Below, in pieces: positions 1-64,000 of a DNA stretch of 64,000 nt; positions within the stretch are counted from its first letter, which is position 1; every line of letters begins with the position of its first letter. Origin of the DNA: Peribacillus simplex. GTDB lineage: Bacteria; Bacillota; Bacilli; Bacillales; DSM-1321. Position numbers and translations under genes: made by a program. The notes below the pieces were generated by a model, which saw only the letters and a list, made by a program, of their open reading frames with translations, had not been told where the DNA came from and ran no database searches. Location: contig NZ_CP011008.1 in NCBI RefSeq assembly GCF_001578185.1, positions 958,001-1,022,000 on the forward strand, in the 5' to 3' direction.

Positions 1-7
1 GAAAAGA

Positions 8-33
8 AAAAATCCCTGAAAAATTCAGGGATT
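8..33 (-). terminator. Intrinsic terminator of the permease remnant
   Basis: Ten-base arms AATCCCTGAA / TTCAGGGATT enclose a 3-nt loop. Read on the minus strand they are followed by a T-rich tract (complement of positions 1-10). It lies just past the C-terminal end of the broken permease. Confidence 0.75.
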
Positions 34-37
34 ATCC

Positions 38-410
38 TTATTTCTTTTTTTGTTTGACAATAAAAGAAATAAGGATAAGTATTGCTAAGGTGACAAGACA
101 TACAGTAGTTCCGATTATATTTTACTTATTGAAGATAAATGCAAAAAAGATAAAGCTTAAAGATGTGATAGCTAATATAGTTGTATATGGGTGCCATTTT
201 ACCCGGAAACCCCGTTTGTCGGTATATTGTTTACGCAGCTTCAATTGCACCGAACAAATACTAAGGAAAGGGATGGCCATAAGGTAGCTTAATATCAGAT
301 CTGGGGTCTAATAGGATAAATACACACACCACCAAATATACATGATGTAGTTAATAGTATTCCATTAAATGGGATGCCCTTTTGGGTTGTTCTTAGAAAT
401 GCCATAGGGG
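38..410 (-). pseudogene. Amino-acid permease (APC family), C-terminal remnant
   Basis: On the minus strand three short frames line up with the last ~120 residues of AapA/AnsP/GabP-type amino-acid permeases. The first piece (FLRTTQKGIPFNGILLTT, about 402-300) is the conserved loop before TM10. The second (SVQLKLRKQYTDKRGF, about 287-135) is the loop after TM10 and continues into a hydrophobic segment. The third (about 120-38) is the final TM ending in a basic tail. They are joined by frameshifts and in-frame stops. No N-terminal two thirds is visible upstream. I infer a dead, truncated gene that keeps its terminator. Confidence 0.7.
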
Positions 411-706
411 TTCTTTATTATCTAAAAGTATTTGAATTTTATGAAATAAGTTAAGGAAAGTAGTATAATAAGTGATTTTTTAAGAGTGGAATGAAAAAAT
501 TATGTGGGCAATTTTATTTAAAATAATCGGAGGTTTTTGGAAAAGCCGATTTTGCATCCACTCCGAAAAAAATACATATTAACAAGAGACGAGAGTTAAA
601 AAAATTATCTTAAAACGCATTTTCACTGTCATTTTGTTTGGTAGTGAATAAGATGATGTAACCAGTTCAGGTCCTTCTATAAAAACGAATAAGGAGATGT
701 TCATAT

Positions 707-868
707 ATGTCAGATTGTGGTTGTGATGGCGGTTTTGGATTTGGCGGAGGTTTCGCCTTTATAGTCGTTTTATTTATCCTTTTAGTGATTGTGGGAGCTA
801 GCCTTTGCGGCGGAGCTGGATTTGGCGGCGGGTGCGCCCAGGGTTACGGTTATGGAACATACTGCTGA
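707..868 (+). CDS. YjcZ-family sporulation peptide (53 aa)
   Basis: A 53-residue Gly/Cys-rich peptide. After a short glycine-rich head (MSDCGCDGGFGFGGG) comes a central hydrophobic helix (FAFIVVLFILLVIVGAS) and a Gly/Tyr/Cys tail. The core FA-IVVLFILL-IVGA is the signature of YjcZ-type small sporulation proteins of Bacillus, whose biochemical role is unknown to me. A strong AAGGAGA site lies 9 nt before the ATG. A good terminator follows at once, so it is a monocistronic gene. Six cysteines are more than I expect for the family. Regulation by a late sporulation sigma factor is likely from family knowledge, but I could not see a clear promoter. Confidence 0.8.
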   Translation: MSDCGCDGGFGFGGGFAFIVVLFILLVIVGASLCGGAGFGGGCAQGYGYGTYC

Positions 869-874
869 ATAACA

Positions 875-904
875 AAAAACCGACCTTGATAGGTCGGTTT
901 TTCT
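875..904 (+). terminator. Terminator of the YjcZ-type gene
   Basis: AAACCGACC / GGTCGGTTT stem with a short loop and a T-run. It lies 9 nt after the stop codon. Confidence 0.85.
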
Positions 905-943
905 ATAACATATAAGGTTTAGAGCAGGAAATGGCTAATGGGA

Positions 944-1117
944 CTACTCGTTCTCATATAAAAAGGGGAGAGGAAGCGGCTGTTGGTCTTCGGATTCTTG
1001 TACCGGATCAATTTCCCTTATAAATTCTAAATAACCGGTATATACTTGCGAGGCCATCCCTAAATATTGTAATTCAGTGTGGATGATACCCATCTTTGGT
1101 GAATGGTGCATATACAT
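944..1117 (-). CDS. Small acidic protein of unknown function (57 aa)
   Basis: A 57-residue ORF starting MYMHHSPKMG and ending PLPFLYENE. A textbook GAAAGGAGGG site lies 7 nt before its ATG, which is the main reason to call it. It has no membrane segment or signal peptide. The N-terminal part is His/Met-rich (MHH, PKM), the middle is amphipathic (HTELQYLGMASQVYTGYLEF) and the tail is acidic and proline-rich. It lies 79 nt downstream of the P450 gene on the same strand and could be cotranscribed with it. I do not recognise the family. Confidence 0.55.
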   Translation of the reverse strand: MYMHHSPKMGIIHTELQYLGMASQVYTGYLEFIREIDPVQESEDQQPLPLPFLYENE

Positions 1118-1196
1118 TTTTCATCCCTCCTTTCAAAAAATAGGCCAGTCTCTTAAAGGAGATAAAAATGTTTTGTTCATGGGGAATCATTCATAT

Positions 1197-2654
1197 TCAT
1201 TTAAAAGTTGATGATTCAGGTTCAAAGGCTTTTGCTTCCCTTTCTTCTACGACCATGCGCAGCCCACGCTTAGGCCTGAGCGTAAGGGACGGAAGTGGGG
1301 TTACTTCATGATGGTCAGGTGCAAGCTTTATCCTATATCGTTGAGAAATGCAAGCCAGGACAAGCACTGCTTCCATCATGGCAAAATGATTGCCGATACA
1401 AACCCGGGGTCCTCCGCCAAATGGAAGGTAAGCGAACATAGGCAGGTTTTTCAAAAAGTTGTTTTCAAATCGTTCAGGAATAAAAGAATCCGGTTGTTCA
1501 AAATAATTTGGATCATGCTGCATCACATAAGAACTTATTATAATCATATCGCCTTTTTTAAAGTGATATCCTCCTATAACGACATCCTCCTCCGCATCCC
1601 GGGATATCATAAAACTTGGCGGGTACATTCGAAGTGTTTCTTGTATGATATTTTGAGTGTATGGTAATTTCATGAAATCGTCAGGGCTGGGTGTCCTACG
1701 ACCAATTATGCTATCCACTTCACAGAAAAGCTTAGATTGAATTTCAGGATTCATTGAAAGTGCGTACAGTGCCCAAGAAAGAGCATTTGCTGTCGTTTCA
1801 TGACCTGCAAGAAAAATGGTCATTAACTCATCACGTAAATGATGGTTTGTCATTCCTGATCCGTCTTCGGCATCACGTGCATCCATCAGGATTCCAAGCA
1901 TGTCTTCATGTTTTACTGTGTCGGTCTTCCGTTTTTCAATAATTTCGTAAATCACTTTATCAAGGCTTTTTATCGCCTTGTTATATTCACGGTTGATTTT
2001 AGTTGGTACCCATAATGGCAAACGGAAAATCGATCTCATCCTTTTGACTGCAGCTTTTAATACAGTGTCCAGCGATTTCCCTATAATTTCAGAGCCATCC
2101 GTGAATTCTATGCTGAACATGGTCTTGCTGACTATCCCCAGAGTGATGTCCATCATATCCTTTGTAATTATCCGTTCATCATTATGTTCCCAAGTTGATA
2201 TATAAGCCATTGTGATATCAATCATATCCTTGGCATAATGGCTAATATGATTCTTTTTGAAAGAGGGCTGAATAAGCCTTCTCTGGCGCATATGAAAGTC
2301 CTTTTCACTTGTAAGCAGACCTTCACCAATAAGTGGTTTTAAAGCTTTGAGGTCCTTTGATTTGACGAAGGATTTTTGTTTTGTTACTAGTATTTGTTTT
2401 ATTAAATCAGGGTTGGAAACGAGGTAAACATTTTGGAATGGTCCAAAACGGAATTTTGCGACCTCCCCATATTCCTTGGCCAATCGGGTAAGAAAGCCAA
2501 GGGCATCTTTTTGAAACTCCTTTGTATGTCCGGAAATCAGCCTTCCCTTTGGCACTTTTTGAGAATTGCGGAAGCCATCAGCAGTGTGGCTCAATGTTGC
2601 TTGACCCCTTTCTTTTAAATAGTTACATATATTCATTCTATGAGGATAAGCCAA
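1197..2654 (-). CDS. Cytochrome P450 monooxygenase
   Basis: Soluble haem-thiolate monooxygenase. Counted from the longest frame, residues 283-288 are the I-helix oxygen-binding motif AGHETT, 339-342 the ExxR pair (ETLR), and 412-421 the haem loop FGGGPRVCIG with Cys419 as axial ligand. All signature residues are intact and the length is normal for a bacterial P450. The fold is of the CYP4/CYP110-like bacterial type, not the CYP102 fusion type: no reductase domain follows. Redox partners are not encoded nearby. The start is uncertain. The 2654 TTG and the ATG at 2636 lack a clear ribosome site, whereas a GAAAGGGG lies before an internal TTG near residue 21. The substrate cannot be read from the sequence. 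Confidence 0.9.
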   Translation of the reverse strand: MAYPHRMNICNYLKERGQATLSHTADGFRNSQKVPKGRLISGHTKEFQKDALGFLTRLAKEYGEVAKFRFGPFQNVYLVSNPDLIKQILVTKQKSFVKSKDLKALKPLIGEGLLTSEKDFHMRQRRLIQPSFKKNHISHYAKDMIDITMAYISTWEHNDERIITKDMMDITLGIVSKTMFSIEFTDGSEIIGKSLDTVLKAAVKRMRSIFRLPLWVPTKINREYNKAIKSLDKVIYEIIEKRKTDTVKHEDMLGILMDARDAEDGSGMTNHHLRDELMTIFLAGHETTANALSWALYALSMNPEIQSKLFCEVDSIIGRRTPSPDDFMKLPYTQNIIQETLRMYPPSFMISRDAEEDVVIGGYHFKKGDMIIISSYVMQHDPNYFEQPDSFIPERFENNFLKNLPMFAYLPFGGGPRVCIGNHFAMMEAVLVLACISQRYRIKLAPDHHEVTPLPSLTLRPKRGLRMVVEEREAKAFEPESSTFK

Positions 2655-2743
2655 ATCTGTTTGGACAAGTCATAATGAACATTTAAATTTCTTATGATAC
2701 GGCTATATAGGAAAAGAAGGGGAGTCAGCCTGCATTTAGCCAT

Positions 2744-2780
2744 AAAAAAAACTCTGGATAAAAACCGCCAGAGTTTTTTT
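2744..2780. terminator. Bidirectional terminator-like hairpin
   Basis: AAAAAAACTCTGG (2744-2757) pairs with CCAGAGTTTTTTT (2768-2780) around a ~10-nt loop. A/T runs on both sides would let it work in either direction. It separates the 45-aa ORF from the P450 gene. Confidence 0.75.
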
Positions 2781-2849
2781 GAGACTAGATTCAGAAGATG
2801 TGGGGTAATTTCCCGGTAGAGGAAACTCCTTGTTGTTGATAAGGAGGAT

Positions 2850-2987
2850 TCAATTTCTTTCTTGATCGTCCCCATGCTGGAAACGATCATTTTTTTCATT
2901 AATGGGTCCACCAAATAGGTCATTGATTTCCTTAACTACACTATCTAAAAATTCATCGGATATTATCGGATTATTTTTTTTATGCAT
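2850..2987 (-). CDS. Small hydrophilic protein of unknown function (45 aa)
   Basis: A 45-codon frame beginning MHKKNNPIISDEFLDSVVKE and ending in a charged tail (HGDDQERN). It has no membrane segment. A weak AGAAAGGA lies ~15 nt upstream and no better site is visible, so support is modest. It sits between the galU gene and the P450 on the same strand, with a hairpin terminator 70 nt after its stop. I do not recognise it. Confidence 0.4.
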   Translation of the reverse strand: MHKKNNPIISDEFLDSVVKEINDLFGGPINEKNDRFQHGDDQERN

Positions 2988-3049
2988 GTGATTCTCTGCA
3001 ATCCTTTCTGGATCTCATATGTTTGATATACCTTATCAACATAACCTTA

Positions 3050-3200
3050 CTAACAATAAATTATTCTTTTTCTGTTCAAAAATTTTCACTTGATTTGCCA
3101 TTAATAAACAGTTTCATATTCATAGATCTTAAGCTTTTGGTACGGGAACATGTTATTGGGGTCATATTAAAATGTATCTGGAGCTGACTAAACTCAAAAA
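3050..3200 (+). other. Decayed copy of the kimA c-di-AMP riboswitch leader
   Basis: This non-coding stretch aligns over ~130 nt with the kimA promoter/riboswitch region at ~7785-7930. Shared blocks are AATAAATTATT, AAATTTTCA, AACAGTTTC, the core TGGTACGGG and ATTTTAA-like runs, with a GAGCTGACTAAACTC block resembling the 3' CAGCTAACCTCG part. The highly conserved middle of the aptamer (GGGGTGAATCC...GGTAGGG) is missing. No transporter gene follows. I infer a dead duplicate. Confidence 0.5.
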
Positions 3201-3287
3201 ATCTTTCCATTGAATCAAAAATGCAAGAAGTTATGAAAATGACCCAATCACATTTTGGTAATTGGGCAGAGGCTTTTATGAACCTTA

Positions 3288-4148
3288 TTAAGGAAACAAC
3301 AGTCTTAAATAAGATATTAGCTGATCGCGAAGTTCAGGTCGTTTCAAGGCGAAATCTATTGAAGCTTGAAGAAAGCCGAATTTATCCCCGACGTCATATC
3401 GATTTCCCTCGATGATGTATGAATATATTGGTTCCCTTTCCAGCAAAAGGTCTAAAGCTTCGGTAAGCTGGATTTCCCCCTTATAATCGGGCTGTACGGT
3501 TTCAAGGGTTTCAAAAATGGCAGGTGATAAAATATATCGGCCAATAATCGCCTGTGTTGATGGAGCCTCCTCAACTTTTGGCTTTTCCACTAAGTTTCGT
3601 ACCAGAAATAAATCCTCATATTGTTCTTGGAAATTTACAATCCCATACTTTGAGACAGCGGCAGGTGACACTTCCTTACACCCGATAATGCTCGCTCGAA
3701 CCTTGTTATACCGTTCCATTAGCTGTTTCAAGGCTGGGACACGACTATCCACGATATCATCACCTAATAGGACGGCAAAAGGTTCGTCTCCGATAAAAGT
3801 TTTGGCACATAGAACTGCATGCCCCAGACCTAATGGTTCCTTTTGTCTTACATAGTGAATATCCACCATATTGGAAATGTTCTCCACGATTGTAAGCAGA
3901 TCATTTTGTCCTTTCTTTTGCAGTAGCATTTCAAGCTCTATGGATTTATCGAAATGATCTTCAATGGCACGTTTGTTTTTCCCCGTAACGATGATAATAT
4001 CTGTAATCCCTGATTGTACCGCTTCCTCGATAATATATTGAATGGTCGGCTTATCGACAATCGGCAGCATTTCCTTTGGTTGAGCTTTTGTAGCAGGTAA
4101 AAATCGTGTTCCTAAACCGGCTGCTGGAATTACGGCTTTCTTTATCAT
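3288..4148 (-). CDS. galU: UTP--glucose-1-phosphate uridylyltransferase
   Basis: Makes UDP-glucose from UTP and glucose-1-phosphate in the cytoplasm, for teichoic-acid glucosylation, glycolipids and exopolysaccharide. The nucleotide-binding signature is at residues 8-27 (PAAGLGTRFLPATKAQPKEM). The usual ATKAMPKEM has Q in place of M. Further family blocks are VDKPTIQYIIEEA, GLGHAVLCAK and the C-terminal YDVGDKFGFLQA. 286 aa is normal for GtaB/YngB-type enzymes. AAAGGGG lies upstream of the ATG. It is divergent from ykoS-ykoT-gtrA, which use activated sugars, and pgcA at 44.9 kb supplies its substrate. B. subtilis has several paralogues, so the exact orthologue is open. Confidence 0.92.
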   Translation of the reverse strand: MIKKAVIPAAGLGTRFLPATKAQPKEMLPIVDKPTIQYIIEEAVQSGITDIIIVTGKNKRAIEDHFDKSIELEMLLQKKGQNDLLTIVENISNMVDIHYVRQKEPLGLGHAVLCAKTFIGDEPFAVLLGDDIVDSRVPALKQLMERYNKVRASIIGCKEVSPAAVSKYGIVNFQEQYEDLFLVRNLVEKPKVEEAPSTQAIIGRYILSPAIFETLETVQPDYKGEIQLTEALDLLLEREPIYSYIIEGNRYDVGDKFGFLQASIDFALKRPELRDQLISYLRLLFP

Positions 4149-4321
4149 AGCCTAGCCCCTTTTTAAGGTTCTTTTATTCCGCTTTTTGTTCTACCCTTCA
4201 TTTTATGTAGTCATTGGTTGACCTATATCAAAAAAAGGTGAAAATAAATCCCTGAAAAAGAATAGATTTTCCATTGAAGTAAATATTATGGATATATGAA
4301 TTTCGTCAAGAGGTGTATATT

Positions 4322-5992
4322 TTGCCAATTGAAAATCAAGAGCGAAAACAAATCCTTTTTGCTTTACTCGTCATTATTTTATATCTCTCTCCTCTACTCA
4401 TCCTTGGAGAAAATGCACATATTCGTGTACATGATAATTTGGATTCCAACCTTGCCTGGTATAAAGTGCTTTCAGAAAGCGGTGAGTTATTTGGTTCAAT
4501 AAACGCCAAAATTCCACAGATTATGAATGGGCTGCCCCGAAATGCGTTTGGCAGTGAATTCAGTATTATCGTTTGGCTGCATGCCCTTTTTCCGACAATG
4601 GTTGCATATGCAATAAGCCAGGCATTAACAAGATTTATTGCTTTCTTTGGTATGTATATCCTATTAAAAAAACATTTCATTACAGGGCGCCAATCGGGAT
4701 GGATTAGGGTTGGAACATCCTTAGCCTTTGCCCTTACTCCATTTTGGCCATCGGGAATGCTCAGCACGCTTGGGATGCCGCTAGCCCTTTGGGCTTTTTT
4801 GAATATCCGCAACAAGGACCACTCGTGGAAGAATTATTTAGTCCTTACACTTTTACCTCTATATTCAAGCATCGTACTTGGCTTTTTCTTTTTCCTGGTT
4901 GCAATGGGCCTTCTTTGGATAACAGATGTGATTAGGAGAAAAGGTTGGAATTTAAGGTTTTTTCTTTCAATCGTTTATATGACCTTCATTTTTGGTCTTG
5001 TGGAGTATCGTTTGATTGCTTCTTTCATTTTTGATTCGGAGCCAAACAGCAGGGATGAATATTTTCACGCAAGGCTACCGCTCGAGTGGGTCATTAAGCT
5101 TACTTTCAAAAATTTCGTTCTTGGACATACGCATGTCATGACTGTACATGCGCTTATCATCCTGCCGATTACAGCTTTTGCCCTTTATATTATTTTGATT
5201 AAAAAACTGTGGAGACAGGAAAAGGTTTTTGTTTTATTGTTCGGTTTGAATTTTATGCTCTCCGCATGGTATGCATTTTGGTTTTATAAGGGCTGGCTTC
5301 CTTTAACAGAAAGGTTCCATACCTTGGATACTTTTAATTTTGCCAGATTTCACTTTTTAAGGCCGATGGTGATTTACTTGGGGTTTGCCCTCGCCATAAA
5401 AATCATCTGGGAACACAGTGAATTTGCTAAGAAAACCCTTTTAATCTTCATTGCCGTTCAAATCATGGTTTTAATGGGTTTCAATGAAGAAATCACTAAC
5501 AATAAAAAACCAACTTTTAAAGAGTTCTATGCAGAAAGCCTTTTTCAGGATATAGAAGAGCATATTGGCCTCCCACAGGAAGAATATCGGGTTGCAAGCA
5601 TCGGTCTACATCCTGCTATCGCCCAATTTAATGGGTTTTACACGCTCGATAGCTATAACAATTTCTATCCGCTTACATACAAACATCAATTTCGTCAAAT
5701 AATTGAAAACGAATTGGCAAAGAATAAAAACATCAGAATCTACTTTGATGAATGGGGAGGACGTTGTTACCTATTTGCCGATGAGCTTGGTAAGCATTAT
5801 ATGTTCAAAAAAAGCTCGAAGAAAGAGTTGGATAATTTGGAGATTAATGTAGACGCATTTAAAGGATTAGGCGGCAAATATATATTTTCTGCCATACCAA
5901 TCAACAACGCGAAGGAAAACGGGTTGGAACTGGATAGGATTTTCACAAAGAAAGGGACCGTATGGAAAATTCATTTATACAGAGTCATTTGA
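4322..5992 (+). CDS. ykoS: YkoS-like polytopic membrane protein (DUF6044)
   Basis: A ~556-residue membrane protein with roughly ten hydrophobic segments in the first 400 residues, then a hydrophilic ~160-residue C-terminal part predicted outside. It resembles B. subtilis YkoS (family I recall as DUF6044), encoded with the glycosyltransferase YkoT just as here. The N-terminal stretch HIRVHDNLDSNLAW sits between TM1 and TM2, where GT-C fold glycosyltransferases keep their acidic catalytic loop. I infer it could transfer the lipid-linked sugar outside the membrane, as YfhO does with CsbB and GtcA. The start is a TTG at 4322, placed 6 nt after AGAGGTG; the GTG at 4313 is inside that site. Function is not proven. 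Confidence 0.75.
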   Translation: MPIENQERKQILFALLVIILYLSPLLILGENAHIRVHDNLDSNLAWYKVLSESGELFGSINAKIPQIMNGLPRNAFGSEFSIIVWLHALFPTMVAYAISQALTRFIAFFGMYILLKKHFITGRQSGWIRVGTSLAFALTPFWPSGMLSTLGMPLALWAFLNIRNKDHSWKNYLVLTLLPLYSSIVLGFFFFLVAMGLLWITDVIRRKGWNLRFFLSIVYMTFIFGLVEYRLIASFIFDSEPNSRDEYFHARLPLEWVIKLTFKNFVLGHTHVMTVHALIILPITAFALYIILIKKLWRQEKVFVLLFGLNFMLSAWYAFWFYKGWLPLTERFHTLDTFNFARFHFLRPMVIYLGFALAIKIIWEHSEFAKKTLLIFIAVQIMVLMGFNEEITNNKKPTFKEFYAESLFQDIEEHIGLPQEEYRVASIGLHPAIAQFNGFYTLDSYNNFYPLTYKHQFRQIIENELAKNKNIRIYFDEWGGRCYLFADELGKHYMFKKSSKKELDNLEINVDAFKGLGGKYIFSAIPINNAKENGLELDRIFTKKGTVWKIHLYRVI

Positions 5993-6008
5993 AAAGGGGG
6001 GGGATATT

Positions 6009-7031
6009 GTGAATTCACCGATAGTGACGATTGTTGTACCATGTTATAACGAAGAAAGTGTTTTACAGGATACCATTTCCCAGCTTTGTGGATTGGTGAG
6101 GGGTTTAATCGAAGAAAATGTTGTGTCTGGTCAAAGTAAAATTCTATTGGTTGATGATGGAAGTAAAGATCAAACGTGGAAGATCATATATAAGGAAACG
6201 ATTAACAATGAATATGTTCGTGGACTGAAGCTTTCACGGAATGCAGGCCACCAAAATGCACTCCTTGCCGGATTGTTTACAGCCAAGGAAGCCTCGGATT
6301 GTGTGATTTCAATTGATGCAGATTTACAAGATGATATTCAAGTCATCCCTGAATTCATTCGGAAATTCACTGAAGGATGTGAAATTGTATATGGCGTCCG
6401 CCAAAAAAGGGACCTTGATTCATTTTTTAAACGAACATCTGCAACTGGTTTTTATAAAATGATGAACAAAATGGGGGTCAACCTTGTCTACAATCATGCA
6501 GATTTCCGGCTAATGAGCAAAAGGGCGATCGTGGAGTTGGAACGATTTGAAGAAACGAATCTTTTTTTACGGGGAATCGTCCCGCTTATTGGGTTTAAGA
6601 CGGACTCTGTTTATTATGACCGCAAAGAAAGATTGGCAGGGGAAACGAAATATCCATTTAAGAAGATGGTTGCTTTTGCTCTTGATGGCATTACTTCCTT
6701 TTCAGTAACACCGATCCGGCTTGTATTATGGCTAGGATGTCTTTCCTTTTTCATTAGCTTACTTTTTGGGTCATACTTTTTATGGTTAAAGTTTTTTGGG
6801 CAGACCGAAACTGGTTGGACCTCATTAATTACCTCCATCTGGTTGATCGGCGGACTCCAGTTGATTGCTGTCGGCTTGATTGGGGAATATATCGGTAAAA
6901 TCTATAATGAATCCAAACGCCGGCCTAAATATATTGTCGATCTGGATTTATTTAATCCGCTCGATTTAAATAAACGGGAGCAACTAGATAATGAACGGAC
7001 AAGTATTGAAAAACTATCTAAAACACACTAA
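6009..7031 (+). CDS. ykoT: Polyprenol-phosphate glycosyltransferase, family 2 (YkoT/GtrB-like)
   Basis: Transfers a sugar from a nucleotide donor to undecaprenyl phosphate on the inner membrane face. The GT-A domain (residues 1-230) has VVPCYNEE, VDDGS (48-52) and the metal/donor motif DADLQDD (103-109). Two C-terminal transmembrane helices (~235-260 and 270-300) are typical of the DPM1/GtrB/CsbB subgroup, and 340 aa is the normal length. It starts at GTG after an unusually G-rich AAAAGGGGGGGG site, 16 nt behind ykoS. Its last 41 nt overlap the start of the GtrA gene, so the three genes are almost certainly one operon. Sugar identity is unknown. Confidence 0.9.
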   Translation: MNSPIVTIVVPCYNEESVLQDTISQLCGLVRGLIEENVVSGQSKILLVDDGSKDQTWKIIYKETINNEYVRGLKLSRNAGHQNALLAGLFTAKEASDCVISIDADLQDDIQVIPEFIRKFTEGCEIVYGVRQKRDLDSFFKRTSATGFYKMMNKMGVNLVYNHADFRLMSKRAIVELERFEETNLFLRGIVPLIGFKTDSVYYDRKERLAGETKYPFKKMVAFALDGITSFSVTPIRLVLWLGCLSFFISLLFGSYFLWLKFFGQTETGWTSLITSIWLIGGLQLIAVGLIGEYIGKIYNESKRRPKYIVDLDLFNPLDLNKREQLDNERTSIEKLSKTH

Positions 7032-7446
7032 CTCCTTTATCCGCTTTTTATTGGTTGGAATGGTCAATACAGGGGTTGGACTTTCCATCATGCTTTTTCT
7101 CATGAACGTTCTTGAATTATCTTACTGGATCTCTACCTTTTTCGGCAATGGTACGGGAGCAGTAACGAGTTTTCTGTTGAACAGGACTTTTACTTTTAGA
7201 AGCGATATAGATTGGCGGAGAGGGGTTGCCCGTTTCTTTTGCGTCATCCTGATTTGTTATTCCGCGGCTTATTCTTTAGGTCAAGCCATTGCAGAATCCT
7301 TGGAAGCATCCGTTCATGTTTCCATTCAGCAAAATGTGGCTGTACTTATCGGAACAATCTTTTATACAGTACTGAACTATATTGGCCAGAAATACTTTGT
7401 CTTTAAAAAAAGCAATTTGGGAACAATTCAAGAAGGAAGGAACTGA
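6991..7446 (+). CDS. GtrA-family flippase
   Basis: A 151-residue protein with four transmembrane helices and the GtrA/GtcA signature FLLVGMVNTGVG near residue 20, followed by FLLNRTFTFRS. GtrA proteins flip undecaprenyl-phosphate-linked sugars across the membrane. The start codon lies inside the 3' end of ykoT (41-nt overlap), implying translational coupling. It completes a set of cytoplasmic transferase, flippase and putative outer-face transferase (ykoS). Confidence 0.88.
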   Translation: MNGQVLKNYLKHTNSFIRFLLVGMVNTGVGLSIMLFLMNVLELSYWISTFFGNGTGAVTSFLLNRTFTFRSDIDWRRGVARFFCVILICYSAAYSLGQAIAESLEASVHVSIQQNVAVLIGTIFYTVLNYIGQKYFVFKKSNLGTIQEGRN

Positions 7447-7810
7447 TTAGAATCAAAGAATGCCCCTTAGGAAGGAAATCAAAGTGGATTTCAAGAAGCG
7501 AATTTTTGATTTTCAGGGTGGAGTTTGTATATTGCAATCCTATCCAAGCGGGGGCAGATCCTTTTAATAAGAAGGTGAACCGTTAATAAACTAGAGATTT
7601 AAACAGTTTCGTAATTCGGTAATTTTCCCCTTTAAGGACCCACCGTTTTGTTCTTTCATTTCTTAAAAATTGATTGGGAAGTTTCTCTTTTTTAACAAGT
7701 TATTCACCTTTTTCCTACCTTCGAATCATGCACTTGGATGACTTATGTTATATACGTCAGAACAAAGCCTCACTCAAAATAAATTATTATTTTACTGTGC
7801 AAAATTTTCA
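7447..7810 (+). other. Intergenic region, no gene seen
   Basis: About 360 nt between gtrA and the kimA promoter. I see no ORF with a ribosome site and no clear terminator. A short AAACAGTTTCGTA block is repeated in the kimA leader (~7845). Confidence 0.5.
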
Positions 7811-7839
7811 TTTACTTTTCTATTTCACGGGAGTATGAT
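7811..7839 (+). promoter_or_regulatory. Sigma-A promoter of kimA
   Basis: TTTACT (7811-7816), a 17-bp spacer and TATGAT (7834-7839), about 25 nt before the riboswitch aptamer begins. Confidence 0.7.
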
Positions 7840-7860
7840 AATCAACAGTTTCGTATTTCT

Positions 7861-7982
7861 AAATCGCTTAAACCTTATGGTACGGGGGACCCGTTATGGG
7901 ATTATTTTAACAATCCAAGGGGTGAATCCTTTCAAGGTAGGGCTACTCTTGTCCGAACCCGACAGCTAACCTCGTAAGCGTT
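7861..7982 (+). promoter_or_regulatory. c-di-AMP riboswitch (ydaO/yuaA leader)
   Basis: The closing stem pairs CGCTTA (7865) with TAAGCG (~7975). Between them are the conserved blocks of the ydaO class in order: GGTACGGGGGACCC, ATGGGATTA, GGGGTGAATCC, GGTAGGGCTACTC, CCGAACCCGACAGCTAACCTCG. This class binds cyclic di-AMP and switches transcription off at high ligand. It lies ~150 nt before kimA, its classic target. Confidence 0.93.
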
Positions 7983-8010
7983 ATATGAGAGGGAAGGTGG
8001 AGCTTGTTAG

Positions 8011-8082
8011 ACAAAAAAGTGGATGTCTACAGGTCTATTTAGTTATGACTTGTGGGCATTTTTCCATTTTTTTTGTTTTTTC
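8011..8082 (+). terminator. Candidate riboswitch expression-platform terminator
   Basis: AAAAAAGTGGA (~8012-8025) can pair with TCCATTTTTTT (~8066-8078) over a ~40-nt loop and runs into a long T-tract before kimA. Pairing partners were judged by eye and other folds are possible. Confidence 0.45.
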
Positions 8083-8132
8083 TATAGCAGGGTAACATAA
8101 ACTTATAACTTAAAAACGGTGGTGAATTCTTG

Positions 8133-9959
8133 ATGTTATCTTCTATAAAGAGGTTTTTGATTGGGAGACCTTTAAAATCAAATGCACTAGGTGATCAAAA
8201 GCTTAACAAAACCAAGGCTTTGGCGATATTATCTTCTGATGCTTTGTCTTCGGTTGCTTATGGACCGGAGCAAATATTAATCGTTCTGATCACGGTCGGT
8301 GCTGCGGCATTCTGGTATTCCATACCCATCGCCATCGGAGTATTGTTACTGTTGGCTGCATTGATCTTGTCCTATAGACAAATCATTTTTGCTTATCCTC
8401 ATGGCGGGGGAGCCTATGTGGTTTCAAAAAACAATTTAGGTATCAATCCAGGGTTGATAGCTGGAGGATCCTTATTGGTGGATTATATTTTAACTGTAGC
8501 TGTAAGTGTTTCTGCAGGTACGGATGCCATCACGTCCGCCTTTCCCAGCCTTCATGCATATAATGTAGGCATAGCCATCATTTTTGTATTTCTGCTTACC
8601 ATCCTTAACCTAAGAGGGGTTACGGAGTCGGCCTCTGTTTTGGCCTATCCGGTGTATCTGTTCGTTTTAGCATTGTTCATCTTGATTGGTGTAGGAATTT
8701 ACAAAATCCTGACAGGAGGAGTCTCACCGGAATTACACGCGCCAATCGGGACTCCAGTAGCGGGCATCAGTTTATTCATACTGCTAAGAGCATTTGCATC
8801 AGGAAGCTCCGCATTGACAGGAGTCGAAGCGATTTCCAATGCGATTCCGAACTTTAAAGACCCAGCTCCGAATAATGCTGCAAAAACTTTAATAGCTATG
8901 GGTTCCTTACTGGCTGTATTATTTACGGGAATCGTATTCTTAGCCTACTATTTAAGCATTGTTCCTAGCGCAGAGGTAACGGTCGTCTCGCAGATTGCTG
9001 AAGAGATCTTTGGTCGGAATTTCATGTATTTCTTCATTCAAGGTACGACTGCATTGATCTTGATTCTTGCTGCCAATACTGGCTATTCCGCTTTCCCCTT
9101 GCTTGCGGTGAATCTTGCAAAAGATAAATTCATACCAAGGGCGTTTACGATTAGAGGGGACCGATTAGGATATTCCAATGGAATTATCATACTAGGACTT
9201 GCATCCATCATCTTAATAGTCGCATTTGGGGGACATACAGAAAATCTTATTCCACTTTATGCGGTAGGGGTATTTATTCCATTTACGTTTTCCCAGACCG
9301 GGATGATTGTCAAATGGATACGCGAAAAGCCAAAAGGCTGGATCATGAAATTAACCATTAATTCAATTGGTGCCACTATTAGTTTTATCGTCACGATGAT
9401 ATTCTTTTTAACCAAATTTACTCAGGTTTGGCCTGTTTTGATTTTTTTACCTATCATCATTTTAATTTTTCATAGAATTAGGAAGCATTATGAAGCAGTC
9501 GGAGATCAGCTAAGGATTACAACTTGTGAGCCCATCCTGCCAATAGAAGGGAATATCATTATTGTGCCTGTGGCCGGTATAACTCATGTGGTTGAGAACT
9601 CTTTAAATTATGCTAAATCTCTATCAGCACATCAGGTCATTGCCGTTTATGTTGCTTTTGAAAGAGAAGATGAAAAGAAATTTGAAGAAAAGTGGAAAAA
9701 GTGGCAGCCAGATGTTAGACTCGTCACACTAAACTCTTATTACAGGAGTATCATACAGCCATTAACTAAATTCGTGGATACAGTTGAACATAAAGCGAGT
9801 GAATCCAACTATAAAGTTACGGTAATAATCCCGCAATTTATTCCGAAGAAAGGCTGGCACAATATTCTTCATAACCAATCAAGTTTACTGATTAAGGCCT
9901 ACTTGCTTTATAGAAGAAATGTAGTTGTTGCGACAGTTCCCTATCATTTGAAGAAGTAA
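8133..9959 (+). CDS. kimA: High-affinity potassium importer KimA
   Basis: Membrane K+/H+ symporter of the KUP-like APC superfamily, formerly YdaO. The N-terminus (SIKRFLIGRPLKS, LSSDALSSVAYGPEQIL), the AYPHGGGAYVVSKNNLG loop and the C-terminal LHNQS/VATVPYHLKK end match B. subtilis KimA closely by memory. Twelve hydrophobic helices are followed by a ~140-residue cytoplasmic domain. 608 aa is the expected length. I place the start at the ATG at 8133 after GGTGGTGA; a TTG directly before it is possible. Expression is controlled by the upstream c-di-AMP riboswitch, so uptake stops when c-di-AMP signals enough potassium. Confidence 0.95.
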   Translation: MLSSIKRFLIGRPLKSNALGDQKLNKTKALAILSSDALSSVAYGPEQILIVLITVGAAAFWYSIPIAIGVLLLLAALILSYRQIIFAYPHGGGAYVVSKNNLGINPGLIAGGSLLVDYILTVAVSVSAGTDAITSAFPSLHAYNVGIAIIFVFLLTILNLRGVTESASVLAYPVYLFVLALFILIGVGIYKILTGGVSPELHAPIGTPVAGISLFILLRAFASGSSALTGVEAISNAIPNFKDPAPNNAAKTLIAMGSLLAVLFTGIVFLAYYLSIVPSAEVTVVSQIAEEIFGRNFMYFFIQGTTALILILAANTGYSAFPLLAVNLAKDKFIPRAFTIRGDRLGYSNGIIILGLASIILIVAFGGHTENLIPLYAVGVFIPFTFSQTGMIVKWIREKPKGWIMKLTINSIGATISFIVTMIFFLTKFTQVWPVLIFLPIIILIFHRIRKHYEAVGDQLRITTCEPILPIEGNIIIVPVAGITHVVENSLNYAKSLSAHQVIAVYVAFEREDEKKFEEKWKKWQPDVRLVTLNSYYRSIIQPLTKFVDTVEHKASESNYKVTVIIPQFIPKKGWHNILHNQSSLLIKAYLLYRRNVVVATVPYHLKK

Positions 9960-9978
9960 GTTCCATTATCTAAGAAAA

Positions 9979-10005
9979 GAAGCAAACCTACATATGGTTT
10001 GCTTT
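9979..10005 (+). repeat. kimA terminator, left copy of a 27-bp target duplication
   Basis: The hairpin AGCAAACC...GGTTTGCT ends kimA. The same 27 nt (one mismatch, 9991 versus 11761) occur directly after the IS element at 11749-11775. This copy lost its T-run, because the IS starts after only three T's. Confidence 0.85.
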
Positions 10006-10017
10006 CAGTTTGTAGAC

Positions 10018-10057
10018 AAAAGGGGTTCGGAATTAAAAAATTCCGAACCCCTTTTTG
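10018..10057 (-). terminator. IS1182 transposase terminator
   Basis: A 17-bp perfect stem (AAAAGGGGTTCGGAATT and its complement) with a 4-nt loop, near the element's 3' end. Confidence 0.85.
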
Positions 10058-10116
10058 AGATGCCCTTTGAATTTTTGCCTGAAGTTAGGAGATTGGGGTT
10101 CTACGAGCCCACTATG

Positions 10117-11484
10117 TTAGGCCATTTTTGGACCTCCCCATGTCCAATTGGCCATCTTCTTTAAATTAATGGCAGCGAAAGTAAGCATCGCCTGCATCGA
10201 CAATTTTTTAAGTCCCCTTAAAGTTGTCCAACGCATACCATGCTTTTCTTTTGCATCTGCGAATACACGCTCAATCGTTTCTTTACGTTTCGCATATATA
10301 GTTTTTACATCTTGATGATGACGCAGATGATCTGCTTCTTCCACATGTGTTTGCCAAATATGCCGTGTCACCACTTTTTGATGGTCTTTGCTTTCTGTAC
10401 ACTGAGATAAAAATGAGCATGTCGCACAAGTGTGTTTGGGTGATTTATACTCGCGATAGCCCTCTTTATTGGTTGTTGAGTACTTTAATAGCTCTCCCGA
10501 AGGACAAAGGTAACAATCAAAATGTTCATCGTATACATAGTCCTGTTTGCGGAAAAATCCTTCTTTGGTGCGAGGACGTGTATAAGGTAAAGCCGGTATG
10601 ATTTCTTTGTTAAAAAGGTAGCTTGTAATCGCTGGTGTTTTATAAGCTGCATCTGCGGCAACGGCTTCCGGTTTTCCAATTTTCTCAATCACTTGTTCAA
10701 CTAGTGGCTCTAAGATCTGACTGTCATGTATATTTCCAGGTGTTACAATCGTTCCCAATATAAAACCGTTGCGGTCTTCGGCCGCGTGGAATGAATAGGC
10801 AAACTGTTTTGTTCGTTCATCTTTCACATAGTAGCCACTCTCAGAATCCGTTGTACTTTCTTTAATCTCTTTGGTCTCTTCTTTATCAAATTTATCTGAT
10901 GGAAAAGGCTTCTTTCCATGGTTTTCACGATCTTGATTGATTTCTTCTTGAAGACGCCCTTGATACGCTCGTGTTTCTTTACGAACGATTTTCTTTTCAA
11001 ATTTCCGTTTATTCGCACTGGCTTTCACATGTGTGGAATCCACGAAAACGTGTTCAGCACTTATTAACTTTTTATTAGCAGCTGTCATTAAAATGCGATA
11101 GAAAATCTGTTCAAACAGGTCTGTATCTTTAAAGCGTCGCTCATAATTTTTCCCAAACGTAGAGAAATGAGGTACTTTATCATGGAAACCATAGCCTAAG
11201 AACCAACGGTAAGCCATATTAGTTTCAACTTCTTCAATCGTTTTACGCATGGAACGAATACCGAAGGTATATTGAATGAATGTCAGTTTAACTAAAATAA
11301 CTGGATCAATACTTGGGCGTCCTACCTCTGAATACATATCTTTCACCAAGTCATAAATGAAAGTGAAGTCAATGGCAGCCTCTAGTTTACGAACCAAATG
11401 GTTCGGTGGCACCAGTTGATCTAACGTAATCATTTCAAGTTGATCTCGCTGAATAGAATTATGTTTCGAAAGCATCCTCATCAC
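10117..11484 (-). CDS. IS1182-family transposase
   Basis: 455-residue DDE transposase. An N-terminal DUF772-type domain (residues 15-90: DQLVPPNHLVRKLEAAIDF, GRPSIDPVILVKL) precedes the catalytic core, with acidic residues at D149 (VFVDSTHVKASANKRK), D278 (AVAADAAYKT) and E405 (KETIERVFADAKEKHGMRW). A cysteine cluster near 324-362 (CYLCPSG, CATCSFLSQC) resembles the zinc-ribbon insert of the family. The frame is intact and probably active. The start is ambiguous: the frame opens with GTG-ATG-AGG-ATG, and the ATG at 11475 is best placed behind CTTGAGGTGATGAGG. Confidence 0.93.
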   Translation of the reverse strand: MMRMLSKHNSIQRDQLEMITLDQLVPPNHLVRKLEAAIDFTFIYDLVKDMYSEVGRPSIDPVILVKLTFIQYTFGIRSMRKTIEEVETNMAYRWFLGYGFHDKVPHFSTFGKNYERRFKDTDLFEQIFYRILMTAANKKLISAEHVFVDSTHVKASANKRKFEKKIVRKETRAYQGRLQEEINQDRENHGKKPFPSDKFDKEETKEIKESTTDSESGYYVKDERTKQFAYSFHAAEDRNGFILGTIVTPGNIHDSQILEPLVEQVIEKIGKPEAVAADAAYKTPAITSYLFNKEIIPALPYTRPRTKEGFFRKQDYVYDEHFDCYLCPSGELLKYSTTNKEGYREYKSPKHTCATCSFLSQCTESKDHQKVVTRHIWQTHVEEADHLRHHQDVKTIYAKRKETIERVFADAKEKHGMRWTTLRGLKKLSMQAMLTFAAINLKKMANWTWGGPKMA

Positions 11485-11564
11485 CTCAAGTTTTAATACT
11501 TCTATTTTAAAACAAAAGCGACTCAGGGCAAAAGTGTTTACCTAAAAGATAAGACAAAGTTGAT

Positions 11565-11695
11565 TGGAACGGAAGGTACGAGACTCCTGCGGGAAAAGCG
11601 CGTCTAGGGGAGACCCCGCAGGCGAAAGCCGAGGAGGCTCCCCGACCGCCCGCGGAAAGCGAGTGCCTGGAGTGGAAATCAACGGCCAAATTGTA
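11565..11695. repeat. GC-rich structured 5' region of the IS1182 element
   Basis: A strongly GC-rich block with nested palindromes (CCTGCGGG, GGGGAGACCCCGC, CGCGGAAAGCG), in contrast to the AT-rich surroundings. It is repeated inverted in the truncated copy at ~22675-22795. The same kind of sequence is widespread in Bacillus genomes. It generates long spurious ORFs, which I do not call. Confidence 0.7.
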
Positions 11696-11748
11696 CAACT
11701 CATAAAAAATAGACAAACTCGATTTTCCTAGAGTTTGTCTACAGTCTG

Positions 11749-11775
11749 GAAGCAAACCTATATATGGTTTGCTTT
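11749..11775 (+). repeat. kimA terminator, right copy of the target duplication
   Basis: Twenty-seven nt matching 9979-10005 at 26 positions, followed here by the original run of T's. It still forms the AGCAAACC/GGTTTGCT hairpin. Confidence 0.85.
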
Positions 11776-11815
11776 TTTATTGGGCTCTGTTCGTATATAT
11801 TTATAATCTCATAAT

Positions 11816-11848
11816 TAAAAAGACAGCACTACGGCTGTCTTTTTTCCA
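11816..11848. terminator. Bidirectional terminator
   Basis: AAAAAGACAGC / GCTGTCTTTTT stem with a 6-nt loop. No adjacent intact gene is visible on either side beyond kimA. Confidence 0.75.
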
Positions 11849-11849
11849 A

Positions 11850-12327
11850 CTAACGCCCCCGATATAATAAGATCATTCATTCATAGCTCATTAAATTCAC
11901 AATAACTATTATTGCTCAGTAAGATGAGGGGATACTTCATCTTTCATAACATATAGGCTACTGGATTATGCATTTGCTAACTAGAATATTTCACAATAAT
12001 CATATTGTTGTTAGCCTGGATAAATGCATGGTCATGATGTTAAGCATAACGGCAAGTTTAATGCTGCCATTCCTGTTGCCCGGCAAGCTGCGGTTTTACC
12101 GTTCTGGCCATCTCAATATGTGCAGTGGCAGCATCAATCAGCGGAAGGCCATTCGGTTTAACACGGTTATGGAGTCTCTTTCAACAACACTGATAGGAGC
12201 ATGCTTGGGGTCATGCTGGCTCTTGATTCACAAACTTTCATGATCATTTCGATAAATCTGAATACCTTCCCAGTATATTCTTTGTGACTTTTTTTATATA
12301 AGAGAGAGGATGTAAAAGAAACAAAAA
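11850..12327. other. Intergenic region, possibly decayed coding sequence
   Basis: About 480 nt without a credible gene. The plus frame 11968-12243 has no ribosome site. On the minus strand a ~37-codon run (RVKPNGLPLIDAATAHIEMA..., ~12170-12060) looks protein-like but is bounded by stops. I cannot identify it. Confidence 0.35.
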
Positions 12328-12489
12328 GTGGGAGGGGATTTGCTCCTTTCTTTCTGACCTCTGTTCTCCCTCATCTTTATCGGAATTGACGGCTGTTTAG
12401 GAAAATGATTATTTCAAGGTAGTGATGATTCGGAAATGGACATGCAGCATCATAACACAATTAATATCACTATTGTCAAAAAGGGCTAA
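12328..12489 (+). pseudogene. Possible decayed small membrane peptide
   Basis: One frame reads VGGDLLLSF, stop, PLFSLIFIGIDGCLGK, stop, then LFQGSDDSEMDMQHHNTINI and a short basic end. This gives a hydrophobic stretch plus a polar His-containing tail, broken by two stops and ending at a good terminator. It may be a former ~53-aa peptide gene. Without homologues this is tentative. Confidence 0.3.
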
Positions 12490-12506
12490 GACTGCAGCCC
12501 TTTTTG
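12476..12506 (+). terminator. Intrinsic terminator
   Basis: CAAAAAGGGCT / AGCCCTTTTTG stem with an 8-nt loop, overlapping the end of the broken peptide frame. Confidence 0.8.
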
Positions 12507-12631
12507 TGTTGAACACTATTTCTGCGGGAACTGGATAAAATTACCGAGGCTCAATTCGAATATTGCGAACAACATATTAAGAGAATATAAAATGAAATTT
12601 CCGTTAGTACATACATATATGGGGGTTGAAG

Positions 12632-13486
12632 ATGGATATATTATTAGCTCTCTTGCCTGCATTATTCTGGGGAAGCATCGTTTTATTTAATGTGAAACTT
12701 GGGGGGGGACCCTATAGTCAAACACTAGGTACAACGATTGGCGCCTTGATTTTCTCAATTGGTGTTTATATTTTTGCCGATATCAAGTTGTCACTTTTGG
12801 TGTTTGGCGTCGGGATCGTTTCTGGATTGTTTTGGGCCGTTGGACAAGCTAATCAGCTTAAGAGCATTGATTTAATGGGTGTTTCCAAAACGATGCCGAT
12901 ATCAACTGGATTACAGCTCATTTCAACGACTTTATTCGGGGTCATTGTTTTTCACGAATGGTCTACTATGAAAGCGGTCATTTTAGGCGTTTTGGCACTA
13001 GTTTTCATTATTATAGGAATTGTCTTGACCTCCTTGGAAGATAAAGAATCAAAAGAGGGCAAATCGGGAAACTTGAAGAAAGGAATCATTATTCTCCTCA
13101 TCTCGACATTCGGTTATTTGGTCTATGTGGTCGTAGCCCGGCTTTTCAATGTTAATGGCTGGTCAGCATTGTTCCCTCAAGCGATCGGGATGGTGATAGG
13201 CGGTCTATTATTGACCTTTAAACATAAACCGTTTAACAAATATACGATCCGCAATATCATTCCCGGACTGATATGGGCTGCAGGGAACATGTTTTTATTC
13301 ATATCCCAGCCCCGTGTTGGAGTGGCTACGAGTTTTTCCCTTTCTCAAATGGGCATAGTCATATCAACTCTCGGCGGGATTATCATATTACGTGAAAAGA
13401 AAACGAAGCGCCAACTAATTGGAATCGTTATAGGAATTATCTTGATTATCATAGCCGGGATTATGCTCGGATTGGCAAAAAGTTAA
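12632..13486 (+). CDS. glcU: Glucose uptake protein GlcU
   Basis: Ten-helix membrane transporter of the GlcU/RhaT branch of the drug/metabolite transporter superfamily; imports glucose without phosphorylation. It opens with the family's LLALLPALFWGSIVLFNVKLGG and shows two five-helix repeats split by a charged loop (EDKESKEGKSGNLKK, residues ~135-150). 284 aa is normal. The ATG at 12632 follows ATGGGGGTTGAAG; a TTG 6 nt earlier is less likely. It is 15 nt ahead of gdh, the same glcU-gdh pair as in B. subtilis, which is made in the forespore. I could not find a clear sigma-G promoter by eye. Confidence 0.92.
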   Translation: MDILLALLPALFWGSIVLFNVKLGGGPYSQTLGTTIGALIFSIGVYIFADIKLSLLVFGVGIVSGLFWAVGQANQLKSIDLMGVSKTMPISTGLQLISTTLFGVIVFHEWSTMKAVILGVLALVFIIIGIVLTSLEDKESKEGKSGNLKKGIIILLISTFGYLVYVVVARLFNVNGWSALFPQAIGMVIGGLLLTFKHKPFNKYTIRNIIPGLIWAAGNMFLFISQPRVGVATSFSLSQMGIVISTLGGIIILREKKTKRQLIGIVIGIILIIIAGIMLGLAKS

Positions 13487-13501
13487 TTGGAGGGTGATTA
13501 A

Positions 13502-14287
<786 letters not shown>

Positions 14288-14368
14288 ATGTATCTGCCTG
14301 GAAAAGGCAGGATTTAAATCGAGAAGGAGCACTGCCATCAAGGCTCATTTAACTCATGAATGAAGCAG

Positions 14369-14405
14369 CAAGAATCCCAGCAGGAGCGATCTGCTGGGAT
14401 TCTTG
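14369..14405. terminator. Terminator between convergent gdh and the FMN reductase
   Basis: A 15-bp perfect stem CAAGAATCCCAGCAG / CTGCTGGGATTCTTG with a 7-nt loop. The 3' flank is TCTTAAAA on the plus strand. Confidence 0.75.
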
Positions 14406-14416
14406 TCTTAAAAGCA

Positions 14417-14962
14417 TTAACGAGTATGATGATTATACCAGCTAATGAAGTTATCGACGACCGTATCGATAAACTGGACAGTCGACTCATGTGTAAGACT
14501 GCCTTCGTCATTGAATTTGTCATGCACGGCTCCGACGTATACTTCATTCCCGGGAAGGAGCGGGGAGGAGATGCCTAGAGCGAATAGGATTTCACGTAAA
14601 TGCAATTGAGCTTTAACCGTTCCTAATTGCCCCATTGACGCACCCATGATCCATGAAGGTTTGCCAATCAAGACTTTATCCACACGTGACAACCAATCGA
14701 TTGCATTGCCCAATACGCCTGGAATCGTACCATTGTATTCAGGCGTTACCCATAGGACTGCGTCTGCATCAGCCACTTTGCTTTTAAATTCTTTCACGAC
14801 TGCAGGAGGCTCATTTTCAATATCTTGATCATAAAAAGGAAGGTCCCGAATGTTTAAGATTTCGAGATCAAAACGATCTTGATATCTAGTTTGAATATAT
14901 TTGGCAAGCTTTAGGTTGTAAGACTCTTTACGAATACTTCCCACTATTGCAACAATTTTCAT
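14417..14962 (-). CDS. NADPH-dependent FMN reductase / azoreductase-like
   Basis: Flavodoxin-fold oxidoreductase of the FMN_red family (YhdA/YvyD-like quinone, chromate or azo reductases). The phosphate-binding loop is VGSIRKESYN near the N-terminus. The second motif WVTPEYNGTIPGVLGNAIDW is the flavin-contact block, followed by GASMGQLGTVKAQ. I start it at the ATG of MKIVAIVG (14962), 7 nt after GGAGGT; the frame runs further upstream. It is convergent with gdh. The physiological substrate cannot be told from sequence. Confidence 0.87.
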   Translation of the reverse strand: MKIVAIVGSIRKESYNLKLAKYIQTRYQDRFDLEILNIRDLPFYDQDIENEPPAVVKEFKSKVADADAVLWVTPEYNGTIPGVLGNAIDWLSRVDKVLIGKPSWIMGASMGQLGTVKAQLHLREILFALGISSPLLPGNEVYVGAVHDKFNDEGSLTHESTVQFIDTVVDNFISWYNHHTR

Positions 14963-15061
14963 CTTCATTACCTCCGATTGTTTATTTTTCATGGATAATC
15001 ATGTTAATAAGTTCCACTAGTCTATTATAATTGGAAATTAAATGAAAGGGAAAAAGGATGC

Positions 15062-15377
15062 TTAGGAAATAATCTTCACTGAATCACCCTTCTTTCGAAC
15101 AACGGTGGAATGCTTCTCCAAAATGAAGCCAAAAAAGGAAGCGAGCATTTGCTGAAAATGCATACCAAGTACAACGGTTACAGTGACGGCAGCAGGGAAA
15201 TAGGTATTCGCAAGAACGGATCCTGCACTGATGCTTCGCATTCCTCCTGTAAATGTCAAGGTGATGATATCCCCCTTTCCCCATCTTGAAAATTTTACCG
15301 ACCACCCAAGAATGGGCATACCCTGAAGCAGCTATGAACAAAACCAAGAGGGCCATGATCATTAATTTCCGTTCCAA
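15062..15377 (-). pseudogene. BASS-family (bile acid:sodium symporter-like) transporter, 3' fragment
   Basis: Two overlapping minus-strand frames join by a frameshift near 15270. The first gives ERKLMIMALLVLFIAASG and the second ITLTFTGGMRSISAGSVLAN, then NTYFPAAVTVTVVLGM, and FQQMLASFFG. The second resembles the last two helices of BASS-type sodium symporters (GMR-ISAG, YFP-A, FQQ-LAS). Only the C-terminal third is present and no start is visible, so this is a truncated, frameshifted relic. Confidence 0.65.
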
Positions 15378-15779
15378 GCCAATAACCAGCTTATAGTCGT
15401 GATGAGAGGGTCTTTAGCATCATTCATTAACACTTCCTGAGTGAAAATTCTATTAAGTTAGTTTACCATATTCCAAAAAAAACTATTTTGGACAAATAAC
15501 TAGTCCATTTTTTTCCTGGTTTTTGTAAAATGGGGAAAAGCATTTAATGGAAGGTGATATAAAATACGCCAAGTGGGAGTACTGTGTTCATCCATTCATT
15601 TTGGTGACAGATTCTACTTCCCATTACTATCACTGCTCCGAAAAACTCCTATCGGTCCAAAAGGGTCTGCAAGCTTTCCCGCATGGCTGTTCATTTAAAA
15701 GAGGTTTTAGGAAGAATTTTTCGATGCAGCGTTTTATATTCATTGAAAAATAGTTTAAAGTAGAGGAGAGGTGAAAGAA
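15378..15779. other. Intergenic region, no gene called
   Basis: About 400 nt. A plus-strand frame (15547-15753) lacks a ribosome site and resembles nothing I know. TGGAC-N9-GTCCA near 15489-15508 is a short inverted repeat that might be a regulatory site of the downstream Rrf2 gene. Confidence 0.4.
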
Positions 15780-16196
15780 ATGTCTGAAAAGGTATCCAGT
15801 ATAATGTGGTTTAGTCTTGCAGTACAAGCTCTGCTCGTTCTTGCAGATCAGGATGGATTATGTAATAGTGCTAAATTGGCCGATAAGCTTGATTCGGAGT
15901 CGGGTTTTCTCAGAAAAATATTAAGTAATTTAGTTAAGGCAGGGCTGATTCAAGCGAAGGAAGGCAGGGATGGCGGATATTCACTAGCCAAAAATCCCGA
16001 ACAAATCATACTTGCAGATATATACGCTGCAATTAAATCCGAACCTTTTTCAAAGGGCTTTCTTGAAGTGAATGATAAAAAATGCTTTCAGCCTTCTTCT
16101 CGCGACGCTTTATGCGGTTTGAAAAACGAGATGGAGAGCTGGATTATACAAGGCTTGGAACAAAAGACGATTGCTGATTTACTATCAAAATCTTAA
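15780..16196 (+). CDS. Rrf2-family transcriptional regulator
   Basis: 138-residue winged-helix repressor. The HTH (NSAKLADKLDSESGFLRKILSNLVKAGLIQAKEG, residues ~30-65) and the GGYSLAK wing are typical of Rrf2/YwnA proteins. The three clustered cysteines of Fe-S members (IscR, NsrR) are absent. Only two separated cysteines remain in the C-terminal part (KKCFQ, ALCG), so thiol sensing is conceivable but an Fe-S cluster is unlikely. The ATG at 15780 is 8 nt after GAGGAGAGG. It is directly upstream of a nitroreductase whose promoter carries a perfect palindrome, so it likely represses that gene. Confidence 0.85.
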   Translation: MSEKVSSIMWFSLAVQALLVLADQDGLCNSAKLADKLDSESGFLRKILSNLVKAGLIQAKEGRDGGYSLAKNPEQIILADIYAAIKSEPFSKGFLEVNDKKCFQPSSRDALCGLKNEMESWIIQGLEQKTIADLLSKS

Positions 16197-16198
16197 AG

Positions 16199-16231
16199 TG
16201 AAAAACGAAACTAATAGGGTTTCGTTTTTCT
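16199..16231 (+). terminator. Terminator of the Rrf2 gene
   Basis: AAAAACGAAAC / GTTTCGTTTTT stem with a ~6-nt loop just after the stop codon. It makes the nitroreductase a separate transcript. Confidence 0.8.
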
Positions 16232-16241
16232 TAAACTGTAT

Positions 16242-16275
16242 TTGACAAAAGAACAGTATCCGTAATATACTGTTC
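16242..16275 (+). promoter_or_regulatory. Nitroreductase promoter with palindromic operator
   Basis: Promoter TTGACA (16242-16247), 18-bp spacer, TATACT (16266-16271). An exact 9-bp inverted repeat GAACAGTAT-N7-ATACTGTTC (16251-16275) fills the spacer and covers the -10, so a bound protein would block polymerase. The adjacent Rrf2 protein is the obvious candidate. Confidence 0.8.
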
Positions 16276-16310
16276 CTGTAATATACACAGTTAAATGGAG
16301 GTCATTATAA

Positions 16311-17018
16311 ATGACAAAAAATACAATGAGTAAAGAAGAGTACCTAAATAAATCGAAAGAATTGAATATACCGCTAGAAAAGCCGAAGGTCCTTACTGAT
16401 ACAGACTTCCTTACGGTCGCAAAAGAACGGAGATCTGTTCGCCAATACGATGCTGAATACGTGATGACTGAAGAAGAAATTAGAGAAATCCTGGAGGTTG
16501 CGATTCAGGCGCCGTCTTCTTCAAACTTACAGCCATGGAGATTCCTTGTGATTCAAGATAAGCAAACCCAACAAGAATTGCTGCCCATTGCAAATAACCA
16601 ACAACAAATTGTTGATGCCTCTGCGGTCATTGCCGTTTTAGCTGATATAGAAGGTTACAAAAAAGCTGAGCGAATTTATGGTGAATTGGTGGATAAAGGG
16701 ATCATGAAGAATGAAATCAAAGAGCCATTTGTAGCTTCCATCATCCATAATTACGGTAACTTTTCTGCTGAAAAGGCTTTAAGTGTAGCCATGATTGACG
16801 GTGGCTTGGTTTCCATGCAGATCATGTTAGCGGCAAAAGCAAAAGGATACGATACAGTCCCTATGGGAGGGTTCGATGAAGCCAAATTTGTGGATGCATT
16901 CAATGTACCGGAAAAATTCAAACCTGTCATGTTAATCTCCCTTGGAAAAGGAACTAAAGCAGGATTTGAAAAAGTCCGTTTGCCACTAGATACTTTATTG
17001 ACTTGGAATAAATACTAA
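16311..17018 (+). CDS. Nitroreductase-family FMN oxidoreductase
   Basis: 235-residue flavoprotein using NAD(P)H to reduce nitro-compounds or quinones. The FMN-phosphate motif is RRSVRQYD (residues ~40-47). APSSSNLQPWRF follows, and the C-terminal MGGFDEAKFVDAFN is typical of the YdgI/YfkO branch. The first ~35 residues (KSKELNIPLEKPKVL) are a family extension. GGAGGTCATTATAA precedes the ATG. It is transcribed from its own operator-bearing promoter, probably under the neighbouring Rrf2 repressor, which suggests induction by electrophile or redox stress. Confidence 0.9.
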   Translation: MTKNTMSKEEYLNKSKELNIPLEKPKVLTDTDFLTVAKERRSVRQYDAEYVMTEEEIREILEVAIQAPSSSNLQPWRFLVIQDKQTQQELLPIANNQQQIVDASAVIAVLADIEGYKKAERIYGELVDKGIMKNEIKEPFVASIIHNYGNFSAEKALSVAMIDGGLVSMQIMLAAKAKGYDTVPMGGFDEAKFVDAFNVPEKFKPVMLISLGKGTKAGFEKVRLPLDTLLTWNKY

Positions 17019-17063
17019 GGTTCAACATTTAAGGATTTTTGGAGCAAGGATTGGATATGAAGT

Positions 17064-17095
17064 AAAAGGATAGCTGAAATTCGCTATCCTTTTTT
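17064..17095 (+). terminator. Terminator of the nitroreductase gene
   Basis: AAAAGGATAGC / GCTATCCTTTTTT with a 7-nt loop and T-run. Confidence 0.85.
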
Positions 17096-17325
17096 CGATA
17101 TATTTTTAGATTTCTTTGCGCCCCCGATAATAAAAATGATTAATTCTCGCAAGCGATAAATGGATATGTTACAATTTTTCCAGATATTTCTTTTAGAATA
17201 TCTCCTCTTAACACCGACCGGCAAAACTCAGCATTAAGGGAGTAACAGAGCTAAAAAATTGGTCTTGACGCTGCATGCATTGGTTTCAAATGTTAGCCGT
17301 TCACAATAGATGGGAGGGAGTCGCT

Positions 17326-17874
17326 ATGAAGAATGATATGAAAGCTGAAGTGTTCTCTTGGTTGAAATCTATCTTATTCGCTTTTATGATCGTGTTTATT
17401 TGCCAACAGTTTTTATTTACGCCAGTTACCGTCAAGGGTAAATCAATGGAGCCGACTTATGAAAACGATGACCGGATCGTGGTAACTAAAATCGGAAAGC
17501 CAGAACGTTTCGATATGGTTGTATTTAATGCACCGGACGCAGATGCGAAGTATATAAAAAGGGTGATCGGTTTACCAGGTGACAGTATCGAAATGAAGGA
17601 TGATATGCTGTTTATTAATGGAATAGAGTATACAGAACCATATTTGAAAACGAAAAAAGAGGAAATTCCACCTGAAGAAAATCTGACGGAGAATTTCACC
17701 CTGAATGATTTACTTGGGAAATCCAAGGTACCTGTTGGTCACTTATTTGTCATGGGGGACAATCGCAGGAAAAGTTGGGATGGAAGAAGATTTGGTTTTA
17801 TTTCAGAGGAATCACTTGTGGGAAAAGTGGAATTTCGCATCTATCCATTAAATGAAATAGGGGTCCCGAAGTAA
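17326..17874 (+). CDS. Type I signal peptidase
   Basis: Membrane serine peptidase that removes signal peptides. It has one N-terminal transmembrane anchor (residues ~13-32) as in Gram-positive SipS/SipT enzymes. The nucleophile is Ser40 in GKSMEPTY and the general base Lys78 in YIKRVIGLPGD. The box E motif MGDNRRKSWDGRRFG has S-W-D where most family members have S-x-D. I use the ATG at 17326 after GGGAGGGAG; the frame extends upstream without support. 182 aa is normal. Bacillus carries several paralogues, so no symbol is given. Confidence 0.92.
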   Translation: MKNDMKAEVFSWLKSILFAFMIVFICQQFLFTPVTVKGKSMEPTYENDDRIVVTKIGKPERFDMVVFNAPDADAKYIKRVIGLPGDSIEMKDDMLFINGIEYTEPYLKTKKEEIPPEENLTENFTLNDLLGKSKVPVGHLFVMGDNRRKSWDGRRFGFISEESLVGKVEFRIYPLNEIGVPK

Positions 17875-17998
17875 ATGGATCTTAGTGTGTACACATGTTA
17901 AAGTTTAGAGGATAATTATATTGACTAAGTTGTATTTATGGATAATAACCTTTTCCGATGGTTAAGGTTTTTCATTTTGGATTATGGAGGTTTTTAAT

Positions 17999-19045
17999 AT
18001 GACGAATGGGTTAGCCGCCATTTCCATCCCGATGTTGGATGAGGATATGGGACGGCAGGTAAAAGGCCATGTCGATTCACTGACGGTTCCTCAGGGAAGC
18101 TTAGGACGACTTGAGGAATGGATAATCGAATTGGCCAAGATGACAGGAGAGGCCTTTCCGGACATTTCTAAACCGGGTGTTATCGTGTTTGCAGCCGACC
18201 ACGGAATTACGGAAGAAGGGGTGTCGGCATATCCAAAAGAAGTGACGGAACAAATGGCACTCAATTTCCTGAATGATGGAGCCGCCATCAATGTACTCAG
18301 CCGTGCGATAGATGCTTACTTGGACATTGTCGATATAGGGATCGATGCAGATATCGAGGCTCCGGAATTAACTTCGAGAAAAGTCCGCCGTGGAACTAGA
18401 AACTTTTATAAAGAAGATGCGATGACAAAGGAAGAAGCACTTCAAGCGCTTGAAATTGGATATGATCGTGCACAGAAAATGATTGCCCGTGGAGTGAACT
18501 GCCTGATTCTTGGTGAAATGGGAATCGGAAATACGACATCCAGTTCCGCCATCATTTCCGTCGTAAGCGGGAAAAGCTCCGAATTGCTAGTGGGACAGGG
18601 AACAGGTTTGAAGTCTGAAGGTATTTTACATAAGCAAAGAATAATTGAAAAAGCGATTTCGTTAAGAAAACCTAGTCCTGATGATCCAATCGATATTTTG
18701 ATGAAAATCGGTGGATACGAAATTGCAGGTATGGCAGGGGCCATGATCGCTGCAGCGAATAACCGTATACCCATTCTTGTTGATGGTTTCATTACAACCA
18801 CGGCCGCTGTATTGGCCAACCTCATTTCTGAACATGCAGCAGATTATATGTTTGTTGGACATCGATCGGCTGAACCAGGTCATAGAACAGCCATACAATT
18901 GCTTGGTAAGGAGCCGATCCTCGATATAGGAATGAGAATCGGAGAAGGAACAGGGGCCGCAGTGGCATACCCGATCCTAAAGGCAGCGACATTGGTCCTT
19001 AAAGAAATGGCAACATTTGACTCGGCAGGCGTGTCAAATAAATAA
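17999..19045 (+). CDS. cobT: Nicotinate-nucleotide--dimethylbenzimidazole phosphoribosyltransferase
   Basis: Makes alpha-ribazole phosphate from dimethylbenzimidazole and nicotinate mononucleotide for the lower loop of cobalamin. Family blocks are visible in order: LTVPQGSLGRLEEW near the N-terminus, FAADHGITEEGVSAYP, GEMGIGNTTSSSAI, the VDGFITTTAAVLA block, GHRSAEPGH and GMRIGEGTGAA. 348 aa is normal. The start at 17999 follows GGAGGTTTTTAAT; an upstream in-frame ATG overlaps that site. No other cobalamin gene is in the window, so it is probably used for salvage or for a distant pathway. I saw no cobalamin riboswitch in the 125-nt leader. Confidence 0.93.
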   Translation: MTNGLAAISIPMLDEDMGRQVKGHVDSLTVPQGSLGRLEEWIIELAKMTGEAFPDISKPGVIVFAADHGITEEGVSAYPKEVTEQMALNFLNDGAAINVLSRAIDAYLDIVDIGIDADIEAPELTSRKVRRGTRNFYKEDAMTKEEALQALEIGYDRAQKMIARGVNCLILGEMGIGNTTSSSAIISVVSGKSSELLVGQGTGLKSEGILHKQRIIEKAISLRKPSPDDPIDILMKIGGYEIAGMAGAMIAAANNRIPILVDGFITTTAAVLANLISEHAADYMFVGHRSAEPGHRTAIQLLGKEPILDIGMRIGEGTGAAVAYPILKAATLVLKEMATFDSAGVSNK

Positions 19046-19048
19046 GAG

Positions 19049-19083
19049 AAATAAGAGACCTTCATGTGAAGGTCTCTTATTAG
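19049..19083. terminator. Bidirectional terminator between convergent cobT and the sigma-54 activator
   Basis: ATAAGAGACCTTC / GAAGGTCTCTTAT stem with a 4-nt loop. Confidence 0.85.
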
Positions 19084-19113
19084 ATTGCAGTGAAATATTC
19101 TTTTAGTTTACTT

Positions 19114-20517
19114 TTACGTAATGGGTAATTGACCTTTATATTTCTTCATTTTCCTAACGACTGAAGGCTGGCTTATACCTAAGAATTTTGCCATTTCATA
19201 TGTGGATTTACATTGTTTACTTGCTTTCATCATCATCCATTTTTCCACTTGTTCAAGAGCGGTTTTGAGATCACGATCCTCAACCATCATTTGGTCGATC
19301 ATTAAGGTATCATCTTTTTTCTCCAAAGATACTTGTCCATGGAAATGGGAAGGGAGGAAGCCTGGGAAAATGATGGAGTCTTCCGAGGTCAGAATGAGCC
19401 GTTCAATCAGATTTTCCAATTCACGCACGTTCCCTGACCATTTATGCTGAATCAGGATTTCGTAAGTGGAAGGATGCAACTTCTTATCTGTTTTGTATTT
19501 CTTGTTGATGATTTCGAGATTATGATTGATTAAGATGGCAATATCTTCTTTTCTTTCCCGTAAAGGCGGTATATGGACGGGAATCACATTTAAGCGGTAA
19601 TACAAATCGAGCCTGAATGTGCCCTTTTCGACCATTTCCTCAAGGTTTTGATTCGTTGCGGTTACAAGCCGGAAATCTATCTTATGCTCTTTTTTTCCGC
19701 CCACCCTTTTAAAAGTCTTCTCCTGTAGGACATTTAATAATTTCACTTGCATATCCAGGGGGAGCTCCCCGATTTCATCCAGAAATAAGGTTCCATTGTC
19801 TGCCTGTTCAATCAGCCCTTGCTTACCATGCTTTTGCGCACCGGTGAAGGATCCCGCTTCGTATCCAAACATTTCAGATTCAAAGAGACTTTCTGGAATG
19901 GTACTGCAGTTGACTTCGATGAATGGCTCTTTGCTGCGGTAACTCTGATTATGTAGCCGGCGGGCGAAAACGCTCTTGCCCACCCCCGATTCCCCAAGAA
20001 GCATGACAGTGGCATCCGTTTTGGAAACACGGAGTATCGTTTTGGCGATTTGCCGCATTTCTTTGCTGCGATAGATCAGCTCCTCCTGTTCCCTCAGTTC
20101 CTCGACCTCCGATTGATATTCTTGAATCTTTTTCTCCAATTGACCGTACTGGTCCTGGAGGTTTCTGATTTCAGTTTGATCTTGGGCATAACTGACGACC
20201 CGAATCAATTCACCATCATCATCAAAGATGGGATAGGCAGTCGACATGACGATCTTTCCCGTCTTCGTATGCTGCATGATTTGAACAGGTGTTTTCTCTT
20301 TCAATACCATGGCAGATATTGAAGGCGTAAGTATTCCTTCCGTTTCGAGCTGATATACGGATTTTCCAAGATAATGGTCGGGTTCAATTCCATAAATCCA
20401 CCAATGGTTAGGATTCGTAAATAAAATGAATCCCTTTTCATCAGTCACGGTAATATTATTATTCGATGTGCTGATGATGGTTTCCAAAACTCTTTTCACA
20501 TTGTTTTCACTCATCAT
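19114..20517 (-). CDS. Sigma-54-dependent transcriptional activator (PAS-AAA-HTH)
   Basis: Enhancer-binding protein that drives open-complex formation by SigL. It has an N-terminal PAS domain (~10-115, with NNITVTDEKGFILFTNP), a coiled coil (~118-150), and an AAA+ core with Walker A GESGVGKS (175-182), the sigma-54 contact loop GSFTGA (222-227), Walker B GTLFLDEIGE and the arginine region RLDLYYRLNV. The C-terminal Fis-type HTH ends with MAKFLGISQPSVVRKMKKY. The start at 20517 follows AAGGGGGAAA. This architecture is that of RocR/TyrR-like catabolic activators sensing a small ligand by PAS. It is divergent from a keto-acid decarboxylase, its probable target. Confidence 0.9.
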   Translation of the reverse strand: MMSENNVKRVLETIISTSNNNITVTDEKGFILFTNPNHWWIYGIEPDHYLGKSVYQLETEGILTPSISAMVLKEKTPVQIMQHTKTGKIVMSTAYPIFDDDGELIRVVSYAQDQTEIRNLQDQYGQLEKKIQEYQSEVEELREQEELIYRSKEMRQIAKTILRVSKTDATVMLLGESGVGKSVFARRLHNQSYRSKEPFIEVNCSTIPESLFESEMFGYEAGSFTGAQKHGKQGLIEQADNGTLFLDEIGELPLDMQVKLLNVLQEKTFKRVGGKKEHKIDFRLVTATNQNLEEMVEKGTFRLDLYYRLNVIPVHIPPLRERKEDIAILINHNLEIINKKYKTDKKLHPSTYEILIQHKWSGNVRELENLIERLILTSEDSIIFPGFLPSHFHGQVSLEKKDDTLMIDQMMVEDRDLKTALEQVEKWMMMKASKQCKSTYEMAKFLGISQPSVVRKMKKYKGQLPIT

Positions 20518-20670
20518 TTTCCCCCTTGTCCGCTTTTTCGGTTGATTCAAATATAAATCAAAATTAGAGGTGAAATCAAGAATTTTCAGACTCTTCGATT
20601 TGGAATTGAATCGTTTTTTTTGAAATCCGCATTTTTATAGTAGGCAGTAGCTCCGGTAGCAGTTCGTTTT

Positions 20671-20758
20671 TGGAATGGTTGGGAATAATGAATTTTCTTC
20701 AACACCTTTAAAAGCATCCTCTTCCCTTTGAGTGGTTAAAGATTTCCACACCATTCCA
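20671..20758. promoter_or_regulatory. Candidate enhancer sites: spaced inverted repeat
   Basis: TGGAATGGTTGGGAAT (20671-20686) is repeated inverted at 20743-20758 as ATTTCCACACCATTCCA, whose complement begins TGGAATGGTGTGGAAAT. The first nine bases match exactly, and the centres are ~70 bp apart (about seven helical turns). Such paired sites between a sigma-54 activator and its target are typical upstream activating sequences. I found no clean -24/-12 (TGGCAC-N5-TTGCW) before the decarboxylase. Confidence 0.5.
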
Positions 20759-20899
20759 GGACAATATCACCCTCAAAGTTCAAAATAGATTAATAGGTTA
20801 GCGAAGGCAGCTCTTATTTATATGGATACTTATACGGTTAACCTACTTATGTTTGGGTATTAATAAAGTAGAGATGAATCAATTGAAGGAGTGATTGAC

Positions 20900-22573
20900 T
20901 TGGCTGGAAACAGAACCTTGGGACAATATTTATACGACTGCTTAAAAGCAGAGGGCATTACAGAGATTTTTGGTGTACCCGGAGACTATAATTTTTCATT
21001 GCTAGATACTTTGGAAGATTACGATGGGATTGAGTTCATAAATGGACGAAATGAACTCAATGCTGGATACGCTGCGGACGCCTATGCCCGGGTGAAGGGC
21101 ATGGCGGCACTTATCACCACCTTTGGCGTTGGTGAGATGAGTGCATGCAATGCAGTTGCTGGTGCGTACAGTGAAAATGTGCCGCTCATTCATATTGTCG
21201 GCTCACCAAAGTCCATGATCCAAAAGGAGAAAGAGCTTGCCCATCATACGTTAATGGATGGAGATTTTGATGTTTTCCGTAAGGTTTATGAGCATATCAC
21301 CAGTTATACGGCGATTCTTACACCAGAAAATGCGGGTAGGGAGATACCGGAAGCGATCAGAATTGCGAAGGAAAAGAAAAAGCCCGTTTATTTGGTAGCG
21401 GCCATCGATCTCATTACAAAACCGGTGATTTCCCACACCGAACCTTCCCAAAATAAGACCAAAACGAATGACGATGCATTGCAGTCAGCAGTGGAGCATA
21501 TAAGGAAAATGTTAGAGGATGTAAAAAAAGCAGTCCTGCTTGTAGATATGAAAACACTTCGTTATAACTTGCAAGGATCCGTGCAGCAACTGGCTGAGCA
21601 GTTAAATGTTCCAGTCGCTTCGTTAATGCAGGGGAAAAGCGTGTTTGATGAGAGTCATCCCCTTTATATTGGTGTATACGGCGGAGCTTTTGGAAGTAAG
21701 GAGGTAGCTCAGGCCGTTGAGGAAGCGGATTGTATCATTGCAGTAGGTGCTGTTTGGTCAGACGTCAATACATCCAAAGGTACAGCAAAGCTTAATCCGC
21801 TGAAAATGATAGAGGTTCAACCTGACTCCTTAAAAGTGGGAGTTGCCAGCTATATGAATGTCAATGGTGAAGATGTTCTAAATGCCCTCAAAGAAATTGG
21901 CTACCGGCAGAAGGAATCTGTTGGAACAACCTCGTTTCCGTATGACACAATGGTCGGAGACCCAACAGCACCACTGGAAGCGGCCTCTTATTATCCTCGA
22001 ATTCAGCAAATGTTGAAGGAACATGACATTGTGGTCACTGAAACAGGAACATTCTATTATGGTATGTCACAGGTTAGATTGCCAAAAGGGGCGACCTATA
22101 TAGCTCAGGGAGGCTGGCAGAGTATTGGTTATGCGACACCCGCTGCTTTTGGGGCTTGTATAGCAGATAGAAACCGTCGTGTACTTTTGTTTACTGGTGA
22201 CGGTTCGATACAGCTGACAGCGCAGGAAATAAGCTCGATGTTGGAGAACGGCTGCAAACCCATCGTGTTCATCCTCAACAATAACGGCTATACGATAGAA
22301 AAATTCTTAAACGTAAAAGTCGATATAGAAAAACAGGAATATAACGAGATACCAGAGTGGGAATATACAAAGCTAGCTGAAGCATTTGGCGAGGAGGCCT
22401 TCACTGCGAGAGTCAGGACGAATGGAGAACTGGATGATGCCATCAAGAAGGCTCAGGAAATGAACGCCGAAAAACTTTCCCTTATAGAAATGATCGTGAA
22501 AGATCAAATGGATGGACCAGAGTATCTTAATAAAATAAGGCAGTATCTTGAGACGCAAGAAAAACAAAATTAA
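20900..22573 (+). CDS. Thiamine-diphosphate alpha-keto acid decarboxylase (indolepyruvate/pyruvate type)
   Basis: Decarboxylates an alpha-keto acid to an aldehyde. It has the three-domain ThDP fold. The N-terminal PYR domain carries GVPGDYNFSLLD, the catalytic Glu in NGRNELNAGYAADAYAR and the HH pair (AHHTLMDGDF) diagnostic of pyruvate/indolepyruvate decarboxylases. The C-terminal PP domain has the ThDP motif GDGSIQLTAQE...NNNGYTIE. 557 aa is normal. The TTG at 20900 is 8 nt after AAGGAG; the GTG at 20891 lies too close to it. Substrate could be indolepyruvate (auxin route), phenylpyruvate or branched-chain keto acids. Neighbouring control by a sigma-54 PAS activator suggests amino-acid catabolism. 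Confidence 0.9.
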   Translation: MAGNRTLGQYLYDCLKAEGITEIFGVPGDYNFSLLDTLEDYDGIEFINGRNELNAGYAADAYARVKGMAALITTFGVGEMSACNAVAGAYSENVPLIHIVGSPKSMIQKEKELAHHTLMDGDFDVFRKVYEHITSYTAILTPENAGREIPEAIRIAKEKKKPVYLVAAIDLITKPVISHTEPSQNKTKTNDDALQSAVEHIRKMLEDVKKAVLLVDMKTLRYNLQGSVQQLAEQLNVPVASLMQGKSVFDESHPLYIGVYGGAFGSKEVAQAVEEADCIIAVGAVWSDVNTSKGTAKLNPLKMIEVQPDSLKVGVASYMNVNGEDVLNALKEIGYRQKESVGTTSFPYDTMVGDPTAPLEAASYYPRIQQMLKEHDIVVTETGTFYYGMSQVRLPKGATYIAQGGWQSIGYATPAAFGACIADRNRRVLLFTGDGSIQLTAQEISSMLENGCKPIVFILNNNGYTIEKFLNVKVDIEKQEYNEIPEWEYTKLAEAFGEEAFTARVRTNGELDDAIKKAQEMNAEKLSLIEMIVKDQMDGPEYLNKIRQYLETQEKQN

Positions 22574-22580
22574 TACCTAT

Positions 22581-22603
22581 AGGCCTTCTATCGGAGAAGG
22601 CCT
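22581..22603 (+). terminator. Terminator of the decarboxylase gene, abutted by an IS end
   Basis: AGGCCTTC / GAAGGCCT hairpin. The IS terminal sequence CAGACTG starts at the very next base, so the T-run of the original terminator has been displaced. Confidence 0.7.
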
Positions 22604-23101
22604 CAGACTGTAGACAAACTCGATGAAAATCGAGTTTGTCTATTTTTATGGCTTGTACAATTTGGACGTTGATTGGAACGTAGGGCACTCGCTTTCCGCG
22701 GGCGGTCGGGGAGCCTCCTCAGCTTTCGCCTTTGGTGTCTCCCCTAGACGCGCTTTTCTAAGCAGGAGTCTCGTACACCTGTTCCAATCAACTTTGTCTT
22801 ACCTGTTAGATAGAACACTTTTGCCTGGAGTCATTTTTGTTTTAAAATAGAAGTATTAAAACTTGAGGTGATGAGGATGCTTTCTAAACATGATTCTATT
22901 CAGCGAGATCAACTTGAAATGATTACGTTAGATCAACTGGTGCCACCGAACCATTTGGTTCGTAAACTAGAGGCTGCCATTGACTTCACTTTCATTTATG
23001 ACTTGGTGAAAGATATGTATTCAGAGGTAGGACGCCCAAGTATTGATCCAGTTATTTTAGTTAAACTGACATTCATTCAATATACCTTCGGTATTCGTTC
23101 G
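22604..23101 (+). mobile_element. Truncated IS1182-family element (5' end only)
   Basis: It begins with the same terminal sequence as the intact copy (CAGACTGTAGACAAACTC), then the GC-rich block, then the first ~77 codons of the transposase. Homology stops at GGTATTCGTTC (~23101), where unrelated sequence follows. The 3' inverted repeat is absent, so it cannot transpose on its own. Confidence 0.88.
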
Positions 23102-23110
23102 ATAATGTAA
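22868..23110 (+). pseudogene. IS1182 transposase, N-terminal fragment
   Basis: Residues 1-78 of the intact transposase are reproduced nearly exactly (to FGIRS), then the frame ends after two foreign codons (IM, stop). All catalytic residues are lost. Confidence 0.9.
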
Positions 23111-23138
23111 AATGTTGGATCATTTACATTATCATACG

Positions 23139-23182
23139 AAAAAAAGCGTGTTTGATCATTTTATCAAAACACGCTTTTTCCA
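23139..23182 (-). terminator. Terminator of the LysM/NlpC gene
   Basis: AAAAAAAGCGTGTTTGAT pairs with ATCAAAACACGCTTTTT around a short loop. On the minus strand it follows the hydrolase stop by ~57 nt. Confidence 0.75.
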
Positions 23183-23238
23183 TTTGTTATAAAATTTTTT
23201 TAAGTGAATGTTTAGCCAACAATTGTTATTGCCATCAT

Positions 23239-24429
23239 TTAATTAATAACACGGACAGCCTTTACAAAACTAGGTCCCCAGTAAGAATTGTTAATGTTAG
23301 CGTAGGATACACCTTTAGATGTGGAAGCATTCAGCATTTGACCGTTTCCGGCATAAATTCCTACATGATTAATTACACCATCATTATTGGTATCGAAAAA
23401 TACTAAATCCCCTTTTTGAAGGGCTTTCAGAGATACAGCCGTACCAGCCTGTGATTGTGCCACTGAATTTCGAGGCAAGGAAATACCTGCATTTTGGAAA
23501 GCTCTTAATGTGAATGAAGAGCAATCAAATATGTCAGTACGTGAAGTGCTCGCACCGTAAACATACTTAGCTCCTAGGTATCTTGCGCCGGCAGCCAAAA
23601 CTTGATCCGCTTTGGAGGAATAAGTCAATTTGGACGGTTTTTTAGATGCAGATGAAGATACTGATGATTTCCCGGAAACACGGATGGATTGGCCTATACG
23701 AATACGATCTGAATTAGAAATATTAGGGTTTATTTTAAGTAAGGCACTAAGGGAAAGGTTATATCTGTTAGCGATGGTCGATAAGGAATCCCCTAGTTTA
23801 ACCACATAAGTTTCTGTTGTATTTTTACTATTGTTCGTATAGTTGTTAAGGGTATTAACCTTCAAAACTTGACCGGGAAAAATAAGAGTGCTAGTCAAAC
23901 GGTTTTCAGACTTTAATTGTTGGATAGTCATATTATTGACTCTGGCGATTTTTCCCAGGGTGTCCCCTGATTTGACTGTGTATGTATCACTTGAATTACT
24001 GTTTTTAGCCTTAGAGCTAGATGCAGGAGCTTGTCCGGAAACACGGATGGATTGTCCAATATAAATACGATCCGAATTCGAAATATTAGGGTTTGATTTA
24101 AGCAAGGCACTAAGGGAAAGGTTATATTTTTTAGCAATTTTAGATAAAGTATCCCCCAGTTTAACCACATATTTTCCGGTTTTGTTTATATTTTTATCCG
24201 TTTGCATGTTAAGGCTATTGACCTTCAAGACCTGGCCGGGAAAAATAAGGGCACTGGTCAAATGGTTTTGAGATTTTAACTCTTGGACAGTCGTATTATT
24301 AGCTTTAGAAATTTTATCAAGGGTGTCCCCTGATTTGACTTGATAAGAACCAGCATAAGCAGAATTTCCTGCCACAAGGGTACCTATTATAGTTCCTGCA
24401 AGAATAAAAGAGCTTTTCGAATTGTTCAT
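23239..24429 (-). CDS. Secreted LysM-NlpC/P60 peptidoglycan endopeptidase (LytE/CwlS-like)
   Basis: Cell-wall hydrolase cleaving the D-Glu-mDAP bond of stem peptides, important for daughter-cell separation or elongation. It has a signal peptide (residues 1-26, AYAG cleavage region) and four LysM repeats at ~28-71, 86-130, 148-191 and 207-251. A Ser-rich linker then leads to an NlpC/P60 domain with Cys303 (DCSSF) and His355 (NHVGIYAGNG). LysM 1-2 and 3-4 are near copies of each other, showing an internal duplication. AGGAGGAAC precedes the ATG. No sigma-D box was obvious. It could be the lytE, lytF or cwlS counterpart. Confidence 0.92.
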   Translation of the reverse strand: MNNSKSSFILAGTIIGTLVAGNSAYAGSYQVKSGDTLDKISKANNTTVQELKSQNHLTSALIFPGQVLKVNSLNMQTDKNINKTGKYVVKLGDTLSKIAKKYNLSLSALLKSNPNISNSDRIYIGQSIRVSGQAPASSSKAKNSNSSDTYTVKSGDTLGKIARVNNMTIQQLKSENRLTSTLIFPGQVLKVNTLNNYTNNSKNTTETYVVKLGDSLSTIANRYNLSLSALLKINPNISNSDRIRIGQSIRVSGKSSVSSSASKKPSKLTYSSKADQVLAAGARYLGAKYVYGASTSRTDIFDCSSFTLRAFQNAGISLPRNSVAQSQAGTAVSLKALQKGDLVFFDTNNDGVINHVGIYAGNGQMLNASTSKGVSYANINNSYWGPSFVKAVRVIN

Positions 24430-24772
24430 TTAGGAAAGTTCCTCCTGATGTGGTAAAAAAATATGTAGCATTTATATTATAAGGCTATGAAATATAAAAA
24501 ACATGACAATATAAAAAAAAAATTCATTTAGAAAATAAATGAAATTCGCCTTTTTCAGGTTATCCTGTTACAGGTAAATGTGGTCTGGTCACCTCGAGTG
24601 GGATTCAAGTGCAATGAAATAGGGCACATTCGGATTATATTAATTGCAGAAAGTAGGTTGGGATGGTTCAAAGATAGTTTCAAAAATACAGGGTTTGGCC
24701 GTAGAAATGGATAACAAGTCTCCTTGAAATTCATTACATAAAATGGAGGTTTGGGGTCGGGTAATTAAAAAG
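24430..24772. other. Intergenic region, no gene seen
   Basis: About 340 nt upstream of the hydrolase. A TATAAT on the minus strand (~24474-24481) with a TTGTCA further upstream may be its promoter, but the spacing is poor. Nothing else is recognised. Confidence 0.4.
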
Positions 24773-24803
24773 AAAGGTAAGAATACATATCCTTACCTTT
24801 CCT
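24773..24803. terminator. Terminator after ycgQ
   Basis: GAAAGGTAAG / CTTACCTTTC stem with a 10-nt loop, 12 nt past the ycgQ stop on the minus strand. Confidence 0.75.
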
Positions 24804-24814
24804 TTATTAATTTT

Positions 24815-25651
24815 TTAATATTGTCTATAAACGTAGGGATCATCAGGTTCAACGATTTTGCTATGTGATGATACTTTGAGTATAGGGATGGTTTTTTTAA
24901 ATGGCTGATAATAAATGGATTCCAATTCACCCGTCACGGAATACCACTCATCATTTTTAGGATGCATTCCTTCAGGAAATTCGATCAGCATACCGAATAC
25001 CCCAGAGTCTGCGACACAGTGAATGACCCCAAAACGAAACAGGAATACCTGGTTTTTGGCTAGCTCATCTGAATTGTACGAAAATCCGGTTAACGTTATT
25101 TGTTTGCCGGCGAACTTTCCAGGGGAGTAATAGATGGCTTCTAAATCGGTAAGATAGTTTTTGTCGGTTAAATGAAGACTATCACGATCAGCCAAGCTTT
25201 TGAGCGAGTGATCCATTAAAGTTAAATAATCATCCTTGCCATAATAAAGACTCGTATCCGGCTGCAGAAATTGATGCTGGCTATATTCATCTGTGTCATC
25301 ATACACGGGGAAATGAAATCCTTTTTTTTCTACGATATTGGAGTCCATTGTGGCAACAGGCAAAAAGAGGCCGGTTAAAATGGGAATTAAAAATAGCGTG
25401 TAAGTAAGGTTTTTTTTCCATTTCTTGTTTTCCTGGGAGTGATCATGCCCGCACTGACAATCCTCAGACTCTTCTTGATTTCCTTCTTTGATAAATATAT
25501 AAGATCCCATTAAAGTGAACATAGCCAGTATATAGATTGCAATCTGTGAAACATAAGAATATTCCATATTAATGTATTTCGATATATTCCCTGAGGCGTG
25601 TAGATGCATGAATAAAAATGTAAGTCCAAGTAATATGAATAATCTTCCCAT
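24815..25651 (-). CDS. ycgQ: YcgQ-like membrane-anchored protein (TIGR03943 family)
   Basis: A 278-residue protein with two N-terminal transmembrane helices, a short metal-binding-looking loop CQCGHDHSQENKK, a third helix, and a ~170-residue exported C-terminal domain ending with a putative OB-like region (ITLTGFSYNSDELAKN, YSVTGELESIYY). The family always pairs with YcgR-type permeases and its function is unknown. The start at 25651 follows AGAGGGTG; the longer frame would overlap ycgR. It is 14 nt behind ycgR in one operon. The Cys/His loop suggests a metal, but this is inference. Confidence 0.8.
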   Translation of the reverse strand: MGRLFILLGLTFLFMHLHASGNISKYINMEYSYVSQIAIYILAMFTLMGSYIFIKEGNQEESEDCQCGHDHSQENKKWKKNLTYTLFLIPILTGLFLPVATMDSNIVEKKGFHFPVYDDTDEYSQHQFLQPDTSLYYGKDDYLTLMDHSLKSLADRDSLHLTDKNYLTDLEAIYYSPGKFAGKQITLTGFSYNSDELAKNQVFLFRFGVIHCVADSGVFGMLIEFPEGMHPKNDEWYSVTGELESIYYQPFKKTIPILKVSSHSKIVEPDDPYVYRQY

Positions 25652-25665
25652 ATAAAACACCCTCT

Positions 25666-26547
25666 TTAAGAAATAAACAATAAAGTTAAACCAAGGACGG
25701 AAATAAATATATAAGCCATCAAACATAAAACAAATTTTGTTTTGAATGTACCTAAAAGCATGATCGTATTTTTAATATCAAACATGGCCCCAAATACAAG
25801 AAAAGCAACTAGTGAAGAGGGCGAGAAGGTACTTCTAAAAGAACTTGCAACAAATGCGTCGGCTTGGGAACACAAGGACATGACATAAGACAAAGCCATC
25901 ATGACTACATTCCCGGGTAATTTACCTTGACCAATTTCTAGCAATAGGGATGTTTTCAAAAAGGTTTGAATGGCAGCTGCCAGAAGTGCACCAATAATTA
26001 GGTACTTTCCAACAGAAAAGAACTCTTCAATCGAGTGTTTAAACATCCCCGTTATCTTGTCTTTAAATGTATGTTTATTGTGATGTGTATGTTCGATATG
26101 TTCCTGTTTAAGCTGATTTGTCTTAAATTGAAAAGATAGGATGCATGCAATGATCAAGACGACCACCAATGCAATTCCACCACGATAGAAAACCATGCTC
26201 CAGCTATTACCAAACGCAATATAGGTGGAAAACAGGACGATCGGATTCAGAATAGGCGCAGAAAGCATAAAGGCAATGGCCGCTGAAAGAGGAACCCCTT
26301 TAGCAATCAAACGGCGGGTAATCGGGACGATCCCGCACTCACATGCAAGAAAAAAGACCCCTGCACCTATTGCGAATAGAACTGATAAGATCGGATTTTT
26401 CGGTATAATCCTTGCAATCATCTCTTCTGACACAAACATTTGGATGATTCCAGATATAAGGACTCCCAGTAGAATGAAGGGAAGGGATTCAATTAGGATA
26501 CTAATAAAAATTGTATTCATTTGCAAAAGGGCCTGAACGTTCATCAT
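25666..26547 (-). CDS. ycgR: YcgR-like permease (DUF318 / SO_0444-type)
   Basis: 293-residue membrane protein with about eight helices in two similar halves. Signature motifs are CECGIVP in the first half, PILNPIVLFSTY, and CSQADAFVASSF in the second half. These are the intramembrane Cys/Pro and Ser/Asp motifs of the DUF318 permeases. A cytoplasmic loop between the halves is His-rich (HIEHTHHNKH). Some relatives are discussed as metal or organic-metabolite exporters, but no substrate is established to my knowledge. First gene of the ycgRQ operon, with a good promoter at 26577-26605. Confidence 0.82.
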   Translation of the reverse strand: MMNVQALLQMNTIFISILIESLPFILLGVLISGIIQMFVSEEMIARIIPKNPILSVLFAIGAGVFFLACECGIVPITRRLIAKGVPLSAAIAFMLSAPILNPIVLFSTYIAFGNSWSMVFYRGGIALVVVLIIACILSFQFKTNQLKQEHIEHTHHNKHTFKDKITGMFKHSIEEFFSVGKYLIIGALLAAAIQTFLKTSLLLEIGQGKLPGNVVMMALSYVMSLCSQADAFVASSFRSTFSPSSLVAFLVFGAMFDIKNTIMLLGTFKTKFVLCLMAYIFISVLGLTLLFIS

Positions 26548-26576
26548 AAACCACCTTCCATGTTGCTGACTTAACT

Positions 26577-26626
26577 ATATTAGATTCGTAAAAGAAGGAA
26601 GTCAATTAATTATTACTAATGTAATA
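26577..26626 (-). promoter_or_regulatory. ycgR promoter with flanking palindrome
   Basis: On the minus strand: TTGACT (26600-26605), 17-bp spacer, TAATAT (26577-26582). Directly upstream is TATTAC-N4-GTAATA (26611-26626), a possible regulator site. It does not match the Zur or Fur consensus as I know them. Confidence 0.6.
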
Positions 26627-26725
26627 GGCTGTGGTTTAACGTTTGGGTAAATATTGTAAAATAATTTAATTGTAATGTAACGAATTATTTTGAAAGAAGT
26701 AAAGAAAGGGAAAAAGGAGACGGTT

Positions 26726-26848
26726 ATGGACATAGAAAAAAATCCCCACAAAGTGCTTGTGAAACATCCACAGAATACCTGTAGCCTTTTTCACCGTTCA
26801 CTTAGAGGAGATATCATCACCGTGATTTTTCCTGTCATCCTTTTTTAA
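26726..26848 (+). CDS. Possible 40-aa peptide
   Basis: A frame MDIEKNPHKVLVKHPQNTCS... ending in a hydrophobic IITVIFPVILF, preceded by AAAAAGGAGACGGTT, a strong ribosome site. Its last 14 nt overlap the end of the convergent glycosylase gene. I know no homologue. It may be a chance ORF. Confidence 0.3.
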   Translation: MDIEKNPHKVLVKHPQNTCSLFHRSLRGDIITVIFPVILF

Positions 26849-27449
26849 TTAGGTTCTTGCGAGAGATAAACGGATTGTCGGTAACCCAAAAACGCCACGG
26901 ATAATCTTTTGCTTCCCCGGAGTTATCAATTCCGACGCGGGGCCCGCTAGAAATGTGTTCGGGTTGCTTTCCGGCTGCAAGATATAGAGGAGGATCAGTA
27001 AAGGACCGACCATAATCAGCCATGGTGATGCCAAGTGCCTTGGTTAGCTTTCCAGGTCCATCCGTCCATTTACGTATATCGGCTATTCCGCGTCTTTCCT
27101 GCATTAACTCAAGCCCTGAATAGGGTTCCAAAGCGCGAATCAAAATGGCCTCCGGATTTTCAGGCCCGCCGCTTACAACATTGACCAGTGTATGTGTGTG
27201 CATGACGTATGTATAAATTAAACCGGACTCACCGAACATCACTTCCGTCCGTTTAGTCCTTCTATTTCCAAAACTATGTGCGGCCCTGTCCACCGGTCCC
27301 ATATAAGCCTCTGTTTCAACAATGAATCCAGAAGCGGTTCCATCCGCAGTTTCTTTTACAATCAGGCAGCCAAGCAGGGATTTTGCCAGTTCAAGCGTAG
27401 GCTGATTATAAAAATCCGCAGGCAAAATTGAATGGTTTATCTTGTTCAT
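26835..27449 (-). CDS. 3-methyladenine DNA glycosylase (AAG/Mpg family)
   Basis: Base-excision repair glycosylase removing alkylated purines and hypoxanthine. 204 residues matching the Mpg/YxlJ fold: LAKSLLGCLIVKE, then the catalytic region FIVETEAYMGPVDRAAHSF with the activating Glu in ETEAY, the RTKRTEVMFGESG strand, TYVMHTHTLVNVV with the intercalating Tyr-Val-Met, and GPGKLTKALGI. All key residues are present. The gene stands alone, with TGGAGTGAT before its ATG. Confidence 0.92.
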   Translation of the reverse strand: MNKINHSILPADFYNQPTLELAKSLLGCLIVKETADGTASGFIVETEAYMGPVDRAAHSFGNRRTKRTEVMFGESGLIYTYVMHTHTLVNVVSGGPENPEAILIRALEPYSGLELMQERRGIADIRKWTDGPGKLTKALGITMADYGRSFTDPPLYLAAGKQPEHISSGPRVGIDNSGEAKDYPWRFWVTDNPFISRKNLIKKG

Positions 27450-27526
27450 AGTATCACTCCATTTAGTCTCTTACAGGTAAATTTCCCTTATCGATGAAAA
27501 AGAAACATGGGAATGCGGGAATTAAA

Positions 27527-27556
27527 AAGGCCGGCTGATATAATCAGCCGGTCCAG
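27527..27556 (-). terminator. Terminator of the drug-pump gene
   Basis: GGCCGGCTGAT / ATCAGCCGGTC-type stem (27529-27555) with a T-run on the minus strand. Confidence 0.8.
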
Positions 27557-27565
27557 AGCATATTT

Positions 27566-29152
<1,587 letters not shown>

Positions 29153-29173
29153 CTATATTCCTTTATTAGGTTG

Positions 29174-29219
29174 TGACTGGTAGGTCAAAATTATAAATCT
29201 GAAGTGACCAATTAGTCAA
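29174..29219 (-). promoter_or_regulatory. Drug-pump promoter with twin operators
   Basis: Minus-strand promoter TTGACT (29214-29219), 18-bp spacer, TATAAT (29190-29195). TGACCAATTAGTCA (29205-29218) covers the -35 and TGACTGGTAGGTCA (29174-29187) lies just after the -10. Both fit TGAC-N6-GTCA, with centres 31 bp apart (three helical turns). Confidence 0.85.
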
Positions 29220-29413
29220 CATTTTTTTCGCAAAAAATGTTGCATCAAGGAGTGAGTTCTTAAAGGTAAAGGTAATTTCATTCATATCATCTTAGTAATT
29301 CGACCAGAACCCACTAAATCCTTCCTGATTAATACCCGCAAGCGTGTTTCCATTTACCATATCCGATATAATAAAAAGGAACATAGATGAACTTATGATT
29401 GGAAGTGTAAGAT

Positions 29414-30220
29414 ATGAATAAAAAAATCGGGTTTATTGGATGCGGTAAAATGGGGGAAGCAATGCTTGAGGGCATGTTGCATGCAGAGGTCATTTCCCCT
29501 GATGGAATCATGGTCAGTACAGCGAGTGTCGAAACTAAAACTAAAATCACCACGAAATATAAGGTTAAAGGAACCTTGGAGAATAAAGAGGTTGCCGGTT
29601 TTGCTGATTTTCTGTTTCTAGGGATTCAACCTTCCATGCATAAGCAGGTGCTTGAAGAAGTGAAGAACCATGTGAAAGATGATGTTGTGATCATTACAAT
29701 GGCAGCTGGAATCACTATATCCCTAGTTGAGAATATCTTCGGGAAAAGAGTGAAGGTTGTCCGCACGATGCCAAACACCCCTTCGCTTGTCGGTGAAGGC
29801 ATGACGGCTATGAGCATTAATGATGAAATTACGGGTGCTGATATAGAGGATGTGACTGCACTGCTGAATAGCTTCGGCAAAACGGAAATCCTGCATGAAG
29901 ATTTGATGGATGCAGTACCAGCCATCAGCGGTTCTTCACCTGCTTATGTATACATGTTCATCGAAGCACTGGCAGATGGAGGGGTCCGTGATGGCATACC
30001 AAGGAAACAAGCATACCGAATGGCAGCACAAGCTGTAATGGGAGCTGCTAAAATGGTACTTGAAACGGAAAGACATCCAGCCTCATTAAAGGATGATGTC
30101 TGCACCCCGGGTGGTTCAACGATATCCGCAGTAGCGTCTTTAGAGAGGAATCAGTTTAGATCCAGCATTTTACAAGCAATGAAGGCCTGCACGGATAAAA
30201 CGAAAGGGTTCGGCAAGTAA
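29414..30220 (+). CDS. proC: Pyrroline-5-carboxylate reductase
   Basis: Last step of proline synthesis: reduces pyrroline-5-carboxylate with NAD(P)H. The N-terminal Rossmann motif is GFIGCGKMGEAMLEGML. Then come VVRTMPNTPSLVGEGMTA and the C-terminal substrate-binding signature SGSSPAYVYMFIEALADGGV, with HPASLKDDVCTPGGSTISA. 268 aa is normal. Bacillus carries several P5C reductases (ProG, ProH, ProI), and I cannot tell which this is. Monocistronic, with a terminator right after. Confidence 0.94.
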   Translation: MNKKIGFIGCGKMGEAMLEGMLHAEVISPDGIMVSTASVETKTKITTKYKVKGTLENKEVAGFADFLFLGIQPSMHKQVLEEVKNHVKDDVVIITMAAGITISLVENIFGKRVKVVRTMPNTPSLVGEGMTAMSINDEITGADIEDVTALLNSFGKTEILHEDLMDAVPAISGSSPAYVYMFIEALADGGVRDGIPRKQAYRMAAQAVMGAAKMVLETERHPASLKDDVCTPGGSTISAVASLERNQFRSSILQAMKACTDKTKGFGK

Positions 30221-30229
30221 GGAAGGATG

Positions 30230-30261
30230 GATTGCCTCCAAGCGGGCAATCTCCTTTTTTG
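30230..30261 (+). terminator. Terminator of proC
   Basis: GATTGCC / GGCAATC stem, ~8-nt loop, then CTCCTTTTTT. Confidence 0.8.
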
Positions 30262-30305
30262 AATATTATTATCTGAATGTTTAGTGAAAAAGAGGGGGAT
30301 GCAGA

Positions 30306-31673
30306 ATGAATGGCTATATAGAGGATCTAAGGAAGATACTGACGGAAGTACAAGTAACGGTGAATGAGACTTTATTGGAACAGCACAGCCATGACGAATC
30401 ATATCATTCTCCGCATTTACCGGATATGGTCATATACCCAAGAGATACTGCGGAAGTCAGTGCAGTCGTGCGTTATGCGAATGAGCATGAAATACCGGTC
30501 ATTCCTTTTGGATTAGGATCAAGTTTGGAGGGGCATGTAGTTCCGGTCAAAGGGGGGATTTCCCTGGATTTGTCCTTGATGGATCAAGTATTGGAAATCA
30601 GGGAAAATGATTTCCTTGTGAAGGTTCAACCAGGTGTGACAAGGACGCAGCTCAATAAAGAATTAAAAAAATACGGTTTGTTCTTTTCCGTCGATCCTGG
30701 CGCCGATGCAACAATGGGAGGGATGGCAGCTACGAATGCAAGTGGGACGACATCGGTCAAATATGGGATTATGCGTGACCAAGTCAGGAATCTGGAAGTG
30801 GTTTTAGCAAACGGTGAAGTGATCCATACCGGAAGTTTAGCGACAAAATCATCTTCAGGCATTCATTTGAATGGCTTGTTTGTCGGCTCGGAAGGTACGC
30901 TAGGTGTATTTACTGAACTGACATTAAAGGTATACGGCATTCCTGAAGTCACCATGGCAGGAAGAGCTTCATTTCCAACCGTGGAACAGGCCGTATCTGC
31001 GGTTAATGGAATCATGCTTGCTGGAATCCCGATTGCACGAATTGAATTGGTTGATGCCGAGTCCATAAAAAAAGTTAATCAATTCATGGACAAATCCTAT
31101 GATGTCAAACCAACTTTATTCCTGGAGTTTCATGGTAATTTTGCCGGACTGGAACAGGACATCAAGTTTGCCAAGGAAATCGTAAGTGATTTTGGAAGTG
31201 GGGATATCCAGTTTGAAACGGATTCAAAAGCACGGAATGCTTTATGGGAAGCCCGACATAATCTCGCGTACGCATTCATTCACAGTGCCCCGGGTAAGAA
31301 ACTGATGGTGACCGACGTAAGTGTGCCACTTAATGAATTATCGAATGCCATATTGGATACAAGGGAGAAAGTCGAACAATCAAAAGTGGAGGGAGCGATT
31401 GTAGGACATGTAGGTGACGGGAATTATCATGTGTTGTTCATGATTGATCTAAATAATCCTGAGGAAGTTAATGAAGCGAAGAGGTTAAATGAAGAAATCG
31501 TTGAATATGCTTTAACGAAAGGCGGTACATGTACTGGTGAACATGGGGTCGGCCTTGGAAAATCAAAGTATCAGCGAAGGGAACATGGCGCAGCTTACGA
31601 AGTGATGAAAACCATCAAACAGGCATTGGACCCTAAAGGAATAATGAATCCTGGGAAAATTTTCGCGGATTAG
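30306..31673 (+). CDS. FAD-linked (S/R)-2-hydroxyacid oxidase (GlcD / D-lactate dehydrogenase type)
   Basis: Vanillyl-alcohol-oxidase-fold flavoprotein oxidising glycolate or D-lactate. The FAD-binding PP loop is PFGLGSSLEGHVVP (residues ~60-75), followed by GADATMGGMAATNASGTTSVKYG. The C-terminal metal/substrate histidines lie in VGHVGDGNYHVLF and TGEHGVGLGK. 455 aa is standard. No GlcE/GlcF or Fe-S partner lies next to it, so it probably works alone, like YsfC-type or cytochrome-linked D-lactate dehydrogenases. AGAGGGGGATGCAGA precedes the ATG. Confidence 0.88.
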   Translation: MNGYIEDLRKILTEVQVTVNETLLEQHSHDESYHSPHLPDMVIYPRDTAEVSAVVRYANEHEIPVIPFGLGSSLEGHVVPVKGGISLDLSLMDQVLEIRENDFLVKVQPGVTRTQLNKELKKYGLFFSVDPGADATMGGMAATNASGTTSVKYGIMRDQVRNLEVVLANGEVIHTGSLATKSSSGIHLNGLFVGSEGTLGVFTELTLKVYGIPEVTMAGRASFPTVEQAVSAVNGIMLAGIPIARIELVDAESIKKVNQFMDKSYDVKPTLFLEFHGNFAGLEQDIKFAKEIVSDFGSGDIQFETDSKARNALWEARHNLAYAFIHSAPGKKLMVTDVSVPLNELSNAILDTREKVEQSKVEGAIVGHVGDGNYHVLFMIDLNNPEEVNEAKRLNEEIVEYALTKGGTCTGEHGVGLGKSKYQRREHGAAYEVMKTIKQALDPKGIMNPGKIFAD

Positions 31674-31734
31674 AGAAATAGTCTATTATGGTAGATTAGT
31701 ATAATATTAATCTTTATTTGTGAAAGGGCAGGAA

Positions 31735-31814
31735 AATCCGACCTTCATCCGAATAATTCGACCGAAGCAAAGAATAATCCGACCTTCATCCAGATAATTT
31801 GACCAAAACGAAGG
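31735..31814 (+). repeat. Two tandem copies of a ~40-bp intergenic repeat
   Basis: AATCCGACCTTCATCC starts both copies (31735 and 31776). Each continues GATAATT-GACC with a few differences and ends near AAGCAAAG / AACGAAGG. A third, shorter echo (AACATCCAAC) follows. It is not coding and lies between convergent genes. Confidence 0.8.
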
Positions 31815-31874
31815 AACATCCAACTTATTAAATTGTACGAAAAGGGACATCTTCAAGGGGATTCCCGTCCAAAA

Positions 31875-31918
31875 AAATAAGAGTCCAGACACGATGTGTG
31901 TCTGGACTCTTATTTTTT
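31875..31918. terminator. Long bidirectional terminator
   Basis: AAAAATAAGAGTCCAGACAC and its complement form a ~20-bp stem with a 5-nt loop between convergent glcD-like and ald genes. Confidence 0.9.
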
Positions 31919-31919
31919 A

Positions 31920-33053
31920 TTAAGCGTTAATGTTATTTGGGTTTAAGGCGTTTTCAACACTTACGTAATTGTAGCCTAGGTCTGTTGCAACTGCTTCGAA
32001 CGTGATTTCACCGTTTGCCACGTTGACGCCTTTTGCAAGTGCGTCATTTTCAAGGATTGCCTTGATTGCGCCTTTGTTTGCGATTTGCAGTGCAAATGGT
32101 ACTGTTACGTTAGTTAAAGCAACTGTAGAGGTTTGTGGCACCGCTCCTGGCATATTCGCTACTGCGTAATGCACTACTCCATGTTTAACATAAGTAGGGT
32201 TATCATGTGTTGTTATGTGGTCAACCGTTTCAAAGATACCGCCTTGATCGATTGCAACATCGACAATGACTGATCCTGGGGACATCGATTTAACCATTTC
32301 TTCTGTAACGAGTTTAGGAGCTTTAGCACCTGGAATCAATACAGCACCGATTACTAAATCAGCATCTTTGACTGCTTCTGCAATATTATAAGGATTGGAG
32401 ATGAGTGTAGTCAGTTCATTTCCGAAAATATCATCAAGTTGACGAAGGCGGTCAGGGCTTAAGTCAAGAATGGTAACATCTGCGCCTAATCCAATAGCGA
32501 TTTTAGCTGCATTCGTTCCAACCATACCTCCGCCGACAACAGCGACTTTACCACGTTTCACTCCAGGAACTCCGCTTAAGAGAATTCCTTTGCCACCGTT
32601 ATTTTTTTCAAGGAACTGAGCACCGATTTGAGCAGCCATGCGTCCAGCCACTTCACTCATTGGTGTCAGTAAAGGAAGTGTGCGGTTCACTGCAACTGTT
32701 TCATAAGCAATGGCCAAGACACCGCTTTCTTTTAGGGCCTGAGCTAGTGCCGGTTCAGCCGCAAGATGCAAATATGTGAAAAGGATTAAATCCTTTCGGA
32801 AATATTTATATTCAGATGAGATAGGTTCTTTTACTTTCATGATCATTTCTGTGCTTGACCAAACGCTTGCAGCGTCCTCGACTATAACTGCGCCAGCCTC
32901 TTGGTATGATTCATTTGTAAAACTGCTTCCTAGACCTGCGTTCATTTCGATTAATACTTCATGCCCCGCATTGACTAATGCTACAACCCCAGCTGGAGTG
33001 ATAGCTACACGGTTTTCATTGTTTTTAATCTCTTTTGGAATTCCTATTCTCAT
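31920..33053 (-). CDS. ald: Alanine dehydrogenase
   Basis: NAD-dependent interconversion of L-alanine with pyruvate and ammonia; needed for alanine use and normal sporulation. Catalytic residues Arg15, Lys75 and His96 are present. The NAD motif is [20 protein letters not shown] and the second half carries [17 protein letters not shown] and [12 protein letters not shown]. 377 aa matches the family. TTGGAGGGATTAAG precedes the ATG. The promoter has a good -10 (TATACT, 33094-33099 on the minus strand) but a poor -35, as expected for an activated gene. A 20-bp palindrome ~60 bp further upstream and the nearby AdeR gene fit that. Confidence 0.96.
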
Positions 33054-33151
33054 CTTAATCCCTCCAATAATATGTTTTACTATTTGTATCTCAAGTATAG
33101 TTGGAAAAAGAAACAGTTAGTATGTGGAAATCAGAAAAATGAAAAAGGTGT

Positions 33152-33171
33152 ATTTGTGGAATTCCACAAAT
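33152..33171. promoter_or_regulatory. Perfect 20-bp palindrome upstream of ald (candidate AdeR site)
   Basis: ATTTGTGGAATTCCACAAAT is exactly self-complementary. It is centred ~100 bp before the ald start codon and ~75 bp before the likely start of transcription. A half-site-like TGTGGAAAT lies at 33123-33131. The position suits an activator. Confidence 0.65.
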
Positions 33172-33251
33172 GCAGTTTCAATATAGATGGACTTACCAGG
33201 ACCAAGGCACTTGATTCATATCATAAACGTGTGAAGATATAACGCTGAATT

Positions 33252-34073
33252 CTAATTCTTTGCTATAGGCTCTTGAATGCGCTCTAAAATCCGTCTTTTC
33301 TTATAAAGCATGATTCCCGTATCGGCCATATCGGCAATCATGGAACGATTGGTCAGGGCACCAAAGATAATTCCAGCAACCGGAACCATTTGCAGAAGCT
33401 TTTTCCAGCCAAACTGATCACGGTATGTATAAACGACTTCTCGCCATCCTTGCAGCTCGGATGCTATTTCCCTTTTTGTTTCTGAATCAGGCAGGTTCAT
33501 TTTCGACAATTCATTTAATAGGACCCTTTTGCCGACAACATCCGAAGTTGTGAACTGCAGACATTTGACTATGAAAATACGCTCTTGGCGGTCACTGGGA
33601 TTGAAGCCATAAGTGATGGCGATATCCTGAAGTGTTTTGATCGACATACCGAGAAGAAGGGGTATGTCTATAGCTATGGTGAAGATTCCACCAATACCGG
33701 TAGTGGCGCCTTGAACCGTTGCCAATTTGCTGCCTGAATTTTTAATTTCTTGACTAACGCTATCCATGATATGGAGGGGGATGCCTGAAACATCTTCCAG
33801 GGCAGTAATATTCACCTCGGGATTCTTGGCCCTTAGCTTACTTAAAATATGAGCTTCTTTCGTAAGATATTTTCCACCGTTCTGAATGTAGCTGCCGATT
33901 TCATCAAGCATGACACCCAATTTTTTCTGAATGAAATCCGGTGTCAATTTGTCCAATAGTTTGAAGGGGATTCGCCCAATCCGTTCCCAAAACCATAGCC
34001 CTTTCTGATCCTTTTCCCATTTTTCTATGATCTTTAATTCTTTTTCAAGTTCTTCTTTTGTTTCAAGTTTCAT
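33252..34073 (-). CDS. EcsC-family protein
   Basis: 273-residue protein of the EcsC family. The blocks ATVQGATTGIGGIFTIAIDIPLLLGMSIKTLQDIA and the C-terminal MVPVAGIIFGALTNRSMIADMADTGI are diagnostic. Two amphipathic or hydrophobic stretches suggest membrane association. The biochemical function is unknown; the family name comes from the ecs ABC-transporter operon, but no ABC genes are here. It lies between ald and the AdeR-like gene on the same strand, with a 48-nt gap to the latter, so it may be cotranscribed with the regulator. Confidence 0.85.
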   Translation of the reverse strand: MKLETKEELEKELKIIEKWEKDQKGLWFWERIGRIPFKLLDKLTPDFIQKKLGVMLDEIGSYIQNGGKYLTKEAHILSKLRAKNPEVNITALEDVSGIPLHIMDSVSQEIKNSGSKLATVQGATTGIGGIFTIAIDIPLLLGMSIKTLQDIAITYGFNPSDRQERIFIVKCLQFTTSDVVGKRVLLNELSKMNLPDSETKREIASELQGWREVVYTYRDQFGWKKLLQMVPVAGIIFGALTNRSMIADMADTGIMLYKKRRILERIQEPIAKN

Positions 34074-34121
34074 ATGATCAACCTTTCATCACACTTCTAG
34101 TATTCCATATCAAGGAATATA

Positions 34122-35381
34122 TCATTGATTTTTCTTGAAAAATTCATCATATTGTTTAAGTTTTATGTTAAGAAACAGGGACATTTTTTGAATGGGATCT
34201 TTTAACCGGATGTTTCCCACTTCTGAGATTCGTTTTAATCGGTAATTCAATGTATTCACATGGATATGAAGATTTCTAGAAGCTTCATTTGGGTTGCAGT
34301 CTTTCTCTAGGTAGACAGTGAGTGTCTGCAGCAATTCCGTCTGGTTTTTCATGTCGTATGCTTTTAGCTTCAATATGGAAGGATGAACATGACGCTGTTT
34401 GTTGCTTGCGAGCGCTTCAATCATTTGAAACATGCCAAGTTCTTCATAATGTAAAATGAGCTTCATGTCATCAGGGAAAATATTCTTCATTTTCAGGGTG
34501 TATTGTGCTTCTTCGTAACTTGATTTAACATCCATTAAGTTTTTATACATATTGCCAGCCGTTCCAAGGATATGCTCAACACCGAAACGCCGTTTCATTT
34601 CCAGTATGAAAAAAGGAATGAAATCATATATAGATGCAGAAAAAGAAGGGCTGTTTTCCTGGTTGGCTCCTGCGAAAAGAATGAGCTTGTTATGGTCAAT
34701 GGCAAATAAGGAACTGTTTATCTTTTGTGTAGTCGTTAACATGTATGAAATGTAGCGTTCCACTTCGCGATTGATCTCTTTAGGAAATTCGAATACTAAA
34801 ATGGAAAAAACCACGGGAACATGGATGGAGAATTTCGTGAAATTTTCATTTATTTCAGATTCTTCTTGGTAGTGTCCAGTCAACATGCGCCAAAGGAATT
34901 CTTGATGCCCAGCTTCTTTCCTTTTCTTTTTCAATTGCAATTGCTGTAATTGGTTTTTCGCTTCCTTGGCAGCGAATTGCAGGAATTTCATATCTTCTTC
35001 GGAGAAAGGTTCATTGACTTCCAAGGCCCAAATGAAGCCAAGGACTTCATTATTTTTCCGAATGGAAACTGCAGCCCTGTTACCAAGACCAACATCATTG
35101 ATGGCCCCTATTTTAATGGGTGCATCTTCTTTCAATAAAGCTGGGATGAAACCATCTTTCCATAAACTGTTGATGACCTTTTCAGGTACACGTCTTCCGA
35201 TAATGGTCATTATACGAGCCTGATCCGTAGTATCATCATGTGTGCTATATGCAAGTAAGCGGTGGTTACCGTCCTCGATTGTAATGGGGCAACCTAAAAC
35301 AGAACTGATTCTATCGGCAAACTCCATCATATCTCCATAAAGGTCTTTAAAAATATCTCTATTTTTTTCGAATTCCTTCAT
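34122..35381 (-). CDS. adeR: PucR/CdaR-type activator, AdeR-like
   Basis: 419-residue regulator with an N-terminal GAF-like sensor (residues ~15-150), a central GGDEF-like CdaR region and a C-terminal HTH_30 domain (TLTVYLEKDCNPNEASRNLHIHVNTLNYRLKRI), typical of PucR proteins. In B. subtilis AdeR activates ald and is encoded near it. The same layout here (ald, ecsC, this gene) supports the name. GAGGGG lies before its ATG. Its ligand is presumably L-alanine by analogy. Binding to the palindrome at 33152 is inference. Confidence 0.82.
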   Translation of the reverse strand: MKEFEKNRDIFKDLYGDMMEFADRISSVLGCPITIEDGNHRLLAYSTHDDTTDQARIMTIIGRRVPEKVINSLWKDGFIPALLKEDAPIKIGAINDVGLGNRAAVSIRKNNEVLGFIWALEVNEPFSEEDMKFLQFAAKEAKNQLQQLQLKKKRKEAGHQEFLWRMLTGHYQEESEINENFTKFSIHVPVVFSILVFEFPKEINREVERYISYMLTTTQKINSSLFAIDHNKLILFAGANQENSPSFSASIYDFIPFFILEMKRRFGVEHILGTAGNMYKNLMDVKSSYEEAQYTLKMKNIFPDDMKLILHYEELGMFQMIEALASNKQRHVHPSILKLKAYDMKNQTELLQTLTVYLEKDCNPNEASRNLHIHVNTLNYRLKRISEVGNIRLKDPIQKMSLFLNIKLKQYDEFFKKNQ

Positions 35382-35495
35382 ATTTATTTTGCCCCTCGCT
35401 TAAAAAAATTCCTTCTCCTTGAATTTTATACGATTTCTTATGAATAAGCATAGATAAATCCTTAAATTACAAGATGCTTTTTTTGATGAAAACAG

Positions 35496-35532
35496 AAAAT
35501 CCCTACCGATGTGAACCGGAAGGGATTTTTTT
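35496..35532 (-). terminator. Terminator of the downstream pit gene
   Basis: AAAATCCCT..CCG / CGG..AGGGATTTTTT hairpin, immediately after the pit stop codon on the minus strand. Confidence 0.8.
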
Positions 35533-35535
35533 ACA

Positions 35536-36534
35536 TTAGAATAGGAAATTAATCAAAAGATAAATCAAACCTGCTAATGTTGCCGAGATGGGAATGGTAA
35601 TGAACCATGTGATGATCATTCTTTTAGCCGTTCCCCATTTTACGCCCTTTACACGATGGGCCGATCCAACTCCAAGGATTGAAGATGAAATGACATGGGT
35701 GGTACTGACTGGCATGTGTATTATGGTCGCGCCGAAAATGATAAAGGCTCCGGTTAGATCCGCAGCAACACCATTGACCGGACGGATCTTCATAATTTTG
35801 CCGCCTACGGTTTTAATGATTTTCCATCCGCCAACGGAAGTTCCAAGTCCCATTGCTACCGCACAGGAAAATTGAACCCAGAAGGGGATTTCTGAACTTG
35901 TTGCATAACCATTTGCAATAAGGGCCATCGTGATGATACCCATCGCTTTTTGAGCGTCGTTCGTTCCGTGGGTATACGATTGAAGTGCTGCAGTAGCAAT
36001 CTGTATAGTACGGAACCTTTGGTTTGTTTTTGTCAGGTTATTGTTTTTAAAGACGACTTTAAAGATGCTGTAAACGATAAACCCGATTGCAAAAGCAATT
36101 AACGGGGAGAAGATCAAAGCTTGAAGAATTTTCAAGAATCCTTCCCATTTAATGCCTGCGAATCCTGCTGCAGCAATTGCAGCACCTGCAATCGAACCGA
36201 TCAATGCGTGGGAGGAACTGCTTGGTATTCCGTAATACCAGGTAAGAAGATTCCATATGATTGCGGCGAGCAGAGCTGCCAATATTACATATGAACCATT
36301 CGGAAGCGTGAACGGATCCACGATATCCTTCGTTATTGTCTTCGCCACTCCAGTAAATGTCATGGCTCCGACGAAATTCATGATGGCCGCCATGATGATG
36401 GCATGCCGAGGCTTCATGGCCTTTGTTGAAACAGCAGTCGCTATTGCATTGGCTGTATCATGGAAACCATTGATGAAGTCAAATGCTAAAGCAAAGAAAA
36501 CGATTAATATTGTTAAAATTAATAAAGTATCCAT
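35536..36534 (-). CDS. pit: Low-affinity phosphate transporter Pit (copy 1)
   Basis: PiT-family inorganic phosphate:cation symporter, 332 aa, about ten helices in two inverted halves. The twin signature motifs are DFINGFHDTANAIATAVSTKAM in the first half and QSYTHGTNDAQKAMGII in the second, plus WYYGIPSSSSHALIGS and MPVSTTHVISSSILGVG. AAGGAGTA precedes the ATG. It is 15 nt behind the DUF47 gene, the usual ykaA-pit operon. A paralogue about four fifths identical follows upstream at 37401. Confidence 0.94.
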   Translation of the reverse strand: MDTLLILTILIVFFALAFDFINGFHDTANAIATAVSTKAMKPRHAIIMAAIMNFVGAMTFTGVAKTITKDIVDPFTLPNGSYVILAALLAAIIWNLLTWYYGIPSSSSHALIGSIAGAAIAAAGFAGIKWEGFLKILQALIFSPLIAFAIGFIVYSIFKVVFKNNNLTKTNQRFRTIQIATAALQSYTHGTNDAQKAMGIITMALIANGYATSSEIPFWVQFSCAVAMGLGTSVGGWKIIKTVGGKIMKIRPVNGVAADLTGAFIIFGATIIHMPVSTTHVISSSILGVGSAHRVKGVKWGTAKRMIITWFITIPISATLAGLIYLLINFLF

Positions 36535-36549
36535 TTATTGGGGTACTCC

Positions 36550-37170
36550 TTAGGCGTTTTTCATTATGATTGTTTCAAGAGTATTGGCCACTGCTTGACA
36601 GTGATCGGCGATGTCTTCAAGGCTTTCGTAAATTTCTTTATATTGAATGATCCTGATTGGATCTTTTTCTACGGTAAACAAGTTTTTGATCGATTGACGT
36701 TGGATTCCGTCACAAACGGATTCAAGATCTTTAATTTTGATTGCATTTTCACGAATCATTGGCAATTTTTTTGTGGAAAGTGTATCGACAGCTATTTCAA
36801 TCTCATATGTACACTCTTTGATTGCATCCACAAACTTAAGCATATACTCATCTGCATTGACAATTGAGTACATTTCGAATAATGCGGCACAGTGTTCCAA
36901 ACCGTCTATGACATCATCCATTCTCATGGTTAATTCAAGGATATCCTCGCGCTCGATAGGAGTGATGAAGGCATTGTTCAGCTCTTTAATCACGTTATGA
37001 ACCATTGAATCGCCTTTATGCTCATAGTCTTTCATCGTATCTGAAAATACTTTTAGATCGGAGATGTTTTTCAGTTTATAATCTGCGAAATAGTCAGCAC
37101 CTTCTTTAAGGTTTTGAGCGATGTTGAAAAGCATTACTGCGAATTTGTCTTTTTTTGATTTAAAAGCCAT
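36550..37170 (-). CDS. DUF47 / PhoU-like phosphate transport accessory protein (YkaA-like)
   Basis: Soluble, all-helical protein of ~206 residues in the DUF47 family, distantly related to PhoU and regularly encoded with Pit transporters, whose activity it is thought to tune. The conserved Asp/Glu face EHKGDSMVHNVIKELNNAF and DDVIDGLEHCAALFEMY correspond to the metal-binding E/D-xxx-D motifs. The start at 37170 (MAFKSKKDKF) is 6 nt after GGGAGGC; the longer frame is not supported. First gene of the operon with pit copy 1. Confidence 0.9.
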   Translation of the reverse strand: MAFKSKKDKFAVMLFNIAQNLKEGADYFADYKLKNISDLKVFSDTMKDYEHKGDSMVHNVIKELNNAFITPIEREDILELTMRMDDVIDGLEHCAALFEMYSIVNADEYMLKFVDAIKECTYEIEIAVDTLSTKKLPMIRENAIKIKDLESVCDGIQRQSIKNLFTVEKDPIRIIQYKEIYESLEDIADHCQAVANTLETIIMKNA

Positions 37171-37239
37171 GTTAAAGCCTCCCAATTAGTCATGCAAATT
37201 TGCGCACTTTTTAGTCGTACGCTTAGTATTAACAAATTG

Positions 37240-37306
37240 ATTGTAACGAATTCATGTAGTTTCAGGGAAGGTTTTTCGACGAAAATTTACAAAATCTTAA
37301 TAAAAC
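37240..37306. repeat. Duplicated promoter region, copy A (before DUF47-pit)
   Basis: ATTGTAACGAATT(C), a GG-TTT-CG-C block and TTTACAAAAT-TTAA recur in the same order at 38569-38630 before pit copy 2. Both lie ~70-240 nt upstream of the first gene. The shared non-coding sequence shows that the duplication included the control region. Confidence 0.7.
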
Positions 37307-37365
37307 TTTACATACAAAAACAAGGATAAGTAAAAAATGGGAAACAGTTACACTTGCAAGCGTAG

Positions 37366-37396
37366 AAAAAAGCCTTTCCGATATGGAAAGACTCAA
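37366..37396 (-). terminator. Terminator of pit copy 2
   Basis: AGTCTTTCC-ATATC-GGAAAGGCT on the minus strand followed by TTTTTT. Confidence 0.8.
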
Positions 37397-37400
37397 GATT

Positions 37401-38399
37401 TTATAAAAATAAAGCAATGAAGTAATAAATAATTCCAGCTAATGAAGCGGAAATCGGCAAGGTGATGAACCAAGTGATCAACATGCTTTTAGCTGTTCCC
37501 CATTTTACCCCTTTAATGCGGTGTGCAGAACCGACCCCAAGTATGGAAGAGGAAATGACATGTGTCGTACTGACCGGCATATGCAGGAAGGTGGCACCAA
37601 AAATGATGCCTGCACCAGTTATATCTGCAGCAACCCCATTTACCGGCCGTATTTTCATGATTTTACCGCCAACCGTTTTGATGATTTTCCAACCCCCGAT
37701 TGATGTACCAAGCGCCATGGCTATTGCGCAGGATAACTGTACCCAGAAAGGAACTTCAGAGGTAGAGGCATATCCGTTAGCGATCAAAGCCATCGTGATG
37801 ATACCCATGGATTTTTGAGCATCATTCGTTCCATGTGTATAAGACTGGATGGCGGCCGTGAGAATTTGTATTCTCCTGAATCGCTTATTGGTTTTTCCTA
37901 AATTATTATTTTTGAATACTACCTTGAAGATACTGTATACAATGAATCCAAGCGTAAAGGCAAGGATGGGGGATAGAATCAATGCCTGGACGATTTTAGT
38001 GAATCCACTCCATTTAATTGCATCGAAGCCACTTGCCACTATGGCAGCCCCCGCAATTGAACCAATGATTGCATGGGATGAACTGCTTGGAATGCCAAAA
38101 TACCAAGTGATTAAATTCCATGTTATTGCCGAAAGAAGAGCAGCAAGAATAACATAAGAGCCATTGTTTAATGTGAAGGGATCAACGATATCCTTCGTAA
38201 TGGTATGCGCTACACCAGTAAACGTCAGCGCCCCTAATAAATTCATGACCGCAGCCATGATGATTGCATGACGTGGTTTTAGAGCCTTGGTCGATACAGC
38301 TGTAGCGATGGCGTTAGCCGTATCGTGGAAACCATTGATAAAGTCAAAGACCAAAGCAAAAATAATAATTAGCGCGGTTAAGATGAATATGCTATTCAT
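37401..38399 (-). CDS. Low-affinity phosphate transporter Pit (copy 2)
   Basis: Same length (332 aa) and motifs as the neighbouring pit gene: DFINGFHDTANAIATAVSTKAL, SYTHGTNDAQKSMGII, WYFGIPSSSSHAIIGS. By eye about 55-60 substitutions, so roughly 82% identical. Most changes are conservative and none hits a motif. AAGGGAGTC precedes the ATG. It has its own terminator and a duplicated control region but no DUF47 partner, so the duplication has either lost or never included that gene. Both copies look functional. Confidence 0.93.
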   Translation of the reverse strand: MNSIFILTALIIIFALVFDFINGFHDTANAIATAVSTKALKPRHAIIMAAVMNLLGALTFTGVAHTITKDIVDPFTLNNGSYVILAALLSAITWNLITWYFGIPSSSSHAIIGSIAGAAIVASGFDAIKWSGFTKIVQALILSPILAFTLGFIVYSIFKVVFKNNNLGKTNKRFRRIQILTAAIQSYTHGTNDAQKSMGIITMALIANGYASTSEVPFWVQLSCAIAMALGTSIGGWKIIKTVGGKIMKIRPVNGVAADITGAGIIFGATFLHMPVSTTHVISSSILGVGSAHRIKGVKWGTAKSMLITWFITLPISASLAGIIYYFIALFL

Positions 38400-38795
38400 A
38401 CATGGAAGACTCCCTTAATTTCAAGTATGTAATGTAACTATGGATTGTGGCCAATAAATTGGCGCAAGACAGCTTGCGACTCCTCACTAATTAGAATGGA
38501 AGTTTTACGTTTGATTATTCTTTAAAGATGGCACCTTCTTTTTTACTTGGTTTAAAATCAACTATTCAATTGTAACGAATTTCATATCTATAAGGATAGA
38601 GGTTTCGTCATTTTTTTACAAAATATTTAATTTGGTGAAGGATTAAATAGGAAATTGTTCATTTTGTTATAAATGAATGGATATTCAGGAGTTCATTTTC
38701 ATTTTAGAAACCCGTTTAATCCAGAGGCTTTTGGTTAGAAATAGAAGGTGGGTCGATGTATAATTGGTAAATAAAAGTAAAGGGGGAATGACTGA
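38400..38795. other. Intergenic region with duplicated control sequence (copy B)
   Basis: Nearly 400 nt between divergent pit copy 2 and the aldo-keto reductase. It contains the repeat copy at 38569-38630, a small hairpin CGCAAG-ACAG-CTTGCG near 38463-38478 and, on the plus strand, a TATAAT (38757-38762) likely serving the reductase. I see no DUF47 remnant. Confidence 0.55.
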
Positions 38796-39626
38796 ATGAT
38801 TACAAATATTGGGGAAATGATCACTTTACATAATGGAGTCCAAATGCCACAGTTGGGCTTCGGTGTATTTAAAGTTAAAAACGGCAATGAAACCGTTGAG
38901 TCCGTCAAGAAAGCGATCGAAGTAGGATATTGTGCAATTGATACGGCAGCCATTTATGGAAATGAAGAAGGAGTTGGACAGGCGATTCGGGAGTGCGGTG
39001 TGCCTCGTGAAAAATTGTTCATTACATCTAAAGTGTGGAATACGGAGCAAGGATACGAAACGACACTCAAGGCATTTGATGATAGTTTAAATCGTCTTGG
39101 CTTGGAATATTTGGATTTATACTTGATCCATTGGCCGGGTAAAGATAAGTATCTGGAAACCTGGAAGGCACTGGAAAAGCTTTATAAGGATGGAAAAGTG
39201 AAATCAATCGGTGTAAGTAATTTCCATGTTCATCATTTGGAAAATTTACTTGCAAACAGTGAAGTGAAACCGGTCGTCAATCAAATCGAATTACATCCAC
39301 TTTTGACTCAAGTCGAAATTCGTGAGTACTGTGCAAAACATGAAATCAAGGTAGAATCATGGAGCCCCCTAGGCAGAGGAAATCTTTTGGAAGAGCCGAC
39401 AATTAATCATATAGCGAAGAAGCATGGGAAAAGTTCAGCACAAGTGTTAATTAGATGGCATTTGCAAAATGATCTCGTCGTAATACCTAAATCGATTACG
39501 CCGTCCCGTATAGAGGAAAATGCACAGGTATTTGACTTTTCATTAAGCCTTAACGAAATGAATCAAATAGATGCCTTGAATAAAAATGAGCGGTTCGGAA
39601 GCAATCCAGATGAACTTTTGTTCTAA
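38796..39626 (+). CDS. Aldo/keto reductase (YvgN/YtbE-like)
   Basis: NADPH-dependent (beta/alpha)8-barrel oxidoreductase for aldehydes such as methylglyoxal. Catalytic tetrad blocks are visible: Asp and Tyr in AIDTAAIYGNE (~48-58), Lys in FITSKVW and His in YLIHWPG. The NADPH loop IPKSITPSRIEEN lies near the C-terminus. 276 aa is normal. A GGGGGAATGACTGA site lies before the ATG. It stands alone with its own terminator. The paralogue cannot be pinned down without comparison. Confidence 0.92.
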   Translation: MITNIGEMITLHNGVQMPQLGFGVFKVKNGNETVESVKKAIEVGYCAIDTAAIYGNEEGVGQAIRECGVPREKLFITSKVWNTEQGYETTLKAFDDSLNRLGLEYLDLYLIHWPGKDKYLETWKALEKLYKDGKVKSIGVSNFHVHHLENLLANSEVKPVVNQIELHPLLTQVEIREYCAKHEIKVESWSPLGRGNLLEEPTINHIAKKHGKSSAQVLIRWHLQNDLVVIPKSITPSRIEENAQVFDFSLSLNEMNQIDALNKNERFGSNPDELLF

Positions 39627-39660
39627 AGAACGTACTGCAAGAATGTTGCAAATGAAAGGA

Positions 39661-39690
39661 GGGTGTCCCGATAAGGGGCATCTTTTTTCT
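39661..39690 (+). terminator. Terminator of the aldo/keto reductase
   Basis: GGTGTCCC / GGGGCATC stem with GATAA loop and T-run. Confidence 0.7.
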
Positions 39691-40116
39691 TTTTTCTTAA
39701 TGAACATATTTGAGACAGTTACTGCTTATACTAACTATGTGACAAAGTTAAAAACATATTATATACCCGTTCTTCAGGTGTAATACTCCTGTTTTCGTTA
39801 CCAAATATTTTTTAAAAAAATCAGGTTTTAGTTTAATTAAACGGGGAAAATAATGAGTACAGCGGCAAACAAAAAGAAAAAATTCACTAACACATTGAGG
39901 ATTGTCCAATCAGTTCCTCAAGGGCTATAGCTAGCTAACACTACCTTATAACTAACACATTCACATTCATTAGATATTGTGCGTAATCGGCATTATACCA
40001 TTTGAATGTAAAAGTTAAAAGAACTGAAAAAAGGGCATGACAATATGGAAGTGATGAGTTTCTTGAAGTCTGCTGTAGATATTAAAAATTAACTAATTTG
40101 AAGGAGGAAATATATT
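39691..40116 (+). promoter_or_regulatory. Leader region with candidate sigma-B promoters
   Basis: Over 400 nt without a convincing gene. Two sites resemble GTTTAA-N12-14-GGGTAT: GTTTTA-N13-GGGAAA (39825-39849) and GTTAAA-N13-GGGCAT (40014-40038). The second is ~80 nt before the stress-type membrane protein gene. A 25-codon frame at ~39853 has no ribosome site. Confidence 0.4.
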
Positions 40117-40371
40117 ATGGGATTTTTATGGTCATTAATTATCGGAGGTATCATTGGTTGGTTAGCAGGTCTGATCGTTGGACGTGATGTACCATTTGGA
40201 ATTATCGGCAACATTATCGCTGGTTTTGTTGGTGCATGGTTAGGTTCATTAATTCTTGGGCACTGGGGACCTACAGTAGCAGATTTCGCTATCGTTCCAG
40301 CATTGATTGGTGCAATCGTATTTGTTTTCATCTTAAGCCTTATCTTAAAAGGCATGAGAAAAGCATCTTAA
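40117..40371 (+). CDS. GlsB/YeaQ/YmgE-family small membrane protein
   Basis: 84 residues, three transmembrane helices, with the family's glycine-rich pattern IIGGIIGWLAGLIVG and IIGNIIAGFVGAWLG. Members are general-stress-induced membrane proteins of unknown activity (also called transglycosylase-associated). GAAGGAGGAAATATATT precedes the ATG. A sigma-B-like promoter upstream would fit stress control. Confidence 0.88.
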   Translation: MGFLWSLIIGGIIGWLAGLIVGRDVPFGIIGNIIAGFVGAWLGSLILGHWGPTVADFAIVPALIGAIVFVFILSLILKGMRKAS

Positions 40372-40382
40372 ATACAAAATAA

Positions 40383-40412
40383 AGCTGGCCCAGGTGGCCA
40401 GCTATTTTTTTA
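40383..40412 (+). terminator. Terminator of the GlsB-like gene
   Basis: AGCTGGCC / GGCCAGCT stem followed by ATTTTTTT. Confidence 0.85.
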
Positions 40413-40461
40413 AAGTTAACCTTTATGATTTAGTCTATGATACAGATTAAACTGAAATGAA

Positions 40462-40490
40462 AAACACCGTTCCAATGGAACGGTGTTTTT
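40462..40490 (-). terminator. Terminator of the pseudouridine synthase gene
   Basis: AACACCGTTCC / GGAACGGTGTT stem with a 3-nt loop, just past the stop on the minus strand. Confidence 0.85.
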
Positions 40491-40493
40491 CTA

Positions 40494-41411
40494 TTATATG
40501 TGAAAATTGAATATTTCAGGTCGATCCAGGAAAGGAGCTTCAATAATCAACTTTTCCTCGGAAATGGGGTGGATGAATTCGATTTTTCGTGCATGCAGGG
40601 CTTGACGTGGGAAAGTCCTTCTTCCTCCATAAAGGGTATCTCCGGCCAAAGGGTGATTCAGATGGCTGAAATGTACCCTTATCTGGTGGGTTCGGCCGCT
40701 TTCCAAAGTACAGCTGACGAGCGTCAAGTTTTTCTTGGGATCGCGATTGAGCACCCGGTAATGGGTAACTGCGGTCTGACCTGAAGGGGAAACCCTTCGT
40801 CTCGTGGCATGGTGGCGGTCCCGGCCAATTTTTTCTTTGATTTCGCCTTCATCCTTTTTTATGTTTCCTTCGACTAAAGCAAGGTAAGTCCGTTTGATTT
40901 CCCTTGCTTCCAACATTCTATCCAGCATGGACCCAATGAGGCGGTTTTTGGCAAAAAGGACCGCACCGGTGGTATCTTTATCAAGCCTATGAATATGCTT
41001 GATCATACAGGTCTGGCCGGTTTGCCGAAGGTGGTGCGCAACTCCATTGATGAGGGAGTGTGCTTCACCTGGGAGAGAAGGGTGAGTATCCATCCCAGCC
41101 GGTTTATTGGCTATCAACAACAGGTCATCTTCATATAAGATGGATATTCCTAAGTCTGCCGTTTTAACAGTTTCATTTTCAGCTTGATCCAGCATGGGGA
41201 TGCTGACCGTATCTCCTTCAGTAAGGACAGTTGACCATGTGACGGAATTGCCGTTCACTGTCACTTCTTTACTCATCCTCCACTCATGCACCAACTTCTT
41301 TGGGGCTTTCCACCGCTCCCTAAAAAGCTTTTCCAATGTTAATCCATTCCAGCTGTCCAGTACTTCTATTAATAAATGTTGGTTAGTTATATTGAAATTT
41401 TCCAATTTCAT
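40494..41411 (-). CDS. yhcT: RluA-family RNA pseudouridine synthase (YhcT-like)
   Basis: Converts uridine to pseudouridine in rRNA or tRNA. An N-terminal S4-like segment (residues ~20-75) precedes the catalytic domain. Motif II HRLDKDTTGAVLFAKN holds the catalytic Asp. Motif I is LLLIANKPAGMDTHP and motif III is SGRTHQIRVHFSHLNHPLAGDTLYGG. 305 aa is normal. It is divergent from the yhcU-like gene, the same yhcT-yhcU neighbourhood as in B. subtilis, which supports the name. The target uridine is unknown. Confidence 0.9.
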   Translation of the reverse strand: MKLENFNITNQHLLIEVLDSWNGLTLEKLFRERWKAPKKLVHEWRMSKEVTVNGNSVTWSTVLTEGDTVSIPMLDQAENETVKTADLGISILYEDDLLLIANKPAGMDTHPSLPGEAHSLINGVAHHLRQTGQTCMIKHIHRLDKDTTGAVLFAKNRLIGSMLDRMLEAREIKRTYLALVEGNIKKDEGEIKEKIGRDRHHATRRRVSPSGQTAVTHYRVLNRDPKKNLTLVSCTLESGRTHQIRVHFSHLNHPLAGDTLYGGRRTFPRQALHARKIEFIHPISEEKLIIEAPFLDRPEIFNFHI

Positions 41412-41604
41412 TCCTACTTTCGCCTTGTTTGGTTGTGGTTAAATGAAAAAAATAACCTTTGACCTATTGCTAAGATTTTCGTGGTGGAAATTACCACATA
41501 TTTTTTACAATTTTTATGTTATTCTATTGGGAAAGAAATCGCTTGTCCTAGAGTATACATATATTAGATAGGTCTAACGGATCTGAAAAAAGGTGGTTTT
41601 TTTA

Positions 41605-42024
41605 GTGAAGACGGTCTTTTCTTCAACTGAAGAACAAGAGCAAGAAATAGCGAGTCTCGTTTCTCGTTTCTACGAATCTGTATTTCCGAAATACTTTACG
41701 GAAAGTGAAATCCTTCATTTTCGTGAGATTGGCGTTTTGAAGCCGAATCAGGGTTCTTTGACTTACTTAGCAACATTAAGAGATGCATTTCAAGTTATGA
41801 CATGTCTTCAAATCCTCATGTCGATATTGGATAAACAGAAGAGAGAAGATTCTATAGTGATGGAATCTAAGTCTGAAGAATTGTTCCAACATAACATCAC
41901 TCTATTGAATGAATGCGGAATATTCTTCCCTTTTTATTATGACCATTTTTCACATATACATCATGAAGCGGGTAATGAGATGCAGATGATGGATATCAAG
42001 GTGGCCAATCAATATTTAGTATAA
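41605..42024 (+). CDS. yhcU: YhcU-like protein of unknown function (DUF5365)
   Basis: A 139-residue soluble, mostly helical acidic protein (EEQEQEIASLVSRFYESVFPKYF..., ending VANQYLV) without signal or membrane segment. Size, sequence flavour and position next to yhcT match B. subtilis YhcU. I start it at the GTG at 41605, 8 nt after AAAGGTGG; the GTG at 41593 lies within that site. Function unknown. Confidence 0.7.
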   Translation: MKTVFSSTEEQEQEIASLVSRFYESVFPKYFTESEILHFREIGVLKPNQGSLTYLATLRDAFQVMTCLQILMSILDKQKREDSIVMESKSEELFQHNITLLNECGIFFPFYYDHFSHIHHEAGNEMQMMDIKVANQYLV

Positions 42025-42027
42025 GTC

Positions 42028-42087
42028 AAAAAAAATGAACCGGCTATAACGGGTGAAGATTTCCGTTAGGGCCGGCTCATTTTTTTC
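42028..42087. terminator. Large bidirectional terminator
   Basis: AAAAATGAACCGGC ... GCCGGCTCATTTTT outer stem with an inner ATAACGG/CCGTTA(G) extension, between convergent genes. Confidence 0.85.
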
Positions 42088-42091
42088 ATCC

Positions 42092-42562
42092 TTAATTAAT
42101 ATCGTGGTCCTCGAACCATTTCTCGAAGGTTTCCTCTTTATTAAATCCAACGATCCGTTCTTGTTCCTGTCCATTTTTATAGTGAACGATGGTCGGCTCC
42201 TTTTTGATGCCATAATCGCTCCAGCCTTGTTCAAACTCCAAAAGGTTGTATTGAACTAGATCGATTCCCAACTTTTCTGCCAAAGGTGCCACGACGGGTG
42301 TGGTTTTTTGACTGATCGAATTCGAAGGACTATAGAAATAAACGGTCACATCTTTATTATCTTGAAGGTCCTGCTCCAATTCTTCAGGCAGGATCAAGTT
42401 TTGATAATTGGGATCATCCAGCTGATCGACAGTAGCTGATTTGAGCTTATCTTTGCCGTATGGATTTCCTTTTGTTTTTTCTTCTTTTTTCATGTTTGTA
42501 AAAACGCCGAGCAGGACAAATAGCGCGACGATTATTACTAAAATTATAGCCATTTTCTTCAT
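42092..42562 (-). CDS. Membrane-anchored thioredoxin-like protein lacking its CxxC
   Basis: 156 residues: an N-terminal anchor (IILVIIVALFVLLGVF) and an outward thioredoxin fold. In functional relatives the active site reads YSP-TCPHC-QKTTPV. Here it reads YSP-SNSIS-QKTTPV, so both catalytic cysteines are gone. The cis-Pro loop (KKEPTIVHYKNG) and the rest of the fold remain. The frame is open and has AAGGAGGTTGCAGCTTA before the ATG, which overlaps the stop of the broken bdbC (TAATG). It cannot act as a thiol oxidoreductase. It may be a relic or keep a non-redox role. Confidence 0.8.
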   Translation of the reverse strand: MKKMAIILVIIVALFVLLGVFTNMKKEEKTKGNPYGKDKLKSATVDQLDDPNYQNLILPEELEQDLQDNKDVTVYFYSPSNSISQKTTPVVAPLAEKLGIDLVQYNLLEFEQGWSDYGIKKEPTIVHYKNGQEQERIVGFNKEETFEKWFEDHDIN

Positions 42563-42996
42563 TAAGCTGCAACCTCCTTGGATCTTGTCCATACGATGTA
42601 ACTGCATATAAAAATAATGACGAATGCAGTCAAGGCTAGGAATGGGATAGTAATTAAACCCAATACGTTAATATATTGTCCTGTACATGAAACCCTTCAG
42701 CATGCAAGGGTGTGGTCAGAAAGGATGAGACCTTTTGTATCAAATTATGGTAAGTGGAAATGAATGCACCCGATTCGGATAGTATCATGGTATAAAAGCT
42801 GATCCAATAATCTTTTCGAATGATTGCAATTCCTAAAATGATTGTAAAAGGATACATGATGATCCGCTGATACCAACAGAGCGAGCATGGTTCATATTGC
42901 TTCATTTCAGAAAAATATAAGCTTCCTGAAAAAGCAATGATGGAAGCAGCCAGGCTACAAACATAAGTTTTCCACACTGCGTTTTGTATTGTTCAT
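42562..42996 (-). pseudogene. bdbC: BdbC-type disulfide bond oxidase, broken by frameshifts
   Basis: DsbB-like quinone-linked oxidase remnant. A ribosome site (GAAGAGGA) and ATG at 42996 are present, but the frame needs a shift within the first ten codons to reach VWKTYVCSLAASIIAFSGSL. The first redox pair (EPCSLCWYQRI) is intact. Near 42690 a second frameshift plus a TGA separates the second pair (LAC-stop-RVSCTGQYIN) and the last helix (IPFLALTAFVIIFICSYIVW). The product would be truncated and inactive. Its partner thioredoxin next door has lost its cysteines too. Confidence 0.85.
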
Positions 42997-43197
42997 GGTT
43001 CCTCTTCCCCATCTCTTTTTGCTCTCATGAAAAGTATAGTATGTATGGACTGCGTCTGTAAAATATATATTCTTTTTCTGGGACATTAAGAATGATTTTA
43101 TCAATGGAATTTTGAAAACCTTGGATAGGTTCAGTTGTTTTAATTTTTGAATAAGGGGTATAATTCTTACGGAAGAGATTAAAGGAGTCTGAGAAGA

Positions 43198-44745
43198 ATG
43201 CCAAATTTAGACCTGCATAAATATGAAAAAATAATGGAAATACGTAATATGAGGCTAGGAGATATAGATGAAATAATTGCTCTACAGTCGAGTTGCTTTC
43301 CTGGAATGGTTCCCTGGAAGCGAGATCAGCTTGAGAGCCATCTGGCGATTTTTCCAGAAGGACAGTTTGTGGCTGAATATGATGGTAGAGTGATTGGCTC
43401 ATGTTCCAGCCTCATCATTAATTTTGACGAATATGATGATCGCCATACATGGGATGATGTAACTGATAATGGATACATCACGAATCATAATCCGGACGGT
43501 TATAATTTATATGGAATCGAGGTCATGGTCCATCCTAAATTCCGCAGGATGAAAATTGGTCAAAGACTATATGATTCAAGGAAAGAACTTGTTGCCCAAT
43601 TGAATTTAAAAAGCATCATTATAGGCGGCAGGATCCCCAATTACCATAAACATGCGGAGGAATTGCTACCAAGGGAATATGTCAAAGAGGTGCAATTGCA
43701 TAAAATATATGACCCAGTCCTTTCGTTCCAGCTTTTAAATGGCTTCACGCTAATGAGGATCAATCCGAATTACTTGCCGGATGATCTGCAATCCAATAAG
43801 TATGCCACTCTCATGGAGTGGAATAACGTCGATTATCAGCCGAAAACAAAACGTTATTATAAAACATCCGAACCGGTGCGGATCTGCGTCGTACAATACA
43901 TGCTGCGTAAAATCGATTCATTCGAGGACTTCGCGAACCAAGTTGAGTATTTCACCGACGTGGCTTCGGATGCTAATGCGGATTTTGCCGTATTCCCGGA
44001 ATTGTTCACTACCCAGTTGATGTCTTTCTTAAATGAAAGATCACCAAGCTTGGCTGTACGGAAACTGTCCGATTTCACTGAGCAGTACATTGAATTGTTC
44101 ACCACTTTAGCAGTAAGGTATAACGTCAATATCATCGGCGGTTCCCATTTCGTAAAAGAAGATGATGATAACATCTATAATATCGCTTATTTATTCCGTC
44201 GTGACGGGACGATTGAAAAGCAATATAAAATTCACATCACACCGAATGAAAGAAAATGGTGGGGCATCAACGCTGGTGACCGTGTTCGTGTCTTTGATAC
44301 GGACTGCGGGAAGATCGCGATACAAATTTGTTATGATATTGAGTTTCCGGAACTTGCCCGGATTGCTACCGATATGGGGGCAAAAATCATATTCACTCCA
44401 TTTTGTACAGAAGACAGGCAAGGCTATCTGCGCGTTCGTTATTGTGCCCAGGCCCGTGCTGTGGAAAATCAAATTTATACCGTCATCTCCGGAACGGTGG
44501 GGAATCTGCCTCAAACGGAAAATATGGATATCCAATATGCTCAATCGGGAATCTTCGCTCCATCGGATTTCGAATTTGCACGTGACGGCATAGTCGGAGA
44601 AACCAGCCCGAACCTTGAGATGGTCCTGATTGGCGATGTTGATTTGGAGATCTTACGGCGAGAACGGCAGTCAGGTACTGTAAGGCAATTGAAAGACCGC
44701 CGCCATGATATTTATAAACTGCATTATCAAAAAGGCGGAAAATAA
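43198..44745 (+). CDS. yhcX: GNAT acetyltransferase--carbon-nitrogen hydrolase fusion (YhcX-like)
   Basis: 515 residues in two domains. Residues ~13-215 form a GNAT fold with the acetyl-CoA region VMVHPKFRRMKIGQRLY. Residues ~225-500 form a nitrilase-superfamily amidase with the triad Glu268 (FPELF), Lys344 (YKIHITPNE) and Cys378 (QICYDIEFPE). The same fusion is known as YhcX in B. subtilis, and the neighbours (yhcT, yhcU) agree. It probably handles an N-acylated or amidated small metabolite, possibly related to indole compounds by literature memory. Substrate not proven. Confidence 0.88.
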   Translation: MPNLDLHKYEKIMEIRNMRLGDIDEIIALQSSCFPGMVPWKRDQLESHLAIFPEGQFVAEYDGRVIGSCSSLIINFDEYDDRHTWDDVTDNGYITNHNPDGYNLYGIEVMVHPKFRRMKIGQRLYDSRKELVAQLNLKSIIIGGRIPNYHKHAEELLPREYVKEVQLHKIYDPVLSFQLLNGFTLMRINPNYLPDDLQSNKYATLMEWNNVDYQPKTKRYYKTSEPVRICVVQYMLRKIDSFEDFANQVEYFTDVASDANADFAVFPELFTTQLMSFLNERSPSLAVRKLSDFTEQYIELFTTLAVRYNVNIIGGSHFVKEDDDNIYNIAYLFRRDGTIEKQYKIHITPNERKWWGINAGDRVRVFDTDCGKIAIQICYDIEFPELARIATDMGAKIIFTPFCTEDRQGYLRVRYCAQARAVENQIYTVISGTVGNLPQTENMDIQYAQSGIFAPSDFEFARDGIVGETSPNLEMVLIGDVDLEILRRERQSGTVRQLKDRRHDIYKLHYQKGGK

Positions 44746-44755
44746 AAGGTATACG

Positions 44756-44802
44756 GGCTCGTGATGTGATGAACGCTGATGCGGTTCTATTCATTACGAG
44801 CC
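44756..44802 (+). terminator. Probable terminator of yhcX
   Basis: GGCTCGTGATG / CATTACGAGCC imperfect stem with a long loop and a modest T-tract. Confidence 0.5.
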
Positions 44803-44890
44803 TTTACTTCATTTATTGGAATATATATGATAATTTTGTATATGTAAGCCAGCTACATAATAATAAGGCGTTTGGGAGGAGATGTTGGAG

Positions 44891-46621
44891 ATGGATTGGA
44901 AATCTTTATACACCACTTGGGCAGGGTACCAGAATTTAAATGGGGAATTACGTGTCCTCCTTGAGGAAATGCAGCGGGATGAAGCAAAACTCGAAGATGC
45001 CTTTTATAAGAATTTAGAATTTGGAACAGGCGGAATGCGTGGGGAAATCGGAGCTGGAACGAACCGGATGAATCTTTATACTGTAAGGAAGGCAACGGTT
45101 GGGTTGGCCCAATATATCTCTTCGTTTGGGAAAGAGGCAAAAGGAAGAGGGGCTGTGATTGCATATGATTCGAGACATAAGTCTCCGGAGTTTGCACTAG
45201 AAGCAGCTAAAACGTTGGCGACATTTGGGGTGAAGGCTTATTTATTCGATGAGTTGCGTCCGACACCAGAATTATCATTTGCCGTTCGCGAGCTGAATGC
45301 TTTTGCTGGAATTGTCATTACGGCAAGCCACAATCCGCCTGAATATAATGGTTACAAGGTTTATGGACCAGATGGGGCACAATTGCCACCGGAAGCAGCG
45401 GATCAAGTGATCAGCTATGTGGATGCCATTGAAAATGAGCTTGAAATTCAGGTTGAAGAAGCGGAAGTTCTTAAAGGGCAGGGCCTCATCGAAATGATTG
45501 GGGAGGAATTGGATGCAGCATATAATCGAGAGTTGCTCACTGTTCCCGAGAATCCAAGGCTTGCCGAGGAAATAGATGTGTCAATCGTCTTTACGCCGCT
45601 TCATGGAACGGCAAATAAATCCGTCAGGCGGGCACTGCAAAGCTTAGGGTATCAAAATTTGCATATAGTTAAGGACCAGGAACTGCCAGATCCTGATTTT
45701 TCGACAGTCAAATCTCCAAATCCAGAGGAACCAGCTGCATTTGAAATGGCAATCGAGCTTGGAAACAAAGTGGAAGCGGACTTATTGATAGCAACGGATC
45801 CAGATGCCGATCGGCTTGGAATTGCTGTGAAAAACGAGATGGGTCAATATGTTGTCCTGACTGGAAATCAAACAGGCGCCCTTTTCCTTGATTATTTACT
45901 GTCCCAGAAAAAAGAAAAAGGGGATATTCCCCAAAATGGAGTCGTCTTAAAAACAATCGTCACCTCGGAAATCGGGCGGACGATTGCGGAGTCCTATGGC
46001 TTGCAGACGATTGATGTACTTACCGGGTTTAAGTTCATCGCCGAGAAAATAAATCAGTATAACGAAAGCGGGGAACATAGCTTTCTGTTCGGATATGAAG
46101 AAAGCTATGGTTATCTGATTAAAGACTTTGCACGTGATAAAGATGCCATTCAAGCGGCTGTGCTGGCTGTTGAGGTCTGTGCTTATTATAAAAAGCAGGG
46201 TTTGACGCTTTATGAAGGGTTACTGAATGTGTTTGAAAAATATGGATTCTACCTAGAAGGGTTGCGTTCATTAACTTTAAAGGGCATTGAGGGAGCGAAA
46301 CAGATTCAAGGAATCTTGAATCAATTCCGTCAAAACCCGCCTGCTCGTATAGCTGGAATCGCGGTGGTCGTTGAAGAAGATTATCAAAGCAGCAAAAAGC
46401 GTACGTTACTTTCCGAGGGTGAAGAACTGATCGAGCTTCCGAAATCAAACGTATTGAAGTATTTCCTTGAGGATGGTACATGGGTATGCCTCCGTCCTTC
46501 AGGTACTGAACCGAAAATTAAATTCTATTTCGGTGTCCAAGGTAAATCAATGCCAGAAGCTGAGTCCAAGTTATCGGGAGTCATGGCAGATTTCATGGGC
46601 AAGATTGAAGCGTTAGTTTAA
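44891..46621 (+). CDS. pgcA: Alpha-phosphoglucomutase / phospho-sugar mutase
   Basis: Interconverts glucose-6-phosphate and glucose-1-phosphate, feeding UDP-glucose for teichoic-acid and glycolipid synthesis. Four-domain phosphohexomutase with the phosphoserine loop [16 protein letters not shown] (Ser146), the Mg-binding loop [10 protein letters not shown], the sugar loop [10 protein letters not shown] and the phosphate-binding [12 protein letters not shown]. 576 aa is right for PgcA. I start at the ATG at 44891, ~9 nt after GGAGG; the ATG at 44882 is only 2 nt from it. Functionally linked to galU at 3.3 kb. Confidence 0.94.
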
Positions 46622-46635
46622 AGGTATGAAAAGCT

Positions 46636-46668
46636 AAACGAAAGATTTCCGGTCTTTCGTTTTTTTCG
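46636..46668 (+). terminator. Terminator of pgcA
   Basis: AACGAAAGA / TCTTTCGTT stem followed by TTTTTTCG. Confidence 0.8.
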
Positions 46669-46830
46669 TGTAAAAGTATCTTAAAGTGGCCTCTGGGAAA
46701 TTTGAATGAGCAAAATTCAAGGAAATTCGGTTTCGGTTTTGGTATACTGTATTGGCAAGTGACCTCGGAAAACATCGGTAAAGTATTGAATTTAGAGTGA
46801 GCGGCAATAAGGGATAATGGAGGAATATTC

Positions 46831-47358
46831 ATGAAATTAGTAATCATTAATGGTTCACCACGTAAACAAGGGCGTACAGGGATAGCCTCACGCTACATTT
46901 CCAAGAAATACGGAGCGGAACTTATTGATTTAAGCAATAGTGAGATCCCTTTATATTCAGGTGAAGGTGAGCAATATCAATTGGAAGTGATTCAAGGTCT
47001 TCGGAAAAGCATCGGTGAAGCGGATGGCGTGATCCTGACCACTCCGGAATATCATGGTTCCATGAGTGGAGCTTTGAAAAATGCCTTGGATTTTCTAAGC
47101 AATGAACAATTCACGCATAAACCAGTCGCTTTATTGGCTGTCTCCGGCGGAGGAAAAGGTGGGATCAACGCCTTAAATTCAATGAGAACAGTGGGCCGCA
47201 GCCTTTATGCAAATGTGATCGCCAAACAATTGGTTCTGGATCCACATTGCTTCGATTATGAAAATGATGGTTTACTTGAAGAGTCTGCCGTACTTGTGGA
47301 AGGTTTACTTGAAGATCTTAAAATGTATGCAGCTGCGTATGCAACAATGAAAAAATAA
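46831..47358 (+). CDS. yhdA: NADPH-dependent FMN reductase / azoreductase (YhdA-like)
   Basis: 175-residue flavodoxin-fold reductase. The phosphate loop is NGSPRKQGRTG and the flavin block TTPEYHGSMSGALKNALDFL, with AVSGGGKGGINALNSMR. It matches B. subtilis YhdA (azobenzene reductase), and the following yhdB-like gene supports this. A TGGTATACT extended -10 lies at ~46739-46747. AATGGAGGAATATTC precedes the ATG. It is a paralogue of the FMN reductase at 14.4 kb. Confidence 0.9.
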   Translation: MKLVIINGSPRKQGRTGIASRYISKKYGAELIDLSNSEIPLYSGEGEQYQLEVIQGLRKSIGEADGVILTTPEYHGSMSGALKNALDFLSNEQFTHKPVALLAVSGGGKGGINALNSMRTVGRSLYANVIAKQLVLDPHCFDYENDGLLEESAVLVEGLLEDLKMYAAAYATMKK

Positions 47359-47365
47359 TGAAATG

Positions 47366-47397
47366 AGGGTCAGGTATTTTCATACCTGACCCTTCCT
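47366..47397 (+). terminator. Terminator of yhdA
   Basis: GGGTCAGGTAT / ATACCTGACCC stem with a 4-nt loop. Confidence 0.8.
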
Positions 47398-47475
47398 TGT
47401 TTTATAGGGTTCACCAGCCAAAGTCAAATCCCCGAAAATCAATCTTCTTGTATAAATTTTCCCGTTTTGCAAAAA

Positions 47476-47730
47476 CTATAGTTGATTTAAGCTTGGAAGT
47501 TCACTTAAATAATCACTTGTTTTTTCTGCCGCATGATCTAGATAACGAAGCAGCGCATACAACTGGGATTGAACAATTTGGTAATCATGCTCAAACCGGT
47601 ATGCGTGCAAAAAATGTTCTATTTTTTTTGAAAGAAAATGATCTTTCGTCCGAACCATCAATACTAACAAGCTGTCCCAATCAGAACGGTGTGTGTGAAA
47701 CAATGCCTGATCATAATCCGCAATCCTCAT
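47476..47730 (-). CDS. yhdB: YhdB-like protein of unknown function
   Basis: 84-residue soluble, helical protein: YDQALFHTHRSDWDSLLVLMVRTKD, then FLSKKIEHFLHAYRFEHDYQ. The pattern matches B. subtilis YhdB as I remember it, and it is placed next to yhdA as there, but it is convergent with yhdA. GGGGGAGAACTAC precedes the ATG. No function is known. Confidence 0.75.
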   Translation of the reverse strand: MRIADYDQALFHTHRSDWDSLLVLMVRTKDHFLSKKIEHFLHAYRFEHDYQIVQSQLYALLRYLDHAAEKTSDYLSELPSLNQL

Positions 47731-47862
47731 GTAGTTCTCCCCCTTAATAAGGAGCTATTTGTATTTTGTTCAGATCGGACTGAACATTTCCTTACAATAA
47801 GTGGTGATGTATTTGGACCGCGGTTGTTGCTTTTTACCTGAATAAAAAAAAAAGGTGAGTAC

Positions 47863-48831
47863 ATGAGAGAAATAATGGTAATTGGAGTAATTGTCCTGCT
47901 TTTTTTTCCTGAAACCACACTCGCAGAAGAGGTGTATTCTCCTGAGCGGATGGAAATGGATCTGCAAGGAATCCAACACCAGTATGAATTGGACGTTCAA
48001 ATAATCGGTCAAACTGAAAAGGGAAAAGATATAAAAGCAGTCAAGTTAGGAAAAGGAAAAAAATCGATTTTGTTTGTGGGGTCACATCATGGGCGGGAAT
48101 GGCTCAGCTCCAAACTTTTAATGAGCATGCTTGAAGACTATGCAGCCGCTTATCGAGCGGGCAAGCCTGTTGGAGAATACCCGTCGGGAGCATTGGATGA
48201 AGTTAGCATCTGGTTCATCCCGATGCTTAATCCAGATGGAGTCAGCATCCAGCAAGGAGATTTATCAAACTTAAATATACTTGAAAAGGCAGCAGTATGG
48301 AAAATGAACGGATATAGCAAGAATTGGTCGCGATGGAAAGCCAACGCCAAGGGCATTGATTTAAATAGGCAGTATCCGTCTGGATGGAAAGAAGTCATGA
48401 GTCATGAAAAAAAACCATCTTATCAATTTTATAAAGGGGAAAAACCACTTGAAGCAGCTGAAGTTAAAGCGCTTGCGGATTTTACAAGGGAAATCGATCC
48501 CCTTCTTGCTGTTGCCTATCATACCTCAGGAAGGGAAATCTTTTGGCATTACAAAAATAAACGGGAAAATATGGTGAGGGATTATGGGATTGCCAAAAAA
48601 ACATCGGAATTGACTGGGTATGAACTGACCTTTCCGGAAAAAGAAGCGGTAGGAAGTGGATTTACAGATTGGTTCATAACTGAATTCCACCGCCCGGGAA
48701 TGACAATCGAACTTAGTTATTTAGTGGATGAAACCAATCCTCCCTTGAGTGTATTTCCTGAGGAATGGAAAAGGAATCGATCAGTTGGAATCATGCTTGT
48801 TAAAGAAGCGATGCAGCTGCATAACAAATGA
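47863..48831 (+). CDS. Secreted M14-family zinc carboxypeptidase
   Basis: 322 residues with a signal peptide (1-21, ending TTLAEE). The zinc site is H-x-x-E in SHHGREW plus a later His in AYHTSG. The substrate-binding IDLNRQYPSGW corresponds to the Asn/Arg pair, and the catalytic Glu lies in TIELSY near the C-terminus. This arrangement is that of gamma-D-glutamyl-meso-diaminopimelate peptidases (endopeptidase I/MpaA-like) acting on peptidoglycan peptides, but a general carboxypeptidase is possible. AAAAGGTGAGTAC precedes the ATG. It is 48 nt before a DUF3889 gene, possibly the same transcript. Confidence 0.87.
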   Translation: MREIMVIGVIVLLFFPETTLAEEVYSPERMEMDLQGIQHQYELDVQIIGQTEKGKDIKAVKLGKGKKSILFVGSHHGREWLSSKLLMSMLEDYAAAYRAGKPVGEYPSGALDEVSIWFIPMLNPDGVSIQQGDLSNLNILEKAAVWKMNGYSKNWSRWKANAKGIDLNRQYPSGWKEVMSHEKKPSYQFYKGEKPLEAAEVKALADFTREIDPLLAVAYHTSGREIFWHYKNKRENMVRDYGIAKKTSELTGYELTFPEKEAVGSGFTDWFITEFHRPGMTIELSYLVDETNPPLSVFPEEWKRNRSVGIMLVKEAMQLHNK

Positions 48832-48879
48832 ACAATCTTACATAATAATATTAAGAGGAAAATATGAGGAGGAAGAATT

Positions 48880-49200
48880 TTGAAAAAAGTCATCGTGATG
48901 TTAATGGGGATTTTTTTGATTATACAAGCAGGGTCCATTTCAACACAGGCCCAAAAACCCGATTACGAAAAATACGGAAAGATTGCGATTGCCGTAGTGC
49001 AGGCAGATTATCCTGAAGTTGAGGTTACCGATTACGAATATAAGGGTAGGAAAACTGTAACGGAAAATCTTGTCGAAGATGCTTTCATCTTTTTAGTCGC
49101 GGATAAGGGAAATGAGTTCAATGTTATCGTGACCGTACAACATGATTTGAAAAATGAAAAATTACTTAGTTTAAAGGTCACTGAGCAAAAAAGAAAGTAA
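48880..49200 (+). CDS. Exported DUF3889-type protein
   Basis: 106 residues with a signal peptide (MKKVIVMLMGIFLIIQAGSISTQA, cleaved near residue 24) and a ~80-residue PepSY-like domain: YGKIAIAVVQADYPEVEV, DYEYKGR, then VEDAFIFLVADKGNEFNVIV. I assign it to DUF3889 from this pattern. Such proteins are Bacillus-specific and uncharacterised. AGGAGGAAGAATT precedes an ATG-equivalent TTG/ATG start. It follows the secreted peptidase closely, suggesting an envelope role. Confidence 0.75.
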   Translation: MKKVIVMLMGIFLIIQAGSISTQAQKPDYEKYGKIAIAVVQADYPEVEVTDYEYKGRKTVTENLVEDAFIFLVADKGNEFNVIVTVQHDLKNEKLLSLKVTEQKRK

Positions 49201-49235
49201 ATTCAGAACAAAAATAAAAGGTTTGAATTTTAGCC

Positions 49236-49266
49236 AACATCTTCACCTCGAGAAGATGTTTTTTTC
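49236..49266 (+). terminator. Terminator after the DUF3889 gene
   Basis: ACATCTTC / GAAGATGT stem and TTTTTTTC. Confidence 0.8.
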
Positions 49267-49446
49267 TGATTTCTTTAAAGGATTGTCCGGAAAATGGTGG
49301 ATATCGGATTAGTTGCCACAGTGAAGTGATACCTATCCGTTCCTTGATATCCGCTGCCATGAAGTTTTCATTGCATTTATGAGCAGCTAACCAGTATAGT
49401 TAGTATCAGAATGAAACAATAAGCTTGATTGTAGGGGTATTAGAAA

Positions 49447-50328
49447 ATGAGAAAGTTTAAGAAAGTTTATGTGGAAATTACAAATATATGTAACTTGAAG
49501 TGTAATTTTTGTCCAAGCTCCAGCTTGCAAAGGACTCTTAAATTCATGGATCCTGAAGGGTTTACACATGTAATCGAGAAAATCAAACCGCACACCGATC
49601 ACATTTATTTTCATCTGATGGGTGAACCCTTTTTAAATAAAAATTTGGGTACATTCCTGGATATCAGTGCAGAAAATGGCCTAAAGGTGAATATAACAAC
49701 GAACGGTACTTTGATTCAAAAGGTCAAAGAAAAGCTGCTCTCCAAAAAAGCCCTTCGTCAGGTGAATATTTCACTTCATAGCTTCGAGGCAAACGATACG
49801 AGCAATAGTCTCGACTCATATGTCAGTAATATTGCCGATTTCATAAATGAGGCAAATGAAAAAAGTGAAATGATTTGTGCCATTCGTTTATGGAATATGG
49901 ATACGGATGAACTAAAAGCGAGTAATGGCCTGAACGACGATATTCTCAGCATGTTGGAGGAGAAGCTTTCATTGGACATTCGTTTAAGTGAAGCTCTTCA
50001 GCAGAAGAATAATATTAAATTGAAGGACCGTGTTTATATAAACATGGCTGAAAAATTCGAGTGGCCAGAATTGGACCGTGACATTATCGATGAGAATATT
50101 TTCTGCTATGCTCTTAGAGATCAGTTAGGCATTTTGGTGGATGGTACAGTCGTACCTTGTTGTTTGGATAGTGAAGGGAAAATTCCACTGGGGAATATAT
50201 TTGAAACGTCACTTGAAGATATTTTAAATGGTGAACGGGCTAAAAATATGTATGATGGTTTTTCAAGAAGATGTGCAGTTGAAGAATTATGTAAACGATG
50301 TGGCTATGCAAAGCGTCATAAAAAATAA
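49447..50328 (+). CDS. Radical SAM / SPASM protein, orphan
   Basis: 293 residues. The [4Fe-4S]-SAM cluster motif CNLKCNFC is at residues ~15-22 and the GEPF strand (HLMGEPFLNKN) follows. A C-terminal SPASM domain carries auxiliary cluster cysteines in FCYALRDQ, VVPCCLDSEGKIPLGN and RRCAVEELCKRCGYAKR. SPASM enzymes usually modify peptides or proteins or mature cofactors. No precursor-peptide gene, transporter or modification partner lies on either side, and the upstream 240 nt hold only chance frames. Single-gene transcript. Substrate unknown. Confidence 0.88.
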   Translation: MRKFKKVYVEITNICNLKCNFCPSSSLQRTLKFMDPEGFTHVIEKIKPHTDHIYFHLMGEPFLNKNLGTFLDISAENGLKVNITTNGTLIQKVKEKLLSKKALRQVNISLHSFEANDTSNSLDSYVSNIADFINEANEKSEMICAIRLWNMDTDELKASNGLNDDILSMLEEKLSLDIRLSEALQQKNNIKLKDRVYINMAEKFEWPELDRDIIDENIFCYALRDQLGILVDGTVVPCCLDSEGKIPLGNIFETSLEDILNGERAKNMYDGFSRRCAVEELCKRCGYAKRHKK

Positions 50329-50533
50329 ATAAAGATAAGGAAACCATGGAGTTCATCTTCGTGGTTTTTTTGTGATTGAGGTACATTGACATTTCTTTTT
50401 ATTAAAAATTCTGAATATTATTGTTTTATTAAAAGTCCCATGATAAAATACTCTTTATTATTGATGAAGTAAAAACTTCATATTGTCATATTAGAAGTTT
50501 TGGATTCATATCTTGCTTCAGAGGGGATTTTTT

Positions 50534-51376
50534 ATGGAATTACAGCAAAAAGTTAAAGAAGTATTCCCTGGTTTATCAACTGGCCAAAAAAAGGTAGCAA
50601 AATACTTGTTAGTACATTCACATACATTTGCAGTCACTTCAGCTCAAAAGCTCGGGAATGATATAGGTGTGAGTGAAACGACCATCATCCGCTTTTGTTA
50701 TTCATTGGGGTTAAGTGGATTTGCGGAACTTCAAAAACTTATTCGAAATCAGTTGATATTCGAGAGCAGCAGTTTGAATGAATATCATTCTTCAAAACTT
50801 GAAGCTGCGAATCAACCAAACTTCATGGCTCAAGTGATGGGGCAGGATATCGTCAGTATCGAAAAGACAATCAAAAGTTTATCAAATGAAGATTTTTCTA
50901 AAACGGTTGATAAATTGGCGGCAGCCGACAATGTTTTGATATCCGGACATCGGTTATCATTTTCTGCGGCACATTGGTTAACCTTTACACTGAGGCTTGT
51001 CAGGGAGGAGGTCCATTTATATAGGCCGGATACTGATGATATTTTTTTACTGATGAATAAAATGACTGAAAATTCCGTCTTTGTAGCCATTTCATTTCAC
51101 CGTTATGTGAAAGAAACTGTGAAAATTACGGAAATGGCTAAACAAGCGGGTGCATTTGTAATTGGCGTAACGGATTCTGAATTGGCTCCGATTGCTGACT
51201 ACACTGACATTTTATTGCCTATTTCAACACCAAGGACTTCCACTATCGATACGGCACCGGTTTTATTTTCATTATTGAATAGTATAGTAGCTGGTGTATC
51301 GATTAAAGATGAACAGGGTTTTAAAAAAAGAAAGGCTATATATGATGCGTTCAATCAAGACGAATATTTCTTTTGA
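50534..51376 (+). CDS. RpiR-family transcriptional regulator
   Basis: 280 residues. An N-terminal RpiR HTH (VKEVFPGLSTGQKKVAKYLL, then LGNDIGVSETTIIRFCYSLGLSGFAELQKLI) is followed by a SIS sugar-isomerase-type sensor domain (~125-250: NVLISGHRLSFSAAHW, VFVAISFHRYVKETVKITEMAKQAGA, VIGVTD). RpiR proteins usually sense phosphorylated sugars such as MurNAc-6P. The usual SIS Ser/Thr loop is S-FHRY here. The start at 50534 follows AGAGGGGATTTTTT. It is the first gene before the deacylase-acyltransferase-racemase operon and probably controls it. Confidence 0.88.
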   Translation: MELQQKVKEVFPGLSTGQKKVAKYLLVHSHTFAVTSAQKLGNDIGVSETTIIRFCYSLGLSGFAELQKLIRNQLIFESSSLNEYHSSKLEAANQPNFMAQVMGQDIVSIEKTIKSLSNEDFSKTVDKLAAADNVLISGHRLSFSAAHWLTFTLRLVREEVHLYRPDTDDIFLLMNKMTENSVFVAISFHRYVKETVKITEMAKQAGAFVIGVTDSELAPIADYTDILLPISTPRTSTIDTAPVLFSLLNSIVAGVSIKDEQGFKKRKAIYDAFNQDEYFF

Positions 51377-51428
51377 AATAAAGTCATAAGTCAAGCCAAT
51401 TAAGCCGGGAGTTAAGGGGGAGACAGAA

Positions 51429-52583
51429 ATGGATATCAAACTAACAATCGGAAAATTAAGGCCGCGTATCATCGATATCTTCGACCATTTACACGCACAT
51501 CCTGAAACGAGTTGGAATGAAGTGAGTACGACAGCATTCATTTCCAATATTTTAATGGAAAATCAATGCAAGGTAAAATCATTCGAAGACTGTACAGGAG
51601 TGATTGGGGAAATCGGGGATGGGAATTTCACAGTCGGGTTACGATCGGATATCGATGCACTTTGGCAGGAGGTGCATGGGACGTTTCAGGCCAATCATTC
51701 ATGTGGACACGATGGGCATATGACCTTGGCGCTTGGAGTTTTCCTGGTATTGAAGGAAATGGACTTTCGACCAAGAGGTAAGCTGAAATTCATTTTTCAG
51801 CCTGCTGAAGAAAAAGGTACGGGCGCCTTGAAGATGATTGAAGAGAAAGTTTTGGATGATGTCGATTTCCTTTATGGAGTGCACTTAAGGCCAGTTGAGG
51901 AAGTGAAGGATGGGCAGGCGGCTCCAGCCATTGTCCATGGGGCTGCCCAGTTCATTAAAGGAGAAATAGCGGGGACGGATGCACATGGAGCCAGACCGCA
52001 TCAAGGGCAAAATGCCATCGAGATAGGAGCAGCATTCGTCACTTTATTAAATGGTATCCATCTCAATCCGTCCATCCCTTATTCAGTAAAAATGACGCAG
52101 TTTTTTGCTGGGGGCGAAAGTTCCAATATCATCCCAGGGAGAGCCACTTTCTCATTGGATTTAAGGGCTCAGGATAATGCTGTCATGGAAGAGCTCACCA
52201 AAAAGGTGGAAAAAGTTGCCGAATCCTTGGCCATTGTCCATGGAGTTGAAATGAAACTCGAACCGGGAACCAACGTTGCTGCAGCAATCGTGAACGAACA
52301 AGCCCAGGAAATAATGGCTGAAGCGATAGCCGATACACTCGGAGAAGAAAATCTGGTAGCGCCTGTCATTACAACTGGAGGAGAGGATTTTCATTTTTAT
52401 ACGCTGAAAAGACCCAAGCTCAAAGCGACGATGCTTGGGTTGGGATGTAATTTGACACCAGGGCTCCATCATCCGAACATGACGTTCAACAAAGATGCTT
52501 TGTTATCGGGAATTGAAATCCTGACTAAGGCCATCATATTTACTTTCGAGAAATATGGCGAGGGGGGACACCTACATGACTGA
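51429..52583 (+). CDS. M20-family amidohydrolase, probable N-acyl-L-amino-acid deacylase
   Basis: 384 residues of the M20D zinc amidohydrolase type. Metal ligands are in SCGHDGHMT, PAEEKGTGA (Glu-Glu), GVHLRP and the C-terminal GLHHPNMTF. The lid domain has HGAARPHQGQNAIE-like residues (DAHGARPHQG). It resembles B. subtilis AmhX. Here it is followed, with an 8-nt overlap, by a GNAT and an N-acylamino-acid racemase. This matches the three-enzyme route in which it would remove the acyl (succinyl) group from the N-acyl-L-amino acid. AAGGGGGAGACAGAA precedes the ATG. Confidence 0.88.
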   Translation: MDIKLTIGKLRPRIIDIFDHLHAHPETSWNEVSTTAFISNILMENQCKVKSFEDCTGVIGEIGDGNFTVGLRSDIDALWQEVHGTFQANHSCGHDGHMTLALGVFLVLKEMDFRPRGKLKFIFQPAEEKGTGALKMIEEKVLDDVDFLYGVHLRPVEEVKDGQAAPAIVHGAAQFIKGEIAGTDAHGARPHQGQNAIEIGAAFVTLLNGIHLNPSIPYSVKMTQFFAGGESSNIIPGRATFSLDLRAQDNAVMEELTKKVEKVAESLAIVHGVEMKLEPGTNVAAAIVNEQAQEIMAEAIADTLGEENLVAPVITTGGEDFHFYTLKRPKLKATMLGLGCNLTPGLHHPNMTFNKDALLSGIEILTKAIIFTFEKYGEGGHLHD

Positions 52584-53370
52584 TGAATTAATCATTAAAT
52601 CCCTAACAACACTAGAGGACTTACAAGAAGTACAGCGTCTTGAAATCCTTGTATGGGGCATGGATTGCGTTCCTACCCATCAGACGATTACCGCAGTCAA
52701 AAACGGAGGGCTTGTTTTAGGCGGCTATATCAATGACCAGTTAGTTGGATTTCAATACAGTTTCCCGGGATTCAAGGATGGAAGGGTGTTTCTTTGTTCA
52801 CATATGTTAGCCATCCATCCGGCTCATCAAAAGAAGGGCTACGGCAGATTACTTAAACTGGCACAAAAAGAAGAAGCGCTCAAAAAAGGCTACAATCTAA
52901 TTACATGGACATATGATCCATTGGAAAGTGTGAACGCAAACTTGAATATCGGTAAACTAAAAGCGGTTTGTTCAACATATATGGAAGATTGTTATGGAAA
53001 TATGAAGGATACCCTCAATGAAGGATTGTCCACTGATCGTTTCATGGTGGAATGGAATATAGGGCAGGGAGCAAAGGAAGAGACACCGCTTCCTGATAAA
53101 GCCATACACATCGTAACCACAGAAATGAATGACCAAGGCTTTCCTTACATCAAGGATTATCATTTGGAAACCAATGCCGACGTGGTCGCCATTCCCATTC
53201 CGACAGATATTCAAAAAATCAAAAAAGATGATCTCCGCCTTGCGATTGATTGGCGGTTAAAAACCGGTGAATTATTCAAAGCTTTTTTTGCCAAAGGATA
53301 TGTTGCAGCCGGGATCGAACGGGAACAAGGTGAAACCATTCAAAACTATTTATTAAAAAAACAAGAATAA
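52576..53370 (+). CDS. GNAT-family acyltransferase (COG3375 type)
   Basis: 264 residues. The acyl-CoA binding strand-loop reads [21 protein letters not shown] (motif A, with Q/R-x-x-G-x-G), followed by [19 protein letters not shown], the signature of the COG3375 predicted GNATs. In the D- to L-amino-acid pathway described for Geobacillus and Bacillus, a GNAT of this kind succinylates D-amino acids. Its ATG overlaps the end of the deacylase gene (ATGACTGA), implying coupling. GAGGGGGGACACCTAC is the ribosome site. Confidence 0.87.
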
Positions 53371-53383
53371 GAGGGGAATCGGG

Positions 53384-54493
53384 ATGAAAATAACAGAAGT
53401 GCGTTTACGTCATTTAAATATGGATTTGGTAGCTCCGTTTACAACAAGTTTTGGAACATTTGTAGATAAGGAATTCATACTTGTGGAAGTGAAAAATGGA
53501 GAGGGGCTTTCGGGCTGGGCTGAATCTGTGGCGTTTTCAGCACCTTGGTATAACGAAGAAACCATAAAAACCAATTGGACCATGCTGGAGGATTTCCTGA
53601 TTCCGCTTGTATTGAATAAAGAAATAGAGCATCCTCGTGATGTATCGGATATGTTCTCGCATATTCGCAAAAATAATATGGCAAAATCGGCAATCGAGGG
53701 GGCCATCTGGGATTTATATGCGAAAGAAAAGAATATTCCATTAAGTATTGCTTTAGGCGGGGACCTAAAAAAAATCGATGTTGGAATCAGCATCGGCATC
53801 CAAAAAACGGTACCTGAATTACTGGCGAAGATAGAAGCTGGATTGAGAGATGGGTATAAAAGAATCAAAATGAAAATACAACCAGGATGGGATGTAGATG
53901 TAATCAGGGAAGTACGCAGTCGATATCCCGATGTTCCGATCATGGCGGATGCAAACTCCGCTTACCGGCTGAAAGACATCGAATTACTGAAACAACTTGA
54001 TCAATTTGATTTAATGATGATCGAGCAGCCCTTGTCATCAGACGATATTGTCGATCATGCCACATTACAGGCGGAAATCAAAACACCGATTTGCTTGGAT
54101 GAAAGTATACATTCCGTGGAAGATGCAAGAAAAGCCCTTGAATTGGGAAGCTGTAAAATCATTAATATTAAGATCGGCAGGGTTGGCGGTTTAACGGAAG
54201 CAATGAAAATACATGAATTATGTAAAGAAAGAAATGTTCCGGTTTGGTGCGGAGGCATGTTGGAATCCGGTGTGGGGCGTGCCCATAATATCGCATTGAC
54301 AACACTTGATAACTTCACGATGCCTGGTGATACGGCAGCATCCGCGAATTATTGGCATAAGGACATCATTCAACCAGAGGTTACAGTGGAAGATGGAGTC
54401 ATAACTGTGCCAAAGGCGGCAGGCATTGGCTATGAAGTCAATTACGCTAGGGTCGATGAATTCACTTCCCATAGTAAAAGATATACCAAATGA
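53384..54493 (+). CDS. N-acylamino-acid racemase / o-succinylbenzoate synthase family
   Basis: Enolase-superfamily enzyme, 369 aa. The catalytic Lys pair is K162-x-K164 (RIKMKI), the Mg ligands D189 (MADANS), E214 (MIEQPL) and D239 (CLDES), and the opposing Lys263 ([10 protein letters not shown]). All are present. Such proteins carry OSBS and N-succinylamino-acid racemase activity. Here no menaquinone genes are nearby, and the operon partners are an M20 deacylase and a GNAT, so the racemase role is favoured. AAGAGGGGAATCGGG precedes the ATG, 13 nt after the GNAT stop. Confidence 0.92.
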
Positions 54494-54524
54494 TAAATGA
54501 CCAAGAGTTGGAATAATGGCTCTA

Positions 54525-54568
54525 CCCAGCTTCATGGGCGATGGATCGTAAAAATTACTGAAGCTGGG
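54525..54568 (+). other. Intercistronic hairpin before the YkvI-like gene
   Basis: CCCAGCTTCA pairs perfectly with TGAAGCTGGG across a 24-nt loop. No T-run follows, so it looks like an mRNA processing or attenuating structure rather than a terminator. Confidence 0.5.
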
Positions 54569-54662
54569 AAGCTATTACGGATCAGGGATTGTGATGAACG
54601 GGAAGATATTTCATTTAATCCAAGTTATCAGAATAATCTTTTAATTAGGGCGGGGGTCTGAT

Positions 54663-55742
54663 ATGAAAAACAGTGTAAATCTTGCAGGGGCATATATTGG
54701 AATCATCATTGGAGCAGGCTTTGCTTCAGGACAAGAAGTATTACAATTCTTCACTAGCTTTGGAATCTACAGTGTATTGGGAATTGTGGTTGCGACAGCT
54801 TTATTCGCGTTCTTAGGCATGCAAGTTACGCAATTGGGGAGCACTTTGCAAACGCGCTCCCATAAAAGCATCATCGAACATATTTGTGGCCGCTATTTAG
54901 GCAGGGTGGTCGATGTTATTATCACATTTTTCTTGTTTGGCGTTACTGTCATCATGATTGCTGGTTCCGGAACGATTTTTGAAGAACAATTCGGGATTCC
55001 CAGTATAGTAGGTGCAATTGTCATGGCAGTGCTGACGATTGGCACGCTCTTACTTAATGTTAATAAAATAATGTCCATCATTAGTGCCATCACACCGTTT
55101 TTATTTGTTATCATGATCATTATTTCAGGTTATTCATTTTTCACATCCGATCTAAGTTTCAATGAAATCATTTCATCTTCAAGTAAAGGAAATGCTGCAA
55201 CCGGAAACTGGATAATGGGTTCATTACTTTATGTTTCATATAATATGACTGCCGGAATTGCCATGCTAGCCGTAATGGGAGGGACCTTCAAGAATAAGAA
55301 GGAGGCTGGTATTGGAGGGATTCTGGGAGGTATCGGATTGGGAATCTTGCTATTGTTAATCAATTTGGGGATGATGTCCGACTTGAAGGGCATAGAAGGC
55401 TCAGGAATGCCTACCCTTCATTTAGCGAATCAGATTTCTCCATGGTTGGGATATATCCTATCAATCATCCTTTTAGGAATGATTTATAATACCGCTGTCG
55501 GGATGCTGTATGCATTCACAGCCAGGTTGGTTCCTGCCGAAACGAGACGCTTTAAAATATCCGTGATAATGGTAGGGATCCTCGCCTTCCTTGCAAGTTT
55601 CGTTGGCTTCATAAAATTGGTTGGAACGGTATACCCAGTCACAGGATATTTAGGCTTTGTAATCATTGCAGCCCTTATCATTTCCTGGATTCGGTCAAAG
55701 GCGAAAAAGGGGGCAGTGAATACGGAATTCGCAAAATTTTAA
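54663..55742 (+). CDS. YkvI-family membrane transporter
   Basis: 359 residues with ten helices. The N-terminal NLAGAYIGIIIGAGFASGQEVLQFF is the family signature and resembles the unwound TM1 substrate site of LeuT/APC-fold amino-acid and NSS transporters. YkvI proteins are uncharacterised. Placement 170 nt after the racemase, on the same strand with no terminator between, suggests it imports the amino acid or its N-acyl derivative. GGGCGGGGGTCTGAT precedes the ATG. Confidence 0.82.
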   Translation: MKNSVNLAGAYIGIIIGAGFASGQEVLQFFTSFGIYSVLGIVVATALFAFLGMQVTQLGSTLQTRSHKSIIEHICGRYLGRVVDVIITFFLFGVTVIMIAGSGTIFEEQFGIPSIVGAIVMAVLTIGTLLLNVNKIMSIISAITPFLFVIMIIISGYSFFTSDLSFNEIISSSSKGNAATGNWIMGSLLYVSYNMTAGIAMLAVMGGTFKNKKEAGIGGILGGIGLGILLLLINLGMMSDLKGIEGSGMPTLHLANQISPWLGYILSIILLGMIYNTAVGMLYAFTARLVPAETRRFKISVIMVGILAFLASFVGFIKLVGTVYPVTGYLGFVIIAALIISWIRSKAKKGAVNTEFAKF

Positions 55743-55789
55743 TAGAGTAGGGAAATTAAGATCGAGTACAGAACTGCATGAATCATTTG

Positions 55790-55824
55790 AACAGACATCT
55801 TCTTCATGGAGGTGTTTTTTTTAT
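55790..55824 (+). terminator. Terminator of the amino-acid operon
   Basis: ACATCTTC-TTCAT-GGAGGTGT stem (with G-T pairs) followed by TTTTTTT. Confidence 0.75.
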
Positions 55825-55911
55825 TATCGAGGATCTTTACTCATGATCACGGCATTTTTCCTCCTTTTTTTCATACATTAGTTTAAAGGCGGAAGACAAG
55901 GGGGATATCGG

Positions 55912-57327
55912 ATGAATGGAGCGGAGCAAAAGGCTCTGGAATATGCCATTAGTGAAATTACAGAAATAGCAACTGGATTCGGGTTGGATTTTTACCCGAT
56001 GCGTTATGAAATTTGCCCATCAGAAATCATTTATACATTTGGTGCCTATGGGATGCCGACCCGTTTTTCTCATTGGAGCTTTGGGAAGCAGTTTCATAAA
56101 ATGAAGCTGCAGTATGACTTTGGATTAAGTAAGATCTACGAACTGGTCATTAACTCTAATCCTTGTTACGCTTTTCTGCTGGACTCCAATTCACTAGTAC
56201 AAAATAAATTGATTGTCGCCCACGTTTTGGCCCATTGTGATTTTTTTAAGAATAATGTACGTTTCAATAATACTAAGAGAGATATGGTGGAAAGTATGTC
56301 GGCCACGGCAGAAAGAATCCGTGAATATGAAATCCTGCATGGCAAAAAGAAAGTGGAAACTTTCCTTGATGCACTTTTAGCCATTGAAGAACATATCGAT
56401 CCGTCGCTGATGAGACCGAAGCTTGCCTGGACGATGGAAGATGAGGAAGAAGAAGAGGAAGCAAAACCAACAGCCACACAATACGATGATTTATGGAATC
56501 TTGATAATAAGGATAAACCGAAGAAATCCAACATTAAAAAAAGAAAAAAATTCCCGCCAAGGCCAGAAAAGGATATTATGCTTTTCATTGAACAGTACAG
56601 CAGGGACCTATCCGATTGGCAACGGGATATCATGACGATGATCAGGGAAGAGATGCTTTATTTCTGGCCGCAGCTGGAAACGAAAATCATGAATGAAGGC
56701 TGGGCATCCTACTGGCATCAACGCATAATCCGTGAATTGGATTTATCCTCAGGGGAAGCCATTGAGTTCGCAAAACTGAACGCAGGTGTCGTTCAGCCAT
56801 CAAAGACCAGCATAAATCCTTATTATCTCGGATTGAAAGTGCTTGAAGATATTGAAGAACGCTATGATAATCCAACCGAAGAAATGATCAAGCTGGGTGT
56901 CAAGCCTGGATCTGGCCGGGAAAAGATGTTCGAAGTCAGGGAAATCGAATCGGATATTTCCTTTCTCCGCAATTATTTGACCAAAGACCTGGTCATGCGG
57001 GAGGATATGTATTTATTCCAAAAGCAGGGCAAGGATTACAAAATCGTCGATAAGGCATGGGAACAGGTTCGTGATCAACTCGTCAGTATGAGGGTTAACG
57101 GAGGATTCCCCTATATCACAGTAAATGATGGAGACTACATGCGTAATGGGGAACTTTATCTAAAACATTGGTATGAAGATATTGAACTGGATCTGAAATA
57201 TCTCGAAAAAGTCATGCCATATATCCATCAGCTTTGGGGCCGCTCCGTGCATATGGAATCAGTCATGGAAGGAAAAGAAGTCATGTTTTCCTATGATGGA
57301 AAAAGTATTCACAGGAAATATTTGTAA
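55912..57327 (+). CDS. spoVR: Stage V sporulation protein R
   Basis: 471-residue SpoVR-family protein, needed for normal spore cortex; biochemical activity unknown. Blocks include [33 protein letters not shown]-type N-terminus (residues ~23-56), the [17 protein letters not shown] core with conserved His, and C-terminal [25 protein letters not shown]-like end. An acidic run (EDEEEEEEA) followed by a basic run ([10 protein letters not shown]) at ~175-215 is a low-complexity linker. AAGGGGGATATCGG precedes the ATG. Monocistronic with a terminator directly after. Mother-cell (sigma-E) expression is known for the family. Confidence 0.95.
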
Positions 57328-57364
57328 ACAAAAAAACTGCCGGTAACTCGGCAGTTTTTTTGTT
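57328..57364 (+). terminator. Terminator of spoVR
   Basis: AAAAACTGCCG / CGGCAGTTTTT stem, 5-nt loop. Confidence 0.85.
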
Positions 57365-57543
57365 TCGTATGATTCCTTCACGAATTGTCATACCCTCCAA
57401 CTTCTCCTTTCGCTCTCCATAAACGATACTTTCTTAACAAAAATTCTATATTTGATTAACTGCTATTCGCTGAGCAAGAAGGGGACGTTTTTTGGTAGTC
57501 AAACCAGAGTAAAGTTATATTAAATAAGATGTATAGTTTTCAC

Positions 57544-57608
57544 TTGAGTATATAAGAATATGCTTATATAATGATGAAGAATTGATTTCATATAAGCATA
57601 TACTTATT
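57544..57608 (+). promoter_or_regulatory. arsRBC promoter with two ArsR operators
   Basis: TTGAGT (57544-57549), exactly 17 bp, TATAAT (57567-57572). Operator 1, TATAAGAATATGCTTATA (57551-57568), fills the spacer. Operator 2, TATAAGCATATACTTATT (57591-57608), lies downstream of the start of transcription. Both are TATAAG-N6-CTTATA type, 40 bp apart. Confidence 0.85.
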
Positions 57609-57633
57609 TAACTATTGAATAAGGAGGGGCAGT

Positions 57634-57981
57634 ATGCAAATGAATGAAGCTTTGGGTTTGGAAACCACCGCAAACATACTTAAATTACTAGGTGATAAAA
57701 CCCGTTTGACCATGGTTAAGATCATGTCTGAACATGAATGCTGTGTCTGTGAATTTGTGGACCTGTTCGAAATGAGCCAGCCAGCTATCAGCCAACATTT
57801 ACGAAAGTTGAAAGATAGTGGAATCGTGAATGAAGAGAGAAGGGGACAATGGATTTTTTACTCGTTAAACAAAACATCCTCATATTATTCATTTATTCTA
57901 ACGGTCATCGGGGATTTGCCAAGTCAAAACTTAAAATTAGAAGAATTAACAGCACAAGGAAAACGGATTTGTTGTGACTGA
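57634..57981 (+). CDS. arsR: ArsR arsenic-responsive repressor
   Basis: 115-residue winged-helix repressor released from DNA by As(III)/Sb(III). The metal-binding motif ECCVCEFVDLF (residues ~34-44) is the classical alpha-3 site, followed by the recognition helix SQPAISQHLRKLKDSGIV. A second Cys pair (ICCD) closes the protein. AAGGAGGGGCAGT precedes the ATG. First gene of arsRBC, autoregulated through the two operators upstream. Confidence 0.94.
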   Translation: MQMNEALGLETTANILKLLGDKTRLTMVKIMSEHECCVCEFVDLFEMSQPAISQHLRKLKDSGIVNEERRGQWIFYSLNKTSSYYSFILTVIGDLPSQNLKLEELTAQGKRICCD

Positions 57982-57999
57982 CTAGGAGGTACAACTTAA

Positions 58000-59298
58000 G
58001 TGGGATCAGTTATTTTGGCAGGTATCATCTTTTTATTAACACTCATTCTCGTCATCTGGCAGCCAAAGGGACTGTCGATCGGATGGTCAGCTTGTGGCGG
58101 TGCGGTTTTGGCTTTACTTGTGGGAGTGGTGGATTTTGCGGATGTCATTGATGTGACATCGATTGTCTGGAACGCGACACTCGCCTTCATTGCCATCATC
58201 ATCATCTCGCTCATTTTGGATGAGATAGGATTTTTTGAATGGGCAGCACTAAATATGGTTAGGGCAGCCAAGGGAAACGGAGTGAGGATGTTTGTTTATG
58301 TAAGTATTCTGGGTGCGCTTGTTGCTGCATTTTTTGCAAACGACGGAGCGGCCCTTATCCTTACACCAATTGTATTAGCGATGGTTCGTGCCTTGAAGTT
58401 TAGTGATAAAATGATTTTACCATTTATCATCGCCAGTGGTTTTATTGCCGATACAACTTCATTACCTTTAGTGGTAAGCAATCTTGTAAACATAGTATCC
58501 GCAGACTTTTTCAGTATCAGTTTTGCCGGGTTTGCATCGAGAATGATCGTACCGGACATCTTTGCATTGGTAGCTAGCATCTTGGTTTTATATTTGTTTT
58601 TCCGTAAAAGCATTCCCAAGAATTATGATGTATCACAACTTAAGAAGCCAGTGGAAGCCATTCGGGATCAAAGAATGTTTCGATTGTCCTGGATTGTTCT
58701 GGGAATTTTACTTATTGGTTATTTTTCAAGTGAATTCATTGGGGTACCTGTATCCATCATTGCAGGCATCGTCGCCATTTTCTTCCTGATCATGGCTAGT
58801 AGGAGCCCGGCAGTCAACACGAAAACGGTTATAAAAGGCGCACCATGGGCAATCGTGTTTTTCTCGATTGGCATGTATGTTGTGGTTTACAGCCTGCGGA
58901 ATGTTGGATTGACGAATGTATTAACGGATTTAATCCAAGTTACCGCCGATCAAGGATTATTTGCAGCAACGATTGGAATGGGCTTCATTGCCGCCATTCT
59001 CTCTTCGCTTATGAATAACATGCCAACCGTGATGATCGATGCACTTGCCATTTCCGATACCAATACTACCGGCGTTATCAAGGAAGCCCTTATATATGCA
59101 AATGTCATCGGTTCGGACTTGGGCCCGAAAATCACTCCGATCGGTTCTTTAGCTACATTGCTGTGGCTGCATGTACTATCGTTAAAAGGCGTGAAAATTT
59201 CATGGGGAACCTACTTTAAAACTGGAATCATCCTAACCATCCCAACATTGTTCATCACATTAGTTGGTTTATATATTTGGTTGCTCATCATACACTAA
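58000..59298 (+). CDS. arsB: Arsenite efflux pump ArsB
   Basis: 432-residue ArsB/NhaD-fold transporter with ~12 helices, exporting arsenite and antimonite. Signatures: [22 protein letters not shown] in the first half and [16 protein letters not shown] with [20 protein letters not shown] in the second half. GTG start with AGGAGGTACAACTTAA, 18 nt after arsR. Confidence 0.94.
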
Positions 59299-59331
59299 AG
59301 ATTTACTCTACTCATGAAGGAGAGAAACAGC

Positions 59332-59751
59332 ATGGCTAAAAAAACACTATACTTCTTATGTACTGGTAACTCTTGCAGAAGCCAAATGGCAGAGGCCTGG
59401 GGGAAGAAATACTTAAGTGAAGAATGGCAAGTTCTTAGTGCAGGGCTCGAAGCACACGGGTTAAATCCAAAGGCCGTAAAAGCAATGCATGAAGCGGGAT
59501 TGGACATCACCAATCAAACATCAGATACCATCGACACTGACATATTAAATAATGCGGATTTTGTGGTTACTTTATGCGGCGATGCGGCAGACAAATGTCC
59601 AATGACGCCACCGCATGTTAAACGGGAACACTGGGGCTTTGATGATCCGGCAAAAGCGGAAGGAACTGATGAAGAAAAATGGGCTACCTTCCAACGTGTC
59701 CGTGATGAAATCAGAGAAAGAATCGAACGGTTCTCTAAAACGGGCGTATAA
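59332..59751 (+). CDS. arsC: Thioredoxin-coupled arsenate reductase ArsC
   Basis: 139-residue low-molecular-weight-phosphatase-fold arsenate reductase. The catalytic loop Cys10-TGNSC-Arg16 and the redox relay Cys82/Cys89 ([10 protein letters not shown]) are all present. Start ATG at 59332 after AAGGAGAGAAACAGC; the longer frame lacks a site. Last gene of the ars operon. Its terminator appears to be the palindrome at 59905/61643 that the IS3 element has split. Confidence 0.95.
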
Positions 59752-59990
59752 AAAATGAAAGGCCGTGAGTGATGATTGTCGATAAAAAAGTATAAATTGC
59801 TTGATTCATTTCATCAGCACTTTTCTTCAAAAGGATTTGAGTCAATTTGTCAGAATAGGGGACTTTGTTGCAGTTTTGTTATTAGGATGTCCATTAATCA
59901 AAAAAAACTGCACCTCCAATTGTGATACGCTCCCCAATAAGTAGACAGATTAAAAAATAAAATCTGTTTGCCTATTGGGGAGGTTTTTTT

Positions 59991-60671
59991 ATGAGAAAAT
60001 ATAGCTTTTCAAAAGAAGAAAAATTAGAGATTCTAAATTTCTATGAAAATAGCCAATTCACTCTTAATGAGGTGGCCGAGTTGTATAAAGTTGATTCTAG
60101 AACGATCAAAGATTGGCAAAATAATTACTTGTTTTTTGGAGAGGATAGTCTTAATAGAAGTGAGAATCATAATACATATCCGAAAGGATTAAAGCTAGCA
60201 GCTGTTCAAGACTATATTTCAGGAAGTTATTCATTAAGAGAAACCGTTAGAAAATATAGACTTTCCGGTACATCCGTTTTGCGAAATTGGATTAAAAAGT
60301 ATACTAGTCATAGTGAATTAAAAGATTCGGGTAAAGGAATGAGCCAAACTATGACTAAAGGTAGAAAAACAACAGTACAAGAGCGCATTGAAATAGCACA
60401 AGCTTGTATTGCCAACGATAAAAGTTATCAAGTAACAGCTGAACAATATGCGGTTTCTTACCAACAAATATATCAATGGGTAAAAAAATTCGAAAAATAC
60501 GGGGAATTAGGCTTACAAGATCGCCGTGGACGTACAAAGTTAGAAGAAGAGTTAAGCACTGAAGACAAGTTTCGTTTAGAAATTCAACGCATGGAACGTG
60601 AAAATGAACGATTACGTGCAGAAAATCTCTTCTTAAAAAAGTTAGAGGAAATCGAAAGGAGGCGTCGTTAA
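59991..60671 (+). CDS. IS3-family transposase OrfA
   Basis: 226-residue DNA-binding protein with three HTH modules: FSKEEKLEILNFYENSQFTLNEVAELYKVDSRTI-type at the N-terminus, a second at ~65-100 and a third at ~125-165. A leucine-zipper-like coiled coil (RMERENERLRAENLFLKKLEE) closes it. This longer OrfA is typical of the IS150 group. GGGGAGG before the ATG. Confidence 0.92.
   Translation: MRKYSFSKEEKLEILNFYENSQFTLNEVAELYKVDSRTIKDWQNNYLFFGEDSLNRSENHNTYPKGLKLAAVQDYISGSYSLRETVRKYRLSGTSVLRNWIKKYTSHSELKDSGKGMSQTMTKGRKTTVQERIEIAQACIANDKSYQVTAEQYAVSYQQIYQWVKKFEKYGELGLQDRRGRTKLEEELSTEDKFRLEIQRMERENERLRAENLFLKKLEEIERRRR
60635..60641 (+). other. Programmed -1 frameshift site
   Basis: A-AAA-AAG heptamer in the zero frame of orfA (codons AAA AAG at 60636-60641), where the orfB frame (-1) is open from 60608. 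Slippage gives the OrfAB fusion transposase. Confidence 0.75.
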
Positions 60672-61564
60672 GTAAAAGTTGTATACATAACCGTTATATT
60701 GCCATTCAAGAATTAGCAGCGAAGGAAGCACTGCCAATCATTTTATTATGTGAAATTGCCGATGTTGCACGTGCTGCTTATTATAAGTGGTTGAACCGTC
60801 AGCCATCAGCACGGGAAATCGAGAATGAACAGCTTCTAGAATCAATTCAGTACCTTTATACACAAGTAGATGGGATTTATGGATATCGTCGCATCACACT
60901 TACAATCAATCGTCAGCGTGAAAAAGTAGATTTACCGAAGGTAAATAAAAAACGTATTTATCGTTTGATGAAAATGTGTCGATTAAAATCGGTGATTCGT
61001 CGAAAACGAAAAAAATATCGTAAATCGAATCCAGATTATGTAGCAGAAAACATACTCAGTCGCAAGTTCAAAGCAGACCAACCGAATCAAAAATGGTGTA
61101 CAGATGTCACGGAGTTTAAATATGGGAATGGCAAAAAGGCTTATTTAAGCGCCATTATTGATTTATACGATAATTCGATTGTGAGTTATGTATTAGGGCA
61201 TTCGAATAACAATAAACTTGTATTTCAAACGATGACACCAGCCATACAAAAATTAAAAGAGGATGAGCATCCACTTATTCATAGCGATCGTGGTTATCAA
61301 TATACTTCAAAACTTTTCAAACGGATGATAGATGATGCCGAGATGGTACATAGTATGTCTAGAGTGGGACGTTGTATTGATAACGGACCAATCGAGGCTT
61401 TTTGGGGTACGCTCAAATGCGAAAAATACTATTTAAATAAATATGATACATATGAAGCGCTAAAAATAGCAATTGTAGGATACATTTCGTTTTATAATTC
61501 AGAGCGCTATCAAGAAAAATTAGACGGCTTGAGCCCCTTGGAATTTAGGGATCAAGCCGTGTAA
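60642..61564 (+). CDS. IS3-family transposase OrfB (expressed by -1 frameshift)
   Basis: The DDE integrase-type catalytic domain. The frame is entered at the slippery site and reads through KSCIHNRYIAIQELAAKEAL, a helix-turn-helix (HTH_21, YLYTQVDGIYGYRRITLTIN) and the catalytic core. Key acidic residues: Asp in WCTDVTEFKY, Asp in HSDRGYQYTS, and Glu in DNGPIEAFWGTLKCEKYY. It ends GLSPLEFRDQAV. No good ribosome site exists for an independent start; the TTG at 60791 would delete the N-terminal part. Confidence 0.9.
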
Positions 61565-61665
61565 AGCATTTTTATTATTTCCACTGTCTACTTGACAGGG
61601 AGCACTTCATTGTTAATGCTGTCTAACAATTGGGGTGCAGTTTAATTTGGCAGCTCTTTTAGTCA

Positions 61666-62466
61666 TTAAATCTTAATATCGACCTTAGCATTTTTCTTAA
61701 GTTCTTCCACACGTTTCACAAGCATTTCTTGTTTCTTTTGCTGCTTTAGCTGTTCCTTGATTTGCGGCTTCATTTCTTCAAGTTTCTGTACCTTCTGCCC
61801 GCTTGCCTTAGCTTGCTTCGCATACTGGTCGTAGGACTTTTCAATTTCTTCGTCAGTTGGTTCATCCACTTTAATCTCTTTTTCAACATACTTCGTATAT
61901 GGAATATTCTCTGCGATCTGAGCATTCAACATTTTTGAATTCAGGCCTGCCTTTTTCATCGCTTCCTTGAATTTCTCTTCATTTCCATATTGGTCTTTGA
62001 TTTGGGCAAGTTGCTTTTCGATTTCAGCCTTGGAAGCTGTATAGCCCTTTTTATCAGCAGCCTGAAGAAGCAATGTTTGCCCTACTAAAGAGTCGATCGT
62101 TTGCTTTTTAATTTGTTTGGCTCCCTCTTTTGATGTTGGGTCTTGTCCGAATTGCTGCATCTGCATTTGTGTCGTGGACAAAACGGTATTATATTCCGCA
62201 CCTGAAATTTTTTCGTCATTGACGATGGCCACGGTTTTCTTTTCATCCACCTTTTGCTTGTCTAGTTCCTTCTGCATTTCTTCCATCTTTTTTTGCTGTT
62301 CCTCAGTTGCTTTAGCCGTTTCTTTCTCATCATTCTTGTTTTGCTGTTCCTCAGTTGTTTTAGTCTCTTTCCCGCCACTTTTTTTATCAGCTTCATCGTT
62401 CGAACCACAAGCTGTTAGAACAACTGCCAATAATCCAATAACGATTGGGTACAATAGTTTCTTCAT
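61666..62466 (-). CDS. SurA-like N-terminal chaperone lipoprotein
   Basis: 266 residues. Lipoprotein signal with lipobox LTAC (Cys20), then a long Glu/Lys/Gln-rich low-complexity region containing near-repeats (TEEQQNKNDEKET, TEEQQKKMEEM), then a SurA_N-type helical domain (AIVNDEKISGAEYNTVLSTTQ... to EIEKSYDQYAKQA). No parvulin PPIase domain is present, unlike PrsA. Likely an extracytoplasmic folding factor. AGAGGAGACTGAAT precedes the ATG. Its terminator is interrupted by the IS3 element, though the minus-strand half with its T-run is now 1.7 kb away. Confidence 0.87.
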   Translation of the reverse strand: MKKLLYPIVIGLLAVVLTACGSNDEADKKSGGKETKTTEEQQNKNDEKETAKATEEQQKKMEEMQKELDKQKVDEKKTVAIVNDEKISGAEYNTVLSTTQMQMQQFGQDPTSKEGAKQIKKQTIDSLVGQTLLLQAADKKGYTASKAEIEKQLAQIKDQYGNEEKFKEAMKKAGLNSKMLNAQIAENIPYTKYVEKEIKVDEPTDEEIEKSYDQYAKQAKASGQKVQKLEEMKPQIKEQLKQQKKQEMLVKRVEELKKNAKVDIKI

Positions 62467-62504
62467 ATTCAGTCTCCTCTCGTATTCAGTGCTAAAAAAA
62501 TCAT

Positions 62505-62714
62505 CTAATGCGCATTATAAAGGAATTCCCCATTAAAACACAATATATTCATTCTTTTTTCCAGAAAACAGGAAGATAGTATAGGCATTTTCTCATTATA
62601 TTCGGTATAAGATTCAAGGAAATGAACCAATTTACCCTGCATCGATTCAATAGCTGAAAAGAGATAGTCAGACTGGCATACACGACAAAAGGGAAAGCAC
62701 TTCGATCCATCCAT
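62505..62714 (-). CDS. Possible 69-aa protein of unknown function
   Basis: A frame beginning MDGSKCFPFCRVCQSDYLFS with a CFPFCRVC cysteine cluster, then YTEYNEKMPILSSCFLEKRM. Codon use looks protein-like. A GAGGG lies ~12 nt before the ATG, which is far. It has no homologue I recognise and may be spurious. Confidence 0.3.
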   Translation of the reverse strand: MDGSKCFPFCRVCQSDYLFSAIESMQGKLVHFLESYTEYNEKMPILSSCFLEKRMNILCFNGEFLYNAH

Positions 62715-63045
62715 AGCGGAGACAACCCTCTATGACCATATATCCCCGATGAATCAGTAAGGATTTTTTGATATCTTACACATTCCTTCCTCTATTGTTT
62801 TTTTACTTATCTTTCATATAACATTAATACCCCACTAATAATTTCATCTTATTATGAAGTAAGAACTGACCTTTATAGGGTGATTTTTGAAAAAATGTAA
62901 GTTTGAAATCATATATATACAAATCCAATTTTTTGTTTACCATAATGGTTTTTTGAATTGGAACTACATAGTTAATTTGCTCACCATCGAATCGATAGCT
63001 TGATCCCTATAAAACAGTTACTAGAAGAGAATGGGAGTTTTATTA
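62715..63045. other. Intergenic region, nothing recognised
   Basis: About 330 AT-rich nt upstream of the metallophosphoesterase. No ORF with a ribosome site, no clear hairpin and no convincing promoter. Confidence 0.4.
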
Positions 63046-64000
63046 ATGAATAATCAAGAACCGCATGAAGGGTTGGATAGACGGAATTTTATCAAGATAG
63101 GAGGAATGAGTACACTTGCCTTAACACTTGGATTCTCTGGACTTTCAGATGATTTATTTAGCACTGTAGCACTGGCAGAAGAAAAAGATGACATGGCTCT
63201 TCAATTTAATCGTAATGGAAAATTAAAAATCGTTCAATTTAATGATACACAAGATGATGAACGTATTGATCGTAGAACATTACAGCTTATGGAGAAAGTG
63301 CTTGATACAGAAAAACCTGATTTTGTTGTGATTAATGGAGACATTATTACGGGTGGATGCGATACATCTATGGAGATGAAGCAAGCCATTAACAATGTCG
63401 CACACCCTATGGAACAAAGAGGAATCAAGTGGGCCATTACCTTTGGAAATCATGATGAAGATTCTACCCCGAAGGGCGGTCTTAATGAGGAAGACATGCT
63501 TAAAATCTATCTTTCTTATAAATACAATATGAACAAGCCTACCGTCGAAGGTATTACTGGGACAGGTAACATGAATTTACTTATAAAGGATTCAAAAGGA
63601 AAAAAGGCAGCTTTCAACCTCTGGCTTCTTGACAGTGGAAGATATGCGCCAAAAACCATTGCAGGTCAAGATTTCCAAGGATATCCGACTTGGGACTGGC
63701 TTCGTTTTAATCAGGTGAACTGGTATTATGAGACGTCAAAAAAATTAGAGGGAAAATGGAAGAGAAAAATTCCTTCACTCGCTTTCATCCATATTCCTCT
63801 GTGGGAACACAGATTTATGTGGTATGCGAGCGTAGATCAAAGAGCTGACTCCAATCATGAGGTAGCCGTTAAAAAGCATAATATAGTAGGAGAAAGAAAT
63901 GAAGAAGAGTGTATGGGACCAATTAACGGGGGGCTGTTTTCAGCGATGCTGGAGAGAGGCGATGTCAAGGGCATTTTTTGCGGTCATGATCATATAAACA
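63046..64000 (+). CDS. Tat-exported metallophosphoesterase, truncated by the window end
   Basis: At least 318 residues, running off the window. Twin-arginine signal DRRNFIKIGGMSTLALTLGF (residues ~10-29) implies export of the folded, metal-loaded enzyme. Calcineurin-type metal motifs follow: VQFNDTQ (Gln where most relatives have DxH), VINGDII, FGNHDED, FIHIPLWEH and GHDHIN at the very edge. It is related to purple-acid-phosphatase/Dcr2-like phosphoesterases. GGGAGTTTTATTA precedes the ATG. Substrate unknown; a role in phosphate scavenging is plausible. Confidence 0.88.
   Translation, partial: MNNQEPHEGLDRRNFIKIGGMSTLALTLGFSGLSDDLFSTVALAEEKDDMALQFNRNGKLKIVQFNDTQDDERIDRRTLQLMEKVLDTEKPDFVVINGDIITGGCDTSMEMKQAINNVAHPMEQRGIKWAITFGNHDEDSTPKGGLNEEDMLKIYLSYKYNMNKPTVEGITGTGNMNLLIKDSKGKKAAFNLWLLDSGRYAPKTIAGQDFQGYPTWDWLRFNQVNWYYETSKKLEGKWKRKIPSLAFIHIPLWEHRFMWYASVDQRADSNHEVAVKKHNIVGERNEEECMGPINGGLFSAMLERGDVKGIFCGHDHIN

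Follow-up and report, generated by a model that had tools for sequence, protein, structure and literature searches.

An RpiR-family regulator and a YkvI-like membrane protein in a putative D-amino-acid scavenging operon of Peribacillus simplex preceded by a candidate tandem operator

A GNAT acyltransferase, an NSAR/OSBS-type racemase of the enolase superfamily and an M20 deacylase form a known trio of enzymes for the conversion of D- to L-amino acids. The occurrence of all three in one gene cluster of Peribacillus simplex, together with an RpiR-family regulator and a membrane protein, raises the question of which signal controls such an operon and what the membrane protein transports. The analyzed window comprises 64,000 nt of the forward strand (GCF_001578185.1, NZ_CP011008.1, positions 958,001-1,022,000); all coordinates refer to positions within this stretch, with the operon genes located at 50534-55742. 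The following features were considered:

50342..50370, + strand: terminator-like stem with a T-run at the end of the upstream radical-SAM gene, kept in seven aligned sequences including the window
50405..50419, + strand: CodY-box-like site AAAATTCTGAATATT with three mismatches to AATTTTCWGAAAATT, at a similar position in other loci
50421..50449, + strand: promoter-like element (-35 TTGTTT, 17 nt, -10 TAAAAT; 8 of 12 consensus positions), kept in close relatives
50465..50480, + strand: O1, candidate operator for RpiR formed by the perfect inverted repeat TGAAGT-AAAA-ACTTCA
50493..50508, + strand: O2, weaker copy AGAAGT-TTTG-GATTCA with three mismatches, 28 nt past O1
50534..51376, + strand: RpiR-family regulator gene (Pfam HTH_6 and SIS; SIS loop SFHRY)
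51429..52583, + strand: M20 deacylase of the amidohydrolase type, presumed N-succinyl-L-amino-acid desuccinylase (Pfam and NCBIfam profiles)
52576..53370, + strand: GNAT protein, presumed D-amino-acid N-succinyltransferase (profile match and homologue comparison)
53384..54493, + strand: NSAR/OSBS-type racemase, enolase superfamily (NCBIfam, PDB relatives and residue check)
54525..54568, + strand: hairpin CCCAGCTTCA...TGAAGCTGGG with 10-nt arms between the racemase and transporter genes, a single copy in the genome
54663..55742, + strand: YkvI-like membrane protein, presumed LeuT-fold (APC) amino-acid importer (neighbourhood and profile comparison)
55793..55827, + strand: terminator-like hairpin with a T-run, presumed operon end (terminator scan)

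The five genes lie on the same strand in the order given by the earlier note, and the 8-nt overlap of the GNAT gene is borne out by the M20 end at 52583 and the GNAT start at 52576, and a further in-frame ATG lies upstream at 52555. The intergenic distances amount to 52, -8, 13 and 169 nt, and the description of the genes as closely spaced throughout thus fails at the gap between the racemase and the YkvI-like gene. The hairpin within this gap is devoid of a T-run, the folding z-score of the 176-nt stretch was -1.56, and the structure is not kept in one related locus (L044). The terminator scan returned six sites in 6.7 kb versus 4.5 expected, and the stem at 50342..50370 was absent from this list. 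Pfam matches were obtained for the first four proteins, namely HTH_6 and SIS, Peptidase_M20 and M20_dimer, GNAT (one of two GNAT models above cut-off) and MR_MLE_N/C.

The assignment of the trio to a D- to L-amino-acid pathway is supported by homology and by gene context, since GNAT, racemase and M20 genes are joined in one operon here and this arrangement is conserved in other genomes. The racemase contains the KxK, D, E, D and K residues, which we take to be catalytic, and the set is complete as claimed earlier. Its best two PDB matches (chains 1wue and 1wuf) carry general names and the next chains are N-acylamino acid racemases. The window protein reads K-I-G-R, with the arginine three residues past the second catalytic lysine; this residue corresponds to R266 of the Amycolatopsis enzyme, an NSAR determinant. 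The NSAR-type racemases of such operons read K-x-G-R, whereas the men-operon MenC reads K-M-A-K. For the GNAT protein, phmmer detected no PDB relative at an E-value of 0.001, and NCBIfam provided no family name. A deletion in one strain of P. simplex has removed the racemase gene together with half of the transporter gene.

A pathway of NSAR, succinyltransferase and desuccinylase was reportedly described for Geobacillus kaustophilus by Sakai et al. in 2006. The likeness to that system consists in the joint occurrence of GNAT, NSAR/OSBS-type racemase and M20 enzymes, whereas the P. simplex locus additionally encodes a dedicated RpiR protein of the x-R-Y type and a YkvI-like transporter, and the tandem palindromes lie upstream of its genes together with a CodY-like box. 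A further enzyme reported in 2007, as cited in PMC4215206, is a racemase of N-succinyl amino acids; in the residue comparison, this kind reads K-L-M-K where the operon type reads K-x-G-R. A racemase of another enolase clade was found beside M20 and GNAT genes (L047), and a short open reading frame of the same kind is located near a DcuC-type transporter and an M20 gene (L188); our guess is that both resemble the 2007 enzyme as cited there.

The co-occurrence of the YkvI-like gene with the trio was surveyed in 45 trios, counted apart from the window and its seven close orthologues. A YkvI-like gene accompanied 20 trios, an rpiR gene 30 and both genes 14, while 25 trios were devoid of YkvI and 15 of RpiR. 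Conversely, all of the best 17 YkvI matches in 299 Bacilli genomes (window included) adjoin a trio. The gene order RpiR-M20-GNAT-NSAR-YkvI recurs beyond the genus, with 11 of the 21 YkvI-linked loci coming from one family (f12). The conservation of YkvI beside the trio, whose lack in relatives the earlier note had named as a refutation, is thereby supported, although 25 of the 45 trios are without it. Alternative transporters in such operons are AA_permease, as in the second copy of the operon in the same genome, SBP_bac_5 or Opp-type ABC systems, and POT. The ABC genes following the trio in L079, L097, L101 and L103 were dropped as operon transporters and are read as a neighbouring phosphate operon; the gaps before them measure 204-308 nt (in L097 across a small antisense open reading frame), and in L079, the one of the four that was scanned, the ABC binding protein is PBP_like_2.

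The designation YkvI for the fifth protein stems from the earlier note and is retained here as a presumptive label. Neither Pfam nor NCBIfam supplied a family name, the two closest annotated relatives in plasmid records are termed hypothetical proteins, and the other YkvI-like homologue of the genome shares 27% identity with the operon protein. In a profile comparison, the YkvI-like proteins matched the branched-chain amino acid:cation symporters (PF05525) with 92.4% and an E-value of 5e-7 over 305 columns, yet they form a separate family, and one of 31 individual proteins reached this Pfam model (E 2e-4); the POT, DcuC and reversed controls all remained below 1%. Sequence searches of these proteins against PDB and Pfam gave nothing useful. 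We assume that YkvI belongs to the Putative Amino Acid Permease family 2.A.120. This family is placed in the LeuT-fold superfamily and, as far as described in PMC5809530, is listed with amino-acid transporters only; the YkvI-like proteins share the superfamily but have no useful solved-structure match by sequence. The profile data indicate that the YkvI-like family is akin to amino-acid symporters of the LeuT-fold (APC) superfamily, and the operon protein is presumed to be a D-amino-acid importer. A tree of 45 YkvI-like proteins, 26 of them NSAR-linked, required four changes of the linked state, three of which are forced by well-supported branches, and the tree accordingly gives no ground for asserting a single origin of the NSAR-linked proteins. 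The linked proteins are nevertheless clustered, and a sister group of 13 members has no adjoining racemase. Two of the 21 YkvI-linked loci, L090 and L099, contain only distant YkvI-like proteins (19-21% identity), which may have been recruited independently or owe their position to long branches.

The regulator shares HTH_6 and SIS domains with the RpiR/MurR proteins and thus has the features of the RpiR family, but it contains [ST]-x-x-R-Y in place of S-x-S-G-x-T, and the NCBIfam models for HexR, AlsR and MurR all scored below cut-off. The loop S-x-S-G-x-[ST], which we take to be the signature of sugar-phosphate-sensing RpiR proteins, was found in none of 40 NSAR-linked RpiRs, whereas [ST]-x-x-R-Y was present in all 40 (seven being the window protein and its close orthologues). 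The four other RpiR proteins of the genome all keep S-G-x-T and are encoded next to PTS, NanE or MupG genes, in neighbourhoods that genuinely concern sugars or the sugars of the cell wall. The sugar-phosphate-type SIS sensor ascribed to the operon regulator is contradicted by these data.

The motif TGAAGT-N4-ACTTCA is located upstream of rpiR in perfect form in 11 of 34 loci and with at most one mismatch in 22 of 34, compared with 0.0 and 0.03 in dinucleotide shuffles. More than two mismatches to O1 were counted in six of the 34 loci, and the motif is poor in the SFPRY subgroup, which includes the second copy of the operon in the same genome. A weaker copy corresponding to O2 follows 28-31 nt downstream of O1 in 15 of 21 loci, with none in the other downstream bins. 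As a genome-wide signal the operator was rejected: 15 genomes chosen for holding the operon contained 21 perfect sites versus 28 of the reversed pattern, and the signal is positional only. The tandem palindrome before rpiR, which recurs in distant relatives, is a new finding and a candidate operator to which RpiR may bind. The preceding promoter-like element scored below the threshold of the promoter scan. A codY gene is present in the genome, and CodY-like sites resembling the consensus AATTTTCWGAAAATT, as quoted in PMC5314169, occur 50-69 nt before O1 in five and ten of 28 loci in the two bins (shuffled, 0.48 and 0.56), while each of the bins 20-39 nt before O1 contained three loci (shuffled, 0.5-0.7). 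These sites are degenerate, and the whole window contains 11 of them versus 12-22 in shuffled sequences. The location of the CodY-like box in the promoter region points to amino-acid supply.

The link to cell-wall turnover drawn in the earlier note, by which a sugar-phosphate-sensing RpiR would turn on the recycling of muropeptide D-amino acids, has to be judged against these observations. D-amino acids are abundant in peptidoglycan, and one x-R-Y RpiR (L232, 277 bits), encoded away from racemases, adjoins an M19 dipeptidase. Against this stand the loop missing from every linked RpiR but kept by the sugar-side RpiRs of the genome, and the neighbourhoods of the 15 x-R-Y loci, where a minority of the neighbours, ten proteins from seven loci, were typed and include no PTS or amino-sugar gene. 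In favour of a sugar link, two MFS neighbours of x-R-Y loci resemble sugar-type models, though with weak or sub-threshold scores; one is at L074 and the other, a divergent one that also matches Sugar_tr, at L233. With the loop lost and the promoter box pointing elsewhere, this link is very unlikely, and cell-wall D-amino acids may be one substrate source. It is likewise unlikely that the YkvI-like protein exports the product or an unwanted amino acid; the 169-nt gap with its hairpin might allow separate dosing, but the kinship with amino-acid symporters and the uptake systems of comparable operons, e.g. binding-protein-dependent ABC transporters, argue for import.

The function of the enzymes can also be read differently. 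The racemase and the M20 protein might salvage N-succinyl or N-acetyl amino acids, imported or derived from side reactions, with another role for GNAT. Loci with a racemase or M20 gene and an x-R-Y RpiR that have no recognised adjoining GNAT gene (L235, L236, L240-L242 and L248) and racemase-YkvI pairs without GNAT (L170, L172 and L229) fit such a salvage, but GNAT and racemase genes are clustered in 66 of 97 loci found via GNAT, mostly overlapping or a few nucleotides apart, and we regard it as improbable. A backup o-succinylbenzoate synthase for menaquinone is suggested by the NCBIfam model TIGR01928 (menC), which the racemase matches with 396.7 bits (cut-off, 200.65), and by the menC annotation of its copies in plasmid records. 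However, the genome contains a separate menC in a men operon with menD, menB and menE, and no men gene was identified near the racemase among the other window genes scanned with Pfam and NCBIfam. Because of this second menC, the racemase should be dispensable for menaquinone synthesis; the backup role was therefore rejected as extremely improbable, and a racemase with OSBS activity only, named earlier as the outcome that would overturn the pathway, is correspondingly weakened.

On balance, the locus is probably a D-amino-acid scavenging operon that would be repressed by RpiR via the tandem operator, may be controlled by CodY and would be served by YkvI-like import. The YkvI-like transporter would bring D-amino acids into the cell, GNAT would N-succinylate them, the racemase would equilibrate the N-succinyl-D and N-succinyl-L forms, and M20 would hydrolyse the L form, thereby drawing the flow to L-amino acids. 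Transcription would start mainly from a single promoter ahead of rpiR, and the loop-less RpiR would bind the tandem palindrome just downstream of it, presumably as a repressor rather than an activator, until released by an amino-acid-type ligand, for instance a D- or N-acylated amino acid. CodY would shut the operon when amino acids are plentiful, and control by starvation is the best reading of the locus. More tentatively, it is possible, if somewhat doubtful, that the [ST]-x-x-R-Y RpiRs constitute a distinct class that senses amino-acid derivatives instead of sugar phosphates and acts via tandem TGAAGT-N4-ACTTCA motifs, and that the YkvI-like clade linked to them is dedicated to the import of D-amino acids, which would be the first physiological role for this transporter family.

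The chemistry of the enzyme trio is already known, but in the literature searched, no regulator, operator, inducer or transporter was found for the trio. Filing the racemase as menC, as in NCBIfam and the plasmid records, can mislead metabolic models. Regulator, operator and transporter can now be put to the test in a harmless soil genus by way of the palindromes proposed as operator, the RpiR loop that departs from the sugar type and the transporter gene that recurs beside the trio, and the operon provides the little-studied YkvI-like transporter family with a testable job.

The earlier note had described an operon of five genes on one strand, and its coordinates and domains were confirmed both in the sequence and by domain search. 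The genes, all on the same strand, and the candidate operators in front of them are:

50465..50480, candidate RpiR operator O1
50493..50508, weaker second copy O2
50534..51376, RpiR-type regulator
51429..52583, M20 deacylase
52576..53370, GNAT-family protein
53384..54493, NSAR/OSBS-type racemase
54663..55742, YkvI-like membrane protein

The predicted chemistry of the operon is of a known kind. The fifth protein yielded zero matches in Pfam and NCBIfam. A radical SAM/SPASM protein encoded upstream (49447..50328) possesses its own terminator-like stem and lies outside the operon, and a hairpin at 54525..54568, single in the genome, devoid of a T-run and retained in most aligned close relatives, separates the racemase gene from the transporter gene.

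The racemase scored above the cut-off of the menC_lowGC_arch model, as did a second protein of the same 5.5-Mb genome, whose gene shares an operon with menD, menB and menE (L190). The motif around the second catalytic lysine reads K-I-G-R in the racemase of the window, K-x-G-R in the other NSAR-type sequences and K-M-A-K in the MenC protein of the men operon; earlier work on residue R266 reportedly links this arginine to racemase activity. In locus L047 (5661..8813; Paenibacillus sp. BSR1-1 by record name), a racemase of another clade (K-L-M-K) adjoins the M20 and GNAT genes and replaces the usual one. The genome of the window also contains, at L188 (G000:C1:1936000-1952000), a short ORF for a racemase from a different enolase clade, next to a DcuC/YfcC-type transporter and an M20 protein that is 57% identical to that of the window.

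GNAT relatives (E<=1e-10) were detected in 77 of 299 Bacilli genomes. The 102 loci examined comprised 91 regions around GNAT matches (80 + 11), the second copy of the same genome, nine named loci found by GNAT (six from Peribacillus, two from Bacillus sp. and one from Paenibacillus sp.) and the window itself. Gene calling with a simple caller retained GNAT in 97 of these loci. GNAT and racemase occurred together in 66 loci. When the window and seven close orthologues were left out, 58 such loci remained, 21 with YkvI, 34 with RpiR and 15 with both; among the 45 complete trios with M20, the respective numbers were 20, 30 and 14. These neighbour-gene counts are minimum values: antisense ORFs that overlapped a gene at times displaced it (e.g. 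in L050). Among the 31 GNAT loci devoid of a racemase, YkvI was found in one (L045) and RpiR in three (L045, L050 and L115). L045 (8809..9330), from Peribacillus simplex RUG2-6, carries one deletion of about 1.8 kb that extends from the racemase start to the middle of the transporter gene, removing the racemase and half of the transporter, and leaves an open frame.

A YkvI-like gene of some sort is present in 232 of the 299 genomes. The best 17 YkvI matches in these genomes, window included (52-100% identity), all adjoin the trio by coordinates, and the 18th does not. The 21 YkvI-bearing loci fall under seven family labels, not counting that of the window; family f12 holds 11 of these loci, and two (L090 and L099) contain distant YkvI-like proteins only. 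Three loci (L170, L172 and L229) pair racemase and YkvI without GNAT. A racemase was found beside none of the 13 members of a YkvI sister group, whose typed neighbours encode acyl-CoA dehydrogenases (L159, L160, L162), a DAO-type oxidoreductase (L168), a Pyr_redox protein (L167) and a globin-type protein (L165). A profile-profile comparison of 31 YkvI-like proteins with 18 branched-chain symporters gave 92.4% probability over 305 columns (E 5e-7), against no more than 0.7% for each kind of control (POT, DcuC, reversed). Excerpts of PMC5809530 list PAAP among the LeuT-fold families comprising amino-acid transporters only, and ykvI is placed near a SpoIIID-bound region in excerpts of PMC517825.

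Some operons lacking YkvI contain other transporters in the typed representatives, namely an AA_permease (second copy, L048), Gate-domain proteins (L061, L082) and SBP_bac_5 or Opp-type ABC components (L066, L069), and L112 encodes a POT peptide symporter before M20 in addition to YkvI. Typing covered representatives alone, and not every one of the 25 YkvI-less trios showed an evident transporter. The second copy (L048; G000:C1:2005000-2020000) is ordered RpiR (SFPRY), M20 fragment, amino-acid permease, GNAT and racemase, its M20 gene being incomplete. In L039, a locus of Peribacillus frigoritolerans T7-IITJ, both rpiR and the transporter gene are broken into two frames, owing either to sequencing error or to decay. 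The operon was also found on plasmids: that of Lysinibacillus fusiformis includes a YkvI-like gene ('hypothetical protein'), with RpiR not among the annotations, and that of Priestia megaterium encodes RpiR, an amidohydrolase, GNAT and menC, with YkvI not among the annotations. A 315-kb plasmid filed as Stenotrophomonas rhizophila (L273; CP031730.1) matches the L. fusiformis plasmid in operon layout, and its source organism is possibly misnamed.

With respect to the regulator, the pattern [ST]-x-x-R-Y occurs in all 40 RpiR proteins (>=220 aa; seven from the window and close orthologues) of GNAT-racemase clusters, with T at the first position in two, and the SIS loop S-x-S-G-x-[ST] was found in 0 of these 40. 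Four other RpiR proteins of the same genome contain the loop (ISFSGET, ISISGTT, ISNSGET and FSTSGKT) and neighbour PTS EIIC/EIIB with a GKRP-like SIS protein, NanE, MupG and a sorbose-type PTS IIB; the loop is missing only from the two RpiR proteins adjoining NSAR-type racemases. The search additionally gave a 97-aa frame (L207). Among 26 RpiR matches of >=200 bits in the 299 genomes, 23 lie inside the examined GNAT/racemase loci, one (G121:C96) about 7 kb off such a locus and two elsewhere. In 18 regions around other RpiR matches, RpiR was found in 17 and the x-R-Y pattern in 15 of these. Their neighbours, which were typed in part, include racemase and M20 by homology, and ten further ones were assigned to M20 (four), M19 dipeptidase, DUF819, MFS (also Sugar_tr), DcuC and an AstE/AspA-type protein, one being matchless.

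Upstream of rpiR, the palindrome TGAAGT-N4-ACTTCA constitutes O1. Among 34 loci (the window and loci other than L040-L046), such a site was perfect in 11, within one mismatch in 22 and within two in 28, as compared with means of 0.0, 0.03 and 0.74 in 100 dinucleotide shuffles. Of the 22 loci within one mismatch, 21 could be tested for a second copy (<=3 mismatches) downstream; 15 have one at 28-31 nt, and the other eight 4-nt bins over 20-55 nt contained none; upstream, the 28-31 nt bin held two of 22 and the other bins zero. A scan of 15 operon-holding genomes gave 21 perfect sites, fewer than the reversed pattern (28). Twelve of the 21 are located at these operons by coordinates, including one (G002:C14) heading an apparent single racemase-M81-ABC operon with rpiR inside, and seven of the remaining nine lie within ORFs. 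An operator-like site with one mismatch before an Amidohydro_3 gene directly after the racemase (L074, 9833) suggests a second controlled unit. In the window, O1 starts 15 nt downstream of a -10-like TAAAAT, a placement that would suit repression; the most promoter-like spacing differs among the other loci.

Boxes resembling the CodY consensus (excerpts of PMC5314169; <=4 mismatches) were located 50-59 nt upstream of O1 in five and 60-69 nt upstream in ten of 28 loci, against 0.48 and 0.56 in 200 mononucleotide shuffles; the 20-39 nt bins held three each and the rest 0-2. Sites with <=3 mismatches occurred upstream in 12 of 34 loci versus 2.64 in dinucleotide shuffles, and a codY gene was found in the genome. 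A full-text search of literature on the NSAR pathway, RpiR and YkvI did not find a regulator, operator or transporter for the pathway, an absence that is weak because most subscription papers lie outside its coverage. Within the literature searched, the regulator class, the candidate tandem operator, the possible CodY-like input and the conserved putative transporter partner of this pathway are undescribed.
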